Shown: one piece after another, positions 1-45,950 of the stretch
Layout of the letters: each line of letters opens with the position of its first letter
How positions within the stretch are numbered: the stretch's first letter is position 1
Assembly: GCF_018709685.1 (NCBI RefSeq)
Contig: NZ_JABDHQ010000017.1
Coordinates: 1 to 45,950 of the forward strand
DNA from: Akkermansia muciniphila
GTDB lineage: Bacteria > Verrucomicrobiota > Verrucomicrobiia > Verrucomicrobiales > Akkermansiaceae
DNA length: 45,950 nucleotides
Direction of reading: 5' to 3'
Translations under genes and position numbers: made by a program
The notes under the pieces: model-generated
Databases searched by the model: none
What the model saw: only the letters and a program-made list of their open reading frames with translations
Told to the model about the DNA's origin: nothing

Positions 1-15
1 CGGATTCCAAATTCG
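1..15 (+). promoter_or_regulatory. Single CGGATT-N3-AATYCG site at window edge
   Basis: The first 15 bases read CGGATTCCAAATTCG. They match the sites that bound the paired elements at 18694-18874 and 30002-30182, including the AATTCG variant seen in the gene-proximal site of the first. The site lies 61 bp before the first PEP-CTERM start. If it belongs to the same kind of element, its partner lies outside the window, 166 bp upstream. This is inferred from similarity only. Confidence 0.4.
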
Positions 16-76
16 TTATTTGTCGCGGAATGGAAGTGGCGTTTCATCATTTCCAACCACATATCCCATAGACACC

Positions 77-856
77 ATGAAGAAAACATTATTCATTCTG
101 GCAACCATGGTTGCGGCGGCCGTTGCGGCCGAAGCCTCTACGGTTCTGATCTCCTTCGGGATCAATTCAAACAGTGGCACTGCCGTTGTGGACGGCACGT
201 ATTTTGGAGAAACTGGGCAAAAAGTGAACACGATTTCGATCAGCGGAAGCAGTGGAGTTAATTCTGCAAGCCTGGTAACTACTGGCGGAGCCAGTTCCGG
301 CATTTCCCTGACGACTAATGGGGGTTGCTGCGGCGCCCCAGGTGTGATGACCGATTCTTCCGCCAAGGCGTCTGCACTGGGTACCAGCGATAAATTCTAC
401 GGCGTCTTCGGTGTGGACATGTCCTTGGGGAATTCCATGGGGGGAGTTCTTAATTCCAGCAATGATATAAGCATGCAGATGTCGGGATTGTCCATGGGGA
501 CTTATACCCTCACCATTCTGGCAGGCCGTGGAAATTCGTTCAATGGAGGAATTTCCACGTACAGCATTGGAGGAGATGGGATCGGCAATATCTCGGCCAG
601 CCTGGACGATTATTCCGTGGATTCCGGCGCATCCCGAAATGGCACTTCCATTTCCGCCAATACCGATAATGGTAAATGGGTATTGATGACCTATACATTT
701 GAAGTTACGGCAGACAATACTACTCTGAACATCAACAGTAGCGGCGCCCAAGGAAATATCAACTGTCTGGCGCTGGCCTCCGTTCCGGAGCCGGCCACGG
801 CCAGTCTCGGCCTGCTGGGCCTGGGCGCTCTGCTGATGCGCCGCAGGCGCGCGTAA
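77..856 (+). CDS. PEP-CTERM sorting domain protein, unknown role
   Basis: Predicted exported protein of 259 residues. The ATG at 77 is chosen because it starts directly at a signal peptide (MKKTLFILATMVAAAVAAEA); an in-frame extension back to base 20 would put 19 non-hydrophobic residues in front of it. The mature part is rich in Gly, Ser, Asn and Thr and looks like a beta-rich surface domain; I recognise no catalytic motif. The C-terminus has the complete PEP-CTERM tripartite signal: VPEP, a short hydrophobic helix (ASLGLLGLGALLM) and an RRRRA tail. In this family the signal is processed by an exosortase, and the protein is released or anchored at the surface, often with exopolysaccharide. 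No exosortase is in the window. A strong hairpin follows, so the gene is probably monocistronic. Confidence 0.85.
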   Translation: MKKTLFILATMVAAAVAAEASTVLISFGINSNSGTAVVDGTYFGETGQKVNTISISGSSGVNSASLVTTGGASSGISLTTNGGCCGAPGVMTDSSAKASALGTSDKFYGVFGVDMSLGNSMGGVLNSSNDISMQMSGLSMGTYTLTILAGRGNSFNGGISTYSIGGDGIGNISASLDDYSVDSGASRNGTSISANTDNGKWVLMTYTFEVTADNTTLNINSSGAQGNINCLALASVPEPATASLGLLGLGALLMRRRRA

Positions 857-870
857 TGTTGTTCTTCATG

Positions 871-916
871 CAGGCGCCGGCGGTTCGTAAAAGGGACAGC
901 CGGCGCCTGTCTGTTT
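871..916 (+). terminator. Hairpin terminator after PEP-CTERM gene
   Basis: An 11-bp perfect inverted repeat (CAGGCGCCGGC at 871-881 and GCCGGCGCCTG at 899-909) closes a 17-nt loop. It is followed by a modest T-rich stretch (TCTGTTT). It lies between the PEP-CTERM stop and the sulfatase start and probably separates the two units. Confidence 0.6.
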
Positions 917-931
917 ACGGAAGGGAAAATC

Positions 932-3802
932 ATGATGAGAAAACTGAATTGGTGCGGATGGATTCCGGCCGCAGTGGCCGCCTGCTGTCTGGCTCATGCG
1001 GAAGAAATAGGGATAGGGGTGCTGAACGGAGCTGCTGCCACGGAGACTGCATTCCAGCAGGCGCAGCCCGGAACTGTGGCGGAGGAAGGGAAAACCTGGA
1101 ATTTCATCAAGCCCGCGGCCAATGCCACGACGACCGCCTCCGCCCTGAAAACTACGGAGGGAGTGTCCACGGAAGCCTCCTGCGCCATCAAGCCGGGTTA
1201 CTGCGCCAGCAACGGCGTCTTTGCGCCAGGCAAAAACCGCGATTATCTTCTCATGGATTCCTGGGCAGGCATCCGGGGGACGGAAAATGTCGTGATTTCC
1301 CAGCTTCCGGAGTCCATGGCGGAATACTGCCATGTGGAAATTTACGGGGATTGCAATGATTCGGACCGGGACATGGTTTATACGGCCAACGGCCTCTCCG
1401 GCGTCATTCAGGACCGCGGCATGTTTTCCGGCGCTTTTCAGGAAGGTGCCAACAAGCTGACGCTGAAATATGTTCCGGTAACGAACGGGACCATCACCAT
1501 CACGGGCAACGGGGCTTCCCTGACCCGTTCCGCCATCAATGCCGTCCGCCTGGCGGCGCCCTCTCCCGGCATCGTGTCCTTTACGGCTACTCCTGCGGAA
1601 ATCATGGAAGATTCGGCTTCCGGAGCCGTGCTGAGCTGGAAAACCTGGAAATGCGGAGCGGTCACGCTGAGCACCAGGGACGGGCAGGACATTCCGGCCA
1701 CCACGGAGAACGGCGCAGGCTCCGTCACGGTAAAGCCCGGAACCACGACGACTTACGTTCTCCGCGCCGCTTGTGAGGACGGGACCGCTTCCACGGAAGA
1801 AGTAACGGTGACTGTCAAGAAGCAGGAACCGGAGATACTTCTCTTTGAATCGGACAAAAAGAGGATTGTTCCCGGCAGCCATGAAAAGGCCACCCTGACG
1901 TGGAGCACGGTGAAGGCGCAAACCCTCACCCTGACCGCCAATGGAACGGAGGTGCCCGTCACCAGCACGGCGGGCGCCGGCAGCGTGCAAGTGGCTCCTG
2001 CGGAAACCACGCAGTACACGCTGACGCTGACCGCGGCGGACGGCACGGAGAAAAGCAAGTCCCTGATCATTTCCGTTCTGGCGGAGAATACGCCCAACGT
2101 TCTGGTGTTCCTGGTGGACGACATGGGCTGGCAGGATACGTCCGTGCCATTTTACTACAAGGACGGCCAGCCCGTCATCACGGAGCTGAACTCCTTTTAT
2201 AAGACGCCCTCCATGGAAAGGCTGGCGGCGCAGGGGATGAAGTTCACGAACGCCTACTCGTGCCCCCTGTGTTCTCCGGGCCGCACGTCCCTGATGACGG
2301 GGAAGACCTCCGCCCGCCACCGGGTTACCAACTGGACGGCCGTGAATGCCCCCACGCTGAATGAATTCAGCGGCGGGCTCCCCCACATCCGGGCTCCCCA
2401 GTGGAACATGGCCGGGATGAGCCAGCAGGAGATTCCCCTCCCCCGGGTTCTTCAGGAAGCGGGTTACAGGACGATTACGGTAGGGAAGGCCCACTTTGCT
2501 CCGTCCAACCAGCGTTATTCCAATCCGGCCAATCTGGGATTTGACGTCAACATTGCCGGCTGTTCCGCCGGGCAGCCCGCCTCCTACCGGGGAGAGGACC
2601 ATTTCGGCTCCGGGAATACCCATGTTCCGGACCTGGAGGAATATTACGGAACGACCACGGCGGAAGACAGGAAGAAGAATTTCCTGACGAATGCCCTGAC
2701 GCTGGAGATGAAGAAGCAGATCAAGGCCGCCGTGGATGATAATGCGCCTTTCTTCGCGTACATGACCCATTACGCCGTGCACCAGAGGCACGACCAGCCG
2801 GACCCCAACGGGGATTATGATACCTACCCCTCGGGAACGACGTTTGAACCGGGAGTTTCCATCGGCGGCAACCTCCGCAACTTCGGCACCCTGATCGGGG
2901 GCATGGACAAGTCCCTGGGGGACCTGATGGATTACCTCAAGGAGCTGGGTGTCGCCAACAGGACGCTGGTCATCTTCATGTCCGACAACGGTGGGGACGC
3001 ACCCATCCAGCAGAGCTATGACGGGAATATTCCGTGGCTTGAGAAGATAAGCGCCGTGGCCCCCCTGAGAGGACGCAAGGGCAGCCGGTATGAAGGGGGA
3101 ACGCGCATCCCGATGATCGTGGGATGGGCGGAGGCGGACCCCTCCAGCTCCATCCAGCAGGAATACCCCATTCGGCAGAATGCCGTGAACCATGACATCG
3201 TGGCTATTTGGGATATTTATCCCACTATCCTGAATATGCTGAAGCTGAAGGTTCCGGTGGGCCAGCAGGTGGACGGGGAGGATATCAGCCCCTATTTCAG
3301 GGGAGACGCCTCCTTCCACCGCACCCAGAAGATATTCCAGCATTTCCCCCACCACCATTCCTACGCCAATTTCTATTCCACCTACCGGGATGGGGACTGG
3401 AAAGTCATTTACAATTACATGGACCAGTACGCCCATACGGACCTGTATTCCGGCAACGGCTACAAGACGGCGGGCCGCTTCCCGTGGCAGCTCTTCAACC
3501 TGAAGGACGATATAGGAGAGAGCAATGACCTGGCCCGGGACCCGGCGCAGCAGGAACGCCTGATGCGCATGGCGCGCGCCCTGATCCGGGAGCTCCGGCA
3601 GGTGGATGCGCAGTATCCCGTGCTTACCAGGAACGGCCAGGCGGTCGGCACGGCCTATATCCGCATGCCCGACCTTCCGGACGTGGATTCCGACGGGGAC
3701 GGCGTTCCCGACCTTGTGGAAGACGCCAATGGAAACGGCCTTGTCGACCCCGGGGAAACGGACCCGGACGATGCCTCCTCCGTGGTTCCCATCCGGCAGT
3801 AA
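932..3802 (+). CDS. Secreted Cys-type sulfatase with Ig-like domains
   Basis: 956 residues with an N-terminal signal peptide (ending near AHAEE). An unassigned region of about 190 residues is followed by two tandem Ig-like repeats (about residues 210-300 and 303-385), both ending in a Pro-x-x-TTTY/TTQY-type strand. The alkaline-phosphatase-fold sulfatase domain starts with NVLVFLVDDMGW near residue 389, where DD supplies metal ligands. The formylglycine signature is C447-S-P-G-R451 followed by TSLMTG, so Cys447 should be oxidised by an anaerobic-type or FGE maturase; no maturase is in the window. FMSDNGGD provides further metal ligands. The C-terminus (DSDGDGVPDLVEDANGNG) is a thrombospondin-type-3-like calcium-binding stretch. 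Likely role: desulfation of mucin or other host glycans outside the cytoplasm. The start could be the ATG at 932 or 935. The next gene follows after 25 bp, so the two are probably one operon. Confidence 0.92.
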   Translation: MMRKLNWCGWIPAAVAACCLAHAEEIGIGVLNGAAATETAFQQAQPGTVAEEGKTWNFIKPAANATTTASALKTTEGVSTEASCAIKPGYCASNGVFAPGKNRDYLLMDSWAGIRGTENVVISQLPESMAEYCHVEIYGDCNDSDRDMVYTANGLSGVIQDRGMFSGAFQEGANKLTLKYVPVTNGTITITGNGASLTRSAINAVRLAAPSPGIVSFTATPAEIMEDSASGAVLSWKTWKCGAVTLSTRDGQDIPATTENGAGSVTVKPGTTTTYVLRAACEDGTASTEEVTVTVKKQEPEILLFESDKKRIVPGSHEKATLTWSTVKAQTLTLTANGTEVPVTSTAGAGSVQVAPAETTQYTLTLTAADGTEKSKSLIISVLAENTPNVLVFLVDDMGWQDTSVPFYYKDGQPVITELNSFYKTPSMERLAAQGMKFTNAYSCPLCSPGRTSLMTGKTSARHRVTNWTAVNAPTLNEFSGGLPHIRAPQWNMAGMSQQEIPLPRVLQEAGYRTITVGKAHFAPSNQRYSNPANLGFDVNIAGCSAGQPASYRGEDHFGSGNTHVPDLEEYYGTTTAEDRKKNFLTNALTLEMKKQIKAAVDDNAPFFAYMTHYAVHQRHDQPDPNGDYDTYPSGTTFEPGVSIGGNLRNFGTLIGGMDKSLGDLMDYLKELGVANRTLVIFMSDNGGDAPIQQSYDGNIPWLEKISAVAPLRGRKGSRYEGGTRIPMIVGWAEADPSSSIQQEYPIRQNAVNHDIVAIWDIYPTILNMLKLKVPVGQQVDGEDISPYFRGDASFHRTQKIFQHFPHHHSYANFYSTYRDGDWKVIYNYMDQYAHTDLYSGNGYKTAGRFPWQLFNLKDDIGESNDLARDPAQQERLMRMARALIRELRQVDAQYPVLTRNGQAVGTAYIRMPDLPDVDSDGDGVPDLVEDANGNGLVDPGETDPDDASSVVPIRQ

Positions 3803-3827
3803 ACCTCTCACCAACTGGACAAGACTT

Positions 3828-5408
3828 ATGAAGAAAACACGTTGTTTTTCCGTTCTTTCCGGCCGTCTGGGCCTTCCCGGGGCTGCCCTTGGGGCCGCCG
3901 TCCTCCTTTCCGGGGCGCTTTTGCTGGCGGATGTGCTGGTCAATGCAGGCGGAGGTTCCAGCAATGCGGATAAAACCGGCAACGGCGGCGGCACGCTGGA
4001 TTACGGCCGGGTCACGTTCTCCGGTTCCGCCTCCTATGACAACAATACGGTGCGCGGCTTCTCCCAGGGCGGAGCGGTTTATGCCGGCTCCGTGGTGCAG
4101 CAGGCCGCCGTTTCCTTTTCCGGCAACAGGGCGGAGCAGGGCAGCGGCGGGGCCATGTACAGCCGTGGAAACGTGCAGATAGCCGCGGGTTCTTCCTTTT
4201 CCGGCAACGCGGCCGGCCATAATGGGGGCGCCCTGTGCCTGGACGCCAATGACGGCGAGGATGAGCGCACCGTGAGTGTGGAAGGCGGCTGTACCTTTTC
4301 CGGCAACAGCGCCGGCAATCTGGGCGGTGCCGTTTATGTCTCCGGCAACAGCGCCGCGGCTCCCACCGTGCTCAATCTCCGTTCCACGGATTCTTCCCGT
4401 CCCGTTTCCTTCAGCGGCAATTTCCGGGGGCGTTCCGTGGGGGCTGCATCGGGCGGCGTGCCCAACTCCATCACAGTCATGGGCCATGTGCGCATGGTGG
4501 CGCATGCGGACCGGGACTGCCTGGTCAGCATGGAAGATCCGCTTTATTCCTTCGCCGGGTATTCCTCCACCTCCAGCCTGAGGAAGACGGGGGACGGAAC
4601 GCTGGGCTTCGGCGATGGCGTTTCCCTGTGCCATTTTCCGGTAAGCGTGGAAGGCGGGACGGTGCGGCTCGGCACGAATGCCGCCATGCGGGGGATGACG
4701 CGGCTGGACGTGGCTGCGGGAGCATGCCTGTCCTTTTCTCTTCCCCGGGACCCCGGCCGGGAGGCCAAGTGGAGCGCGGAGGGGCCCGTCTCCCTGGACG
4801 GCGGTGCGGAGGTCCATGTGGCTCTCCCTGCCATGGACGGGAAGGAACGGGAGCAGAGCTGGAAGCTGGTGGAGGGTACCACTCTTTCCATGGCGGCGCT
4901 TCCCTCCGTTTCCTATGACGCCGCCAGCGCGGAAGCCTGGAAGCAGGCGGGCGGTTTTTCCCTGAAACAGGAGAATACGGCGGGTAAAAGCGCTCTGGTG
5001 CTGGCGTGGACGCGCACGCCTTCCCCCTATGACCAGTGGAAGAAAGACCATTTTCCCGATGGAACGCCGGAGGACCAGACGGCCCCGGACGCCTGCCCGG
5101 CGGGCGACGGCATCACCAACCTGATGAAGTACGCCACGGGGCTGGACCCGGACAAGCCCTGCGGAAGCGTCACAGCGCTGGCGGCCAGGGAGGAAAACGG
5201 GGGGCGCCGCCTGGCGCTGGAATGGCCCGTGAACCCTGCGGCCACGGACGTGACGTTCAGCGTGGAAAGCTCGGAAGACCTGGTTTCCTGGAGAGAAGAG
5301 GCGGTGATTGAGCCATCCGGAAACCGGGCTGAATACCTTGATACGGTGGTGATAGACGGCAATGCTCCGGCGCGGAGGTTTTTACGGCTGAAGGTGACCA
5401 GGGAATAG
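3828..5408 (+). CDS. Secreted Pmp-like repeat protein
   Basis: 526 residues. The ATG at 3828 is chosen because it begins a signal-peptide-like segment (hydrophobic residues 15-34). Residues about 60-175 contain at least three FSGN motifs (residues 97, 124, 157), each followed by a GGA motif (107, 133, 166), plus one more GGA at 81. This FxxN / GGA[ILVM] alternation is the hallmark of chlamydial polymorphic membrane proteins and related beta-helix adhesins. Residues about 180-390 look like further beta-solenoid. The last 130 residues include DGITNLMKYATGLDP, a C-terminal module type I associate with secreted Verrucomicrobia proteins. There is no autotransporter barrel, unlike true Pmp proteins. 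The gene is 25 bp behind the sulfatase and presumably co-transcribed. A carbohydrate-binding or adhesive partner role is inference. Confidence 0.75.
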   Translation: MKKTRCFSVLSGRLGLPGAALGAAVLLSGALLLADVLVNAGGGSSNADKTGNGGGTLDYGRVTFSGSASYDNNTVRGFSQGGAVYAGSVVQQAAVSFSGNRAEQGSGGAMYSRGNVQIAAGSSFSGNAAGHNGGALCLDANDGEDERTVSVEGGCTFSGNSAGNLGGAVYVSGNSAAAPTVLNLRSTDSSRPVSFSGNFRGRSVGAASGGVPNSITVMGHVRMVAHADRDCLVSMEDPLYSFAGYSSTSSLRKTGDGTLGFGDGVSLCHFPVSVEGGTVRLGTNAAMRGMTRLDVAAGACLSFSLPRDPGREAKWSAEGPVSLDGGAEVHVALPAMDGKEREQSWKLVEGTTLSMAALPSVSYDAASAEAWKQAGGFSLKQENTAGKSALVLAWTRTPSPYDQWKKDHFPDGTPEDQTAPDACPAGDGITNLMKYATGLDPDKPCGSVTALAAREENGGRRLALEWPVNPAATDVTFSVESSEDLVSWREEAVIEPSGNRAEYLDTVVIDGNAPARRFLRLKVTRE

Positions 5409-5518
5409 GCCGCCTTCCCCGCTGATTCTCCGGGCGCAGATAGATGCGGCGCAGGCTCCACGGGGTTTCAGGACAGGAGCGGCCAGCCCTTCTCCCGTTC
5501 TGAACCGCCATAAGCAAA

Positions 5519-5547
5519 GGGCTGTTTCACACGCGGTGAAACAGCCC
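5519..5547 (-). terminator. Terminator of tkt
   Basis: A perfect 12-bp stem (GGGCTGTTTCAC at 5519-5530, GTGAAACAGCCC at 5536-5547) has a 5-nt loop. Read on the minus strand it is followed by TTTGCTT. It sits between the convergent Pmp-like gene and transketolase and may act in both directions. The rest of 5409-5578 holds nothing else I recognise. Confidence 0.75.
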
Positions 5548-5578
5548 CTGAAAAGGAATAACGGCAAAATGCCGCAAG

Positions 5579-7582
5579 TTATTTGGAGAGCACTTTTTGA
5601 ACGGCGGCGACGACGTTGTCCACGTTCATGCCGAGTTCTTCCAGCACCTGTGCGCCGGGTGCGGAAAAGCCGAAGCGGTTGATGCCCACGGCTTCACCCT
5701 GGCAGCCCAGGTATTTCCACCAGAGATCCGTGACCCCGGCTTCCACGGACACCCTCTTCGCGCAGGAGGAGGGGATCACGCTTTCCCGGTATTCCGCGGG
5801 CTGGGCGTCAAAGCGGAAGAAGCTGGGCATGGAAACCACGCGGATTCCTTCTCCCACCTGTTCCGCGGCTTTCAGGGCCAGTTCCAGTTCCGAACCGCTG
5901 GCCATAATGACGGCTTTCAGTTCCCCCTGTTCCCGCCGGGCGATGTAGCCGCCTTTCAACACGCCCTGGCGGCGCGTTTCCACGGGAATGTCATTCAGGG
6001 TGGCGACCTTCTGCCGGGTCAGGATCAGGGCGGTGGGACCCTCGGCGCGCTGCAGGGCGGCCATCCAGGCTCCGGCGGTTTCTTCCGGGTCTGCCGGACG
6101 GATGACGTCCAGGTTGGGAATCACGCGGAGGCCGGAAACGGTTTCCACCGGCTGGTGGGTGGGGCCGTCTTCGCCCACGGCCACGGAATCGTGCGTCAGG
6201 ATGTAGGTGACGGGCAGGCCGCTGAGGGCGGCCACGCGGATGGCGCCGCGCATGTAGTCCACAAACACGCAGAACGTGGCGGCGCTCACGCGGAACAGCC
6301 CGTCATAGGCCATGCCGTTGCAGATGGCGGCCATGGCATGTTCGCGGATGCCGAACCAGAAGTTGCGGCCTTCCGGATTTTCCGCGGAGAAATCCCCCGC
6401 GCCGGAAAGGTAGTTCTTGTTGGAGCTGTACAGGTCCGCGCTGGTGGTCAGGAACCACGGGTCCGCCTTGGCAACGGCGTTGATGGCCACGGAACCGGCG
6501 GAACGGGTGGCGTCACTGTAATCCGCGGGGAAGGGGGGGATGTCCTTGTCCGTGATGGCGGCGTCCACTCCCCTGGCGCAGGCGTCCATGCCGGAGTCCA
6601 GCTCTGCGGCCAGTTCCGGATAGGTGGCGCGCCATTTCCGGTACGTGGCTTCCCAGGCGGTGAAGGCGGCTTCCCTCCCGGCCCGGAGGCCGTTGAAGAA
6701 GCTGCGGACGTCTTCAGATACATAATAGCGTTCCCCCGCGGGAATTCCCCAGTTGGCGTGCGCTTCCTCCTGGAGCTTGGCGCCGCCTTCCCCGTGGCCC
6801 TTGGTGGTGCCTTCAATGCCGGGAATGCCTTTGCCGATGACGGTCTTGGCAATGATGAGCTGGGGCTTGCCGTTTTTGGCCGCCTTGGCGGCTTCCACCG
6901 CTTCCGCGATGGCCTTGAGGTCATGGCCGTCAATCTGGCGCACGTCCCAGCCCAGGGCTTCATACATGGCGCGCGGGTCCGCAATCTGGGTGCGGTCCGC
7001 CGGGGCGTCCAGCGTGATGTCGTTGGAATCGTAAATGAGAATGAGGTTGTCCAGTTTCAGGACGGCGGCCAGGGCAATGGATTCGCGGGCCACGCCTTCC
7101 TGAAGGCAGCCGTCCCCCGTCAGGCAGAAAACGTGCTGGGTGAAGATGTCCATGCCGGGCCTGTTGAACCGAGCGGCGGCGCGCCTGGCGGAAAGGGCGA
7201 AGCCTACGGCGTTCGCAATGCCCTGGCCCAGGGGCCCCGTGGTGCATTCCACACCCTCCGTATCCCGGAATTCCGGGTGGCCGGGCGTGATGGACCCCTT
7301 GTGGCGGAAGCCTTTGAGGTCTTCAATGCTGATGTTGAATCCCGACAGGTGCAGCCAGCCGTAAAGGAACATGGAGCCGTGGCCGGCAGAGAGAATGAAG
7401 CGGTCACGGTTGAGCCAGCGGGGCTGCGCGGGACAGATGTTGAGCAGATCGCCGAACAGGACGGCCCCGATTTCTGCGCATCCCAGCGGCAGGCCCAGGT
7501 GGCCGGACGCGCAGTCGTGAACGGCATCCATGGCAAGTCCCCGCGCCTGGTTGGCGGCTTTTTGGAGAAGGTCAAGATTCAT
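5579..7582 (-). CDS. tkt: Transketolase
   Basis: 667 residues, the usual length for bacterial transketolase. It transfers two-carbon ketol units between sugar phosphates in the non-oxidative pentose phosphate pathway, using thiamine diphosphate and a divalent metal; cytoplasmic. Visible marks: SGHLGLPLG near the N-terminus, the ThDP-binding GDGCLQEGV followed by [14 protein letters not shown], the central Pyr domain with [16 protein letters not shown], and the [18 protein letters not shown] substrate loop. The ATG at 7582 (MNLDLLQ) is preferred; an in-frame ATG at 7612 would add ten residues not expected in the family. No clear Shine-Dalgarno sequence precedes it. A strong hairpin lies downstream. 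Confidence 0.97.
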
Positions 7583-7671
7583 GCCCGGGCAATATGAGCA
7601 GATCAGCCACATATTGAAAGCCTAAAATGCGTCTCCGGCAACAGGGCGGAAACGCGGAAAGCGTTGAAGAT

Positions 7672-7717
7672 GGAAGCGCCGGACATCCCCTCCCGGAAGC
7701 GCCGGACATCCCCTCCC
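7672..7717. repeat. 23-bp tandem duplication
   Basis: Two perfect head-to-tail copies of a 23-bp unit (7672-7694 and 7695-7717) are followed by the first bases of a third. They lie in the 210-bp space between the tkt start and the acyltransferase stop. The unit contains CGCCGGACATCCCC. Most likely a slippage duplication. Confidence 0.85.
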
Positions 7718-7792
7718 GGAAGCCCCAGGTAGCCCGCCCGGCATGCGCTGGCGGTTCAGGCCATGGTGCTGCGGGGTAGCGTGGCGGGCGCC

Positions 7793-8536
7793 TTACCCCA
7801 TTTCTCTTTCACGGCTCCATTTGACCCTGTTTTTGATGGCTCTGGCCGGGTTCCCCGCCAGAACGGTGAATTCCTCCCGGAAGGGTTTGGTGACGACCGC
7901 TTGCAGGCCTACAACCGTATTTGCCGGGATGATGGCGTTTTTGGTGAAAACGGCTCCCTGCCCAATCCAGCAGTGGTCGCCAATGAAGACGCCCTGCGGC
8001 CGGCCGTTGAGCAGTTCCCCGGTGTCCGCGTCCATCAGGCGATGTGAATCGTTTGCCCAAATGGTGATTTTGGAAGACAGCATGCAATCGTTCCCAATGA
8101 GGCATTGGCCGCCCGCAAGGACGACCGTTAGTCCTTCGATGCTCGTTGAATGGCCGATGGACAGGGCGCTTCCGGATGCCGCCGCCAGAATGCTCACATT
8201 GTTCCAGTGGCTGTGATCGGCCGCGGAAGAGCCGAATTCCATTTTCACGCCGCGGACATGCTTCCAGATGTGGATGGAAACATTGTTTAAGGAGAGCGGG
8301 GCATGGAAGATGAGCGTGTTGTGTTCCCCCTCAATGTTGAGCCGGACGGAACCGGGAATCTGGAACGGCTCCACAAGCTGTTTTTCTCCGGAAGGATGAA
8401 TGAGAAAAATACGGTTTCCTTCCGGGTTCACGTACCCTTCTCCCCCTGGCTTCAAGCCCAGGCGGATACGGCGTTTCTTTCTTGTTTGCGAAGAAAAAGA
8501 GAGGCTGCAATAGATTGCTGCAAGAAAACGGTTCAT
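7793..8536 (-). CDS. Left-handed beta-helix (hexapeptide) acyltransferase
   Basis: 247 residues. The C-terminal half shows hexapeptide-repeat spacing ([LIV]-G-x4) and the typical xenobiotic/maltose acetyltransferase-like end: IGDHCWIGQGAVFTKNAIIP, NTVVGLQAVVTKPF and VLAGNPARAIKNRV. Such enzymes transfer acetyl or other acyl groups from CoA to sugars or antibiotics. The histidine expected for catalysis could be within ANDSHRLMD or the GDHCW turn. The N-terminal 100 residues are less helical-repeat-like and may bind the acceptor. An O-acetyltransferase for surface polysaccharide is a plausible but unproven role. It is divergent from katA; no glycosyltransferases are adjacent, so the substrate is unknown. 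Confidence 0.8.
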   Translation of the reverse strand: MNRFLAAIYCSLSFSSQTRKKRRIRLGLKPGGEGYVNPEGNRIFLIHPSGEKQLVEPFQIPGSVRLNIEGEHNTLIFHAPLSLNNVSIHIWKHVRGVKMEFGSSAADHSHWNNVSILAAASGSALSIGHSTSIEGLTVVLAGGQCLIGNDCMLSSKITIWANDSHRLMDADTGELLNGRPQGVFIGDHCWIGQGAVFTKNAIIPANTVVGLQAVVTKPFREEFTVLAGNPARAIKNRVKWSREREMG

Positions 8537-8734
8537 GATGAAAAACCCGATTCTTCATCGAGAAAAGCACTGTCCCGGATTCTCCATTCAGGGTCAAGTG
8601 GAAAAATGGTGGAATGGGCCGCCTCCGGAACGCCGGTTTTCCAGGCGCGGCGGAATTCCCCGGTCCGTTTTCCCCTCCGCGGAAGGAGGCCGGAGGCAGG
8701 TTGCCTTCCTTCCCGGGATTTGAAAGAAACTTTG

Positions 8735-8764
8735 TTGACACCATTGAAAAAATTAGTTTATAAT
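8735..8764 (+). promoter_or_regulatory. katA promoter (perfect -35 and -10)
   Basis: TTGACA at 8735-8740 and TATAAT at 8759-8764 are both exact sigma-70 consensus hexamers, 18 bp apart. Transcription should start around 8771, about 12 bases before the ATG at 8783, giving a very short leader without a Shine-Dalgarno sequence. Confidence 0.85.
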
Positions 8765-8773
8765 AATTATAAA
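8757..8773. promoter_or_regulatory. Perfect PerR-type operator over the katA -10
   Basis: TTTATAATAATTATAAA is a perfect palindrome around one central base. Its inner 15 bases equal the PerR box TTATAAT-N-ATTATAA known from Bacillus and other bacteria. It covers the -10 hexamer and the likely start site, the position expected for repression released by peroxide. No perR gene is in the window, and a Fur-family paralogue could bind instead. Confidence 0.75.
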
Positions 8774-8782
8774 TAAAAAACC

Positions 8783-10231
8783 ATGAGCGATCAAAAGAAT
8801 TTGACAACGTCGGTCGGGGCTCCCGTTTCTGATAATGAAAACGTGCTTACGGCCGGCCCCCGCGGCCCCATGCTGTTGCAGGACGTATGGTTCCTGGAAA
8901 AGCTGGCCCATTTTGACCGTGAAGTTATTCCGGAAAGGCGCATGCACGCCAAGGGCTCCGGAGCTTTCGGCACCTTTACGGTGACTCATGACATCACCCG
9001 GTATACCAGGGCGGCGCTGTTTTCCGGGGTGGGCAGGAAGACGGACCTGCTGGTGCGGTTTTCCACGGTGGCCGGGGAGAGGGGCGCGGCGGACGCGGAA
9101 CGGGATATCCGCGGCTTTGCCATCAAGTTTTACACGGAGGAAGGCAACTGGGACCTGGTGGGCAACAACACGCCGGTTTTCTTCCTGCGTGACCCGCTCA
9201 AGTTCCCGGACCTGAACCACGCCATCAAGCGTGATCCGCGCACCAACATGAGGAGCGCGCGCAACAACTGGGACTTCTGGACCTCCCTTCCGGAAGCCTT
9301 CCACCAGGTCACCGTGGTCATGAGCGACCGCGGCATTCCCGCCTCCTACCGCCACATGCACGGCTTCGGCAGCCATGCGTTCAGCATGCTGAATGCGGAT
9401 AACGAACGGGTGTGGGTGAAATTCCATTTCAAGACCCAGCAGGGCATCAGGAACCTGACGGATGCGGAGGCGGAAGCGATCATCGCGAAGGACCGTGAAA
9501 GCCATCAGCGGGATTTGTATGAAAGCATTGAACGGAAAGACTTCCCGCGCTGGACGATGTACATCCAGGTGATGACCCAGGAGCAGGCGAAGGCATGCCC
9601 CTTCAATCCGTTTGACCTGACCAAGGTATGGCCGCACGGGGATTACCCCCTCATGGAAGTGGGCGTGCTGGAACTCAACCGGAACCCGGACAACTACTTC
9701 GCCCAGATTGAGCAGGCGGCGTTCAATCCGGCCAACGTCGTGCCCGGCATCGGTTTTTCCCCGGACAAGATGCTCCAGGGGCGCCTGTTTTCCTACGGGG
9801 ACGCCCAGCGGTACAGGCTGGGAGTGAATCATAACCAGATTCCCGTGAATGCTCCCCGCTGTCCGTTCCACAGCTACCACCGGGACGGCATGATGCGCGT
9901 GGATGACAATGCGGGAAGCACGCTGGGTTATGAACCGAACAGCTACGGGGAATGGAAAGAACAGCCGGAGTTCCGGGAACCGCCGCTCGAGCTGGACGGC
10001 GCGGCCTGGCACTGGGATTTCCATGAGGACGACCATGACTACTATTCCCAGCCCCGTGCCCTGTTCCGCCTGATGACGCCGGAACAGAGGGAAGCCCTGT
10101 ACGGCAATACGGCCCGCGCCATGGGGGATGCGCCGGATTTCATCAAGCAGCGCCACATTGACCACTGCATGGAATGCGACCCGGAATACGGGGAAGGCGT
10201 CGCCAGGGCCCTGGGCATGTTTCAAGGGTAG
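8783..10231 (+). CDS. katA: Monofunctional heme catalase
   Basis: 482 residues, a small-subunit (clade 3-like) catalase that converts hydrogen peroxide to water and oxygen. The distal heme histidine is His55 in [13 protein letters not shown], the distal asparagine lies in VGNNTPVFF (residues 128-129), and the proximal heme tyrosine is in [14 protein letters not shown]. The substrate channel and NADPH-region motifs ([18 protein letters not shown]) are intact. There is no signal peptide, so the enzyme is cytoplasmic. It is a single-gene unit, with its own strong promoter overlapped by a PerR-like box and a strong terminator. Peroxide induction is therefore likely, fitting an anaerobe or microaerophile exposed to oxygen at the mucosal surface. 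Confidence 0.98.
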
Positions 10232-10251
10232 CCGTACCCGCTGAACCTTTC

Positions 10252-10295
10252 CCGGGCGGAAGCTTCCTGTTGCGGAAGCTCCCGTCCGGTTTTTT
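10252..10295 (+). terminator. Terminator of katA
   Basis: A 16-position stem (10252-10267 with 10274-10289; one mismatch, one G-T pair) with a 6-nt loop is followed by six T. It begins 20 bp after the catalase stop. Confidence 0.9.
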
Positions 10296-10702
10296 CTGGT
10301 GTTGGGGCGCCCTGTCCGGCGCTTGCCGGGAGGAGGTTCACAGATGTTCCGGACCCCGGAGGCCCTTCTGCCCTTCTTCCGCGAAAATGGAAGAGAAGCG
10401 CACAGCTCCGGCGTGCAGAAGGGAAAGGGCCCCGGGCATGGTTCCACCATGCTCCCTGCATGCGGTCGAGTCAACGGTTGTCTTTTGCCGGAAGTCTTTG
10501 TTACTCAAAAGTTATTTTGAATGAAACCTCCCGGGGGAAAGAGGGGGCGGGATTCGCAAGGTTTTTTTGATGGAGGGAAACCGTTCCTGATTCCTGAGCC
10601 ATGCGGCAGCCGTTTTTCCGGGAAGGGACGGCACCGCCGTGCGGATGGGACTTTGGCCGGGAAGAACGTGCTTTCTTCTTCCCGCAGGAACGGCGTGTGA
10701 GG
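10296..10702. other. Intergenic region with nested inverted repeats
   Basis: About 400 bases without a supportable gene. Around 10363-10423 nested inverted repeats occur: CCCTTCTGC (10363-10371) pairs with GCAGAAGGG (10415-10423), and inside it CTTCTTCC (10373-10380) pairs with GGAAGAGAAG (10389-10398) with a small bulge. This could be a structured RNA or only a remnant. Nothing else is recognised before the proB promoter. Confidence 0.35.
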
Positions 10703-10708
10703 TATAAT
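10703..10708 (+). promoter_or_regulatory. -10 box of proBA
   Basis: A perfect TATAAT ends 11 bases before the proB ATG. No good -35 hexamer is seen. Transcription from it would start about 5 bases before the ATG, so the message would be almost leaderless. Confidence 0.55.
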
Positions 10709-10719
10709 AGGGCAGACGT

Positions 10720-11487
10720 ATGAAAATCGTAGTGAAGGTAGGGACGGGCGTGCTGACCCGTGAAAACGGGACATTGGACGGTTCTTCCATCGTGCATCTG
10801 GTGAGCGCCCTGGCGGACCTGATGCAGCAGGGGCACCAGGTGGTTCTGGTGAGTTCCGGCGCCGTCGGTTCCGGAGTGTCCGTGCTGGGGCTGCCGTCTT
10901 ATCCGCAGGAGTTGTCATTGAAGCAGGCCTGCGCGGCGGTGGGGCAGACGCGGCTGATGCAGACGTATGAGAATCTTTTCAGCCATTTTGACGTGGACGT
11001 GGCCCAGCTTTTGCTGACGGCGGAGGATTTGAAGCGCCGCCGCCCCAACGTGCAGGCCACGCTGATGCGCCTGTTTGAGCACGGCAGGATTATCCCGATC
11101 GTGAATGAAAATGACACCGTTTCCGTGGAAGAACTGAAGTTTGGGGATAACGACATTCTTTCCGTCCACATGGCGCGCATGGTGGGGGCGGACGCCCTGT
11201 TCATCCTGACGAGCGTGGACGGCCTGTATCCCCCCGGCGGCAGCCGTGACGCCATCATTCCCCGGGTGGAGGATGTGGACGCCGTCCTGGCGTTTGCGGA
11301 GGATGACCGTGGCCGCTTTTCCATGGGCGGCATGAGCGCCAAGCTCCAGGCCGTGCGGGAGGCCGTGAATGCGGGCATAGGCACTTACATGATGCATGGG
11401 CGCCATCCGGAACGCATCAGCCTGCTGCTGGAGGGTGGTTCGGAAAGCGCCGGAACGTTTTTTGTGCCGAAAGGAGCGGGAAGATGA
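10720..11487 (+). CDS. proB: Glutamate 5-kinase
   Basis: 255 residues. It phosphorylates L-glutamate to gamma-glutamyl phosphate, the first step of proline synthesis. The amino-acid-kinase fold is complete: KVGTGVLT at the N-terminus, VLVSSGAVGSG, the glutamate-binding IVNENDTVSVEELKFGDND, the nucleotide-binding LTSVDGLY, and GRFSMGGMSAKLQA. It has no C-terminal PUA domain (enterobacterial ProB is about 367 residues), so it is the short form found in many bacteria. Feedback inhibition by proline acts through the kinase domain and could still occur. The stop overlaps the proA start by 4 bases (ATGA), indicating translational coupling. No Shine-Dalgarno sequence is visible. Confidence 0.96.
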   Translation: MKIVVKVGTGVLTRENGTLDGSSIVHLVSALADLMQQGHQVVLVSSGAVGSGVSVLGLPSYPQELSLKQACAAVGQTRLMQTYENLFSHFDVDVAQLLLTAEDLKRRRPNVQATLMRLFEHGRIIPIVNENDTVSVEELKFGDNDILSVHMARMVGADALFILTSVDGLYPPGGSRDAIIPRVEDVDAVLAFAEDDRGRFSMGGMSAKLQAVREAVNAGIGTYMMHGRHPERISLLLEGGSESAGTFFVPKGAGR

Positions 11488-12773
11488 GTGCGGAAAATCC
11501 TCTTGAACCGACGGGACGCGCCGCCCTGGCGGCTTCCCGGGAGATGCTGGCCCTGGGGCCGGAGGAAAAGGCGGACGCCCTGCGCCGCATGGCCGCGGCG
11601 GTACGCTCCGCCGCGCCGCGCGTCTTGCAGGAGAACGCGCTGGATATGGAGGAGGCCGGGGCCGCCGGGCGCAACGCCGCGTTTCTGGACAGGCTGCTGC
11701 TGACCCCTGACCGCGTGGAGCGCATGGCGCACGGCATGGAGCAGGTGGCGGAACTGCCCGACCCCGCGGGCGACTGCATCCGTGAGTGGACGCGCCCGAA
11801 CGGGCTGCATATCAGCCAGGTGCGCGTGCCCCTGGGGGTGATCGGCTTTATTTATGAGAGCCGCGGCACGGTGACCTGTGACGCCGCCGCCCTGTGCCTG
11901 AAGTCCGGCAACGCGGTCATTCTGCGCGGCGGGAGCGAGTCCCTGCGCACCAACCGCGTTCTGGCGGAGGTGTTGCGCGGCGCGTTAAAGGAGTCCGCCG
12001 TTCCGGTGGACGCCCTCCAGCTTCTGGCTTCAGGCAGCCGTGACGAGGTACGGCAGTTGTGTGAGCTGGATTCCTGCCTGAACGTCATTATTCCGCGTGG
12101 CGGGAAGGGGCTTATCCGCACTGTCATGGAATACGCCAGAGTGCCCGTGCTGAAGCATTTGGACGGCGTTTGCCATGTGTACGTGGACGCCGCGGCGGAC
12201 CTGGAGATGGCCGTCAACATCCTGGACGACGCCAAGACGCAGAGGCCGGGCGTCTGCAACGCGGCAGAAACCCTGCTGGTGGATGCCGCCGTGGCGGAAC
12301 GTTTTCTTCCCATGGCGGCGGAACGCATGCGCCTGCGCGGCGTGGAGTGCCGCGTGTGCGGACGGAGCAGGCCGTTTTTCGGTCCGGAAGCCGCCGCCGC
12401 GTCAGAGGAAGACTGGTCTGTGGAGTATGAAGACCTGATCCTGTCCGTAAAGGTGGTGGACGGCGTTCGCGGCGCGGTGGAGCATGTGAACCGCTACGGC
12501 TCCCACCACAGTGATTCCATCGTGACGGAGGATGCGCAGGCCCGTGATTATTTCATGCGCCGGGTGGACAGCGCCTGCGTTTACCATAATTGCTCCACGC
12601 GGTTCAGTGACGGGGAGGAGTTCGGCTTCGGCGCGGAAATAGGCATAGGCACGGACAAGTTCCATGCGCGCGGGCCGATGGCCCTGCGGGAGCTGACCTC
12701 CTACAAGTACGTTATTGAAGGCAGCGGACAAATGAAGGACCCCTCCCGGATTCCGGGGAAGAACCACTCCTGA
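11484..12773 (+). CDS. proA: Gamma-glutamyl phosphate reductase
   Basis: 429 residues, typical length. It reduces gamma-glutamyl phosphate with NADPH to glutamate-5-semialdehyde, the second step of proline synthesis. It has the aldehyde-dehydrogenase fold with the nucleotide-binding region VPLGVIGFIYESRG and the catalytic cysteine Cys258 in KTQRPGVCNAAETLL. The ending region with FSDGEEFGFGAEIGIGTDKFHARGP (split over the active-site entrance) is characteristic of ProA. It is translated from an ATG that overlaps the proB stop, so the two enzymes, which hand over a labile intermediate, are made together. proC is not in the window. Confidence 0.97.
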   Translation: MSAENPLEPTGRAALAASREMLALGPEEKADALRRMAAAVRSAAPRVLQENALDMEEAGAAGRNAAFLDRLLLTPDRVERMAHGMEQVAELPDPAGDCIREWTRPNGLHISQVRVPLGVIGFIYESRGTVTCDAAALCLKSGNAVILRGGSESLRTNRVLAEVLRGALKESAVPVDALQLLASGSRDEVRQLCELDSCLNVIIPRGGKGLIRTVMEYARVPVLKHLDGVCHVYVDAAADLEMAVNILDDAKTQRPGVCNAAETLLVDAAVAERFLPMAAERMRLRGVECRVCGRSRPFFGPEAAAASEEDWSVEYEDLILSVKVVDGVRGAVEHVNRYGSHHSDSIVTEDAQARDYFMRRVDSACVYHNCSTRFSDGEEFGFGAEIGIGTDKFHARGPMALRELTSYKYVIEGSGQMKDPSRIPGKNHS

Positions 12774-12790
12774 ACAGGCGCGCCCGCCAT

Positions 12791-12827
12791 GAAAAAGGGA
12801 GCACCGCAGCATGGCCGCGATGCTCCC
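12791..12827 (-). terminator. Terminator of the autotransporter gene
   Basis: GGGAGCA (12797-12803) pairs with TGCTCCC (12821-12827), and an inner CGC/GCG pairs beyond one mismatch. On the minus strand the stem is followed by TTTTTC (12791-12796). It lies between the convergent proA and the autotransporter gene. Confidence 0.8.
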
Positions 12828-12855
12828 GCTTGTACACACCCCTGAAGAGGTCCGG

Positions 12856-15800
12856 TCAGAACGTCATCCGGTAGCCGATGCTGCCGTTGACGCTGCTGGC
12901 CCGGCTGCGGAAGTCCGCATTAACGTCCGCAAAGACGGAGCTTGTGTAACCCACCGGAATGGTGAGCCCCGCGCCCACTTGTAAGCCGGTGGCTCCTTCC
13001 CGGGAGCCGTTCACGCGGAAACCCGCTCCCGGCGCGCCCGCGGGCGTCAGCGCAGCCGCCGTCTTCCGGTCGCCCAGGTTCTGAACCACCTGTGCCCGCA
13101 GTTCGCCCATGCAGGCGCGGCCCGCCAGGTTGCTGGAGAGTTCCCCCCGCAGCCTGCCGCCCAGCCCCACGGTGCCGTAGGTGGATTCCATGTCGTCCAC
13201 GCTCATGCCCAGGCCGCCGGATTCCGTAAAGCCGTCCATGCGGCTCCTGTAGACGGAGGCGTTTGCCAGGGGCTGGAACACGGAGGTCTTGTTTTCGTTC
13301 AGGTACAGGTCATAGGTGCCTTCATAAAACGCGCCGTAGCTGCTGCCGCTGGTGCTGCCGTGCATGGTGTACAGGGCGCCGGGAACGCCCGCCGTGCGGT
13401 CCAGGGAGGCATCATTCCACCCGTAAGTGAGAATGACGTTGTGGGCCCAGCGGCCGGACTGGATGCGGAAGAACAGGTTGCCGTAATAGGAGTCCAGATC
13501 GCCGTTCGCCATGTAGGCGTCCAGGTCCCCGTAGCTGGCGGAGAAGGCCGCGCCCCACACGAAGCTGTCGCTGCAAGTGACGTCAAAGCCGAAGGTGCCG
13601 CCCCAGGTGTTGAGCTTGTAGCCTGATTCGTCCGTGCGGTCGTCCAGCTTGCGGTAGCCGCCTTCCCCTTCAATCCAGGCGTTGAAGCGGGGCAGGTCGT
13701 CATTGATGTACTGTGTGGAGGCTCCCATCTGGGTGAGACGGTTGCGCAGGTGCAGCACCTGGTCCTTCAGGGCTCCCTTCTGGGCGGAGTGCAGGGCGGT
13801 CACGCCGCTCCCCGCATAAGAGGAAAGGGCGGATTGGATGGTGCCCGCGTCTCCCAGGGCCTGGGCCGTTCCCACGGCGTTCAGGAATTCCAGCATGGCC
13901 GGGGTGATGTTTTCCGGGGAGGAGGTAACGGCCCACAGGCTGCCCGCCGCGGCTTTCTGGTTGTCCGTGGAGGCGTAGCCCTTCAGCGGGCTGTCCCCCA
14001 GTTTGGTGAAGTGGACCTGGAACAGCTTGCCGTCGCCGGAGACCAGCTTGTCGATACCGTAAACCAGGTTGGCGAAGCCCGCATAAGTCAGATTCACCAT
14101 GTCCGCGGTCCAGGTATCCCCGTCAGCCGTGACCAGGCCGTTTTCCGCATAAAGGGCGTTGACGGTGAATTCCGGCAGAATGGCCCAGTCCCCGGCGGTG
14201 CCGAGGCCGTAAATGCTGACATTGATGGACGGTTCCGCCCCGGTGATGCGGATGGAGCCGTTTTCCGCCTTCACGGAGGCCCAGGCGTTGTCCGCCGTGT
14301 GGGCCAGCGTTTCCGTATTCACGGTAATATCCAGGGTGGAGCCGGAAGCCAGGTCCGCCGCCACGCCGCCGTTATTGCCGGTCAGCACCAGCTGCACGGC
14401 CCTCTGGTTGGGATTGCCGCCCAGGTACAGCTTGCCGTTGGAGGCGACGGAAAGCGTATTGGCCGTGGTGTCGTTCAGCAGGGAGAGGTCCGCCGTGACG
14501 TCCGGATTGGCGGCGTCACGGGTATTGCTGCCCAGGGAGATGTCCCGGTAGGCCATGGAGCCGTCCGCGGCCAGGCCGCTGTCTCCCAGGACCAGGTGGC
14601 CTCCCGCCTGCGTATGGCTGACGTCCACATGGCCGTTCCCGGAGGAGAGGATGATCTGCGTGCCTTCCCCGCGGTGGGTGATGGAGCCTGTGCCGGTGAT
14701 GTCCCCCTTGAAGGAGTAGGTTTTGCCGTCGCCGGAGGCCAGTTCCAGATGGCCGTCCGCCCCCAGGTGGAGCGCGCCGCCCTCCCGGTCCTGGTGCAAC
14801 CCTTCCAGGGCAATCGTGGAGCCGTCCCGCAGGAGCAGGCTGCCGCCGCCCAGATGGAGCAGTACGTCTTCTCCCAGGTTGCTGTCCGCGCCCAGAATCA
14901 GGTTGCAGTTGTCCAGCTTCAAGGTTCCCGTGCCGGTGATGGCAGCGTTAAGCGTCAGGTCTGAAAGCGTGTCCCTGGTGATGGTGAGCAGGGCGCCCCC
15001 GTTCAGGTTGACCGTTCCGGAGCCCGTCAGGTCCGTAGCGGCCAGCGAGGCGGAATTCAGGGTCAGCGCGGCATCCTGTTCCACATTCAGCGCGCCGGAA
15101 ATGATGGAGCTCTGCGTCCGGTTTTGCAGCACCAGCTCCCCGGCCTGCACGTCCAGCGCGGAGGCGGTGACCCGGCCGTCAATGGTCAGCCTCTGGCTAC
15201 CGTCCTTGACAAGCTGTGCCGCCCCTTCAATGGAGCCTGCGTAAGCGGTATTGCCGGGTTTGTCCGGGTCTGCGGAGGTCTCATTCAGCAGCGTGATAAC
15301 CACGCCGCTGTCCGTCCCGGTATTCACCATGGCATCCGATTCCGTTCCCGCCAGGTAGCGGAGGGTGGTCTTCTTGTCTTCCGGTGCGGTTGCCCCGGAC
15401 AGGTTGATATTCAGCGTTCCGTTGTTGGTGACGCTGGGCGTTGCCCCCAGCGTGTCGGAGGAGGTGATGGTCTTGATGCCGCTTTTGTCAATAATCAGGG
15501 CGTCCAGCTGGCCGAAGGAGATAATCACCTGGCCGCCTTCCGTCCGGGTGATGTCCCACGCCATGCCGTTGTATTCGCTCAGCGTAATGTAGTTGGTATC
15601 CGCATGCAGCGTGCCGTTGGTGATGTGGAAGGCGTAATCCCCCGGAGCGGTGAGCAGGGCCACGGCATCCGCCGTCAGCGTCAGGGTCAGATTCCCCAGC
15701 GTCAGGCTGGAACCGGACGGGTCGTTGAACAGGATGGCTCCCGCGCCGTCCGCGCCCATGTTGGCGGCGGAAAGCCTTAACTGGGTATCCGCACCGGACA

Positions 15801-18678
15801 GGTCCGCATGGCCCGTCAGTCCGGAGATGGTTCCGGCGCCCGCTCCCATGTTGATGGAGTTCAGCTTGCTGCCGTCCAGGCCCCCCAGGTTGATGTTTCC
15901 GGTGATGCCGGAGACGGAAACGCTTTTGGCTCCCAGTCCCGCCGTGTTGGCAAGCGCCCCGGAGGAGATGGAGATGCTGCCGGATACGGCCTGCCCGGCC
16001 AGGTCCAGCGTTCCTCCCTCCACCCGGTAGGTTCCGGTTCCGGTGTCTGCGGATTTGAGGGTCAGGTTGTGCGAGGTGCGGATCGTGCCATTGTTGGTGA
16101 TGTCCAGCGTGGCCCCCTGGTCCCGGTTGAACCGGAGGGCGGAGCCTTCATCCACGGCCAGGGAGGTAACCGTATCGCCCAGGGCCAGGTCCAGCGCGAG
16201 GTCCGAATTTCCGGTGACCTGCACCTGGTCAAAGTTCTGGAGCGTTCCCAGGAAGCTGGCGGCGTAGTGGTCGAAGACGAGCTTCTTTTCCCCGTTCACC
16301 GTTCCGCCTCCCTTGCCGTCGATGGTGCCGGCGTATTTGTCAAACTTGTGTTCGGACCCGTCTCCGGTGGTGGCGGCAATATCCTTCAGGGTGATGATGG
16401 TGCCTCCGTTGATGGTGCCGCTGGCCTTGTTGCCGCTGCACAGGAGCGTCCATGCCCAGTTGTCTCCGTCAGCTTTCCCCAGGATGGCGTCCGTTCCGGT
16501 AATGGTCAGGCTGGTTCCCCCGGAAATGGTGCCCTGCGTCTTGTTCCCGGCGTAAATTTCATTCATGAACGTCCCGCCGTTGATGTAAAGGGAAGTGGAG
16601 CCGGAGATGGTCTTGGCCCCCGTGTAAAGGCCGCCGAAGATGCGGTGGGAGAACACGCCGTCATTGAACACCAGGGTGATGTCTCCGTCCACGGCGGTGG
16701 CGTAGGCTCCCGCCACGGAGGTGCGGTCCGCCTCCCCGTTGGTGAAGGAGGTGTCATAGGTTCCGGTGGAGGAGGAGAATTCCAGGTAAATGTTCCCGTG
16801 GACGGTACCGCCGTTGACGACGCCGAATACCGTGGATTTGCCGATGGCTCCTTCCGCCAGCCGCAGGTGGATGTCCCCGTACAGGTCGCCCGACGTGTGG
16901 CCGCCTATCCAGCCGTTATTGCTGCTGATGCCTTCCCCCAGCGTCACCCACAGGTCCTGGCGGCTGTCCGCGCTGCCGTAGGCTCCGTTGTTGGCGTAAA
17001 TAAATTTGGTGCTTCCCGTTCCCGTGATGACGGCAATGTTGGAGCTGGTGCCGTTGCGGACATTGTACGTGGCGTTGGCTCCGGCCGTGGCTATGGCGGT
17101 GGCGGCGGCATCCGTGGTCCATTCAATCATGCCCGGTCTAAGGAGGGATGGTTTTCCTCCGTTTACCAGGTAGAGGGCTTCCGGGCCGGTGATGCCGGCG
17201 GTGGCGGGAGCGTAGGAAAGGGAGCCGTCCAGCGCCAGATTGGAGAGGATGGCGTCCAGCGTGCCGGAATAACTGAAGGTGAGCCCGGAGGAGCTGGCTC
17301 CCGCCGCCGTCTGCGCTTCACCGATGAGGACGTCCCCCAGCCAGATGTAGTAGCCCGCGCCCAGGCCGTTGGCATTGTCTCCCGCCACGTAGGCCACGCG
17401 GATGGCATCCGCATTGGCGGACATGTCCTTGGAGTACAGGATGGTGCTTCCCCACTGAATGTACGCTTCATTAACGTTCAGCGTTCCGTTGCCCAGATTC
17501 AGGGAGAAATTGTTCGTGGTGTCCCAGCCGCCCGTGGCGCCGTTGCCCAGGCGCAGGGTGAAATCCACCGTGTACCCCCCGGACTGTCCCTGGGAGGCGC
17601 CCCAGTTATAGGTGAGGGTGCTGCTGCCGGACTTGTTGAAGTTGATCGTGTTGTTGGATATGGTGACGTTGTTGGCGGTAAAGCCTTTGGCCGCCAGCGT
17701 CTGCTGGGTGATGGCCGGGGCCTGCCCGAAGTTGACGCCCAGCTCGTGGGCGGCTTTCCTGGCCTGTCCGGCGGAACGCCCGGCGTAGCCCATGCCCTTG
17801 GCCATGTTGCCGGCCATCAGGAGGTCTCCCTGGGCATTGGGGTGCAGGCCGTCCGCCGTGGGATTGTTGAACATGGAGCGCACCCCGAAGAAGGGTTTGG
17901 AGCTGGCCACGTCAATGATGCCCGCATTAATATCAATCACCTTCACTCCGTTGGCGGCGTTTTTAGCGCCCCATTCTTTCAGGGATTCGTTGTACGTGGC
18001 TACGGCCTGGTGCGTTTCATCCATGTTCCCGTTGGCGTGCTGCGTCCAGCAGGGGACGGTCATCACGAAAATGTCCGCCTTGCTGTTGGCGGTGCGGATG
18101 GAGGAGACCATGGAATCCATATCGTTCAGCAAAAGGTAGGTCACTCCGTCCAGGCGCAGGTGCAGCGTACTGTTGTTATTGTCGGAAAGGAGGTCGTTGG
18201 TCCCGGCCAGCAGGAAAAACGTGTCCGGCGTGTTGGCCCCGGTGAGAGTCTGGCCCGTGTAGGTTCCCCCCTTGGTCTTTTCCGTGCTCAGGCCCAGCCA
18301 GTTCTTGAGGTTGGAACCGTTAAACCGCCCGTAGCTGCTGCCGTCCGCCCTGCCGGCTATTTCATAGGCGCGCGCGCTGGCCGCGGAGGAATGCAGATTC
18401 TGGAAAACCCTGCCGCCGTAGGAGGTTCCCGCAGCCACTCCGCCGCTATGGTTGCCGGTCATGATACCTTTTTCGGTATAGCTGATACCGTTATCCGCAA
18501 AAATTTTGTGCATGGCCCAGCGCCAGGACCCCCCGTTGACGCCATGGGTGATGGAATCCCCCACATACATGACGTTGCCCAGGTCCCCGTTGGAAACGGA
18601 GGCGGAGGCCACGGTGGTAAACAGGGCGCCGCAAGCCAGTAAAACGCACCTTAGAAAGAGAGGTAATCTTAAACGCAT
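12856..18678 (-). CDS. Giant SGNH-hydrolase autotransporter
   Basis: 1940 residues, by far the largest gene here. A signal peptide (about residues 1-26) is followed by a complete SGNH/GDSL hydrolase domain (about 30-295): block I G40-D-S-I-T with nucleophile Ser42, block III G159-T-N-D162, and block V D276-G-L-H279-P. These blocks are diagnostic of esterases or deacetylases. Residues about 330-500 look like a concanavalin-type beta-sandwich. About 520-1660 is a Gly/Ser/Thr/Asn-rich beta-helix passenger with many GTGTL/SGSTSL-type turns. The last roughly 270 residues are an autotransporter beta-barrel (FDVTCSDSFVWGAAFSASYG onward) ending in the outer-membrane signal YRMTF. Inference: an outer-membrane-displayed carbohydrate esterase, for example acting on O-acetylated mucin sugars, combined with an adhesin. 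Its start lies 15 bp from the inverted-site element at 18694-18874, which contains the likely promoter. Confidence 0.9.
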   Translation of the reverse strand: MRLRLPLFLRCVLLACGALFTTVASASVSNGDLGNVMYVGDSITHGVNGGSWRWAMHKIFADNGISYTEKGIMTGNHSGGVAAGTSYGGRVFQNLHSSAASARAYEIAGRADGSSYGRFNGSNLKNWLGLSTEKTKGGTYTGQTLTGANTPDTFFLLAGTNDLLSDNNNSTLHLRLDGVTYLLLNDMDSMVSSIRTANSKADIFVMTVPCWTQHANGNMDETHQAVATYNESLKEWGAKNAANGVKVIDINAGIIDVASSKPFFGVRSMFNNPTADGLHPNAQGDLLMAGNMAKGMGYAGRSAGQARKAAHELGVNFGQAPAITQQTLAAKGFTANNVTISNNTINFNKSGSSTLTYNWGASQGQSGGYTVDFTLRLGNGATGGWDTTNNFSLNLGNGTLNVNEAYIQWGSTILYSKDMSANADAIRVAYVAGDNANGLGAGYYIWLGDVLIGEAQTAAGASSSGLTFSYSGTLDAILSNLALDGSLSYAPATAGITGPEALYLVNGGKPSLLRPGMIEWTTDAAATAIATAGANATYNVRNGTSSNIAVITGTGSTKFIYANNGAYGSADSRQDLWVTLGEGISSNNGWIGGHTSGDLYGDIHLRLAEGAIGKSTVFGVVNGGTVHGNIYLEFSSSTGTYDTSFTNGEADRTSVAGAYATAVDGDITLVFNDGVFSHRIFGGLYTGAKTISGSTSLYINGGTFMNEIYAGNKTQGTISGGTSLTITGTDAILGKADGDNWAWTLLCSGNKASGTINGGTIITLKDIAATTGDGSEHKFDKYAGTIDGKGGGTVNGEKKLVFDHYAASFLGTLQNFDQVQVTGNSDLALDLALGDTVTSLAVDEGSALRFNRDQGATLDITNNGTIRTSHNLTLKSADTGTGTYRVEGGTLDLAGQAVSGSISISSGALANTAGLGAKSVSVSGITGNINLGGLDGSKLNSINMGAGAGTISGLTGHADLSGADTQLRLSAANMGADGAGAILFNDPSGSSLTLGNLTLTLTADAVALLTAPGDYAFHITNGTLHADTNYITLSEYNGMAWDITRTEGGQVIISFGQLDALIIDKSGIKTITSSDTLGATPSVTNNGTLNINLSGATAPEDKKTTLRYLAGTESDAMVNTGTDSGVVITLLNETSADPDKPGNTAYAGSIEGAAQLVKDGSQRLTIDGRVTASALDVQAGELVLQNRTQSSIISGALNVEQDAALTLNSASLAATDLTGSGTVNLNGGALLTITRDTLSDLTLNAAITGTGTLKLDNCNLILGADSNLGEDVLLHLGGGSLLLRDGSTIALEGLHQDREGGALHLGADGHLELASGDGKTYSFKGDITGTGSITHRGEGTQIILSSGNGHVDVSHTQAGGHLVLGDSGLAADGSMAYRDISLGSNTRDAANPDVTADLSLLNDTTANTLSVASNGKLYLGGNPNQRAVQLVLTGNNGGVAADLASGSTLDITVNTETLAHTADNAWASVKAENGSIRITGAEPSINVSIYGLGTAGDWAILPEFTVNALYAENGLVTADGDTWTADMVNLTYAGFANLVYGIDKLVSGDGKLFQVHFTKLGDSPLKGYASTDNQKAAAGSLWAVTSSPENITPAMLEFLNAVGTAQALGDAGTIQSALSSYAGSGVTALHSAQKGALKDQVLHLRNRLTQMGASTQYINDDLPRFNAWIEGEGGYRKLDDRTDESGYKLNTWGGTFGFDVTCSDSFVWGAAFSASYGDLDAYMANGDLDSYYGNLFFRIQSGRWAHNVILTYGWNDASLDRTAGVPGALYTMHGSTSGSSYGAFYEGTYDLYLNENKTSVFQPLANASVYRSRMDGFTESGGLGMSVDDMESTYGTVGLGGRLRGELSSNLAGRACMGELRAQVVQNLGDRKTAAALTPAGAPGAGFRVNGSREGATGLQVGAGLTIPVGYTSSVFADVNADFRSRASSVNGSIGYRMTF

Positions 18679-18693
18679 ATCCTAGGCAGTATG

Positions 18694-18874
18694 CGAATTA
18701 AGAATCCGCCCTCAACTCAAAATGTTGAATATTAGTATATTATAAATTTCAACCCATTGAAATTGAAACTGTTGGACTAGGTCTGGTCTTTTTAAAACTT
18801 GCTTTTTCCCCTGATTTTTGCAGGGCTGGGGCTTCACCCCTGCTTTCAGGAGTAAAGGGCGGATTCTTAATCCG
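18694..18874. repeat. Paired inverted-site element A (possible invertible promoter)
   Basis: The ends are CGAATTAAGAATCCG (18694-18708) and CGGATTCTTAATCCG (18860-18874), inverted relative to each other and exactly 151 bp apart. The inverted match extends inward to 19 bp with one mismatch (18694-18712 and 18856-18874), and then 4 of the next 6 positions also match. The interior is AT-rich on the autotransporter side, with a minus-strand TATAAT (18739-18744) and an 8-bp repeat AATTTCAA-CCCA-TTGAAATT (18745-18764). A GC-rich hairpin lies on the far side (18810-18850). The same geometry recurs at 30002-30182. Confidence 0.75.
18739..18744 (-). promoter_or_regulatory. Candidate -10 for the autotransporter
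   Basis: Read on the minus strand this is TATAAT, about 60 bp before the autotransporter ATG and inside element A. The -35 region is poor (TTCAAT at 17-bp spacing). If the element inverts, this box would point away from the gene. Confidence 0.4.
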
Positions 18875-18882
18875 TTGCCGCA

Positions 18883-19710
18883 TTAATCGCAAAGGCACTG
18901 GTTCATGTCCAGCGCGGGGTTGTCCGGAATGGAGTCGCTGACGATGACGGCGGGAACGCCGGCTACCGTGGTATGGGGCGGGACGTCTTCCAGAACGACG
19001 GAGCAGGCGGCGATCTTGGCGCAGGCGCCGATGGTGACGCGGCCCAGGATTTTGGCCCCCGCGCCGATCAGGACTCCGGATTCCACAATGGGGTGGCGGT
19101 CCCCTTCCTCCTTGCCCGTGCCGCCCAGCGTGACCTCATGCAGGATGGATACGTTGTCCCGGATGATGGCGGTTTCCCCCACCACGAAGCTGGTGGCGTG
19201 GTCCAGCAGGATGCCGCAGCCGATGACGGCCGCCGGGTGGATGTCCACCGCAAAGACTTCACTGGCCAGGCTCTGGAACTGAAGGGCCATGATCGTGCGC
19301 CCGTGCTTCCACAGCCAGTGGGAGATGCGGTACGTGGTGATGGCGTGGAACCCCTTGTAAAAGAGCAGGGGCTCCAGCGGCGTGCGGCACGCGGGGTCCC
19401 GGTCCACGATGGCGACCAGGTCATGGGCGATCTGGCTGAGGATGTTCTGGTCTTCCGCCAGCGCCTCCCGGATGAGGGGCTCAATCAGTTCCCGCGGCAT
19501 GTCCCGGCGGGAAAGCTTGCGCGCCAGCCGCGCCGCGATGGAGGTGGCCAGGGAATTGCGGGACAGGCACACGTCATCCAGAATGCCGCGCATGGAGGGT
19601 TCTTCCTCCGCCGCCTCACGGGCGCATTCCACCACCCAGTCCCATACTCCGTTGATCACGCATTCGCAATTGGTGCAGCGGCGGAGTTTTGTGCGTTTCA
19701 GGCTGGTCAT
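18883..19710 (-). CDS. cysE: Serine O-acetyltransferase
   Basis: 275 residues. It acetylates L-serine with acetyl-CoA to O-acetylserine, the first step of cysteine synthesis. The N-terminal helical domain has the long-form CysE arrangement (about residues 1-140, including PLLFYKGFHAITTYRISHWLW). The left-handed beta-helix follows, with the catalytic segment VDIHPAAVIGCGILLDHATS and the signature VVGETAIIRDNVSILHEVTL with GGTGKEEGDRHP behind it. The tail DNPALDMNQCLCD resembles the C-terminal peptide that binds CysK in the cysteine synthase complex, although it ends in CD, not Ile. An extra cysteine pair (RRCTNCEC) sits at the N-terminus. Downstream comes element A, then the autotransporter. 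Confidence 0.95.
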   Translation of the reverse strand: MTSLKRTKLRRCTNCECVINGVWDWVVECAREAAEEEPSMRGILDDVCLSRNSLATSIAARLARKLSRRDMPRELIEPLIREALAEDQNILSQIAHDLVAIVDRDPACRTPLEPLLFYKGFHAITTYRISHWLWKHGRTIMALQFQSLASEVFAVDIHPAAVIGCGILLDHATSFVVGETAIIRDNVSILHEVTLGGTGKEEGDRHPIVESGVLIGAGAKILGRVTIGACAKIAACSVVLEDVPPHTTVAGVPAVIVSDSIPDNPALDMNQCLCD

Positions 19711-19736
19711 GGCTGGCGTAAAGGTTGAAAAAGGAA

Positions 19737-19767
19737 GGAGCGGCCTTCCGGGCTGGAAGGCCGCTCC
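19737..19767 (-). terminator. Terminator downstream of DoxX gene
   Basis: A perfect 13-bp stem (GGAGCGGCCTTCC / GGAAGGCCGCTCC) has a 5-nt loop. On the minus strand TTCCTTTTTC follows. It separates the DoxX gene from cysE. Confidence 0.8.
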
Positions 19768-19840
19768 CCCATGAGTACCAGAGTGCGCCGCGTTTGAGAA
19801 CTGGAAAGTACGTCCTATGGTGCCGCGCAGGATTTGCCCG

Positions 19841-20305
19841 TTAGCCGAAGATCACGTGGAAAATGTTCATGAACCAGGCGTCCACGGACCATGGGCCGGG
19901 GCCTGTCAGCAGCAGGGCAAGGGCGCAGCCCGCATAAAGAAGGTGGAATTCCACGCCTTCCCCGGCTTTTTTTCCGGACCAGTTGGCAAAGTAGCCATTC
20001 TTGACGTGCTTGGTCATGGCGACGGCCATCAGGATGATGGCGGCCAAGGCCGCGAGACGAGTGAAGAAGCCCAGCGCCATGCAGATGGGCGCGACGAATT
20101 CCGTGACCATGGCCACTTTCGCAAAGAAGGGCGGAATGCCCATTTTTTCCGTAAAGGCCAGGTAGGTTCCATTCCATCCCGCGCCGCCGAACCATCCGAG
20201 CACCTTCTGGGCACCGTGGGGCCACAGGATCATGGCCAGAGTGAGCCGGAGGACCAGCAGCCCCCATGCCGCCGCGATGATAGTAATGGAATCAATGGTA
20301 TCCAT
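19841..20305 (-). CDS. DoxX family membrane protein
   Basis: 154 residues with four hydrophobic segments (about 10-28, 65-85, 85-100 and 120-137), the DoxX layout. Typical family motifs are visible: LRLTLAMILWPHGAQKVLGWFGG near the first helix (split here by family-variable positions) and EFVAPICMALGFFTRLAALAAI. DoxX proteins are inner-membrane proteins linked to thiosulfate/quinone chemistry and redox defence, but most members have no proven activity. It appears to be transcribed alone, with hairpins on both sides. Confidence 0.85.
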   Translation of the reverse strand: MDTIDSITIIAAAWGLLVLRLTLAMILWPHGAQKVLGWFGGAGWNGTYLAFTEKMGIPPFFAKVAMVTEFVAPICMALGFFTRLAALAAIILMAVAMTKHVKNGYFANWSGKKAGEGVEFHLLYAGCALALLLTGPGPWSVDAWFMNIFHVIFG

Positions 20306-20368
20306 GAATTTGAAATGATTGAAGAAAAGACCCTTTTCTTGTCTGCGCCGTTCATTGCGTGGAATAGG

Positions 20369-20410
20369 AAAGGCCGGAAAAGAAGGTCATTGCCTTCCTT
20401 TCCGGCCTTT
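20369..20410 (-). terminator. Terminator of the terpene-cyclase-fold gene
   Basis: AAAGGCCGGAAA (20369-20380) pairs with TTTCCGGCCTTT (20399-20410). An inner GAAGG/CCTTC pairs beyond one mismatch, leaving a 6-nt loop. The stem itself ends in TTT on the minus strand. Confidence 0.75.
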
Positions 20411-20437
20411 GAAGCGGAATTGTTGCGGACGGTTCGG

Positions 20438-21616
20438 TTACCGGGGAATGGAGTGGTACAGTTGTTCCAGAGCCAGCACGCAGTAGGCGGTGACCAGCAC
20501 GGGGTCCGCCTCCCACCAGCGGTTGTTGGTGTTTACCCAGGAGCCGTCGCTCTTCTGGATGGAGATGAGCTTGCCGGCCAGTTCATCCCGCCAGTCCACC
20601 TTGCGGCCGTCTTCCAGCGTCAGGGTGTCAATACCCATGGCGCTCAGCGCCTTGGACATGGCCTGGTAGTAATAGTAAAGGCCCTGGACGCCCATGCCGG
20701 GGTTTTCATCCAGGTTGTAGCTGTTTTCCAGCCATTTGAGGGCCAGCTTGACGCGGGGGTCATTCTTGTCCACATTGGCATAAATGAGGGACTGCATGCC
20801 GGCATACGTCATGCTGCCGTAGGCCTTGGGCGGTTCCGCCTTGTCAAACGCGGCGCTCTTTTTATCCTTGGCGCTGGCTACGCCCGGACGGTACACGAAG
20901 CCGCCGAGCTGGGATTTGTCATCAGACACCCAGGGTTCCTTGTTCACGGCGGGGTTCTGCTGGCAGCGGTTGATGAATTCCGTGGCGGCGTTCCAGTCCA
21001 GGTCCGGCTGTTCCCCGTACTTTCCGTCCTTGGCCAGCTTCTGGGAGTAGTAAATGGCTTCCAGCGCCAGGGAGGTGTTGGAAAGGTCCGCGATGGGGGG
21101 GGCCTGCTTGTCCCCGTAGCCGATGCCGCCGTTGTAGGGGTTGTCCGGGGCAAAGTGGTTCTGCTGCTTGATGAGGTAGGCGCGGCCCTTGAGGATGGCG
21201 GGGGCGTATTCCTCCTTGTTGGCGGCCAGCAGGGCCATCATGCACACGGCGGTGTTGTAGGAGGACATGCCGCGGTTGAAGATGGAGCCGTCCTCCTTCT
21301 GGGATTTCAGGATGAAGTCATACCCCTTCCGGATGTATTCCGGAACGGGCTTGCCCTGGTTGGCGGGGTCGCGCATGTAGGCGGTGACCGCCAGGGCCGT
21401 CAGGGCCGGGTAGGAGGGCTGCGCCCAGTAGCCTTCCGGGTTCTGCTTGCTCTTCAGGTATTCGTTTCCCTTTTCAATGGCGCGCAGGATTTCCTGGCTG
21501 ATGGAGGCGTATTTGGAGGAGGCCGCTTCTCCGGGAACGGCCGTCAGGGTGGTCTGGCCGAAGGCGGCTGTGCTCAGCGCGGCGGCCAGCGTTAATGTAA
21601 GTATGGATTTAAACAT
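20438..21616 (-). CDS. Secreted terpene-cyclase-fold (prenyltransferase/squalene oxidase repeat) protein
   Basis: 392 residues with a signal peptide (MFKSILTLTLAAALSTAAFG). The mature protein has repeated alpha-helical units of the squalene/hopene cyclase type: GNEYLKSKQNPEGYWAQPSYPALTALAV, YDFILKSQKEDGSIFNRG and LISIQKSDGSWVNTNNRWW (given in parts). QxxDGSW-type QW motifs are present. The DxDD acid motif of true squalene-hopene cyclases is not seen, and the protein is exported, so terpene cyclisation is unlikely. Similar alpha/alpha-barrel proteins are abundant in Planctomycetes and Verrucomicrobia without a proven function. It lies 6 bp behind the YdjY-like gene, so they form an operon and perhaps a complex. 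Confidence 0.8.
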   Translation of the reverse strand: MFKSILTLTLAAALSTAAFGQTTLTAVPGEAASSKYASISQEILRAIEKGNEYLKSKQNPEGYWAQPSYPALTALAVTAYMRDPANQGKPVPEYIRKGYDFILKSQKEDGSIFNRGMSSYNTAVCMMALLAANKEEYAPAILKGRAYLIKQQNHFAPDNPYNGGIGYGDKQAPPIADLSNTSLALEAIYYSQKLAKDGKYGEQPDLDWNAATEFINRCQQNPAVNKEPWVSDDKSQLGGFVYRPGVASAKDKKSAAFDKAEPPKAYGSMTYAGMQSLIYANVDKNDPRVKLALKWLENSYNLDENPGMGVQGLYYYYQAMSKALSAMGIDTLTLEDGRKVDWRDELAGKLISIQKSDGSWVNTNNRWWEADPVLVTAYCVLALEQLYHSIPR

Positions 21617-21622
21617 GATGTT

Positions 21623-22408
21623 TTATTGCTTGGGTTGGACCGGTTTCTGGGAAATGGTGACGGTGACGTTCGTGCCCAGGGGCAGGTTCTTCTTCGGGTT
21701 GACGATCCAGCCCGTGTCGTTGACGCCGTCATGGAAGTCGCCGATGTAGTTGATGGGGGAAGTGCGGCTGGCGAAGATGGAGATTACTTCACCGCTCAGG
21801 CTGGCCTGGTAGGCGCCTTCGTAAAAGAAGGAGTTGGTGTAAAGCCAGTCGTTGGGGTCCAGCCCCTTCCGCGTCTGGGAATTCACGACGATGTCGGAAA
21901 AGTCGCTCTTCTGCTCCTTGCCGTTCTCCGTGTAGGTCATGACGACCTGCACATAGCAGTCCGCATAGTCCGCGGGCTTGGGCTCCGTGAAGGGGAGCCA
22001 TTCAAAGTTTTCATCCCGCACGGGGAAGAACTTTTCAAAGCGGTGGAATTTGAGCAGCGTCATGCCCAGGCTGATGTGCAGGGGGTCCGCCTCCGTCACC
22101 AGCAGGGATTCATGCAGCTTGCCGTTGGGCATGCAGCAGACGTATTCCAGAATGCCCTCTTTCATGTTCACCTGGGCCTGGAAGCTGACGGTGCGTTCCT
22201 TGTGGTTCACGATCACGTTGCCGATCTTGATGCGGTGCTCGTCCAGGGGCTCGAACTTGGGGACCGTTTTGCCGTCCGGCAGGGGGATTTCCCGCGGGGC
22301 TTCCTCCGGCGCAGGGGCCTCCGGGGCGCCCGCGGGGGCGGAGACGTCCTGCGCATGGGCAAGGCCCCAGGAGCAGGCAAGCAGGGTGATCGTAAATTTC
22401 AGGAACAT
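21623..22408 (-). CDS. Secreted YdjY-like domain protein
   Basis: 261 residues. The ATG at 22408 is chosen because it starts the signal peptide (MFLKFTITLLACSWGLAHA); an upstream in-frame ATG at 22462 would precede it with 18 further residues. A Pro/Ala/Glu-rich linker (about 20-45) leads to a YdjY-like domain: KIGNVIVNHKERTVSF, then EYVCCMPNGKLHESLL and LHISLGMTLLKF. The C-terminal half ends in a beta-strand-rich region (TSPINYIGDFHDGVNDTGW). The domain name is recognised but no biochemical role is known to me. It is the first gene of a two-gene operon with the terpene-cyclase-fold protein. Confidence 0.7.
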   Translation of the reverse strand: MFLKFTITLLACSWGLAHAQDVSAPAGAPEAPAPEEAPREIPLPDGKTVPKFEPLDEHRIKIGNVIVNHKERTVSFQAQVNMKEGILEYVCCMPNGKLHESLLVTEADPLHISLGMTLLKFHRFEKFFPVRDENFEWLPFTEPKPADYADCYVQVVMTYTENGKEQKSDFSDIVVNSQTRKGLDPNDWLYTNSFFYEGAYQASLSGEVISIFASRTSPINYIGDFHDGVNDTGWIVNPKKNLPLGTNVTVTISQKPVQPKQ

Positions 22409-22452
22409 ATTTATGGGAATTAGATTGTAAAAAGGAAAGCTTCGGTTCAATG

Positions 22453-22500
22453 AAAAAGGCATCCGTGATTGATTTGTTACTTTTGAATCACGGATGCCTT
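22453..22500 (-). terminator. Terminator of kdsD
   Basis: A 15-bp perfect stem (22456-22470 with 22486-22500) has a 15-nt loop. On the minus strand it runs directly into TTTTTC. It lies between kdsD and the YdjY-like gene and also covers the unused upstream start of the latter, which supports the start at 22408. Confidence 0.9.
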
Positions 22501-22523
22501 AAAAAGTGGGAGGGGGGCGGTTT

Positions 22524-23495
22524 TTAGACCAGTTTCATTCTGGCGAGGTCCTGAAGGTCAATGATGCCTACGGGAGCCATCTCCGCGTTGAGCACCACCA
22601 GGTCGTCAATGTGGCGGTTGCTGACGGCCTTTACCGCCTCGGCGGCCAGGTCGTCTTCCATCACGTAGATGGGGTTGCGGGTCATCAGGCCGCTGACGGG
22701 CTGCTCCCCGATGAGGGGATTGGCTCCGTATGCCCGGACAAAGTCCCCGTGGGTGAAGATGCCGGCCAGCTTGTTGTCTGCCGTCAGCAGGATGCAGGCG
22801 CCGGTGTGGGCGGTGGTCATGGCCTTCAGGCAGTCGTTCACGGAGGCGGTTTCCGGCAGGATGGCCATTTCTTCTCCTTTTCGCATGATGTCGCCCACCT
22901 TGGTGAGCAGGGCGCGGCCCAGGGAGCCGCCGGGATGGCGTTTGGCAAAGTCCCGCGCGGTGAAGTGGCGCGCTTCCACCAGGGCCATGGCCAGGGCGTC
23001 CCCCATGACGAGCATGGCCGTAGTGCTGGAGGTGGGGGCCAGGTTCAGCGGGCAGGCTTCACGGGAAACGCCCGTGTCCAGCACGATGTCCGAGTACTTC
23101 GCCAGGGAGGAGGCCGTGTTGCCCGTCATGGAAATGATGGGCAGTTCAAAGCGTTTGATGAAGGGGAGAAGGGCCAGCAGTTCCGTGGTCTCTCCGGAAA
23201 AGGACATCGCGATGCAGACGTCCCCGTCCTGGACAATGCCCAGGTCCCCGTGCAGGGCGTTCAGGGAATCCAGCAGGACGGTGGGCGTTCCCGTGGAATT
23301 CAGGGTGGCTACGATTTTGGCCCCGATGTTGCCGGATTTGCCTACGCCTACAATGACAATCTTGTTGCCGCGGTCCAGCGCCCGGGACATGAGGTCCACG
23401 GCCTGGTTGAAATTGTCATCCAGCCGGGACAGGACGCCGCGCAGTTCTTCAATCTCCATTTCAAAAACGGATTTGGCGCGTGTTAAATGATTCAT
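22524..23495 (-). CDS. kdsD: Arabinose-5-phosphate isomerase (KpsF/GutQ)
   Basis: 323 residues. It interconverts ribulose-5-phosphate and arabinose-5-phosphate, the entry step to Kdo for lipopolysaccharide. The N-terminal SIS sugar-isomerase domain has VGVGKSGNIGAKI, ALHGDLGIVQDGD and MSFSGETTELL. It is followed by two CBS domains (about residues 205-323; VGDIMRKGEEM, and LMTRNPIYVMEDDLAAEAV). Length and domain order match KdsD. Its ribulose-5-phosphate substrate comes from the pentose phosphate pathway, to which the transketolase in this window also belongs. It lies 36 bp downstream of the ThiF-like gene; co-transcription is possible. A strong terminator follows. Confidence 0.95.
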   Translation of the reverse strand: MNHLTRAKSVFEMEIEELRGVLSRLDDNFNQAVDLMSRALDRGNKIVIVGVGKSGNIGAKIVATLNSTGTPTVLLDSLNALHGDLGIVQDGDVCIAMSFSGETTELLALLPFIKRFELPIISMTGNTASSLAKYSDIVLDTGVSREACPLNLAPTSSTTAMLVMGDALAMALVEARHFTARDFAKRHPGGSLGRALLTKVGDIMRKGEEMAILPETASVNDCLKAMTTAHTGACILLTADNKLAGIFTHGDFVRAYGANPLIGEQPVSGLMTRNPIYVMEDDLAAEAVKAVSNRHIDDLVVLNAEMAPVGIIDLQDLARMKLV

Positions 23496-23531
23496 ATCTG
23501 GCGGGAATGATGCCAGATGCCCCTGTGGGCG

Positions 23532-24311
23532 TCAATTTTTCATTGCGGCTCCCTCACGCCCGTTTTCCCGGCATTTGCACGCGGGATTGGGCGCCAGGGG
23601 AACGGTGGTGAAACGCATGCGCAGCGTATCTGCGGAGAGCATGGCCCCCACCAGCGGAGAGGGAATGCCGGCAAGGTATTTTACCGCTTCCAGGGCCTGG
23701 ATGCAGCCGATCATGCCCGCGTGCGCGCCCAGGATGCCGGCGGCGGAGGCGGTGTCTTCCTCCTCCATGGGCGTGCCGGAAGGAAAGAGGCAGCGGTAGC
23801 AGGCGGTGCCTTCATGCGGGGCGAATACGGCTACCTGGCCCAGGAACCCTTTCACGGCTCCGTACACCAGGGGGAGGCGCAGGGCGCAGGCGGCGTCCGC
23901 CATGGCGAAGCGCGCCGCGTAATTGTCTGAAGCGTCCAGGACAAGGTGGCACCCCTCCAGCAGGCTTCCGGCGTTTTCCGGGGTAAGCCGGGTACAGACC
24001 TCCATGACGTTCACGGCGGGGTTTAATGCGCGCAGGCTCCGGGCGGCGCTGGCGGTCTTGGCCGTGCCCTCCGCGTCCGTGGCGTGCAGGATTTGCCGCT
24101 GGAGGTTGGAGAGGCTGACCGTGTCCGGGTCAATCAGGGTGATGCTGCCCACGCCTGCGGCGGCAAGATAAAGGGCCGCGGGGGAGCCAAGCCCCCCGAG
24201 GCCCGTCAGGGCGACGTGCGCCCGCTTGAGTTTTTCCTGGCCCTCCTCACCCAGTTCCGGAAGGGAAAGATGCCTTGCGTAGCGTTCGGTTTCTTCCTGG
24301 GTGAGGGGCAT
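23532..24311 (-). CDS. ThiF/MoeB/HesA family E1-like adenylyltransferase
   Basis: 259 residues. Enzymes of this family adenylate the C-terminal Gly of a ubiquitin-like sulfur carrier (ThiS or MoaD). Visible marks: the N-terminal RYARHLSLPELGEEGQEKL, the nucleotide-binding GLGGLGSPAALYLAAAGVG, the conserved LIDPDTVSLSNLQRQILH, and the adenylation-site aspartate in LVLDASDNYAARF. Zinc ligands appear as CYRC plus a C-terminal CKC, the latter one residue shorter than the usual CxxC. No thiS, moaD or other thiamine or molybdopterin gene is near, so the partner cannot be assigned. The start (24311) is 13 bp behind the hdeD-like gene. Confidence 0.88.
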   Translation of the reverse strand: MPLTQEETERYARHLSLPELGEEGQEKLKRAHVALTGLGGLGSPAALYLAAAGVGSITLIDPDTVSLSNLQRQILHATDAEGTAKTASAARSLRALNPAVNVMEVCTRLTPENAGSLLEGCHLVLDASDNYAARFAMADAACALRLPLVYGAVKGFLGQVAVFAPHEGTACYRCLFPSGTPMEEEDTASAAGILGAHAGMIGCIQALEAVKYLAGIPSPLVGAMLSADTLRMRFTTVPLAPNPACKCRENGREGAAMKN

Positions 24312-24324
24312 TGCGCTTATGGGA

Positions 24325-24873
24325 TTAACGGCGGGAGGAGCTGCCGCTGAAAGCGTACAGGAGCAGTGTCCAGCCGGAGAAGATCAGTTCCACCGCAATC
24401 AGGGTGCCGATGAACCAGGCTGTGGATTCAGGCCAGCCGAAGATGACCATGAGGCCCAGGATCAGCGTGATGATGACGTTGAACAGGCGCCAGCCGCTGG
24501 CGGCCAGGGAACGGGTCTGGAACCAGATGGCACCCTGGAAGACGGCTGCGATGACCAGCCCCCACCCGATGATGAGCGTGGTGATGGCCAGGGAGACATT
24601 GGGGTCCCTGAACAGGAACCAGCCGGCGATGCCGTACAGGATGGCCGTCACCAGGTTCCACCAGCGGGAGGAGGGAACGGTGAAGGTGTGGATAAGCCGG
24701 ACGACGGCCAGGATCATCAGCATGATGCCGATGACCCAGATGAAGCTGGCCCCGACAATCCAGGGAGAAGCGAGGGCGATGAAGCCAAGAAATAGCTCGA
24801 TGACGCCAAGGATACCCATCCACCATGAGTTGCCGGATACCGAGGAGCTGCTGACTTGAGGTTGAGTTGTCAT
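24325..24873 (-). CDS. HdeD family (DUF308) membrane protein
   Basis: 182 residues with six predicted membrane helices in three pairs, separated by short charged loops, for example WWMGILGVIELFLGFIAL, SFIWVIGIMLMILAVVRL and AITTLIIGWGLVIAAVFQG. This is the HdeD/DUF308 pattern. HdeD of Escherichia coli contributes to acid resistance at high cell density; the mechanism is unknown. Here it lies directly upstream of the ThiF-like gene (13-bp gap) and 48 bp downstream of an unknown secreted protein, all in one direction. The operon may be accidental in function. Confidence 0.85.
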   Translation of the reverse strand: MTTQPQVSSSSVSGNSWWMGILGVIELFLGFIALASPWIVGASFIWVIGIMLMILAVVRLIHTFTVPSSRWWNLVTAILYGIAGWFLFRDPNVSLAITTLIIGWGLVIAAVFQGAIWFQTRSLAASGWRLFNVIITLILGLMVIFGWPESTAWFIGTLIAVELIFSGWTLLLYAFSGSSSRR

Positions 24874-24921
24874 ATGGCGGTATGACCGGACCCGCAGCGG
24901 AAACGTTGAAGAATGACGATT

Positions 24922-25854
24922 TTATTTGCCGGGGACCGCCGCCTGGGGAGTGTTTTTCGGGTCCATGGTCTTCAGCAGCTCCGGGGTGACGTTGATCAGC
25001 ACGGGGCCGCTCCTGGGGTGCGCCTGCGGGGGCACGAAGTAGGAGAACGCCCTGGCGGGAAGCTGCCCCGGGATTTCCGGCATGATGTACACTTCCACGA
25101 GGACGGCGCCTTTCTTGCCGTTCGGGCTGTCCGAGAAGTTCAGCGTGAGCGAGTTCGTGCCGTCCCGCAGGCCGCCGGAGATGACTTCCGCCAGGCGCGT
25201 GTTGTCGAATTCATGGGGAGAAATGTTATTCACGTTCGCCTTCACGGTGCGGCCGGGGCAGTCCACCAGAATTTTTGCGATGTATTTGGGCGGCGGGCAG
25301 ACGGGCGGCACGGCGGGAATTTTCCCAAGAGGCTGGAAGCCGTCCTGCTCCATCAGGACGGTGGCGTCTCCGCGCTTGAGGCGTTCCTTGACGGCGGGCA
25401 GGCGGGTGAGGTTGAAGAAGCGCGCCTGGTCATATTTCCATTTGCCGTTTTCATGGGTGAACAGCAGGACCAGGGCATTGGCGTCCGTAGGTTCCTGGCC
25501 CAGTCCCAGGTCTACCTTGCCGTAATAGGTGGCCGCGGCCGTGGGGCCGTCCACCACGGAGCCCACGTACATCAGCGAGACGAGCGCGGGGGGGGCCATG
25601 GGCTGCCGGAACAGGGAGGCGGGGAAGGGGCGTTTCTCGGAAACGGCCAGATTGCGCACTTTCACCTGGCGGTAGGCGGAGGTGGTGGCCCTCCACCCGT
25701 CATAGTTGCCGCGCAGCAGGTGCAGGCGCCAGGTGTTGTAAGCCACGTCCAGATCGTCCCTCAGCTTGGCGTCTCCGGGCTGCGGAGCGGCGGATGCGGA
25801 AGTGAGAAGGGCTGCGGCGCAGCACGCCATGGTGAGAAGGGAACGAAAAGTCAT
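24922..25854 (-). CDS. Secreted protein of unknown function
   Basis: 310 residues with a clear signal peptide (MTFRSLLTMACCAAALLTSASA). I do not recognise the family. Residues about 25-175 form a mixed helix/strand region with a lipocalin/SnoaL-like feel (DLDVAYNTWRLHLLRGNYDGW, then ALVLLFTHENGKWKYDQARF), which could be a snoaL/NTF2-type fold. Residues about 195-285 are beta-strand-rich (TVKANVNNISPHEFDNT, and GLRDGTNSLTLNFSDSP). The gene is divergent from the hydrolase at 25920, with a 65-bp shared promoter region, and heads the run of minus-strand genes down to kdsD. I assign no function. Confidence 0.7.
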   Translation of the reverse strand: MTFRSLLTMACCAAALLTSASAAPQPGDAKLRDDLDVAYNTWRLHLLRGNYDGWRATTSAYRQVKVRNLAVSEKRPFPASLFRQPMAPPALVSLMYVGSVVDGPTAAATYYGKVDLGLGQEPTDANALVLLFTHENGKWKYDQARFFNLTRLPAVKERLKRGDATVLMEQDGFQPLGKIPAVPPVCPPPKYIAKILVDCPGRTVKANVNNISPHEFDNTRLAEVISGGLRDGTNSLTLNFSDSPNGKKGAVLVEVYIMPEIPGQLPARAFSYFVPPQAHPRSGPVLINVTPELLKTMDPKNTPQAAVPGK

Positions 25855-25919
25855 TACACGATTATTTAGACATCAAACTTGCGCGGAGTGCAACACAATT
25901 GCATCATGAAGCCGTTCTT

Positions 25920-26795
25920 ATGGAATTGTTCACGGAAGCCGATCATCTGGCGGAAGCCCGGTACAGGAAACTGTTGCGGGACCAGCCCGGCTTTGTGTGG
26001 AGGCGGTTTGCGGACGGGGAGGAGCTGATGGCGTATGTCTTTTTTCCTCCCGGCCATGATGTGGACGCGTCTGCGCCCTCCGTGCTGTTCTTCCACGGCG
26101 GCATGTGGGTGGGCAAGAGCCTGGGTGACTTTGTGCCCTGGGCATTGCACCTTGCCCAGCAGGGAATTGTGGGCATCATTCCCATGTTCCGCACCTGGGG
26201 CGCCTATGAGGTGGAACCCATGGACATTCTGGAAGAGGGCCGGGAAGCCTGGGCCTGGGTGTATGAAAATGCCTCTTTGCTGGGGCTGGACCCGGGGCGC
26301 ATTACCGTGGCGGGGAGTGATGCGGGCGGCCTGATGGCCCTGCATGCGGCCCTGCCGGACCATCCCGCGCGCTGGTCCCTGTTCCGTAAAAAGACTCCCC
26401 TTCCTCCCGGTCCCGCCGCTGTGGCCCTGTTCCGCGGCGTGTGTGACCTGGCGGCGCAGTCCGCCTTTAAGCTGGGCGGCATGATGCCGCCGGACCAGCG
26501 GGATGCCGTCAATCCTCTGCGGCGCGTGCAGAAAGGGCTGCCGCCCCTGTTCGCCAGCCATGGCGGAAGGGACAGGCTGCTGCCGTGGCGCAACAGCGAG
26601 CGGCTGGCGGACCTGTGGCGGAAAAAGAAGAACCGCTCCAGATTTGAGCTTCTGGATGTGGCGGACCACACGTTTTACCATTTCAATGTGAATGCCGCCT
26701 ACTTTGAGCAATTGCTCAACAGTTGGAGCTCCTTCATGGTGGAGCAGGGCATCTGGGAGTATAACGAGGGGATGGATGCCGGACTGCTGGGCTGA
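25920..26795 (+). CDS. Alpha/beta hydrolase, HSL-like, with Asp at the nucleophile position
   Basis: 291 residues from the ATG at 25920; a TTG at 25899 would add seven residues. It has the hormone-sensitive-lipase-like oxyanion motif HGGM (His59), the acid Asp218 in HGGRDRLLP, and the catalytic His250 in VADHTFYHF. The nucleophile elbow, however, reads V-A-G-S133-D134-A-G-G where the family has G-D-S-A-G-G. The Ser and Asp are swapped, placing Asp at the nucleophile turn, as in epoxide hydrolases and haloalkane dehalogenases. It may be inactive as an esterase, or use a different chemistry. There is no signal peptide. It is convergent with the duplicated secreted protein; its closest functional neighbour is unclear. 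Confidence 0.85.
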   Translation: MELFTEADHLAEARYRKLLRDQPGFVWRRFADGEELMAYVFFPPGHDVDASAPSVLFFHGGMWVGKSLGDFVPWALHLAQQGIVGIIPMFRTWGAYEVEPMDILEEGREAWAWVYENASLLGLDPGRITVAGSDAGGLMALHAALPDHPARWSLFRKKTPLPPGPAAVALFRGVCDLAAQSAFKLGGMMPPDQRDAVNPLRRVQKGLPPLFASHGGRDRLLPWRNSERLADLWRKKKNRSRFELLDVADHTFYHFNVNAAYFEQLLNSWSSFMVEQGIWEYNEGMDAGLLG

Positions 26796-26862
26796 CCCGG
26801 AGAGGAATGTCCGGTGGATGTGCCGCCCGTGAAATATGCGGAGGGGATGGGGTGCTTTCCTG

Positions 26863-27768
26863 TCAGCGTCCACCCAGCATGTTCTCCCGGATTTCCTGCA
26901 TGTCCCGGCGGAAGGCGGGCTGCGTCTGCGGGGTGGGCGGCTGGATATCCCATTCCTTCATCTTTCTGCGAACCTTGAGGAAAGCCTCCTGTTCGCTGGC
27001 GCCGTATTTCTTGCAGACGGTGGAAAGGGTCAGTTCCGGTCCCGTAAAGTGCCCCTTCAGGAAGAACGGCAGGTCGTGCTGCCAGGCGCGCCGGAAATCC
27101 TCCGGGCATCCCTCCGTGCTGATGGGGGAAAAGAGCGCCTTCACCTGGCTTTCCCGGATGCCTCCGCTGTTCATGCAGATGGTGGTTTCCATGTAGGCCA
27201 GCGTGAATTCCAGCATGACCCGTTCAATGGACTGCCTGGCCTTGGCCAGCTGGGCCGGGGTCAGGCCCATGACCTGCGCGCGCAGGGTGGCCAGGGCGTT
27301 CAGAATGGCCTTGGGGTCTCCGCAGGTGCGCGGGTCCATGCGGGGAATTTGTTCATCCTCGTCGTAAAGGGGGATGGGCGGGCGCACCTGGGGATTGATC
27401 TTGAACAGTTTGCCCTGGAGCCGTTCCCGGAGGTCCTTCAGGCTCACGCCGTACTTGCGCAGGACGGGGGCCGCGTAATTGCGCCCCGGCTTGTCCGTCT
27501 GCCGCAGCCATGCTTCCTGAAAGTCCGCGGGGCATTGCTGGAGCCCCGCCGCCAGCATGGCGTTCCGGAAGTCCTCCGCCTTGGGAGTCTTGTTGGCATA
27601 GGCGTGGGTCCATTCCATTTCCAGCATCCAGATGGCGGTCAGGCCCAGGAATTGTTCAATGGCCTGTTTGGGTTCCACGGTTTCCGGCGCCGGGAGGGCG
27701 GAGGCCGGGGTATGCCAGCAGAACGGGAGCAGAAGGGCGGAAATCAGCAGGGAGCGCAGCGTATGCAT
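26863..27768 (-). CDS. Secreted protein with an internal duplication, unknown function
   Basis: 301 residues. The ATG at 27768 is chosen because it begins the signal peptide (MHTLRSLLISALLLPFCWHT); an in-frame ATG at 27804 would overlap the GH36-like gene. The mature part holds two related alpha-helical units: one with GLQQCPADFQEAWLRQ and VLRKYGVSLKDLRERL, the other with TEGCPEDFRRAWQHD and VCKKYGASEQEAFLKV. The repeated CPxDFxxAW and KYG motifs argue for an ancient domain duplication. The two conserved cysteines may form disulfides after export. It lies 32 bp behind the GH36-like gene, so it is probably co-transcribed. I do not recognise the family. Confidence 0.7.
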   Translation of the reverse strand: MHTLRSLLISALLLPFCWHTPASALPAPETVEPKQAIEQFLGLTAIWMLEMEWTHAYANKTPKAEDFRNAMLAAGLQQCPADFQEAWLRQTDKPGRNYAAPVLRKYGVSLKDLRERLQGKLFKINPQVRPPIPLYDEDEQIPRMDPRTCGDPKAILNALATLRAQVMGLTPAQLAKARQSIERVMLEFTLAYMETTICMNSGGIRESQVKALFSPISTEGCPEDFRRAWQHDLPFFLKGHFTGPELTLSTVCKKYGASEQEAFLKVRRKMKEWDIQPPTPQTQPAFRRDMQEIRENMLGGR

Positions 27769-27800
27769 GGGGAAGAAGAATTGGGTGGAGAGGACCGGCA

Positions 27801-29828
27801 TCATTCAGCCGTCACCGTGACGTCCAGCGGACGGTCGGAGACGGGGAATTGCAATTCATAAAAGCCGTTCCCCAGGTCTTTGACAGGGGTATTTCCCGCC
27901 TTGACGGCGCCTTTCCCGTGCCAGACGACCACCGGGCCGGATTCCTTCACGCGGAAACGCAGCGTGTCCGCCCCGTATTCCGGAGCGGCGTCCAGGGCGC
28001 ACGGGGAGAGGAACTTGTCACCCCTGCCGATGACGGCCCAGCCCCGGATGATGGGGGCCATGATGAACAGGCGGTCCTTGAAGCCCGTGAGCTCCACGTC
28101 CAGCTCCGGCTGTTCCTGGGTCAGGGCGCGGCCGCCTTCTGCGGAATAGGCCGCGATTCCTTCCGGGGGAAGGCTGGCATACGCCTCCGCCGCCTTGCCG
28201 TTCAGCAGGGCTGCGGCATTGTTGTAATCCGTCAGGGAAATCCTGCCCCGGACCGGTTCCGCCGGAGAGGGGTGCCTGAGGTTGTACAGGACTACGGCGG
28301 CGCTTTGGTCGGGCAGGGGGGCGATCACCCGGTAAAGGCGGTTCTCGTTCATGGCGTCCAGAAAGACGGAGTCCGGCAGGGGAACGGCGGGAGCCAGCGG
28401 GCGCAGCAGCAGGCCGTCAGACCACACCAGGGGCATGATATGTTCCGGGTTCAGCTTGTCCGCGGGGTCTGAAAGATAAACAGGACCGCCGGAAACGGCT
28501 TTGGAGACGGCCATGAGCCGCGCGCTGGTGGGGTCCGTGGAGTGGAACATGTCATGGTCCGGCCACGCGGTCTGCCCCAGCCAGAGCGTATTGGCATAAG
28601 ACTGGAGGATGTGGGACTTGCCCATGGCTTCATCCCCCAGCTTGTAGTCAATACTGCACCGGGTGACGGCGCTGTAGCGGGTATTCTGGATATTGACGGT
28701 GCCCTGCGCCATGCAGTTGACCAGGTTGAGCCCCATTTTCCGGCAGGCCTGCTCCAGGGCCTCCGAGCACTTGGTATTGTGGTGCACCGGGTTGTCCAGA
28801 CCGTCCGCGTGCTTCAGGTATTCCGCCTGAACGTCAATCTTCACGAAGTCGAACCCGGCGTCCTTGACGGACTGGAGGAACGGGCCGTAAAACGCCCCGG
28901 CTCCTCCGGGACCGTCACCGGGAAGGATTTTCCCCTTGGAGGTGGTGACCAGCCCGCGGGCCGTCTGGGCGTCCAGCCGGTGTTTGGGGTGGATGCCGTT
29001 CCAGAGGCCGTAGTAGCAGTGCCATAACCCCATCCACTTCAATTTGGGGCTCTTGTGCTTCATCAGTGGCGCCCATCCCTGGGGGAACTTGCCCTTGTTG
29101 GTCTGGAAGCTGATCAGTTTAAGGCCCTCCTGGCTCTGGAAGCCGTCGTCCACCAGGACCCACCGGACGGGAACGGGGGAGGCCTCCAGCTGGCTGGCCG
29201 TGTGTTCAAGCAGTTTGGAGGAGATATTCTTTTTATACTGCTCCCAGCTGCACCAGCCCAGGTATTTGAACGGTTCCGGGTAGGCCTTTTTTTCACGGGG
29301 GAAGGTTCTTCCCTTGATGAAGGGGAGGGAGAGGGCCTTGCTCCATGCGGCGGAACAGGCGCGGTAAATATCCTTGTCCACGGCAGTGACGGCCAGCACT
29401 GGCTGCGGCTTGACCGTGGAAGTTCCCAGCGTACCGTATTCCACCAGGAATTTGCCGTTTCCATCAAGCTTCAGCCACGCGAGGGAATCAGGAGTAGCGA
29501 CGGGGAGCACCGCCATGAAACGCCCGTCCTTCAGGTGGAACAGTGCAAACATGGCATGGTCCCCGGGCTTGGCGGTGCTGGGGTTCGGCTTGCTGTCCAG
29601 CAGGTTGCCGGGGTCCGTCTTGCCGAACCAGGGCAGAACCCGGTTGCCGTCTCCGGGCCAGCGGCCCCGGTCCGCTGAAAACCAGCAGAAGGACTGGTAG
29701 GGAGGGAGCGGAAGGGGACGTGCGGTTTTCCCCGGCAAAGGGGTAATGGAGGATATCTGGGTCTGGGCTGCGGCGGTCCAGGCGGTCAGGGCCGCCAGGA
29801 CAAGGGCCGGGAAGGTGAACGCTCTCAT
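27801..29828 (-). CDS. Secreted GH36-like alpha-galactosidase / raffinose synthase family protein
   Basis: 675 residues with a signal peptide (MRAFTFPALVLAALTAWTAAAQ). It belongs to the Sip1/raffinose-synthase branch related to GH36 alpha-galactosidases: YLGWCSWEQY, the substrate-binding RWVLVDDGFQSQ, the likely nucleophile Asp332 in GFDFVKIDVQAEYL, the likely acid/base Asp394 in TRCSIDYKLGDE, and AWPDHDMFHS with GPVYLSDPAD. Members act on alpha-galactosides by hydrolysis or galactosyl transfer. Because it is exported and sits among sulfatase and esterase genes, release of terminal alpha-galactose from host or dietary glycans is the likely role. The gene is divergent from the second PEP-CTERM gene; the 485-bp gap holds element B. 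Confidence 0.88.
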   Translation of the reverse strand: MRAFTFPALVLAALTAWTAAAQTQISSITPLPGKTARPLPLPPYQSFCWFSADRGRWPGDGNRVLPWFGKTDPGNLLDSKPNPSTAKPGDHAMFALFHLKDGRFMAVLPVATPDSLAWLKLDGNGKFLVEYGTLGTSTVKPQPVLAVTAVDKDIYRACSAAWSKALSLPFIKGRTFPREKKAYPEPFKYLGWCSWEQYKKNISSKLLEHTASQLEASPVPVRWVLVDDGFQSQEGLKLISFQTNKGKFPQGWAPLMKHKSPKLKWMGLWHCYYGLWNGIHPKHRLDAQTARGLVTTSKGKILPGDGPGGAGAFYGPFLQSVKDAGFDFVKIDVQAEYLKHADGLDNPVHHNTKCSEALEQACRKMGLNLVNCMAQGTVNIQNTRYSAVTRCSIDYKLGDEAMGKSHILQSYANTLWLGQTAWPDHDMFHSTDPTSARLMAVSKAVSGGPVYLSDPADKLNPEHIMPLVWSDGLLLRPLAPAVPLPDSVFLDAMNENRLYRVIAPLPDQSAAVVLYNLRHPSPAEPVRGRISLTDYNNAAALLNGKAAEAYASLPPEGIAAYSAEGGRALTQEQPELDVELTGFKDRLFIMAPIIRGWAVIGRGDKFLSPCALDAAPEYGADTLRFRVKESGPVVVWHGKGAVKAGNTPVKDLGNGFYELQFPVSDRPLDVTVTAE

Positions 29829-30001
29829 GGGATCATTATTTTAAGTTAGAGGGAGGACGGAGGGGCTCGCAGGGAGCCGTTAAAGAAGTGCGTGTCTCTG
29901 TTCTCAGGAAAAAAGACGTTGCGTTATGATGGCAGAGCATTTCCCGGAGACGAGCAAAAAATGATTTTTCCGTTCCGTTTCCCTCCTTTTTCCTGTGAAG
30001 A
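29829..30001. other. Upstream region of the GH36-like gene
   Basis: This is the left part of the 485-bp divergent intergenic region (29829-30313). I see no gene, only AT-rich stretches such as the one around 29956-29970 that could serve as the GH36-like gene's promoter. Element B and the PEP-CTERM promoter follow to the right. Confidence 0.4.
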
Positions 30002-30182
30002 CGGATTGTGAATCCGGGGTCAATTTAAAAAGAGATGAATCCCTGGTTTTCCAATGATTTCACCAGCCGGGAATAGTTCATGCGCCACTTCCGGTTTAAG
30101 TAAACATCCCGGGTTAATGAAAATAATAAGTTCCTGTTGAATATATTGCATCATTGATGAAATTTCACGGATTCACAATCCG
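30002..30182. repeat. Paired inverted-site element B (possible invertible DNA)
   Basis: The ends CGGATTGTGAATCCG (30002-30016) and CGGATTCACAATCCG (30168-30182) are perfect 15-bp inverted copies, exactly 151 bp apart as in element A. The central bases GTG and CAC are complementary within this pair but differ from those of element A. The interior is AT-rich towards the PEP-CTERM gene and has an imperfect hairpin near the far end (CTGGT...ACCAG, about 30052-30067). It lies between two divergent genes for exported proteins. Confidence 0.75.
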
Positions 30183-30275
30183 ATATAGAAATCCCCAAGG
30201 GGATAAGGTTTCATGCCTGGGTTTTTGATCGCAAAACGCTCCCGGTAACGGATTTGCGAAGCATGGAGGCAATAA

Positions 30276-30303
30276 TTGCAACCGTTGGCTCCCCCGTTAT
30301 AAT
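30276..30303 (+). promoter_or_regulatory. Promoter of the second PEP-CTERM gene
   Basis: TTGCAA (30276-30281) and a perfect TATAAT (30298-30303) are 16 bp apart. The predicted start is only a few bases before the ATG at 30314, so the mRNA would be nearly leaderless. A 6-bp inverted repeat CGCAAA/TTTGCG (30230-30258) lies just upstream and could be an operator. Confidence 0.65.
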
Positions 30304-30313
30304 TCCTGATATC

Positions 30314-31147
30314 ATGAAGAAAACTCTAATTATTGCCTGTTGCGCTCTGGCTGCCGTATCCGGTTTCAGCATGGCGGCAACCTATCAATGGACGGGCAAC
30401 GGTGACGGCTCCTCCTGGACGGACGCGGGCAACTGGTCGGAATCCGGGGTGCCTCCCACCACTCTTGGTGCGGGAAACAGCATCATCATTAACAGTGACG
30501 CCTCCATATCCACCGCCGGGGCCGGAAACTTGAATTACAAGGGCATTGACCAGCTTGTCCTGAAGGGTACGGGCACCCTCAGCAACAACACGGGCGGAGC
30601 CTTGATCCTGGGAAATGTGGAGATGGATAAATCCTTCACCCTGTCTTCCGGCAATACGCAGCTGTGGGGCAATCTGGCGATTGATTCCGTTATTAATTCC
30701 GGAGCCTTGGGTGGGGGATTGTCCGAGGGGTATGTGTGGGATTTCGGCCTGAACGGGCGCCTTGCGACGACGAGCCTTTGGATTAATGCAAACGGGGGTA
30801 CCATTCAGGCCGCCATTGATCCGTATACCACCACGGGCGCCTTTGGGACGGTGGTGCGTGAACTCCTGGGGCAGAACGCTTCATCCTCCTCGGGCGGCAA
30901 CGGCTTTGATACGGTGGACTATGTGGTCAGGGATGCCGAGGGGAATATCCTGACCCGTGCGGACGGTCCTTTGGAGGCCACTGCCGAGAATGTGGGGAAG
31001 TACTGGATTACCACCAATGGGGGAGCGTGGGCCAACGTGAAGATTCATTATATCACCGGGGCGGCTCCCGTTCCGGAACCTGCCGCGGCCGGCCTTTCCG
31101 CCGCCGGACTGTTGTTGGCCCTGCTGCGCCGCCGCCGTATGCGCTGA
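30314..31147 (+). CDS. PEP-CTERM sorting domain protein with beta-helix-like passenger
   Basis: 277 residues. The ATG at 30314 is chosen because it begins the signal peptide (MKKTLIIACCALAAVSGFSMA) and fits the promoter; a longer in-frame reading back to 30254 would include the promoter. The start of the mature part (TYQWTGNGDGSSWTDAGNWS) is a motif common at the N-terminus of autotransporter/PEP-CTERM beta-helix proteins. The C-terminus has the complete sorting signal VPEPAAAG, a hydrophobic helix and RRRRMR. It is probably processed by an exosortase outside the window and displayed at the surface. Monocistronic, with a perfect terminator. Confidence 0.87.
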   Translation: MKKTLIIACCALAAVSGFSMAATYQWTGNGDGSSWTDAGNWSESGVPPTTLGAGNSIIINSDASISTAGAGNLNYKGIDQLVLKGTGTLSNNTGGALILGNVEMDKSFTLSSGNTQLWGNLAIDSVINSGALGGGLSEGYVWDFGLNGRLATTSLWINANGGTIQAAIDPYTTTGAFGTVVRELLGQNASSSSGGNGFDTVDYVVRDAEGNILTRADGPLEATAENVGKYWITTNGGAWANVKIHYITGAAPVPEPAAAGLSAAGLLLALLRRRRMR

Positions 31148-31179
31148 GTCCGGCATGGCCTGCGCCTGATTTTTTGAAC

Positions 31180-31209
31180 ATGCCTCCCCCATATGGGGGA
31201 GGCATTTTT
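31180..31209 (+). terminator. Terminator of the second PEP-CTERM gene
   Basis: ATGCCTCCCCC and GGGGGAGGCAT pair perfectly around a 4-nt ATAT loop (31180-31205) and run into TTTTTGTTTG. A textbook rho-independent terminator. Confidence 0.95.
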
Positions 31210-31305
31210 GTTTGTCTGCCTGTGCATGGCTCCGTTTTCCCGTGGTCCGGGAAAACGGAGGTTTTTAAGTTTTACGGAGTCCGTAAAATTTCCCTGGAAA
31301 GGCTG

Positions 31306-32403
31306 TTACAGTTTAATGAACAGGCTGCGCCGGAAGAAGGCGAATAAAACCAGCCATTGCAGCAGCAGAAGGGAGACGGCGAAAAAGACGGGCTGCACGG
31401 AAGGAAAGAAATCCGCCGCGCCGCTGAAAATGCGCCTGTTGAGTTCATGCACGTTCACCAGGGCGTGAATCAGGTACGCGGCCAGCGCGTTCAGGCCGAT
31501 GATGCGGAGGGGGAAGGCCCATGATCCGCCCTTCCACACGTCCACGGCCAGGTGGAACAGGGACAGGGCGATCAGGGAAGCCCCGGCGGCGGCCAGAATG
31601 AAGGTGCCCGTCCACATGTTTTTGATGATGGGATAAACGCCGTCCAGCGCCAGGGCGGCGCAGAACAGCAGGCTGCCCGCGGCCAGCGTCAGAAGGCAGA
31701 AGCGTACGGGCCGTTCCCGGTTTTTCCGGAGCAGGCTGCCCGCCAGCCAGCCTGCCAGGCACAGCGCGGCGGCGGAGATGATGCAGAGCGGTCCCTCCGG
31801 ATCAAAGGTTCCCCCGTGCAGGCGGCCGGGGAGCCAGTGCGTGTCCACCCATGAATTGACGGAGCCTCCGGACGTGAAATTGCCGCCCGTGAATTGGAGG
31901 ACGGCCACCAGGGCCAGCAGGGCGGCTCCCGCGGCGGCCACGGAGCCCTGCCGCCGGAGCAGCAGAATGCAGGTGCCCGCGATGGCGCAGGAAAAACCGA
32001 TCAGCCCCAGCACGGAAGCATACCGCATGTCCTCCGTCCACGTGAGCGTTCCGTTGACCAGCATCCCCAACAGGGCCAGGATGAGGGCGCGTTTCCATAT
32101 CTTGAGCAGTCCCGGAGCGGCGGGGGCGTTCCCGTCCGTATGTCTCGCCAGGGAGAAGGACATGGAAACGCCGGAGATGAACACGAAGACGGGGAACACC
32201 AGGTCATACAGCCGCAGCCCGCCCCAGGCGGCGTGGGTCATCTGGCGTCCGGCTTCCTGAAGGAAGGCGCTTTCCGGGTTTCTGGAGGCCAGCAGCAGGA
32301 CCAGGGCGTCCAGTCCCAGGATGATGAGCATGTCCAGACCGCGCAGGGCGTCCAGGGAATGCAGCCTGGTGGGGCGGATGGGAGCTGAAGAAGGGGAATT
32401 CAT
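31306..32403 (-). CDS. Integral membrane acyltransferase (HGSNAT/DUF5009-like)
   Basis: 365 residues with about ten membrane helices. The ATG at 32403 (MNSPSSAPIRP) is chosen; in-frame upstream codons to 32625 would add a charged, non-conserved stretch overlapping the divergent gene. The N-terminal motif RLHSLDALRGLDMLIILGLDAL and the helix-2 segment YDLVFPVFVFISGVSMSFSL (an exactly 20-residue stretch) are typical of the heparan-alpha-glucosaminide N-acetyltransferase/YeiB-like superfamily. Members move acyl groups from cytoplasmic CoA to sugars on the other side of the membrane. A role in acetylating surface or periplasmic glycans is inferred. It is divergent from the L,D-transpeptidase with a 130-bp gap. 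Confidence 0.8.
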   Translation of the reverse strand: MNSPSSAPIRPTRLHSLDALRGLDMLIILGLDALVLLLASRNPESAFLQEAGRQMTHAAWGGLRLYDLVFPVFVFISGVSMSFSLARHTDGNAPAAPGLLKIWKRALILALLGMLVNGTLTWTEDMRYASVLGLIGFSCAIAGTCILLLRRQGSVAAAGAALLALVAVLQFTGGNFTSGGSVNSWVDTHWLPGRLHGGTFDPEGPLCIISAAALCLAGWLAGSLLRKNRERPVRFCLLTLAAGSLLFCAALALDGVYPIIKNMWTGTFILAAAGASLIALSLFHLAVDVWKGGSWAFPLRIIGLNALAAYLIHALVNVHELNRRIFSGAADFFPSVQPVFFAVSLLLLQWLVLFAFFRRSLFIKL

Positions 32404-32533
32404 GGGGGTGCGGAAGTAGAACGGCAAGAAGTACGGCAGGAAAAGGCCAGGTTTATCAGGATTCCTGAAAACATGCCGGAACGGAGGGGAATCGTGCTTG
32501 ATTTCCACGGGGGAAGAAGGTAAAGCAGGCCGC

Positions 32534-33163
32534 ATGCCGCGCGCCCCTCTCGCTTTTCTCCTTTTCATCTGCGTCTCCCTGTTGCTGGCCGCCTGTTCCT
32601 CCACGCTGAAGACCCCGCATGGCAAGCCGCTGATGAAGGATGGCAGGTACGTTTCTTCCTATGACGCTTTTGTGGCGGACCCCCAGTACCGCTTTACGCG
32701 TGACATCTGGTACCATGACGGGCGCATCCGGCAGGCGCAGACGAAAAACAGCAAAATCGTGGTTCATCTGAAGGACCAGCGCGGCGTGCTGTGGGTGAAC
32801 GGTGAACCCGCCATGAATTTTCCCGTGTGCACGGGCAAATCCACCCATGAAACGCCCCGCGGCAGGTTCTCCATCATCCAGAAGGATGCGGACTACCGCT
32901 CCCGGTCCTACGGCAGCGTGTTTGATGCAAGCGGCGTGTGCGTGAATTCGGACGCCACTTCTTCTTCCCGCGTTCCGTCCGGCGGCAAATTCATTGGCGC
33001 CAAGATGCCGCTGTGGATGCGCATTCACGGGGGAATAGGGCTGCATGTGGGCACCGTGTACCGGGATGCCAACTCCCACGGGTGCATCCGGGTGCCGGTG
33101 GAGGCATGCCGCATTTTGTTTGACAAATGCGGCATGGGAACAACCGTAATAATTCAGGAATAA
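32534..33163 (+). CDS. L,D-transpeptidase lipoprotein (YkuD family)
   Basis: 209 residues. The ATG at 32534 starts a lipoprotein signal peptide ending in the lipobox LLAAC, so the mature protein is lipid-anchored, probably in the outer membrane or facing the periplasm. The YkuD domain has the active-site block HGGIGLHVGTVYRDANSHGCIRVP (longer than usual spacing), with catalytic Cys184 in SHGCIR. L,D-transpeptidases make 3-3 peptidoglycan crosslinks or attach proteins to peptidoglycan. The next gene, 59 bp downstream, is PBP2, which makes 4-3 crosslinks, so this is a cell-wall pair. An in-frame TTG at 32498 is a less likely start because it precedes the signal peptide. Confidence 0.92.
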   Translation: MPRAPLAFLLFICVSLLLAACSSTLKTPHGKPLMKDGRYVSSYDAFVADPQYRFTRDIWYHDGRIRQAQTKNSKIVVHLKDQRGVLWVNGEPAMNFPVCTGKSTHETPRGRFSIIQKDADYRSRSYGSVFDASGVCVNSDATSSSRVPSGGKFIGAKMPLWMRIHGGIGLHVGTVYRDANSHGCIRVPVEACRILFDKCGMGTTVIIQE

Positions 33164-33222
33164 GCGCGAGCGTGAATAATCGTTGATTCCTTACAGCGCA
33201 TCTGTCACACTCCTGCAAGCTG

Positions 33223-35688
33223 ATGAAAATGAAGGTTCTGATACGTTCCCTGGTATTGCTGGCCGGGTTGGCCGCGTGGACGGTGGATACGGCCTGGGGA
33301 CAGTCCTCTGCCCGCCATTCGTCTTCCCGTGGGGGGACGCCCGTGCGCCAGGCCGCCGGGGAACAGCGCGCAGAGGATGACGCCGTGGAAACGGTGGACC
33401 TGGGGGATAAGAAGAGGGAACCCGGCACGGCTTCCGGTGAACGTGAAGGCGTGGCCGACGCCCCGGAAATGCCCAGGGAGACGGACAAGGAGCAGAACGG
33501 CCTGGACTCCCTGTCCCTGATACCTTCCCTGAATGGAGGCCGGCTGGACGCGGCGCGGGAGGCGCATACCAGCACCCGGCCTTCCGCCCGGACCATGGCC
33601 CTGCTGATTCCGGCCCCGCGCGGTCCCATCCTGGACCGCCATGGAGAGCCACTGGCCGTGACCACTGTGGCCTACCAGCTGGCCCTGCGGTTTGAAATCT
33701 TTGAAGATCCCGACCGCTCCCGGGTGGTGGAGTTCGGACGCAACTGCCTGGAACAGGCCAAGAAAATTGCCGGAAAGGCGTGGTCCTTTTCCGATGACCA
33801 GCTCTGGAAGCACTATGAGCACCGCCGCTGGCTGCCTCTTCCCCTCACCAACGTCATTCGCGCGGAAGAAGCGGAAAAAATGAAGGACAAGGTGAAAGGG
33901 GTGCGCGGCCTCCAACTGCTGCCTATCTACATCCGTTCCTACCCGGAAAAGGCGATTGCCGGGCACATCATCGGTTATGTGGGGTCCAAGGGGAAACTAC
34001 CCACCGGCCCCATCAACCACATGGACCCCCTCTGGGAACAGGTGGAAGGCCGTGCGGGGCTGGAAAAGGAATTCAACAAGGATCTTACAGGAACGCCCGG
34101 CGTGTGGCGCCTGATGTTTGACGAGGACGGCAACAAGATTCTGGACGAACTGCAAATACGGCCCAAGCCCGGCGGCGCGATCGTCACTACCCTGAACCTG
34201 AAATGGCAGCAGGACGCGGAACGCATTCTTTCCCGCGGCAAGAGGCGCGGCGCCATGGTGGTGCTGGACTGCGTGACGGGTGAAGTGCTGGTGATGGCCT
34301 CCACGCCGTCCTATGACCCGAACATGTTCATCCCGAACATTTCCCAGAAGGATTACGACGCCCTGCGCAACGACCCCGCCGGGCCCCTGGGCGCCCGTGC
34401 CTTCCAGGGGCGCTACCCCCCCGCCTCCACCTTCAAGGTGATGACCGTGGCCAGTGCGCTGAAGAACAACAAAATTACGGAAAATACGCAGATTTACTGC
34501 CCGGCGGCCATCACCATCGGCAACCACGTCTTCAACAACTGGAGCAAGACGCCTCTGGGGGACATCAACTGCATCCGTGCCCTGGCGATGTCCAACAACC
34601 CGTTCATGTACCAGATGGGCCTGAAGCTGGGGGCGGAAGCCCTGATGGATACGGCCCGCGCCTTCGGCCTGGGGGAACGGACGGGCCTCCCCATTCCGGA
34701 TGATCCCGGCCTGGTGCCCACCAGTGAATACATGATCCGCAACTACAAGCGTGATTTCATGTCCGGAGACGCCGCCAACCTGTCCATCGGCCAGGGAACC
34801 CTGCTGGTCACGCCGCTCCAGGTGGCGCACATGATGTCCGGCGTGGCGAACGGCTACCTGCCCCGGCTCCAGCTCATCAAGCAGATTCAGGACGGCAACG
34901 CCAACGTCATTTACGCCCCCAAGCCCCAGGAGGTCCAGCGCCCCCTGCCAGCTTATGAACGCGCCCTGGCCAGCGTGCGCAAGGGCATGAGGGAAGTGAT
35001 TGAAAACGGCACGGGGGGCCGCGCGCGCCTGTCCTATTCCAGCATTGCCGGGAAGTCAGGAACAGCCCAGTGGGGGCCGGAACGGGAAGACAAGCGCCTG
35101 GCCTGGTTTGCCGGATTCATGCCTTGTGACAATCCCCGTTTCGCCTATGTGGTGCTGTATGAAGGCCGCGCCCACGAGCGGCTGGGCGGCGGCGCTGCCG
35201 CGGCTCCCATCGTGAAGGAATTTTTTGAGACGGAAAAGAAGGACATCAAGGCCATCATTGATCCTCCCAAGGATGACATTCCCGTGGCGGAACCGGTGGA
35301 GGAAACCCCTGAAACGGCCGCTGCGGCCCTCCGGGAACGCGGGGAATCCCCCGCCGTGGTGCCGGACAACCTGCCTCCCGGCCTGTATGATCCGGAAGGA
35401 ATGGAGCCCATCAAGGTTCATGAAATACCCGCAGACCTGGATGATTCTTCCGATGCGGAAATCAAGGCTACTCCGGTAGGCGGCTCCCGCTCCGCCGCGC
35501 CGTCTGCGCCTCCCCTTTCGGAAGAACCTTCCGCCGCTCCCCTGAGGCCCCGCCGCGGTGATTCAGACTACATTCCGGGCCTTCCCCGGCAAATCCCCCG
35601 CAACCTCAACCATTCCTCCCCGGTGACCGCCCCGGCGCCGAGGGCCCCCATGCCGGAGGATGACATTCCCATGGCGGAGCCGCTTTAA
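33223..35688 (+). CDS. mrdA: Penicillin-binding protein 2 (D,D-transpeptidase)
   Basis: 821 residues. An N-terminal hydrophobic segment (about 5-22) acts as membrane anchor or signal. After a low-complexity linker of about 90 residues comes the PBP dimerisation domain, starting at APRGPILDRHGEPLAV. The transpeptidase domain has all three active-site motifs: S402-T-F-K405 (SxxK with acylated Ser402), SNN in ALAMSNNPFMY, and KSGTAQWG. PBP2 crosslinks peptidoglycan during cell elongation with RodA; neither rodA nor mreC is here. Odd: after the catalytic domain a Pro/Glu-rich tail of about 140 residues carries two copies of a DDIPxAEPx motif, the second at the extreme C-terminus. Usual PBP2 proteins are about 630 residues, so the extra length is in the linker and tail. 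Confidence 0.93.
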   Translation: MKMKVLIRSLVLLAGLAAWTVDTAWGQSSARHSSSRGGTPVRQAAGEQRAEDDAVETVDLGDKKREPGTASGEREGVADAPEMPRETDKEQNGLDSLSLIPSLNGGRLDAAREAHTSTRPSARTMALLIPAPRGPILDRHGEPLAVTTVAYQLALRFEIFEDPDRSRVVEFGRNCLEQAKKIAGKAWSFSDDQLWKHYEHRRWLPLPLTNVIRAEEAEKMKDKVKGVRGLQLLPIYIRSYPEKAIAGHIIGYVGSKGKLPTGPINHMDPLWEQVEGRAGLEKEFNKDLTGTPGVWRLMFDEDGNKILDELQIRPKPGGAIVTTLNLKWQQDAERILSRGKRRGAMVVLDCVTGEVLVMASTPSYDPNMFIPNISQKDYDALRNDPAGPLGARAFQGRYPPASTFKVMTVASALKNNKITENTQIYCPAAITIGNHVFNNWSKTPLGDINCIRALAMSNNPFMYQMGLKLGAEALMDTARAFGLGERTGLPIPDDPGLVPTSEYMIRNYKRDFMSGDAANLSIGQGTLLVTPLQVAHMMSGVANGYLPRLQLIKQIQDGNANVIYAPKPQEVQRPLPAYERALASVRKGMREVIENGTGGRARLSYSSIAGKSGTAQWGPEREDKRLAWFAGFMPCDNPRFAYVVLYEGRAHERLGGGAAAAPIVKEFFETEKKDIKAIIDPPKDDIPVAEPVEETPETAAAALRERGESPAVVPDNLPPGLYDPEGMEPIKVHEIPADLDDSSDAEIKATPVGGSRSAAPSAPPLSEEPSAAPLRPRRGDSDYIPGLPRQIPRNLNHSSPVTAPAPRAPMPEDDIPMAEPL

Positions 35689-35706
35689 GACGGCTTCCGC
35701 TGGGAG

Positions 35707-35730
35707 CGCCTGCTCGGGAAGGGCGTTTTT
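35707..35730 (+). terminator. Weak hairpin terminator after PBP2
   Basis: A short stem (CGCC at 35707-35710 with GGCG at 35722-35725) is followed by TTTTT. It begins 18 bp after the PBP2 stop. The short stem makes it uncertain. Confidence 0.4.
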
Positions 35731-35904
35731 CGTACGGTGTTTCCCGGGATGCCGCGGCGTCCCATGTCATTGCTGTTCTTCATTATGCTTGCGTGGTTGG
35801 GGAGAACTGCCTATATATGCGGATGATGCACGTCGATGAGACTGCTTCCGCAAGGAACGGCGCTTTTTGCCGGATGGCATCATGACCCCCCACGTTTCAA
35901 GATA

Positions 35905-38103
35905 ATGAAAAAGCATTATTTCTACTCCATACCCTGTTTTGCGCTGACTTGCGCTCTTGCCGCCTGCTCTGACGACAATAAATCCTCTTCCGCCAAGGCC
36001 GGACAGGACGCCGCCGGCTTAACCCCCGCCGCCGCGCTTGACCCCTCCGCCTCCGTTGCCTCCGATCTGGTGGCGAAACGTGCCGAACGGCTCGGGCTGG
36101 CTGCCCTGTTCCCCAGGGACATGGGCATGGTGACCGGTGTTTACGACATTCCCGGCATCATTAAAAGCGTTCAGAATCTGAACATGGTCAAAACCTGGGG
36201 GAATTGCTCCGCGGAACAGAACGCTGATGAATCCGTTGCCATTCCGGGAGAGGACGCTCCCAAGCCCGTCCGGGCCAAGTGCTCCGTCAACAGCCCCGTC
36301 ATTGACGCGATGATCGGCTTCGGTCCGGAATGGGCTCCGTGGATGGACAGTGCCCAGTCCGCTTTTACAGGCATGGGATTGCACCAAATGAAAGGAATTC
36401 TGTCCGGTTATAAGCTTTACCAGGATTTAATCAATGGTAACAAGAAAGCCAGTGACGCAGAAGTGGAAGTAATGGGCAACAGGTATACTGAAATGCTCAT
36501 TAAGTGGATTGATTTGGTGGATCTGCGCCCCTCTCAGGCCGCGACGGCTCCCGTAATGGTAGCCGCCAAATTGACGCCGGAAGCCCTTGCCCAGGCCAAG
36601 GCTACCCTGAAGGACGCCAATCTTCCGGAGGACATGGAACTGCACGGCATTGTTTCCCTGTATGACAAGACCTACAACGGCCTGGCTTGCAAGGTGGCGG
36701 AAGTGGACTGCAAGAAACTGCGGGCGAAACTGGAAGAAAGGTTGGAAGAGGCTAAAGCCCAGATAACCGTCTCCCAGGAAAATCTGGACCGCCTCAAGGC
36801 AGCCCTCAAGCGTCTGGACGAATCCCGGCTTTATGTAGCCGTTGGCTTTGTGGACGACACCCTGGTGGGCTTTGTGACCACCAATCCTGAAAAGCAGGTC
36901 CGTCTGGCCGCTTCCCCCCAGGACTCCGTTCTGGCGCGTCCGGATTTCTCCATGGCTGACGCCCAGCTCCAATATCCTGCCTATGGCCTGATATTTGCGG
37001 ACAAGGCTTGCGCCAAGGGTCTTATTAACCTGGATATCGCCTACTACAAGGGCATGTTCACCGGGTTGAAAGACCTGATGCAGACGGTAGGCACTGACTG
37101 GAAAATTACCGATCTGGCTCCTTCCATGGCCGCGCTTGATTCCATGAAGGGCAGCCTCCTCGGGCTGTATGAAAAGGTGGCGCAGAATGCTACGCCCGTT
37201 TCCTACTACGCGTGGCAGGACCAGGGGGTGCATGTGGAAGCCTGCACGTATCCGCTTGAATTCTACCTGCTGGATGCCCCCTCCTCCATGAACTCCGTCC
37301 GTCCCGGTGCGGATACGGTGCTGTATTCCTCCTTCCGCATCAATCCGCAGATTGTCGACATGGGTTGCACCCTGTATGAGAACATCGCGCAGATCGTCTG
37401 GGATTACGGCAATGCGTACATCTCCAACCCGAAGCATGACGTAAGCGACCAGATCCGCATGGTTGCCCCCATGCTCCAGATGGCCCGGCCCACCATTGAA
37501 GAACTCTGGAAGGCGTACAAGACCGCTCTTTCCGGCATCACGGACTCCGGCGCTTACATTGTGGACATGAAGGGCGCCCCCAGCCCCATGCTTAAGAATG
37601 TTCCGGCTCCGCGCTTCTCCCTGGTATATGAGGTGAAGAACCGCGCCGCTCTGGGAGAGGCCTGGCAGAAAGTGACTGACGCCGCCAAGACCATCGTTAC
37701 CCTGGCCAGCCAGGGCAAGATGACGGAACTCCCCGCTCCCAAATCCTCCGTGGAAGGGGATGTCACCACGTATGATTACGAGTGCCCGCTGGGCGCCGAC
37801 CTGAATCCGGTGGTGGCCGTGACCGACACCCGCTGGGCCGTCAGCATGCCCAAGGCCTTTGGCATGGAAGTCATCAAGGAATCCATGAAAGCCCCGGGGC
37901 AGGTGGCTCCGCTGGAATTCCAGCTTAACCTGGTTCCGGTCCGGGACGCCCTGAAGACTGCCGCGGAAGGCAACAAGGATATTCAGAAAGCCGTGAAAAC
38001 GCTGGACGTGATCACTTCCGACGTCACGGGCGTGCACGCTACCGGCCGCAAGGGTGCGGACGGCAGGGACGTGTACCACATCCACGTGATTTCCGCCAAG
38101 TAA
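35905..38103 (+). CDS. Large lipoprotein of unknown function
   Basis: 732 residues. The ATG at 35905 is chosen because it starts a lipoprotein signal peptide whose lipobox ALAAC puts the lipidated cysteine at residue 21; an in-frame ATG at 35836 would add 23 residues. I do not recognise the family. The protein contains paired cysteines (for example AEVDC and DKACAKG) and a helical, coiled-coil-like segment (KLRAKLEERLEEAKAQITV, then ENLDRLKAALKRLDE). The later part has repeated alternating strand/helix units (FSLVYEVKNRAALGEAWQKV) resembling DUF3352-like or other repeat lipoproteins. It lies downstream of PBP2 but has its own intergenic region and terminator, so a separate unit is likely. Confidence 0.65.
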   Translation: MKKHYFYSIPCFALTCALAACSDDNKSSSAKAGQDAAGLTPAAALDPSASVASDLVAKRAERLGLAALFPRDMGMVTGVYDIPGIIKSVQNLNMVKTWGNCSAEQNADESVAIPGEDAPKPVRAKCSVNSPVIDAMIGFGPEWAPWMDSAQSAFTGMGLHQMKGILSGYKLYQDLINGNKKASDAEVEVMGNRYTEMLIKWIDLVDLRPSQAATAPVMVAAKLTPEALAQAKATLKDANLPEDMELHGIVSLYDKTYNGLACKVAEVDCKKLRAKLEERLEEAKAQITVSQENLDRLKAALKRLDESRLYVAVGFVDDTLVGFVTTNPEKQVRLAASPQDSVLARPDFSMADAQLQYPAYGLIFADKACAKGLINLDIAYYKGMFTGLKDLMQTVGTDWKITDLAPSMAALDSMKGSLLGLYEKVAQNATPVSYYAWQDQGVHVEACTYPLEFYLLDAPSSMNSVRPGADTVLYSSFRINPQIVDMGCTLYENIAQIVWDYGNAYISNPKHDVSDQIRMVAPMLQMARPTIEELWKAYKTALSGITDSGAYIVDMKGAPSPMLKNVPAPRFSLVYEVKNRAALGEAWQKVTDAAKTIVTLASQGKMTELPAPKSSVEGDVTTYDYECPLGADLNPVVAVTDTRWAVSMPKAFGMEVIKESMKAPGQVAPLEFQLNLVPVRDALKTAAEGNKDIQKAVKTLDVITSDVTGVHATGRKGADGRDVYHIHVISAK

Positions 38104-38127
38104 CAGAGGCATCAAATTGAACTGACG

Positions 38128-38160
38128 GGCTTCCGGGGAGAAATTCCCGGAAGCCTTTTT
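38128..38160 (+). terminator. Terminator of the lipoprotein gene
   Basis: GGCTTCCGGG (38128-38137) pairs with CCCGGAAGCC (38146-38155) around an 8-nt loop, followed by TTTTT. It separates the lipoprotein from the ATP synthase operon. Confidence 0.93.
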
Positions 38161-38412
38161 GCTGGCTGGCTGGGCGTTCGTGCCGTTCCGGAACCCGGGC
38201 TTGAAAATTCCCTGGTGGCTGGAAGAAAATGCGGGGAGTGTCCTGCGATCCCTTTAAGATTGTATACAAATGTTCATAATCTGCGTGCGTGCCAAGTTTT
38301 GGACTTGCCAAGGGAACGGGGAGAGTACACAATTAACACCGTCAAATAAAGGGAAGTTTCCCCTTTTCCCGTATTTACAGGAGTTGGCGCGAGTAATGGT
38401 GAAAGACAGACG
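38161..38412 (+). promoter_or_regulatory. Leader and promoter region of the atp operon
   Basis: A candidate promoter is a weak TTTAAG (38253-38258) with CATAAT (38275-38280), 16 bp apart. Between them lies a perfect palindrome TTGTATACAA (38260-38269), a possible operator. In the leader, AAAGGG (38348-38353) can pair with CCCTTT (38361-38366). A six-codon ORF (38396-38416, MVKDRR) ends across the atpB start. Confidence 0.4.
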
Positions 38413-38416
38413 ATGA
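38396..38416 (+). CDS. Possible six-codon leader ORF overlapping atpB start
   Basis: ATG GTG AAA GAC AGA CGA TGA; its stop overlaps the atpB ATG as ATGA (38413-38416), the same overlap used by proB-proA and atpC-DUF5069 in this window. An AGGAG (38379-38383) lies 12 bases upstream of its ATG. It could couple translation to atpB. It may equally be chance. Confidence 0.25.
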   Translation: MVKDRR

Positions 38417-39348
38417 GCAGATTTTTCCAGTTCCTGTGGTTGGCGGCGTTGGCGGTGCCCGGCATGATGGGCGGCAGCGCCTGTGCGGCGGAGGAAGGCG
38501 CGGGGCACGGACTGGAGCAGGCCGCCCCCCAGTTGTTTTCCATCCCGCTTCCCGGCGGCATTGAACTGCCGGTGTCCAACTCCATGCTGATGCTCTTTCT
38601 GGCGGTGCTCCTGATAGGCATTGTGGTATGGTCCGCCACCCGCGCCATGCGCATCCTGCCCTCCCGGCTGCAAAATGCGGTGGAATACTTTTTTGAGACC
38701 CTGTACAACTTTGTGGAGTCCCTGCTGGGGCCGCGCCTGACGCGCAAGTACTTCTGGTACTTCGGAACCATTTTCACCATCATCCTGGTCAGCAACTACA
38801 TGGGGCTTCTCCCCGGGGTGGGCACCATCACCTACAACGGGGTGCTGCTCTTCCGCGGCGCGAACGCGGACATGAACGTGACGATGTTCCTGGGAATCTT
38901 TTATGCGCTGATGTGGCTTTACTGGTGCATCCGGGAGCAGGGGGTGAAAGGTTTCTTCATCCACTTGTTCGGGCCCAAGGGCAGGCTGCCCGGTTTCATG
39001 GGGTTTGTGCTGGTGCTTATCTTCCTGTTTGTGGGTCTGGTGGAGGTCCTGAGCATCACGATCCGCCCGATTGCCCTGGGCGCCCGTCTTTACGGCAACA
39101 TTTACGCCGGGGAAACGATCATTGAGACCATGGCCAATATGTTCGGCCCCGTGCTCAGCTCCCTGTGCGTGCTGCCGTTCCTGGCCATTGAACTGCTGGT
39201 GGGCTTCATCCAGGCCCTGGTGTTCCTGCTCCTGACGGCTATTTTCCTGAAACTCCAGGTGGGGGACGGCGACTCCCACAGCCACGCGGGCCGGGATGAA
39301 CAAAAGCTGCCCGTACCGGACAGCCTGCCGCCCGGAAAGGCTTCATGA
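38413..39348 (+). CDS. atpB: ATP synthase Fo subunit a
   Basis: 311 residues. Forms the proton half-channels of Fo and, with the c-ring, drives rotation. It begins with a signal-peptide-like stretch (MSRFFQFLWLAALAVPGMMG), then an N-terminal tail before the first core helix, an arrangement I know from several Bacteroidetes- and Verrucomicrobia-type a subunits. The conserved essential arginine is Arg225 in ALGARLYGNIYAGE. Five to six membrane helices are visible. First gene of the canonical order atpB-E-F-H-A-G-D-C; no atpI precedes it. Confidence 0.96.
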   Translation: MSRFFQFLWLAALAVPGMMGGSACAAEEGAGHGLEQAAPQLFSIPLPGGIELPVSNSMLMLFLAVLLIGIVVWSATRAMRILPSRLQNAVEYFFETLYNFVESLLGPRLTRKYFWYFGTIFTIILVSNYMGLLPGVGTITYNGVLLFRGANADMNVTMFLGIFYALMWLYWCIREQGVKGFFIHLFGPKGRLPGFMGFVLVLIFLFVGLVEVLSITIRPIALGARLYGNIYAGETIIETMANMFGPVLSSLCVLPFLAIELLVGFIQALVFLLLTAIFLKLQVGDGDSHSHAGRDEQKLPVPDSLPPGKAS

Positions 39349-39429
39349 ACCGCACCTTCAACTTTCCGTTCCGGACCATGGGCAACCTGTGGGGGAACGT
39401 TCAACAAAAACATAAAACCATACAATAAC

Positions 39430-39651
39430 ATGATTGATCCTACTGCAATGACCTCCCTGGCCGAACTGTCCGGGAACGTGGGCTTCGGCCTCGTCACCAT
39501 CGGCGCCGGCATCGGCATCGGCCTCATCGGCGCGAAAGCCGCGGAAGCCACCGGGCGCAACCCCGGCGCCTCCTCTCCCATCATGGTGATTGCCATTACG
39601 CTGGCCGCCCTGATTGAAGGCGTGGCCCTGATCTCCATCTTTGTGAAATAA
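39430..39651 (+). CDS. atpE: ATP synthase Fo subunit c
   Basis: 73 residues forming a two-helix hairpin of the rotor ring. The glycine-rich helix 1 (TIGAGIGIGLIGAKAAEA), the polar loop (TGRNP) and helix 2 with the ion-binding carboxylate Glu63 (LAALIEGVAL) are intact. The helix-1 glutamine and the Ser/Thr after the carboxylate that mark sodium-binding c subunits are missing (Ile and Gly instead), so proton coupling is inferred. The start is preceded by an A-rich leader without a Shine-Dalgarno sequence, although this subunit must be made in excess. Confidence 0.96.
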   Translation: MIDPTAMTSLAELSGNVGFGLVTIGAGIGIGLIGAKAAEATGRNPGASSPIMVIAITLAALIEGVALISIFVK

Positions 39652-39732
39652 CCCGGACGTTCCGTTCCCGGAGGGAGCTTTTTCCGCTCCGGGGCGGCGT
39701 AGCCGTTCCTGCCGGTCCGGAAAACTTCCGGC

Positions 39733-40281
39733 ATGTTTCAACCCGTTCATTTTATGCTGAATCTCATAGCCGACCAGTCCTGGAATCCCTTTGCGCCCTT
39801 CGGGGTGACAAGCTGGGAGCCCTTTCTTGCCAACCTGATCGCCTTCATCCTGATGGTGGTGATCCTGCGCTACCTGGCGTTCAAGCCCATCCAGAACGTT
39901 CTGGAAAAAAGGCGCCAGCGCATTGAAGAAGGGGAGGAAATGCGTGAGGAAAGCGAACGCCAGCTTGCTTCCGTAAAGGAGCAGACGCATGAAATGCTGG
40001 TGGAGGCCGGGGAAAAGGGACAGGAAAAAATAGAAGCCGCCAAGGAAGCCGCCTCCCGCCTGCTGGAGGAACAGGAAGCGGAGGCTGCCCGGAAGGCGGA
40101 GGAAATTGTCAAAAAAGCCCGGGAGCTTGCGGAACTGGAACAGCAGAAGGAACGCGACGCGCTGAAAGAGCAGTTCGGCCAGCTGGTGGCCCTGGCTACG
40201 GCCCAGGTCACCGGCAAAGTGCTGACGGAAGAAGACCAGCGGAGAATCAACCGGGAAGCAATCGACAGCCTGGATTCCTGA
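39733..40281 (+). CDS. atpF: ATP synthase Fo subunit b
   Basis: 182 residues. One N-terminal membrane helix (about 30-46, FLANLIAFILMVVILRYLAF) is followed by a long charged amphipathic helix rich in Glu, Ala, Lys and Arg (about 55-165). This right-handed coiled-coil stalk links Fo to F1. The start at 39733 (MFQPVHF) is used; an in-frame ATG at 39754 (MLNLIADQ) is also possible. It is 8 bp from the delta-subunit gene. Confidence 0.94.
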   Translation: MFQPVHFMLNLIADQSWNPFAPFGVTSWEPFLANLIAFILMVVILRYLAFKPIQNVLEKRRQRIEEGEEMREESERQLASVKEQTHEMLVEAGEKGQEKIEAAKEAASRLLEEQEAEAARKAEEIVKKARELAELEQQKERDALKEQFGQLVALATAQVTGKVLTEEDQRRINREAIDSLDS

Positions 40282-40289
40282 AATAATTT

Positions 40290-40697
40290 ATGAAAATCGG
40301 AAAGGACACGCAAAATGCCGCCCGCAGGCTGTTCCGGCTCTGCCTGGACGGTAATACCGTGGCGGAGGACCGCGTGCGCCTGATCGCCCGGAAAATTGCG
40401 GAGCGCAAGCCGCGCAATTACGAGGCCCTGCTGACAGCCTTTTCCCGCATGGTGGAATATGCGGTGAAAAGCCGTACGGCCACCATTCAAAGCGCCGTGC
40501 CGCTGACGGAGGAGGAACGCTCCCGGATTCAGACGAAACTGGCGGCCAAATACGGCGACGGACTTTACTACAACTGGGAAGTGGAGCCTGGCCTGCTGGG
40601 AGGCGTCCGCATCCAGGTGGGCGACGATGTGAAGGACGGCTCCGTGCGTTCCAAAATTGACCGCCTGGCCGACCTGGCCCGCACTCTTTCCAATTAA
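40290..40697 (+). CDS. atpH: ATP synthase F1 subunit delta, short form
   Basis: 135 residues. Connects the b stalk to the top of F1. The C-terminal domain is clear: TATIQSAVPLTEEERSRI, EVEPGLLGGVRIQVGDDVKD and SVRSKIDRL match the family's sA-pLs / vdp-liGG-i-i-gd / D-Sv pattern. Usual delta subunits are about 175-180 residues; here roughly 40 residues of the N-terminal helical bundle, which binds the alpha subunits, are absent. There is no frameshift and the ATG follows the atpF stop by 8 bp, so the short form appears genuine. Position between atpF and atpA is canonical. Confidence 0.88.
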   Translation: MKIGKDTQNAARRLFRLCLDGNTVAEDRVRLIARKIAERKPRNYEALLTAFSRMVEYAVKSRTATIQSAVPLTEEERSRIQTKLAAKYGDGLYYNWEVEPGLLGGVRIQVGDDVKDGSVRSKIDRLADLARTLSN

Positions 40698-40715
40698 CTA
40701 ACGAACTTTTTTCCC

Positions 40716-42248
40716 ATGAGCAACATACTTCAAGAACTCGAAGCAGAAATTAAAAAAGCCACGGCTACCGTCAGTCAGGAAAACGTGGGCGTCATCCGTT
40801 CCGTGGGGGACGGCGTCGCCAAGATCGAAGGGCTGAGCGACGTGATGCTCAATGAAATGATTGAGTTCCCCGGCGGCGTGATGGGCCTGGCGATGAACCT
40901 GGAAGAACATGAGGTGGGCGCCGTGATTCTGGGGGATGATTCCAACTTGAAGGAAGGGGACCTGGTCAAATGCACGGGCCGCCTTCTCTCCGTGCCCGTG
41001 GGCCGTTCCCTGCTGGGCCGCGTGGTGAACACGCTGGGGGAACCGATTGACGGCAAGGGACCGATCAAGGCGGAAGCCTACTACCCCGTGGAAAAGATCG
41101 CCTCCGGCATTATTTCCCGCCAGCCCGTCACCGTTCCCGTGCAGACGGGCATCCTCCCCATTGACGCCATGATCCCCATCGGCCGCGGCCAGCGTGAGCT
41201 CATCATCGGGGACCGCGCCACCGGGAAAACCGCCATTGCCATGGACACCATGATTGCCCAGGCGGAGCAGAACCGCATGGCGGAGGAAGGCAGGCTGCCG
41301 GACCACCAGCCGCTGTACAACATTTACGTGGCCATCGGCCAGAAGCGCGCCAACATCAGCCGCCTGGTGGCCAAGCTGGAGGAAACCGGGGCCATGAAAT
41401 ACTCCATCGTGGTGGCGGCCTCCGCCTCGGACCCCGCCGCCATGCTCTACCTGGCCCCGTATGCCGGCTGCGCCATGGGGGAATACTTCATGGACAAGGG
41501 GGAGGACGCCCTGATCGTTTATGACGACCTCTCCAAGCATGCCGTGGCCTACCGCCAGATTTCCCTGATTCTGCGCCGTCCGTCCGGGCGTGAGGCATAC
41601 CCGGGGGACGTCTTTTACCTGCATAGCCGCCTTCTGGAACGCGCCGCGCGCATCAACAAGGAACACGGCGGCGGCTCCCTGACGGCCCTCCCCATCATTG
41701 AAACGCAGGCCGGGGACGTTTCCGCCTACATTCCCACCAACGTCATTTCCATCACGGACGGCCAGATCTTCCTGGAAACGGACCTGTTCTACCAGGGGGT
41801 GCGCCCCGCCATCAACGTGGGCATCTCCGTCTCCCGCGTGGGTTCCTCCGCCCAGACGAAAATCATCAAGAAGCTGGCCGGCTCCATCAAGCTGGACCTG
41901 GCCCAGTTCACGGAATTGCAGGCCTTCGCCCAGTTCGGGTCTGACCTGGACCCCAGCACCAAGGCCAAGCTGGCCCGTGGGGAGCGCATCGTGGAGCTTT
42001 TCAAACAGAACCAGTATGAGCCCAAGCTGCTGGGGCTGGAAGCCGCGGACCTGTACGCTATGCAAAAAGGCTATTTTGACGACGTTCCGGTGGACAGGAT
42101 CAAGGAATGCCAGAATGCCTGGGAAGCCTACATGCAGGACCAGCATCCGGACCTGCTGGAAAGCATCCTGAAGGAAAAGGACCTGACGCCGGAAATAGAC
42201 GCTGGGCTTAAAACCGCTATTGAATCCTTCAAGCTCAGCTGGAACTAA
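40716..42248 (+). CDS. atpA: ATP synthase F1 subunit alpha
   Basis: 510 residues, normal length. Forms the non-catalytic nucleotide sites of the alpha3beta3 head. It has the P-loop G165-D-R-A-T-G-K-T172, the alpha-specific [20 protein letters not shown], and QREL before the P-loop. The start is preceded by a T-rich leader without a Shine-Dalgarno sequence. It contributes the arginine finger (in SVSRVGS) to the catalytic site on beta. Confidence 0.98.
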
Positions 42249-42269
42249 CCACTACGGGAGCACTGAACC

Positions 42270-44647
<2,378 letters not shown>

Positions 44648-44671
44648 CCCCTTTTCCCGCAGTTCCACACC

Positions 44672-45094
44672 ATGAGCATGGAGTTCAAAGTCATTACCCC
44701 GGATGAAGTGGCCGTCGCCGCCACGGTGGAATACGTGTATCTGCCCGGCAGCCTCGGGGAGATGGGTGTGCTGGAACACCATACGGCCCTGATCACCTCC
44801 CTGGAACCGGGGGAACTCCGTTACAAGCCCCTGGACGGGCCGGAGGAAAGCATGGTGGTGGGAACGGGTTTTGTCCAGGTCAATGACGACCACGTCCTGA
44901 TGGTGACGGACCTGGCCCTCAACTCCTCCCAGATTGATGAAGGCAGCGTGGAACGGGCCATTCAGGAAGCGCAGGAAGTGCTGAAGGCCCGCTCGGAAAT
45001 GTCCCGCGAGGAACAGGCCCGCTTTGAGGCGAACCTGACCAAGCAGATCATGATGCTGAACTTCAAGCGCAAACACAAATCCCCCGGCAGATGA
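44672..45094 (+). CDS. atpC: ATP synthase F1 subunit epsilon
   Basis: 140 residues. Binds the gamma shaft and c-ring and can inhibit ATP hydrolysis. An N-terminal ten-stranded beta-sandwich (MEFKVITPDEVAVAATVEYV, then LPGSLGEMGVLEHHTALITS) and a C-terminal helical pair (VERAIQEAQEVLKARSEMSR) are both present, so the inhibitory form is possible. The last gene of the canonical atp order; its stop overlaps the next start by 4 bases. Confidence 0.95.
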   Translation: MSMEFKVITPDEVAVAATVEYVYLPGSLGEMGVLEHHTALITSLEPGELRYKPLDGPEESMVVGTGFVQVNDDHVLMVTDLALNSSQIDEGSVERAIQEAQEVLKARSEMSREEQARFEANLTKQIMMLNFKRKHKSPGR

Positions 45095-45648
45095 TGGCGG
45101 AAGACTGGAACGACACGTTTTACGACCTTTTCCGCGAGGCGGTGGGGCGCTACCATGAAGGCCACAGGAATGTGGACGGCTTCTTTACGGACCAGGAAAT
45201 CATCTTCCTGTCTTCCATCGGCTGCCGTACGCGGGAGCTGTTTGACTTTGTGGAACTCTATGCCCGCACGGGAGAACCTTCCCCCACCACGGTGCTGCTG
45301 ATCGCTGCGGCGCGCAGGGACTTCTTCCTGACCATCCAGCATGGGCAATTTTACCAGGGCAAGCCCGTCATCGGGTATGACCTGCCGGGCTTCGGCGACG
45401 AACTCAGCGGCCTTCCGTACCTTCCGCGCCTGATTGCCAAGGCGCGGGCCAAGCTGGTCGGCTCCATGGGGGATGATGTCATCTACTGCTGTGAGAACGA
45501 CCGCCGCTTCCTCCGGGAACACGGCAACATTCATCCCGCCGATTTCCTGCGGGTGGTCTGGGCCGCAGGCGATAGTGACCCCAAGGTGTACGACTACGTG
45601 CGCCAGTGCACGCTGAGTTCTACGGCCAAACCGGTCGATGGTGAATGA
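45091..45648 (+). CDS. DUF5069-like protein coupled to atpC
   Basis: 185 residues. The start overlaps the atpC stop (ATGA at 45091-45094), so it is translated together with the ATP synthase; the next codon is also ATG. The C-terminal half, YLPRLIAKARAKLVGSMGDD, then VIYCCENDRRFLREHGNIHP and DFLRVVWAAGDSDPKVYDYV, matches what I know as the DUF5069 pattern (LPRLIDKARAKLAG and a later F-L). The N-terminal half (about 1-100) is not recognised. It is cytoplasmic, without signal or membrane helix. A regulatory or assembly role for ATP synthase is only suggested by the coupling. Confidence 0.7.
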   Translation: MMAEDWNDTFYDLFREAVGRYHEGHRNVDGFFTDQEIIFLSSIGCRTRELFDFVELYARTGEPSPTTVLLIAAARRDFFLTIQHGQFYQGKPVIGYDLPGFGDELSGLPYLPRLIAKARAKLVGSMGDDVIYCCENDRRFLREHGNIHPADFLRVVWAAGDSDPKVYDYVRQCTLSSTAKPVDGE

Positions 45649-45950
45649 TATTTGTGCATCGTGACTCCCTTTGGTGGGAGAAGGCTTGATGAAGCAGAGC
45701 GTTTGTAGAACTGTCGTTCGGTTAGACGGTGCTTCCAGGGAAATCTTATAGGAGGAAAGAAAGTTCGCTGACCGGCGGTATCTAGCGTCATGGATATGGA
45801 TGATCAGATGTCTTGTGCTTGATTGGGACTTTAAAGCTAGTCACCGGAAAAATCTGTATTGTCGCCTTGATTAATCAAAAGAATCAGAAGAAGTATTATG
45901 TATTTATACCTATGTTGATAATATTATTGTGTATTTGAATACCATAATAC
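45649..45950. other. AT-richer right end without a recognised gene
   Basis: About 300 bases with clearly lower G+C than the rest of the window, especially after 45780. I find no ORF with coding character and no tRNA. The only structure is a weak 5-bp hairpin CTCCC/GGGAG (45665-45680) without a T-run, so no clear terminator for the atp operon is seen. Confidence 0.5.

Follow-up and report, generated by a model that had tools for sequence, protein, structure and literature searches.

A putative promoter split by recombination sites at an invertible-type segment preceding a PEP-CTERM-like surface-protein gene of Akkermansia muciniphila

Does the intergenic DNA between a GH36-like gene and a putative surface-protein gene of Akkermansia muciniphila contain a segment that can be inverted, and what would its inversion switch? 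The window analysed here (the whole stretch of 45,950 nt) corresponds to contig C9 in a genome of 2.86 Mb. At positions 30002-30016 it carries the sequence CGGATT-GTG-AATCCG and at 30168-30182 the sequence CGGATT-CAC-AATCCG (no strand is assigned to either, or to the interior). As an earlier note on this DNA had reported, the two 15-mers are inverted and 100% complementary, with 151 nt (30017-30167) between them. Absent from that note was the observation that both 15-mers are themselves 6-3-6 palindromes, exactly matching the motif CGGATT-N3-AATCCG. The 3-nt core of the right site is the reverse complement of the left core. The element (30002-30182) is intergenic and lies ahead of the proposed target, a gene for a PEP-CTERM-like surface protein of 277 aa (30314-31147, plus strand); on its other side is the GH36-like gene (raffinose synthase family; PF05691, E 1.5e-33; 27801-29828, minus strand). 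The surface protein matches the PEP-CTERM model NF038129 weakly (E 8e-4, under the model cut-off), and its end, VPEPAAAG..LLLALLRRRR, has what we take to be a recognised PEP-CTERM pattern. An Rfam scan of positions 29700-30500 gave no match.

A sister element (18694-18874, no strand assigned) has the core pair AAG/CTT and a single arm mismatch in its left repeat. It does share the 151-nt interior length with the element at 30002-30182, and the short strings TGTTGAATAT and AAATTTCA are indeed present in both interiors. Its -35-like hexamer TTGAGG is directed left, toward an autotransporter gene (12856-18678), on whose side no -10 box was found in the standard place. A further copy of the site, with one mismatch (CGGATTCCAAATTCG), forms positions 1-15 of the window, i.e. 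the very start of the contig, and its partner is not in the window.

The exact motif CGGATT-N3-AATCCG occurs 56 times in the 2.86-Mb genome, compared with 0 occurrences of the same pattern read backwards. Of these sites, 52 are taken up by 31 pairs; of the remaining four, one is situated at a contig start, one is partnerless and two lie in stretches outside the reading. In all 31 assembled pairs the sites are inverted and their cores reverse-complementary, with 21 different cores represented and a single arm mismatch in one site of 10 pairs. Since 56 exact copies stand against none of the backward pattern, and since all 31 pairs are core-matched, the site family exceeds chance expectation. The pair listing of this genome was run without a core filter, and the two unmatched pairs in it each include the site with which contig C15 begins. 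Among the elements listed for three related genomes, candidate pairs with unmatched cores number 4/34 in G017, 3/14 in G013 and 0/16 in G004, and six of these seven are cross-pairings between neighbouring elements. Fourteen exact sites are without a partner when one mismatch is allowed: six of them gain a core-matched partner at 2-3 mismatches and eight have no partner up to 4 mismatches (one of the eight is the tRNA-Phe site discussed below). The matching of cores within each pair would be explained if, as we propose, identical cores are needed for recombination. The element at 30002-30182 is thus of the invertible-segment type and belongs to a genome-wide family, and its flanking genes are the GH36-like and PEP-CTERM-like ones that the earlier note had named, the latter assignment being weak.

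One part of that note fared less well. It had treated the equal spacing of the two window elements as improbable by chance and conserved spacing as a signature, and had itself named broad spacing variation as refuting. The 31 periods span 148-408 nt, and 11 of them fall at 164-169; an equal spacing in the window is therefore unremarkable, even if a period of exactly 166 is confined to its two elements. The chance argument is accordingly weak, spacing differs within the family, and we reject an exact 166-nt period as its signature. Nor did the AT-rich side and the hairpin described in the note emerge as usable traits of the family.

The repeat CGGATT..AATCCG is already known as the Akkermansia inverton repeat of Jiang et al. 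2019, as quoted in PMC13343947; Jiang et al. 2019 also report an Akkermansia promoter motif. According to the available passages, PMC13343947 demonstrates the cps1 inverton in both orientations and ties orientation to the capsule, and PMC11892184 assigns the repeat to inverton group 138 (32 of 39 invertons from A. muciniphila), lists PEP-CTERM genes among the regulatable neighbours and describes a trend of flipping near autotransporter genes. For A. muciniphila, inversion at repeats of this class is thus on record (PMC13343947, PMC11892184). Judged by its sequence, the element at 30002-30182 belongs to this known kind, with which it shares the repeat, the short intergenic segment before a surface gene and the PEP-CTERM neighbourhood. 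The passages available on the known invertons differ from the present description in having no promoter split across the repeat, no 3-nt core rule, no cassette replacement and no invertase; likewise, we found no account of a split promoter, a core rule or a recombinase in the literature covered on Akkermansia inversion and on split promoters, which includes few subscription papers. As far as this literature goes, a promoter divided in this way and a family of recombinases that carry repeats of their own, as read from these genomes, appear to be new.

The proposed architecture can be followed at the locus itself. A -35 box (TTGACC, 30018-30023, minus strand) points left in this assembly, with its TTGAC ending 2 nt from the left site, and a -10 box (TATAGA, 30184-30189, plus strand) is placed in the fixed right flank, 1 base outside the repeat. 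No complete promoter was found inside the segment 30002-30182, the -35 being inside and the -10 outside; a weak 9-of-12 promoter match is present in it on the minus strand. At the corresponding -10 place the left flank offers CTTCAC, which is no good -10. Inversion of the segment would form TTGACC-17-TATAGA ahead of the surface-protein gene, and transcription would then start, by our estimate, near position 30196. The same pair of genes in G017 has flanks that are 77-84% identical and encloses another cassette, of 258 nt with core GCT and without homology to the interior at 30017-30167; there too the -35 faces left and the right flank has TATTAG at the -10 place.

The arrangement recurs throughout the family. 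Read outward in this genome, TTGAC stops precisely 2 nt short of the repeat at 24 of 62 element ends (28 of 62 with at most one mismatch), compared with a mean of about 1 per position elsewhere for the same 62 ends. With at most one mismatch, and among listed elements with matched cores, the box is found at 24/60 ends in G017, 12/32 in G004 and 8/22 in G013. For the 109 distinct core-matched elements listed from five genomes (without near-duplicates or the repeat copy of one G013 region; those from G004, G017 and G051 representing a lower bound on the elements of these genomes), it is present at 88 of 218 ends, the background being 0.016, in a tally that includes orthologous loci, so that the ends are not independent. 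Exactly one end bears the -35 box in 86 of these elements and both ends in one; in the other 22 there is none in the expected place. In the fixed flank, the dinucleotide TA occupies outward position 2 at 74 of the 218 ends (background 0.064). Among the 86 elements with one -35, this box is located on the TA side in 21 and on the opposite side in 31, two have TA in both flanks and 32 have it in neither. Such a distribution, with the -35 at one end or the other and a single fixed -10, would be expected of an invertible segment. Conserved in the family are the 6-3-6 site, the matched core and a -35 box located 2 nt inward from one repeat. Between TTGACn and TAnnnn, the 15-nt site and a single base on each side of it add up to a 17-nt spacer, and the recombination site would accordingly be the centre of the spacer in a putative promoter whose -35 lies inside the segment and whose -10 lies outside it.

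Taken as a whole, the explanation that we favour, with a probability of about 0.8, is that the element is an Akkermansia inverton with a promoter divided by the recombination site. From features read directly in the sequence (the sites, their matched cores, the -35 and -10 positions, their replication in other genomes and one exact inversion elsewhere), we infer promoter activity, strand exchange in the core and inversion at this locus, i.e. a segment probably capable of flipping. Such a segment would bear a single -35 (TTGAC), 2 nt in from one repeat; on the side of the target gene, the fixed flank would hold the -10 one base beyond the other repeat, and the 15-nt site plus its two neighbouring bases would make up a 17-nt spacer, giving a promoter of sigma-70 type. 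Strands would be exchanged within the TT-NNN-AA centre by a tyrosine recombinase, which would thereby invert the segment; with the -35 brought beside the flank bearing the -10 the gene would be ON, and otherwise OFF. The surface-protein gene at 30314 is hence predicted to be OFF from this promoter in this assembly and ON after a flip. If this is right, the ON/OFF state of some Akkermansia surface genes could be read from the sequence (one -35, one -10, orientation). It might also explain why motif 138-2, found in a search inside Akkermansia invertons, had a promoter signal under the authors' threshold in the available part of PMC11892184, half of the promoter being outside the segment. A comparable system is known from Bacteroides. 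There, the Mpi and Tsr systems comprise short invertible promoter segments at surface genes, with many loci per invertase; the segment encloses the complete promoter, and Mpi belongs to the serine recombinases. The Akkermansia family resembles them in its short, probably invertible promoter segments at surface genes, but its putative -10 is outside the segment and the genome is without a match to the serine recombinase model PF00239.

The earlier note had named as refuting an interior that never appears inverted between strains. In 21 strong between-species comparisons (a tally of 25 minus four identical copies within G013; matched cores required) no flip was observed, the orientation being the same in all 21, and among the weaker comparisons ten have the same orientation and two short, weak matches the opposite one. 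Set against these is one exact flip within the related genome G042. The loci L303 and L310 of that genome agree at 55/55 bases on the left, in a stretch that reaches into the left site, and their right flanks of 272 nt are 96% identical; the 215 nt between their sites (CGGATT-TTG-AATCCG) are 98% identical on the opposite strand; they represent an exact inversion between two places of one genome. With orientation constant in 21 of 21 strong comparisons, flipping has to be a rare, biased or regulated event. In five strong pairs of the tally the two cores have changed in concert between species, most clearly in AGG of G004 versus AAG of G051, where the interiors are 95.7% identical.

The constant orientation would also suit an inverton that flipped in the past and is now locked, with the surface-protein gene driven by a static promoter. 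A promoter-like pair suited to this role, TTGCAA-16-TATAAT (30276-30303, plus strand), is situated directly before the start codon and could drive the gene without any switch. Yet both sites at 30002-30182 are perfect, and in G017 it is the -10 of the flank that has been kept and the TATAAT of the static pair that has not. Moreover, contig C15 of this assembly begins exactly at a site and the window itself starts at one, as if both orientations were present in the reads, although contigs also break for other reasons; in G051, contig C36 begins at a CAC site and contig C20 ends 47 nt past a GTG site. Such contig ends fit mixed orientations in the sequenced DNA, other causes being possible. We regard a locked segment as unlikely.

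Two further explanations dispense with inversion altogether. Palindromic sites paired at a preferred distance could serve a dimeric regulator that loops the DNA while nothing flips. A regulator of this kind would have no need for the free core to be matched, as it is in every one of the 31 pairs, among which 21 different cores occur; the spacing ranges over 148-408 nt with no significant helical phasing (Rayleigh p 0.06 to 0.42), and the exact inversion in G042 speaks against it as well, making this the least probable of the readings considered. Very unlikely too is that the repeats are the termini of a small MITE-like transposable element, a notion favoured by related cassettes at several places of one genome, such as the 17 cassettes of G042 with their median identity of 0.79. 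The interiors within the genome studied here are mostly unrelated, however, the end sequences vary in core between elements, and the three core bases are inverted, whereas target duplications are direct repeats.

The interiors also show turnover. In 22 comparisons the flanks are homologous on both sides and interior homology is absent (two of the 22 are artefacts of neighbouring G013 elements, and not all are strictly one-to-one), and one cassette occurs at two places of the same genome (L021 and L042; 91-92% identity, same core). Cassettes seem to be exchanged as units. In G042, which has 88 exact sites, nearly all of the 17 cassettes examined (L303-L317) have the core TTG/CAA and interiors of 163-166 nt; from their sequences they appear to be a family multiplied in one genome. 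Across 72 elements, counted from the -35 end, a further conserved pattern extends over interior positions 12-41 (A/T at 12-18, AA at 25-26, TT at 32-33); it might be an UP element or a site for a protein.

Which enzyme might invert these segments? Serine recombinases (PF00239) have no match in this assembly, 10 of 14 controls being positive, and tyrosine recombinases (PF00589) have five (L059-L063). L061 and L059 have their best scores with XerC and XerD or with general Xer types. L060 (1051-2010) is a third Xer-like recombinase, under the XerC and XerD cut-offs; among 40 genomes it is at least 90% identical only in G004, G017 and G051, and 53% identical in G014 and G048. It is not favoured as the invertase, G042 (88 sites), G013 (22) and G015 (11) having only 28-41% matches. 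The family of L062 and L063 has 2-22 matches per genome across 40 Akkermansia genomes, and it is probably from this multi-copy family of tyrosine recombinases that the invertase comes. A 6-3-6 pair scoring at least 22 occurs within about 420 nt upstream of 28 of 47 distinct family genes, some of which had been picked for a nearby site (13 of the 20 taken from recombinase match lists); in 20 plain shuffles per locus the score never exceeded 21. The repeat arms differ between family members, and in three genes read by eye the start codon is 16-17 nt past the repeat. Recombinase genes following their own switch would differ from the general gut-invertase pattern given in the available part of PMC11892184.

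L062 is rejected as sole invertase, because the site-rich G017 (65 sites) is without a close ortholog (best match 47%); G042 holds an ortholog (81%). Of the two, only L063 has close orthologs (91-94%) in G017, G051 and G004, all of them site-rich, and the scan found no 6-3-6 repeat upstream of L063. Beyond those three genomes and the present one, its best scores are in G015, G013 and G042, which have the most sites (11, 22 and 88); their proteins are only 44-47% identical to L063, and the tree gives no support for placing them with it in one clade. Protein score and number of exact sites (the tRNA-Phe site included, and kinship ignored by the statistics) are rank-correlated over 26 genomes at 0.60 (p 0.001) for L063, 0.32 (p 0.11) for L060 and 0.13 (p 0.54) for L062, with no significant correlation once the four close kin are removed. 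Over 35 genomes the values are 0.57 (p 0.0004), 0.34 (p 0.04) and 0.17 (p 0.32), respectively, and minus the four kin 0.38 (p 0.04), 0.05 and 0.00. By this association L063 is the likeliest invertase, at slightly under even odds. The analysis thus offers testable candidates for a role to which the available passages on Akkermansia invertons assign no enzyme.

These observations can be combined into a single, tentative scenario, which as a whole has perhaps a one-in-three chance of holding in all its parts. Many Akkermansia tyrosine recombinases would sit right behind their own invertible split-promoter segment, with one arm variant per lineage (CGGATT, AGGATT, CGGATA, CCCATT, CGTATT, ATGATT, CGAATT) and a free 3-nt core. 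L063, which has no repeat of its own, would have become a global invertase as its sites spread to some 30 loci of this genome in the form of exchangeable promoter cassettes, the core acting as a private address that keeps each site with its partner. With its anticodon-arm shape and a 7-nt overlap, the site may have originated as a target for an integrase directed to tRNA genes.

Attachment sites of tyrosine integrases occur in tRNA anticodon arms, and the shape CGGA-TTNNNAA-TCCG corresponds, as a resemblance only, to an anticodon stem with a 7-nt loop. In 84,980 species genomes TTGACNNCGGATTNNNAATCCGNTA was found in 46 stretches, 43 of them titled Akkermansia or Akkermansiaceae, with about two chance matches expected by estimate and records near the genome of the window possibly left out. 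The single site of many genomes is rejected as a conserved inverton, being the tRNA-Phe anticodon arm. In twelve genomes (L217, L257, L258, L260, L261, L262, L264, L265, L267, L268, L269 and L270) the site copy is this arm, CGGATTGAAAATCCG, and ARAGORN confirmed tRNA-Phe in all seven of the twelve that were run. No family recombinase was found beside tRNA-Phe at 12 loci of about 1.7-3 kb. The site-rich genomes G000, G004, G017 and G051 have the arm in the form GGGGATTGAAAATCCCC, which would avoid the recombinase. G013, with its 22 sites, retains the CGGATT form of the tRNA-Phe arm.
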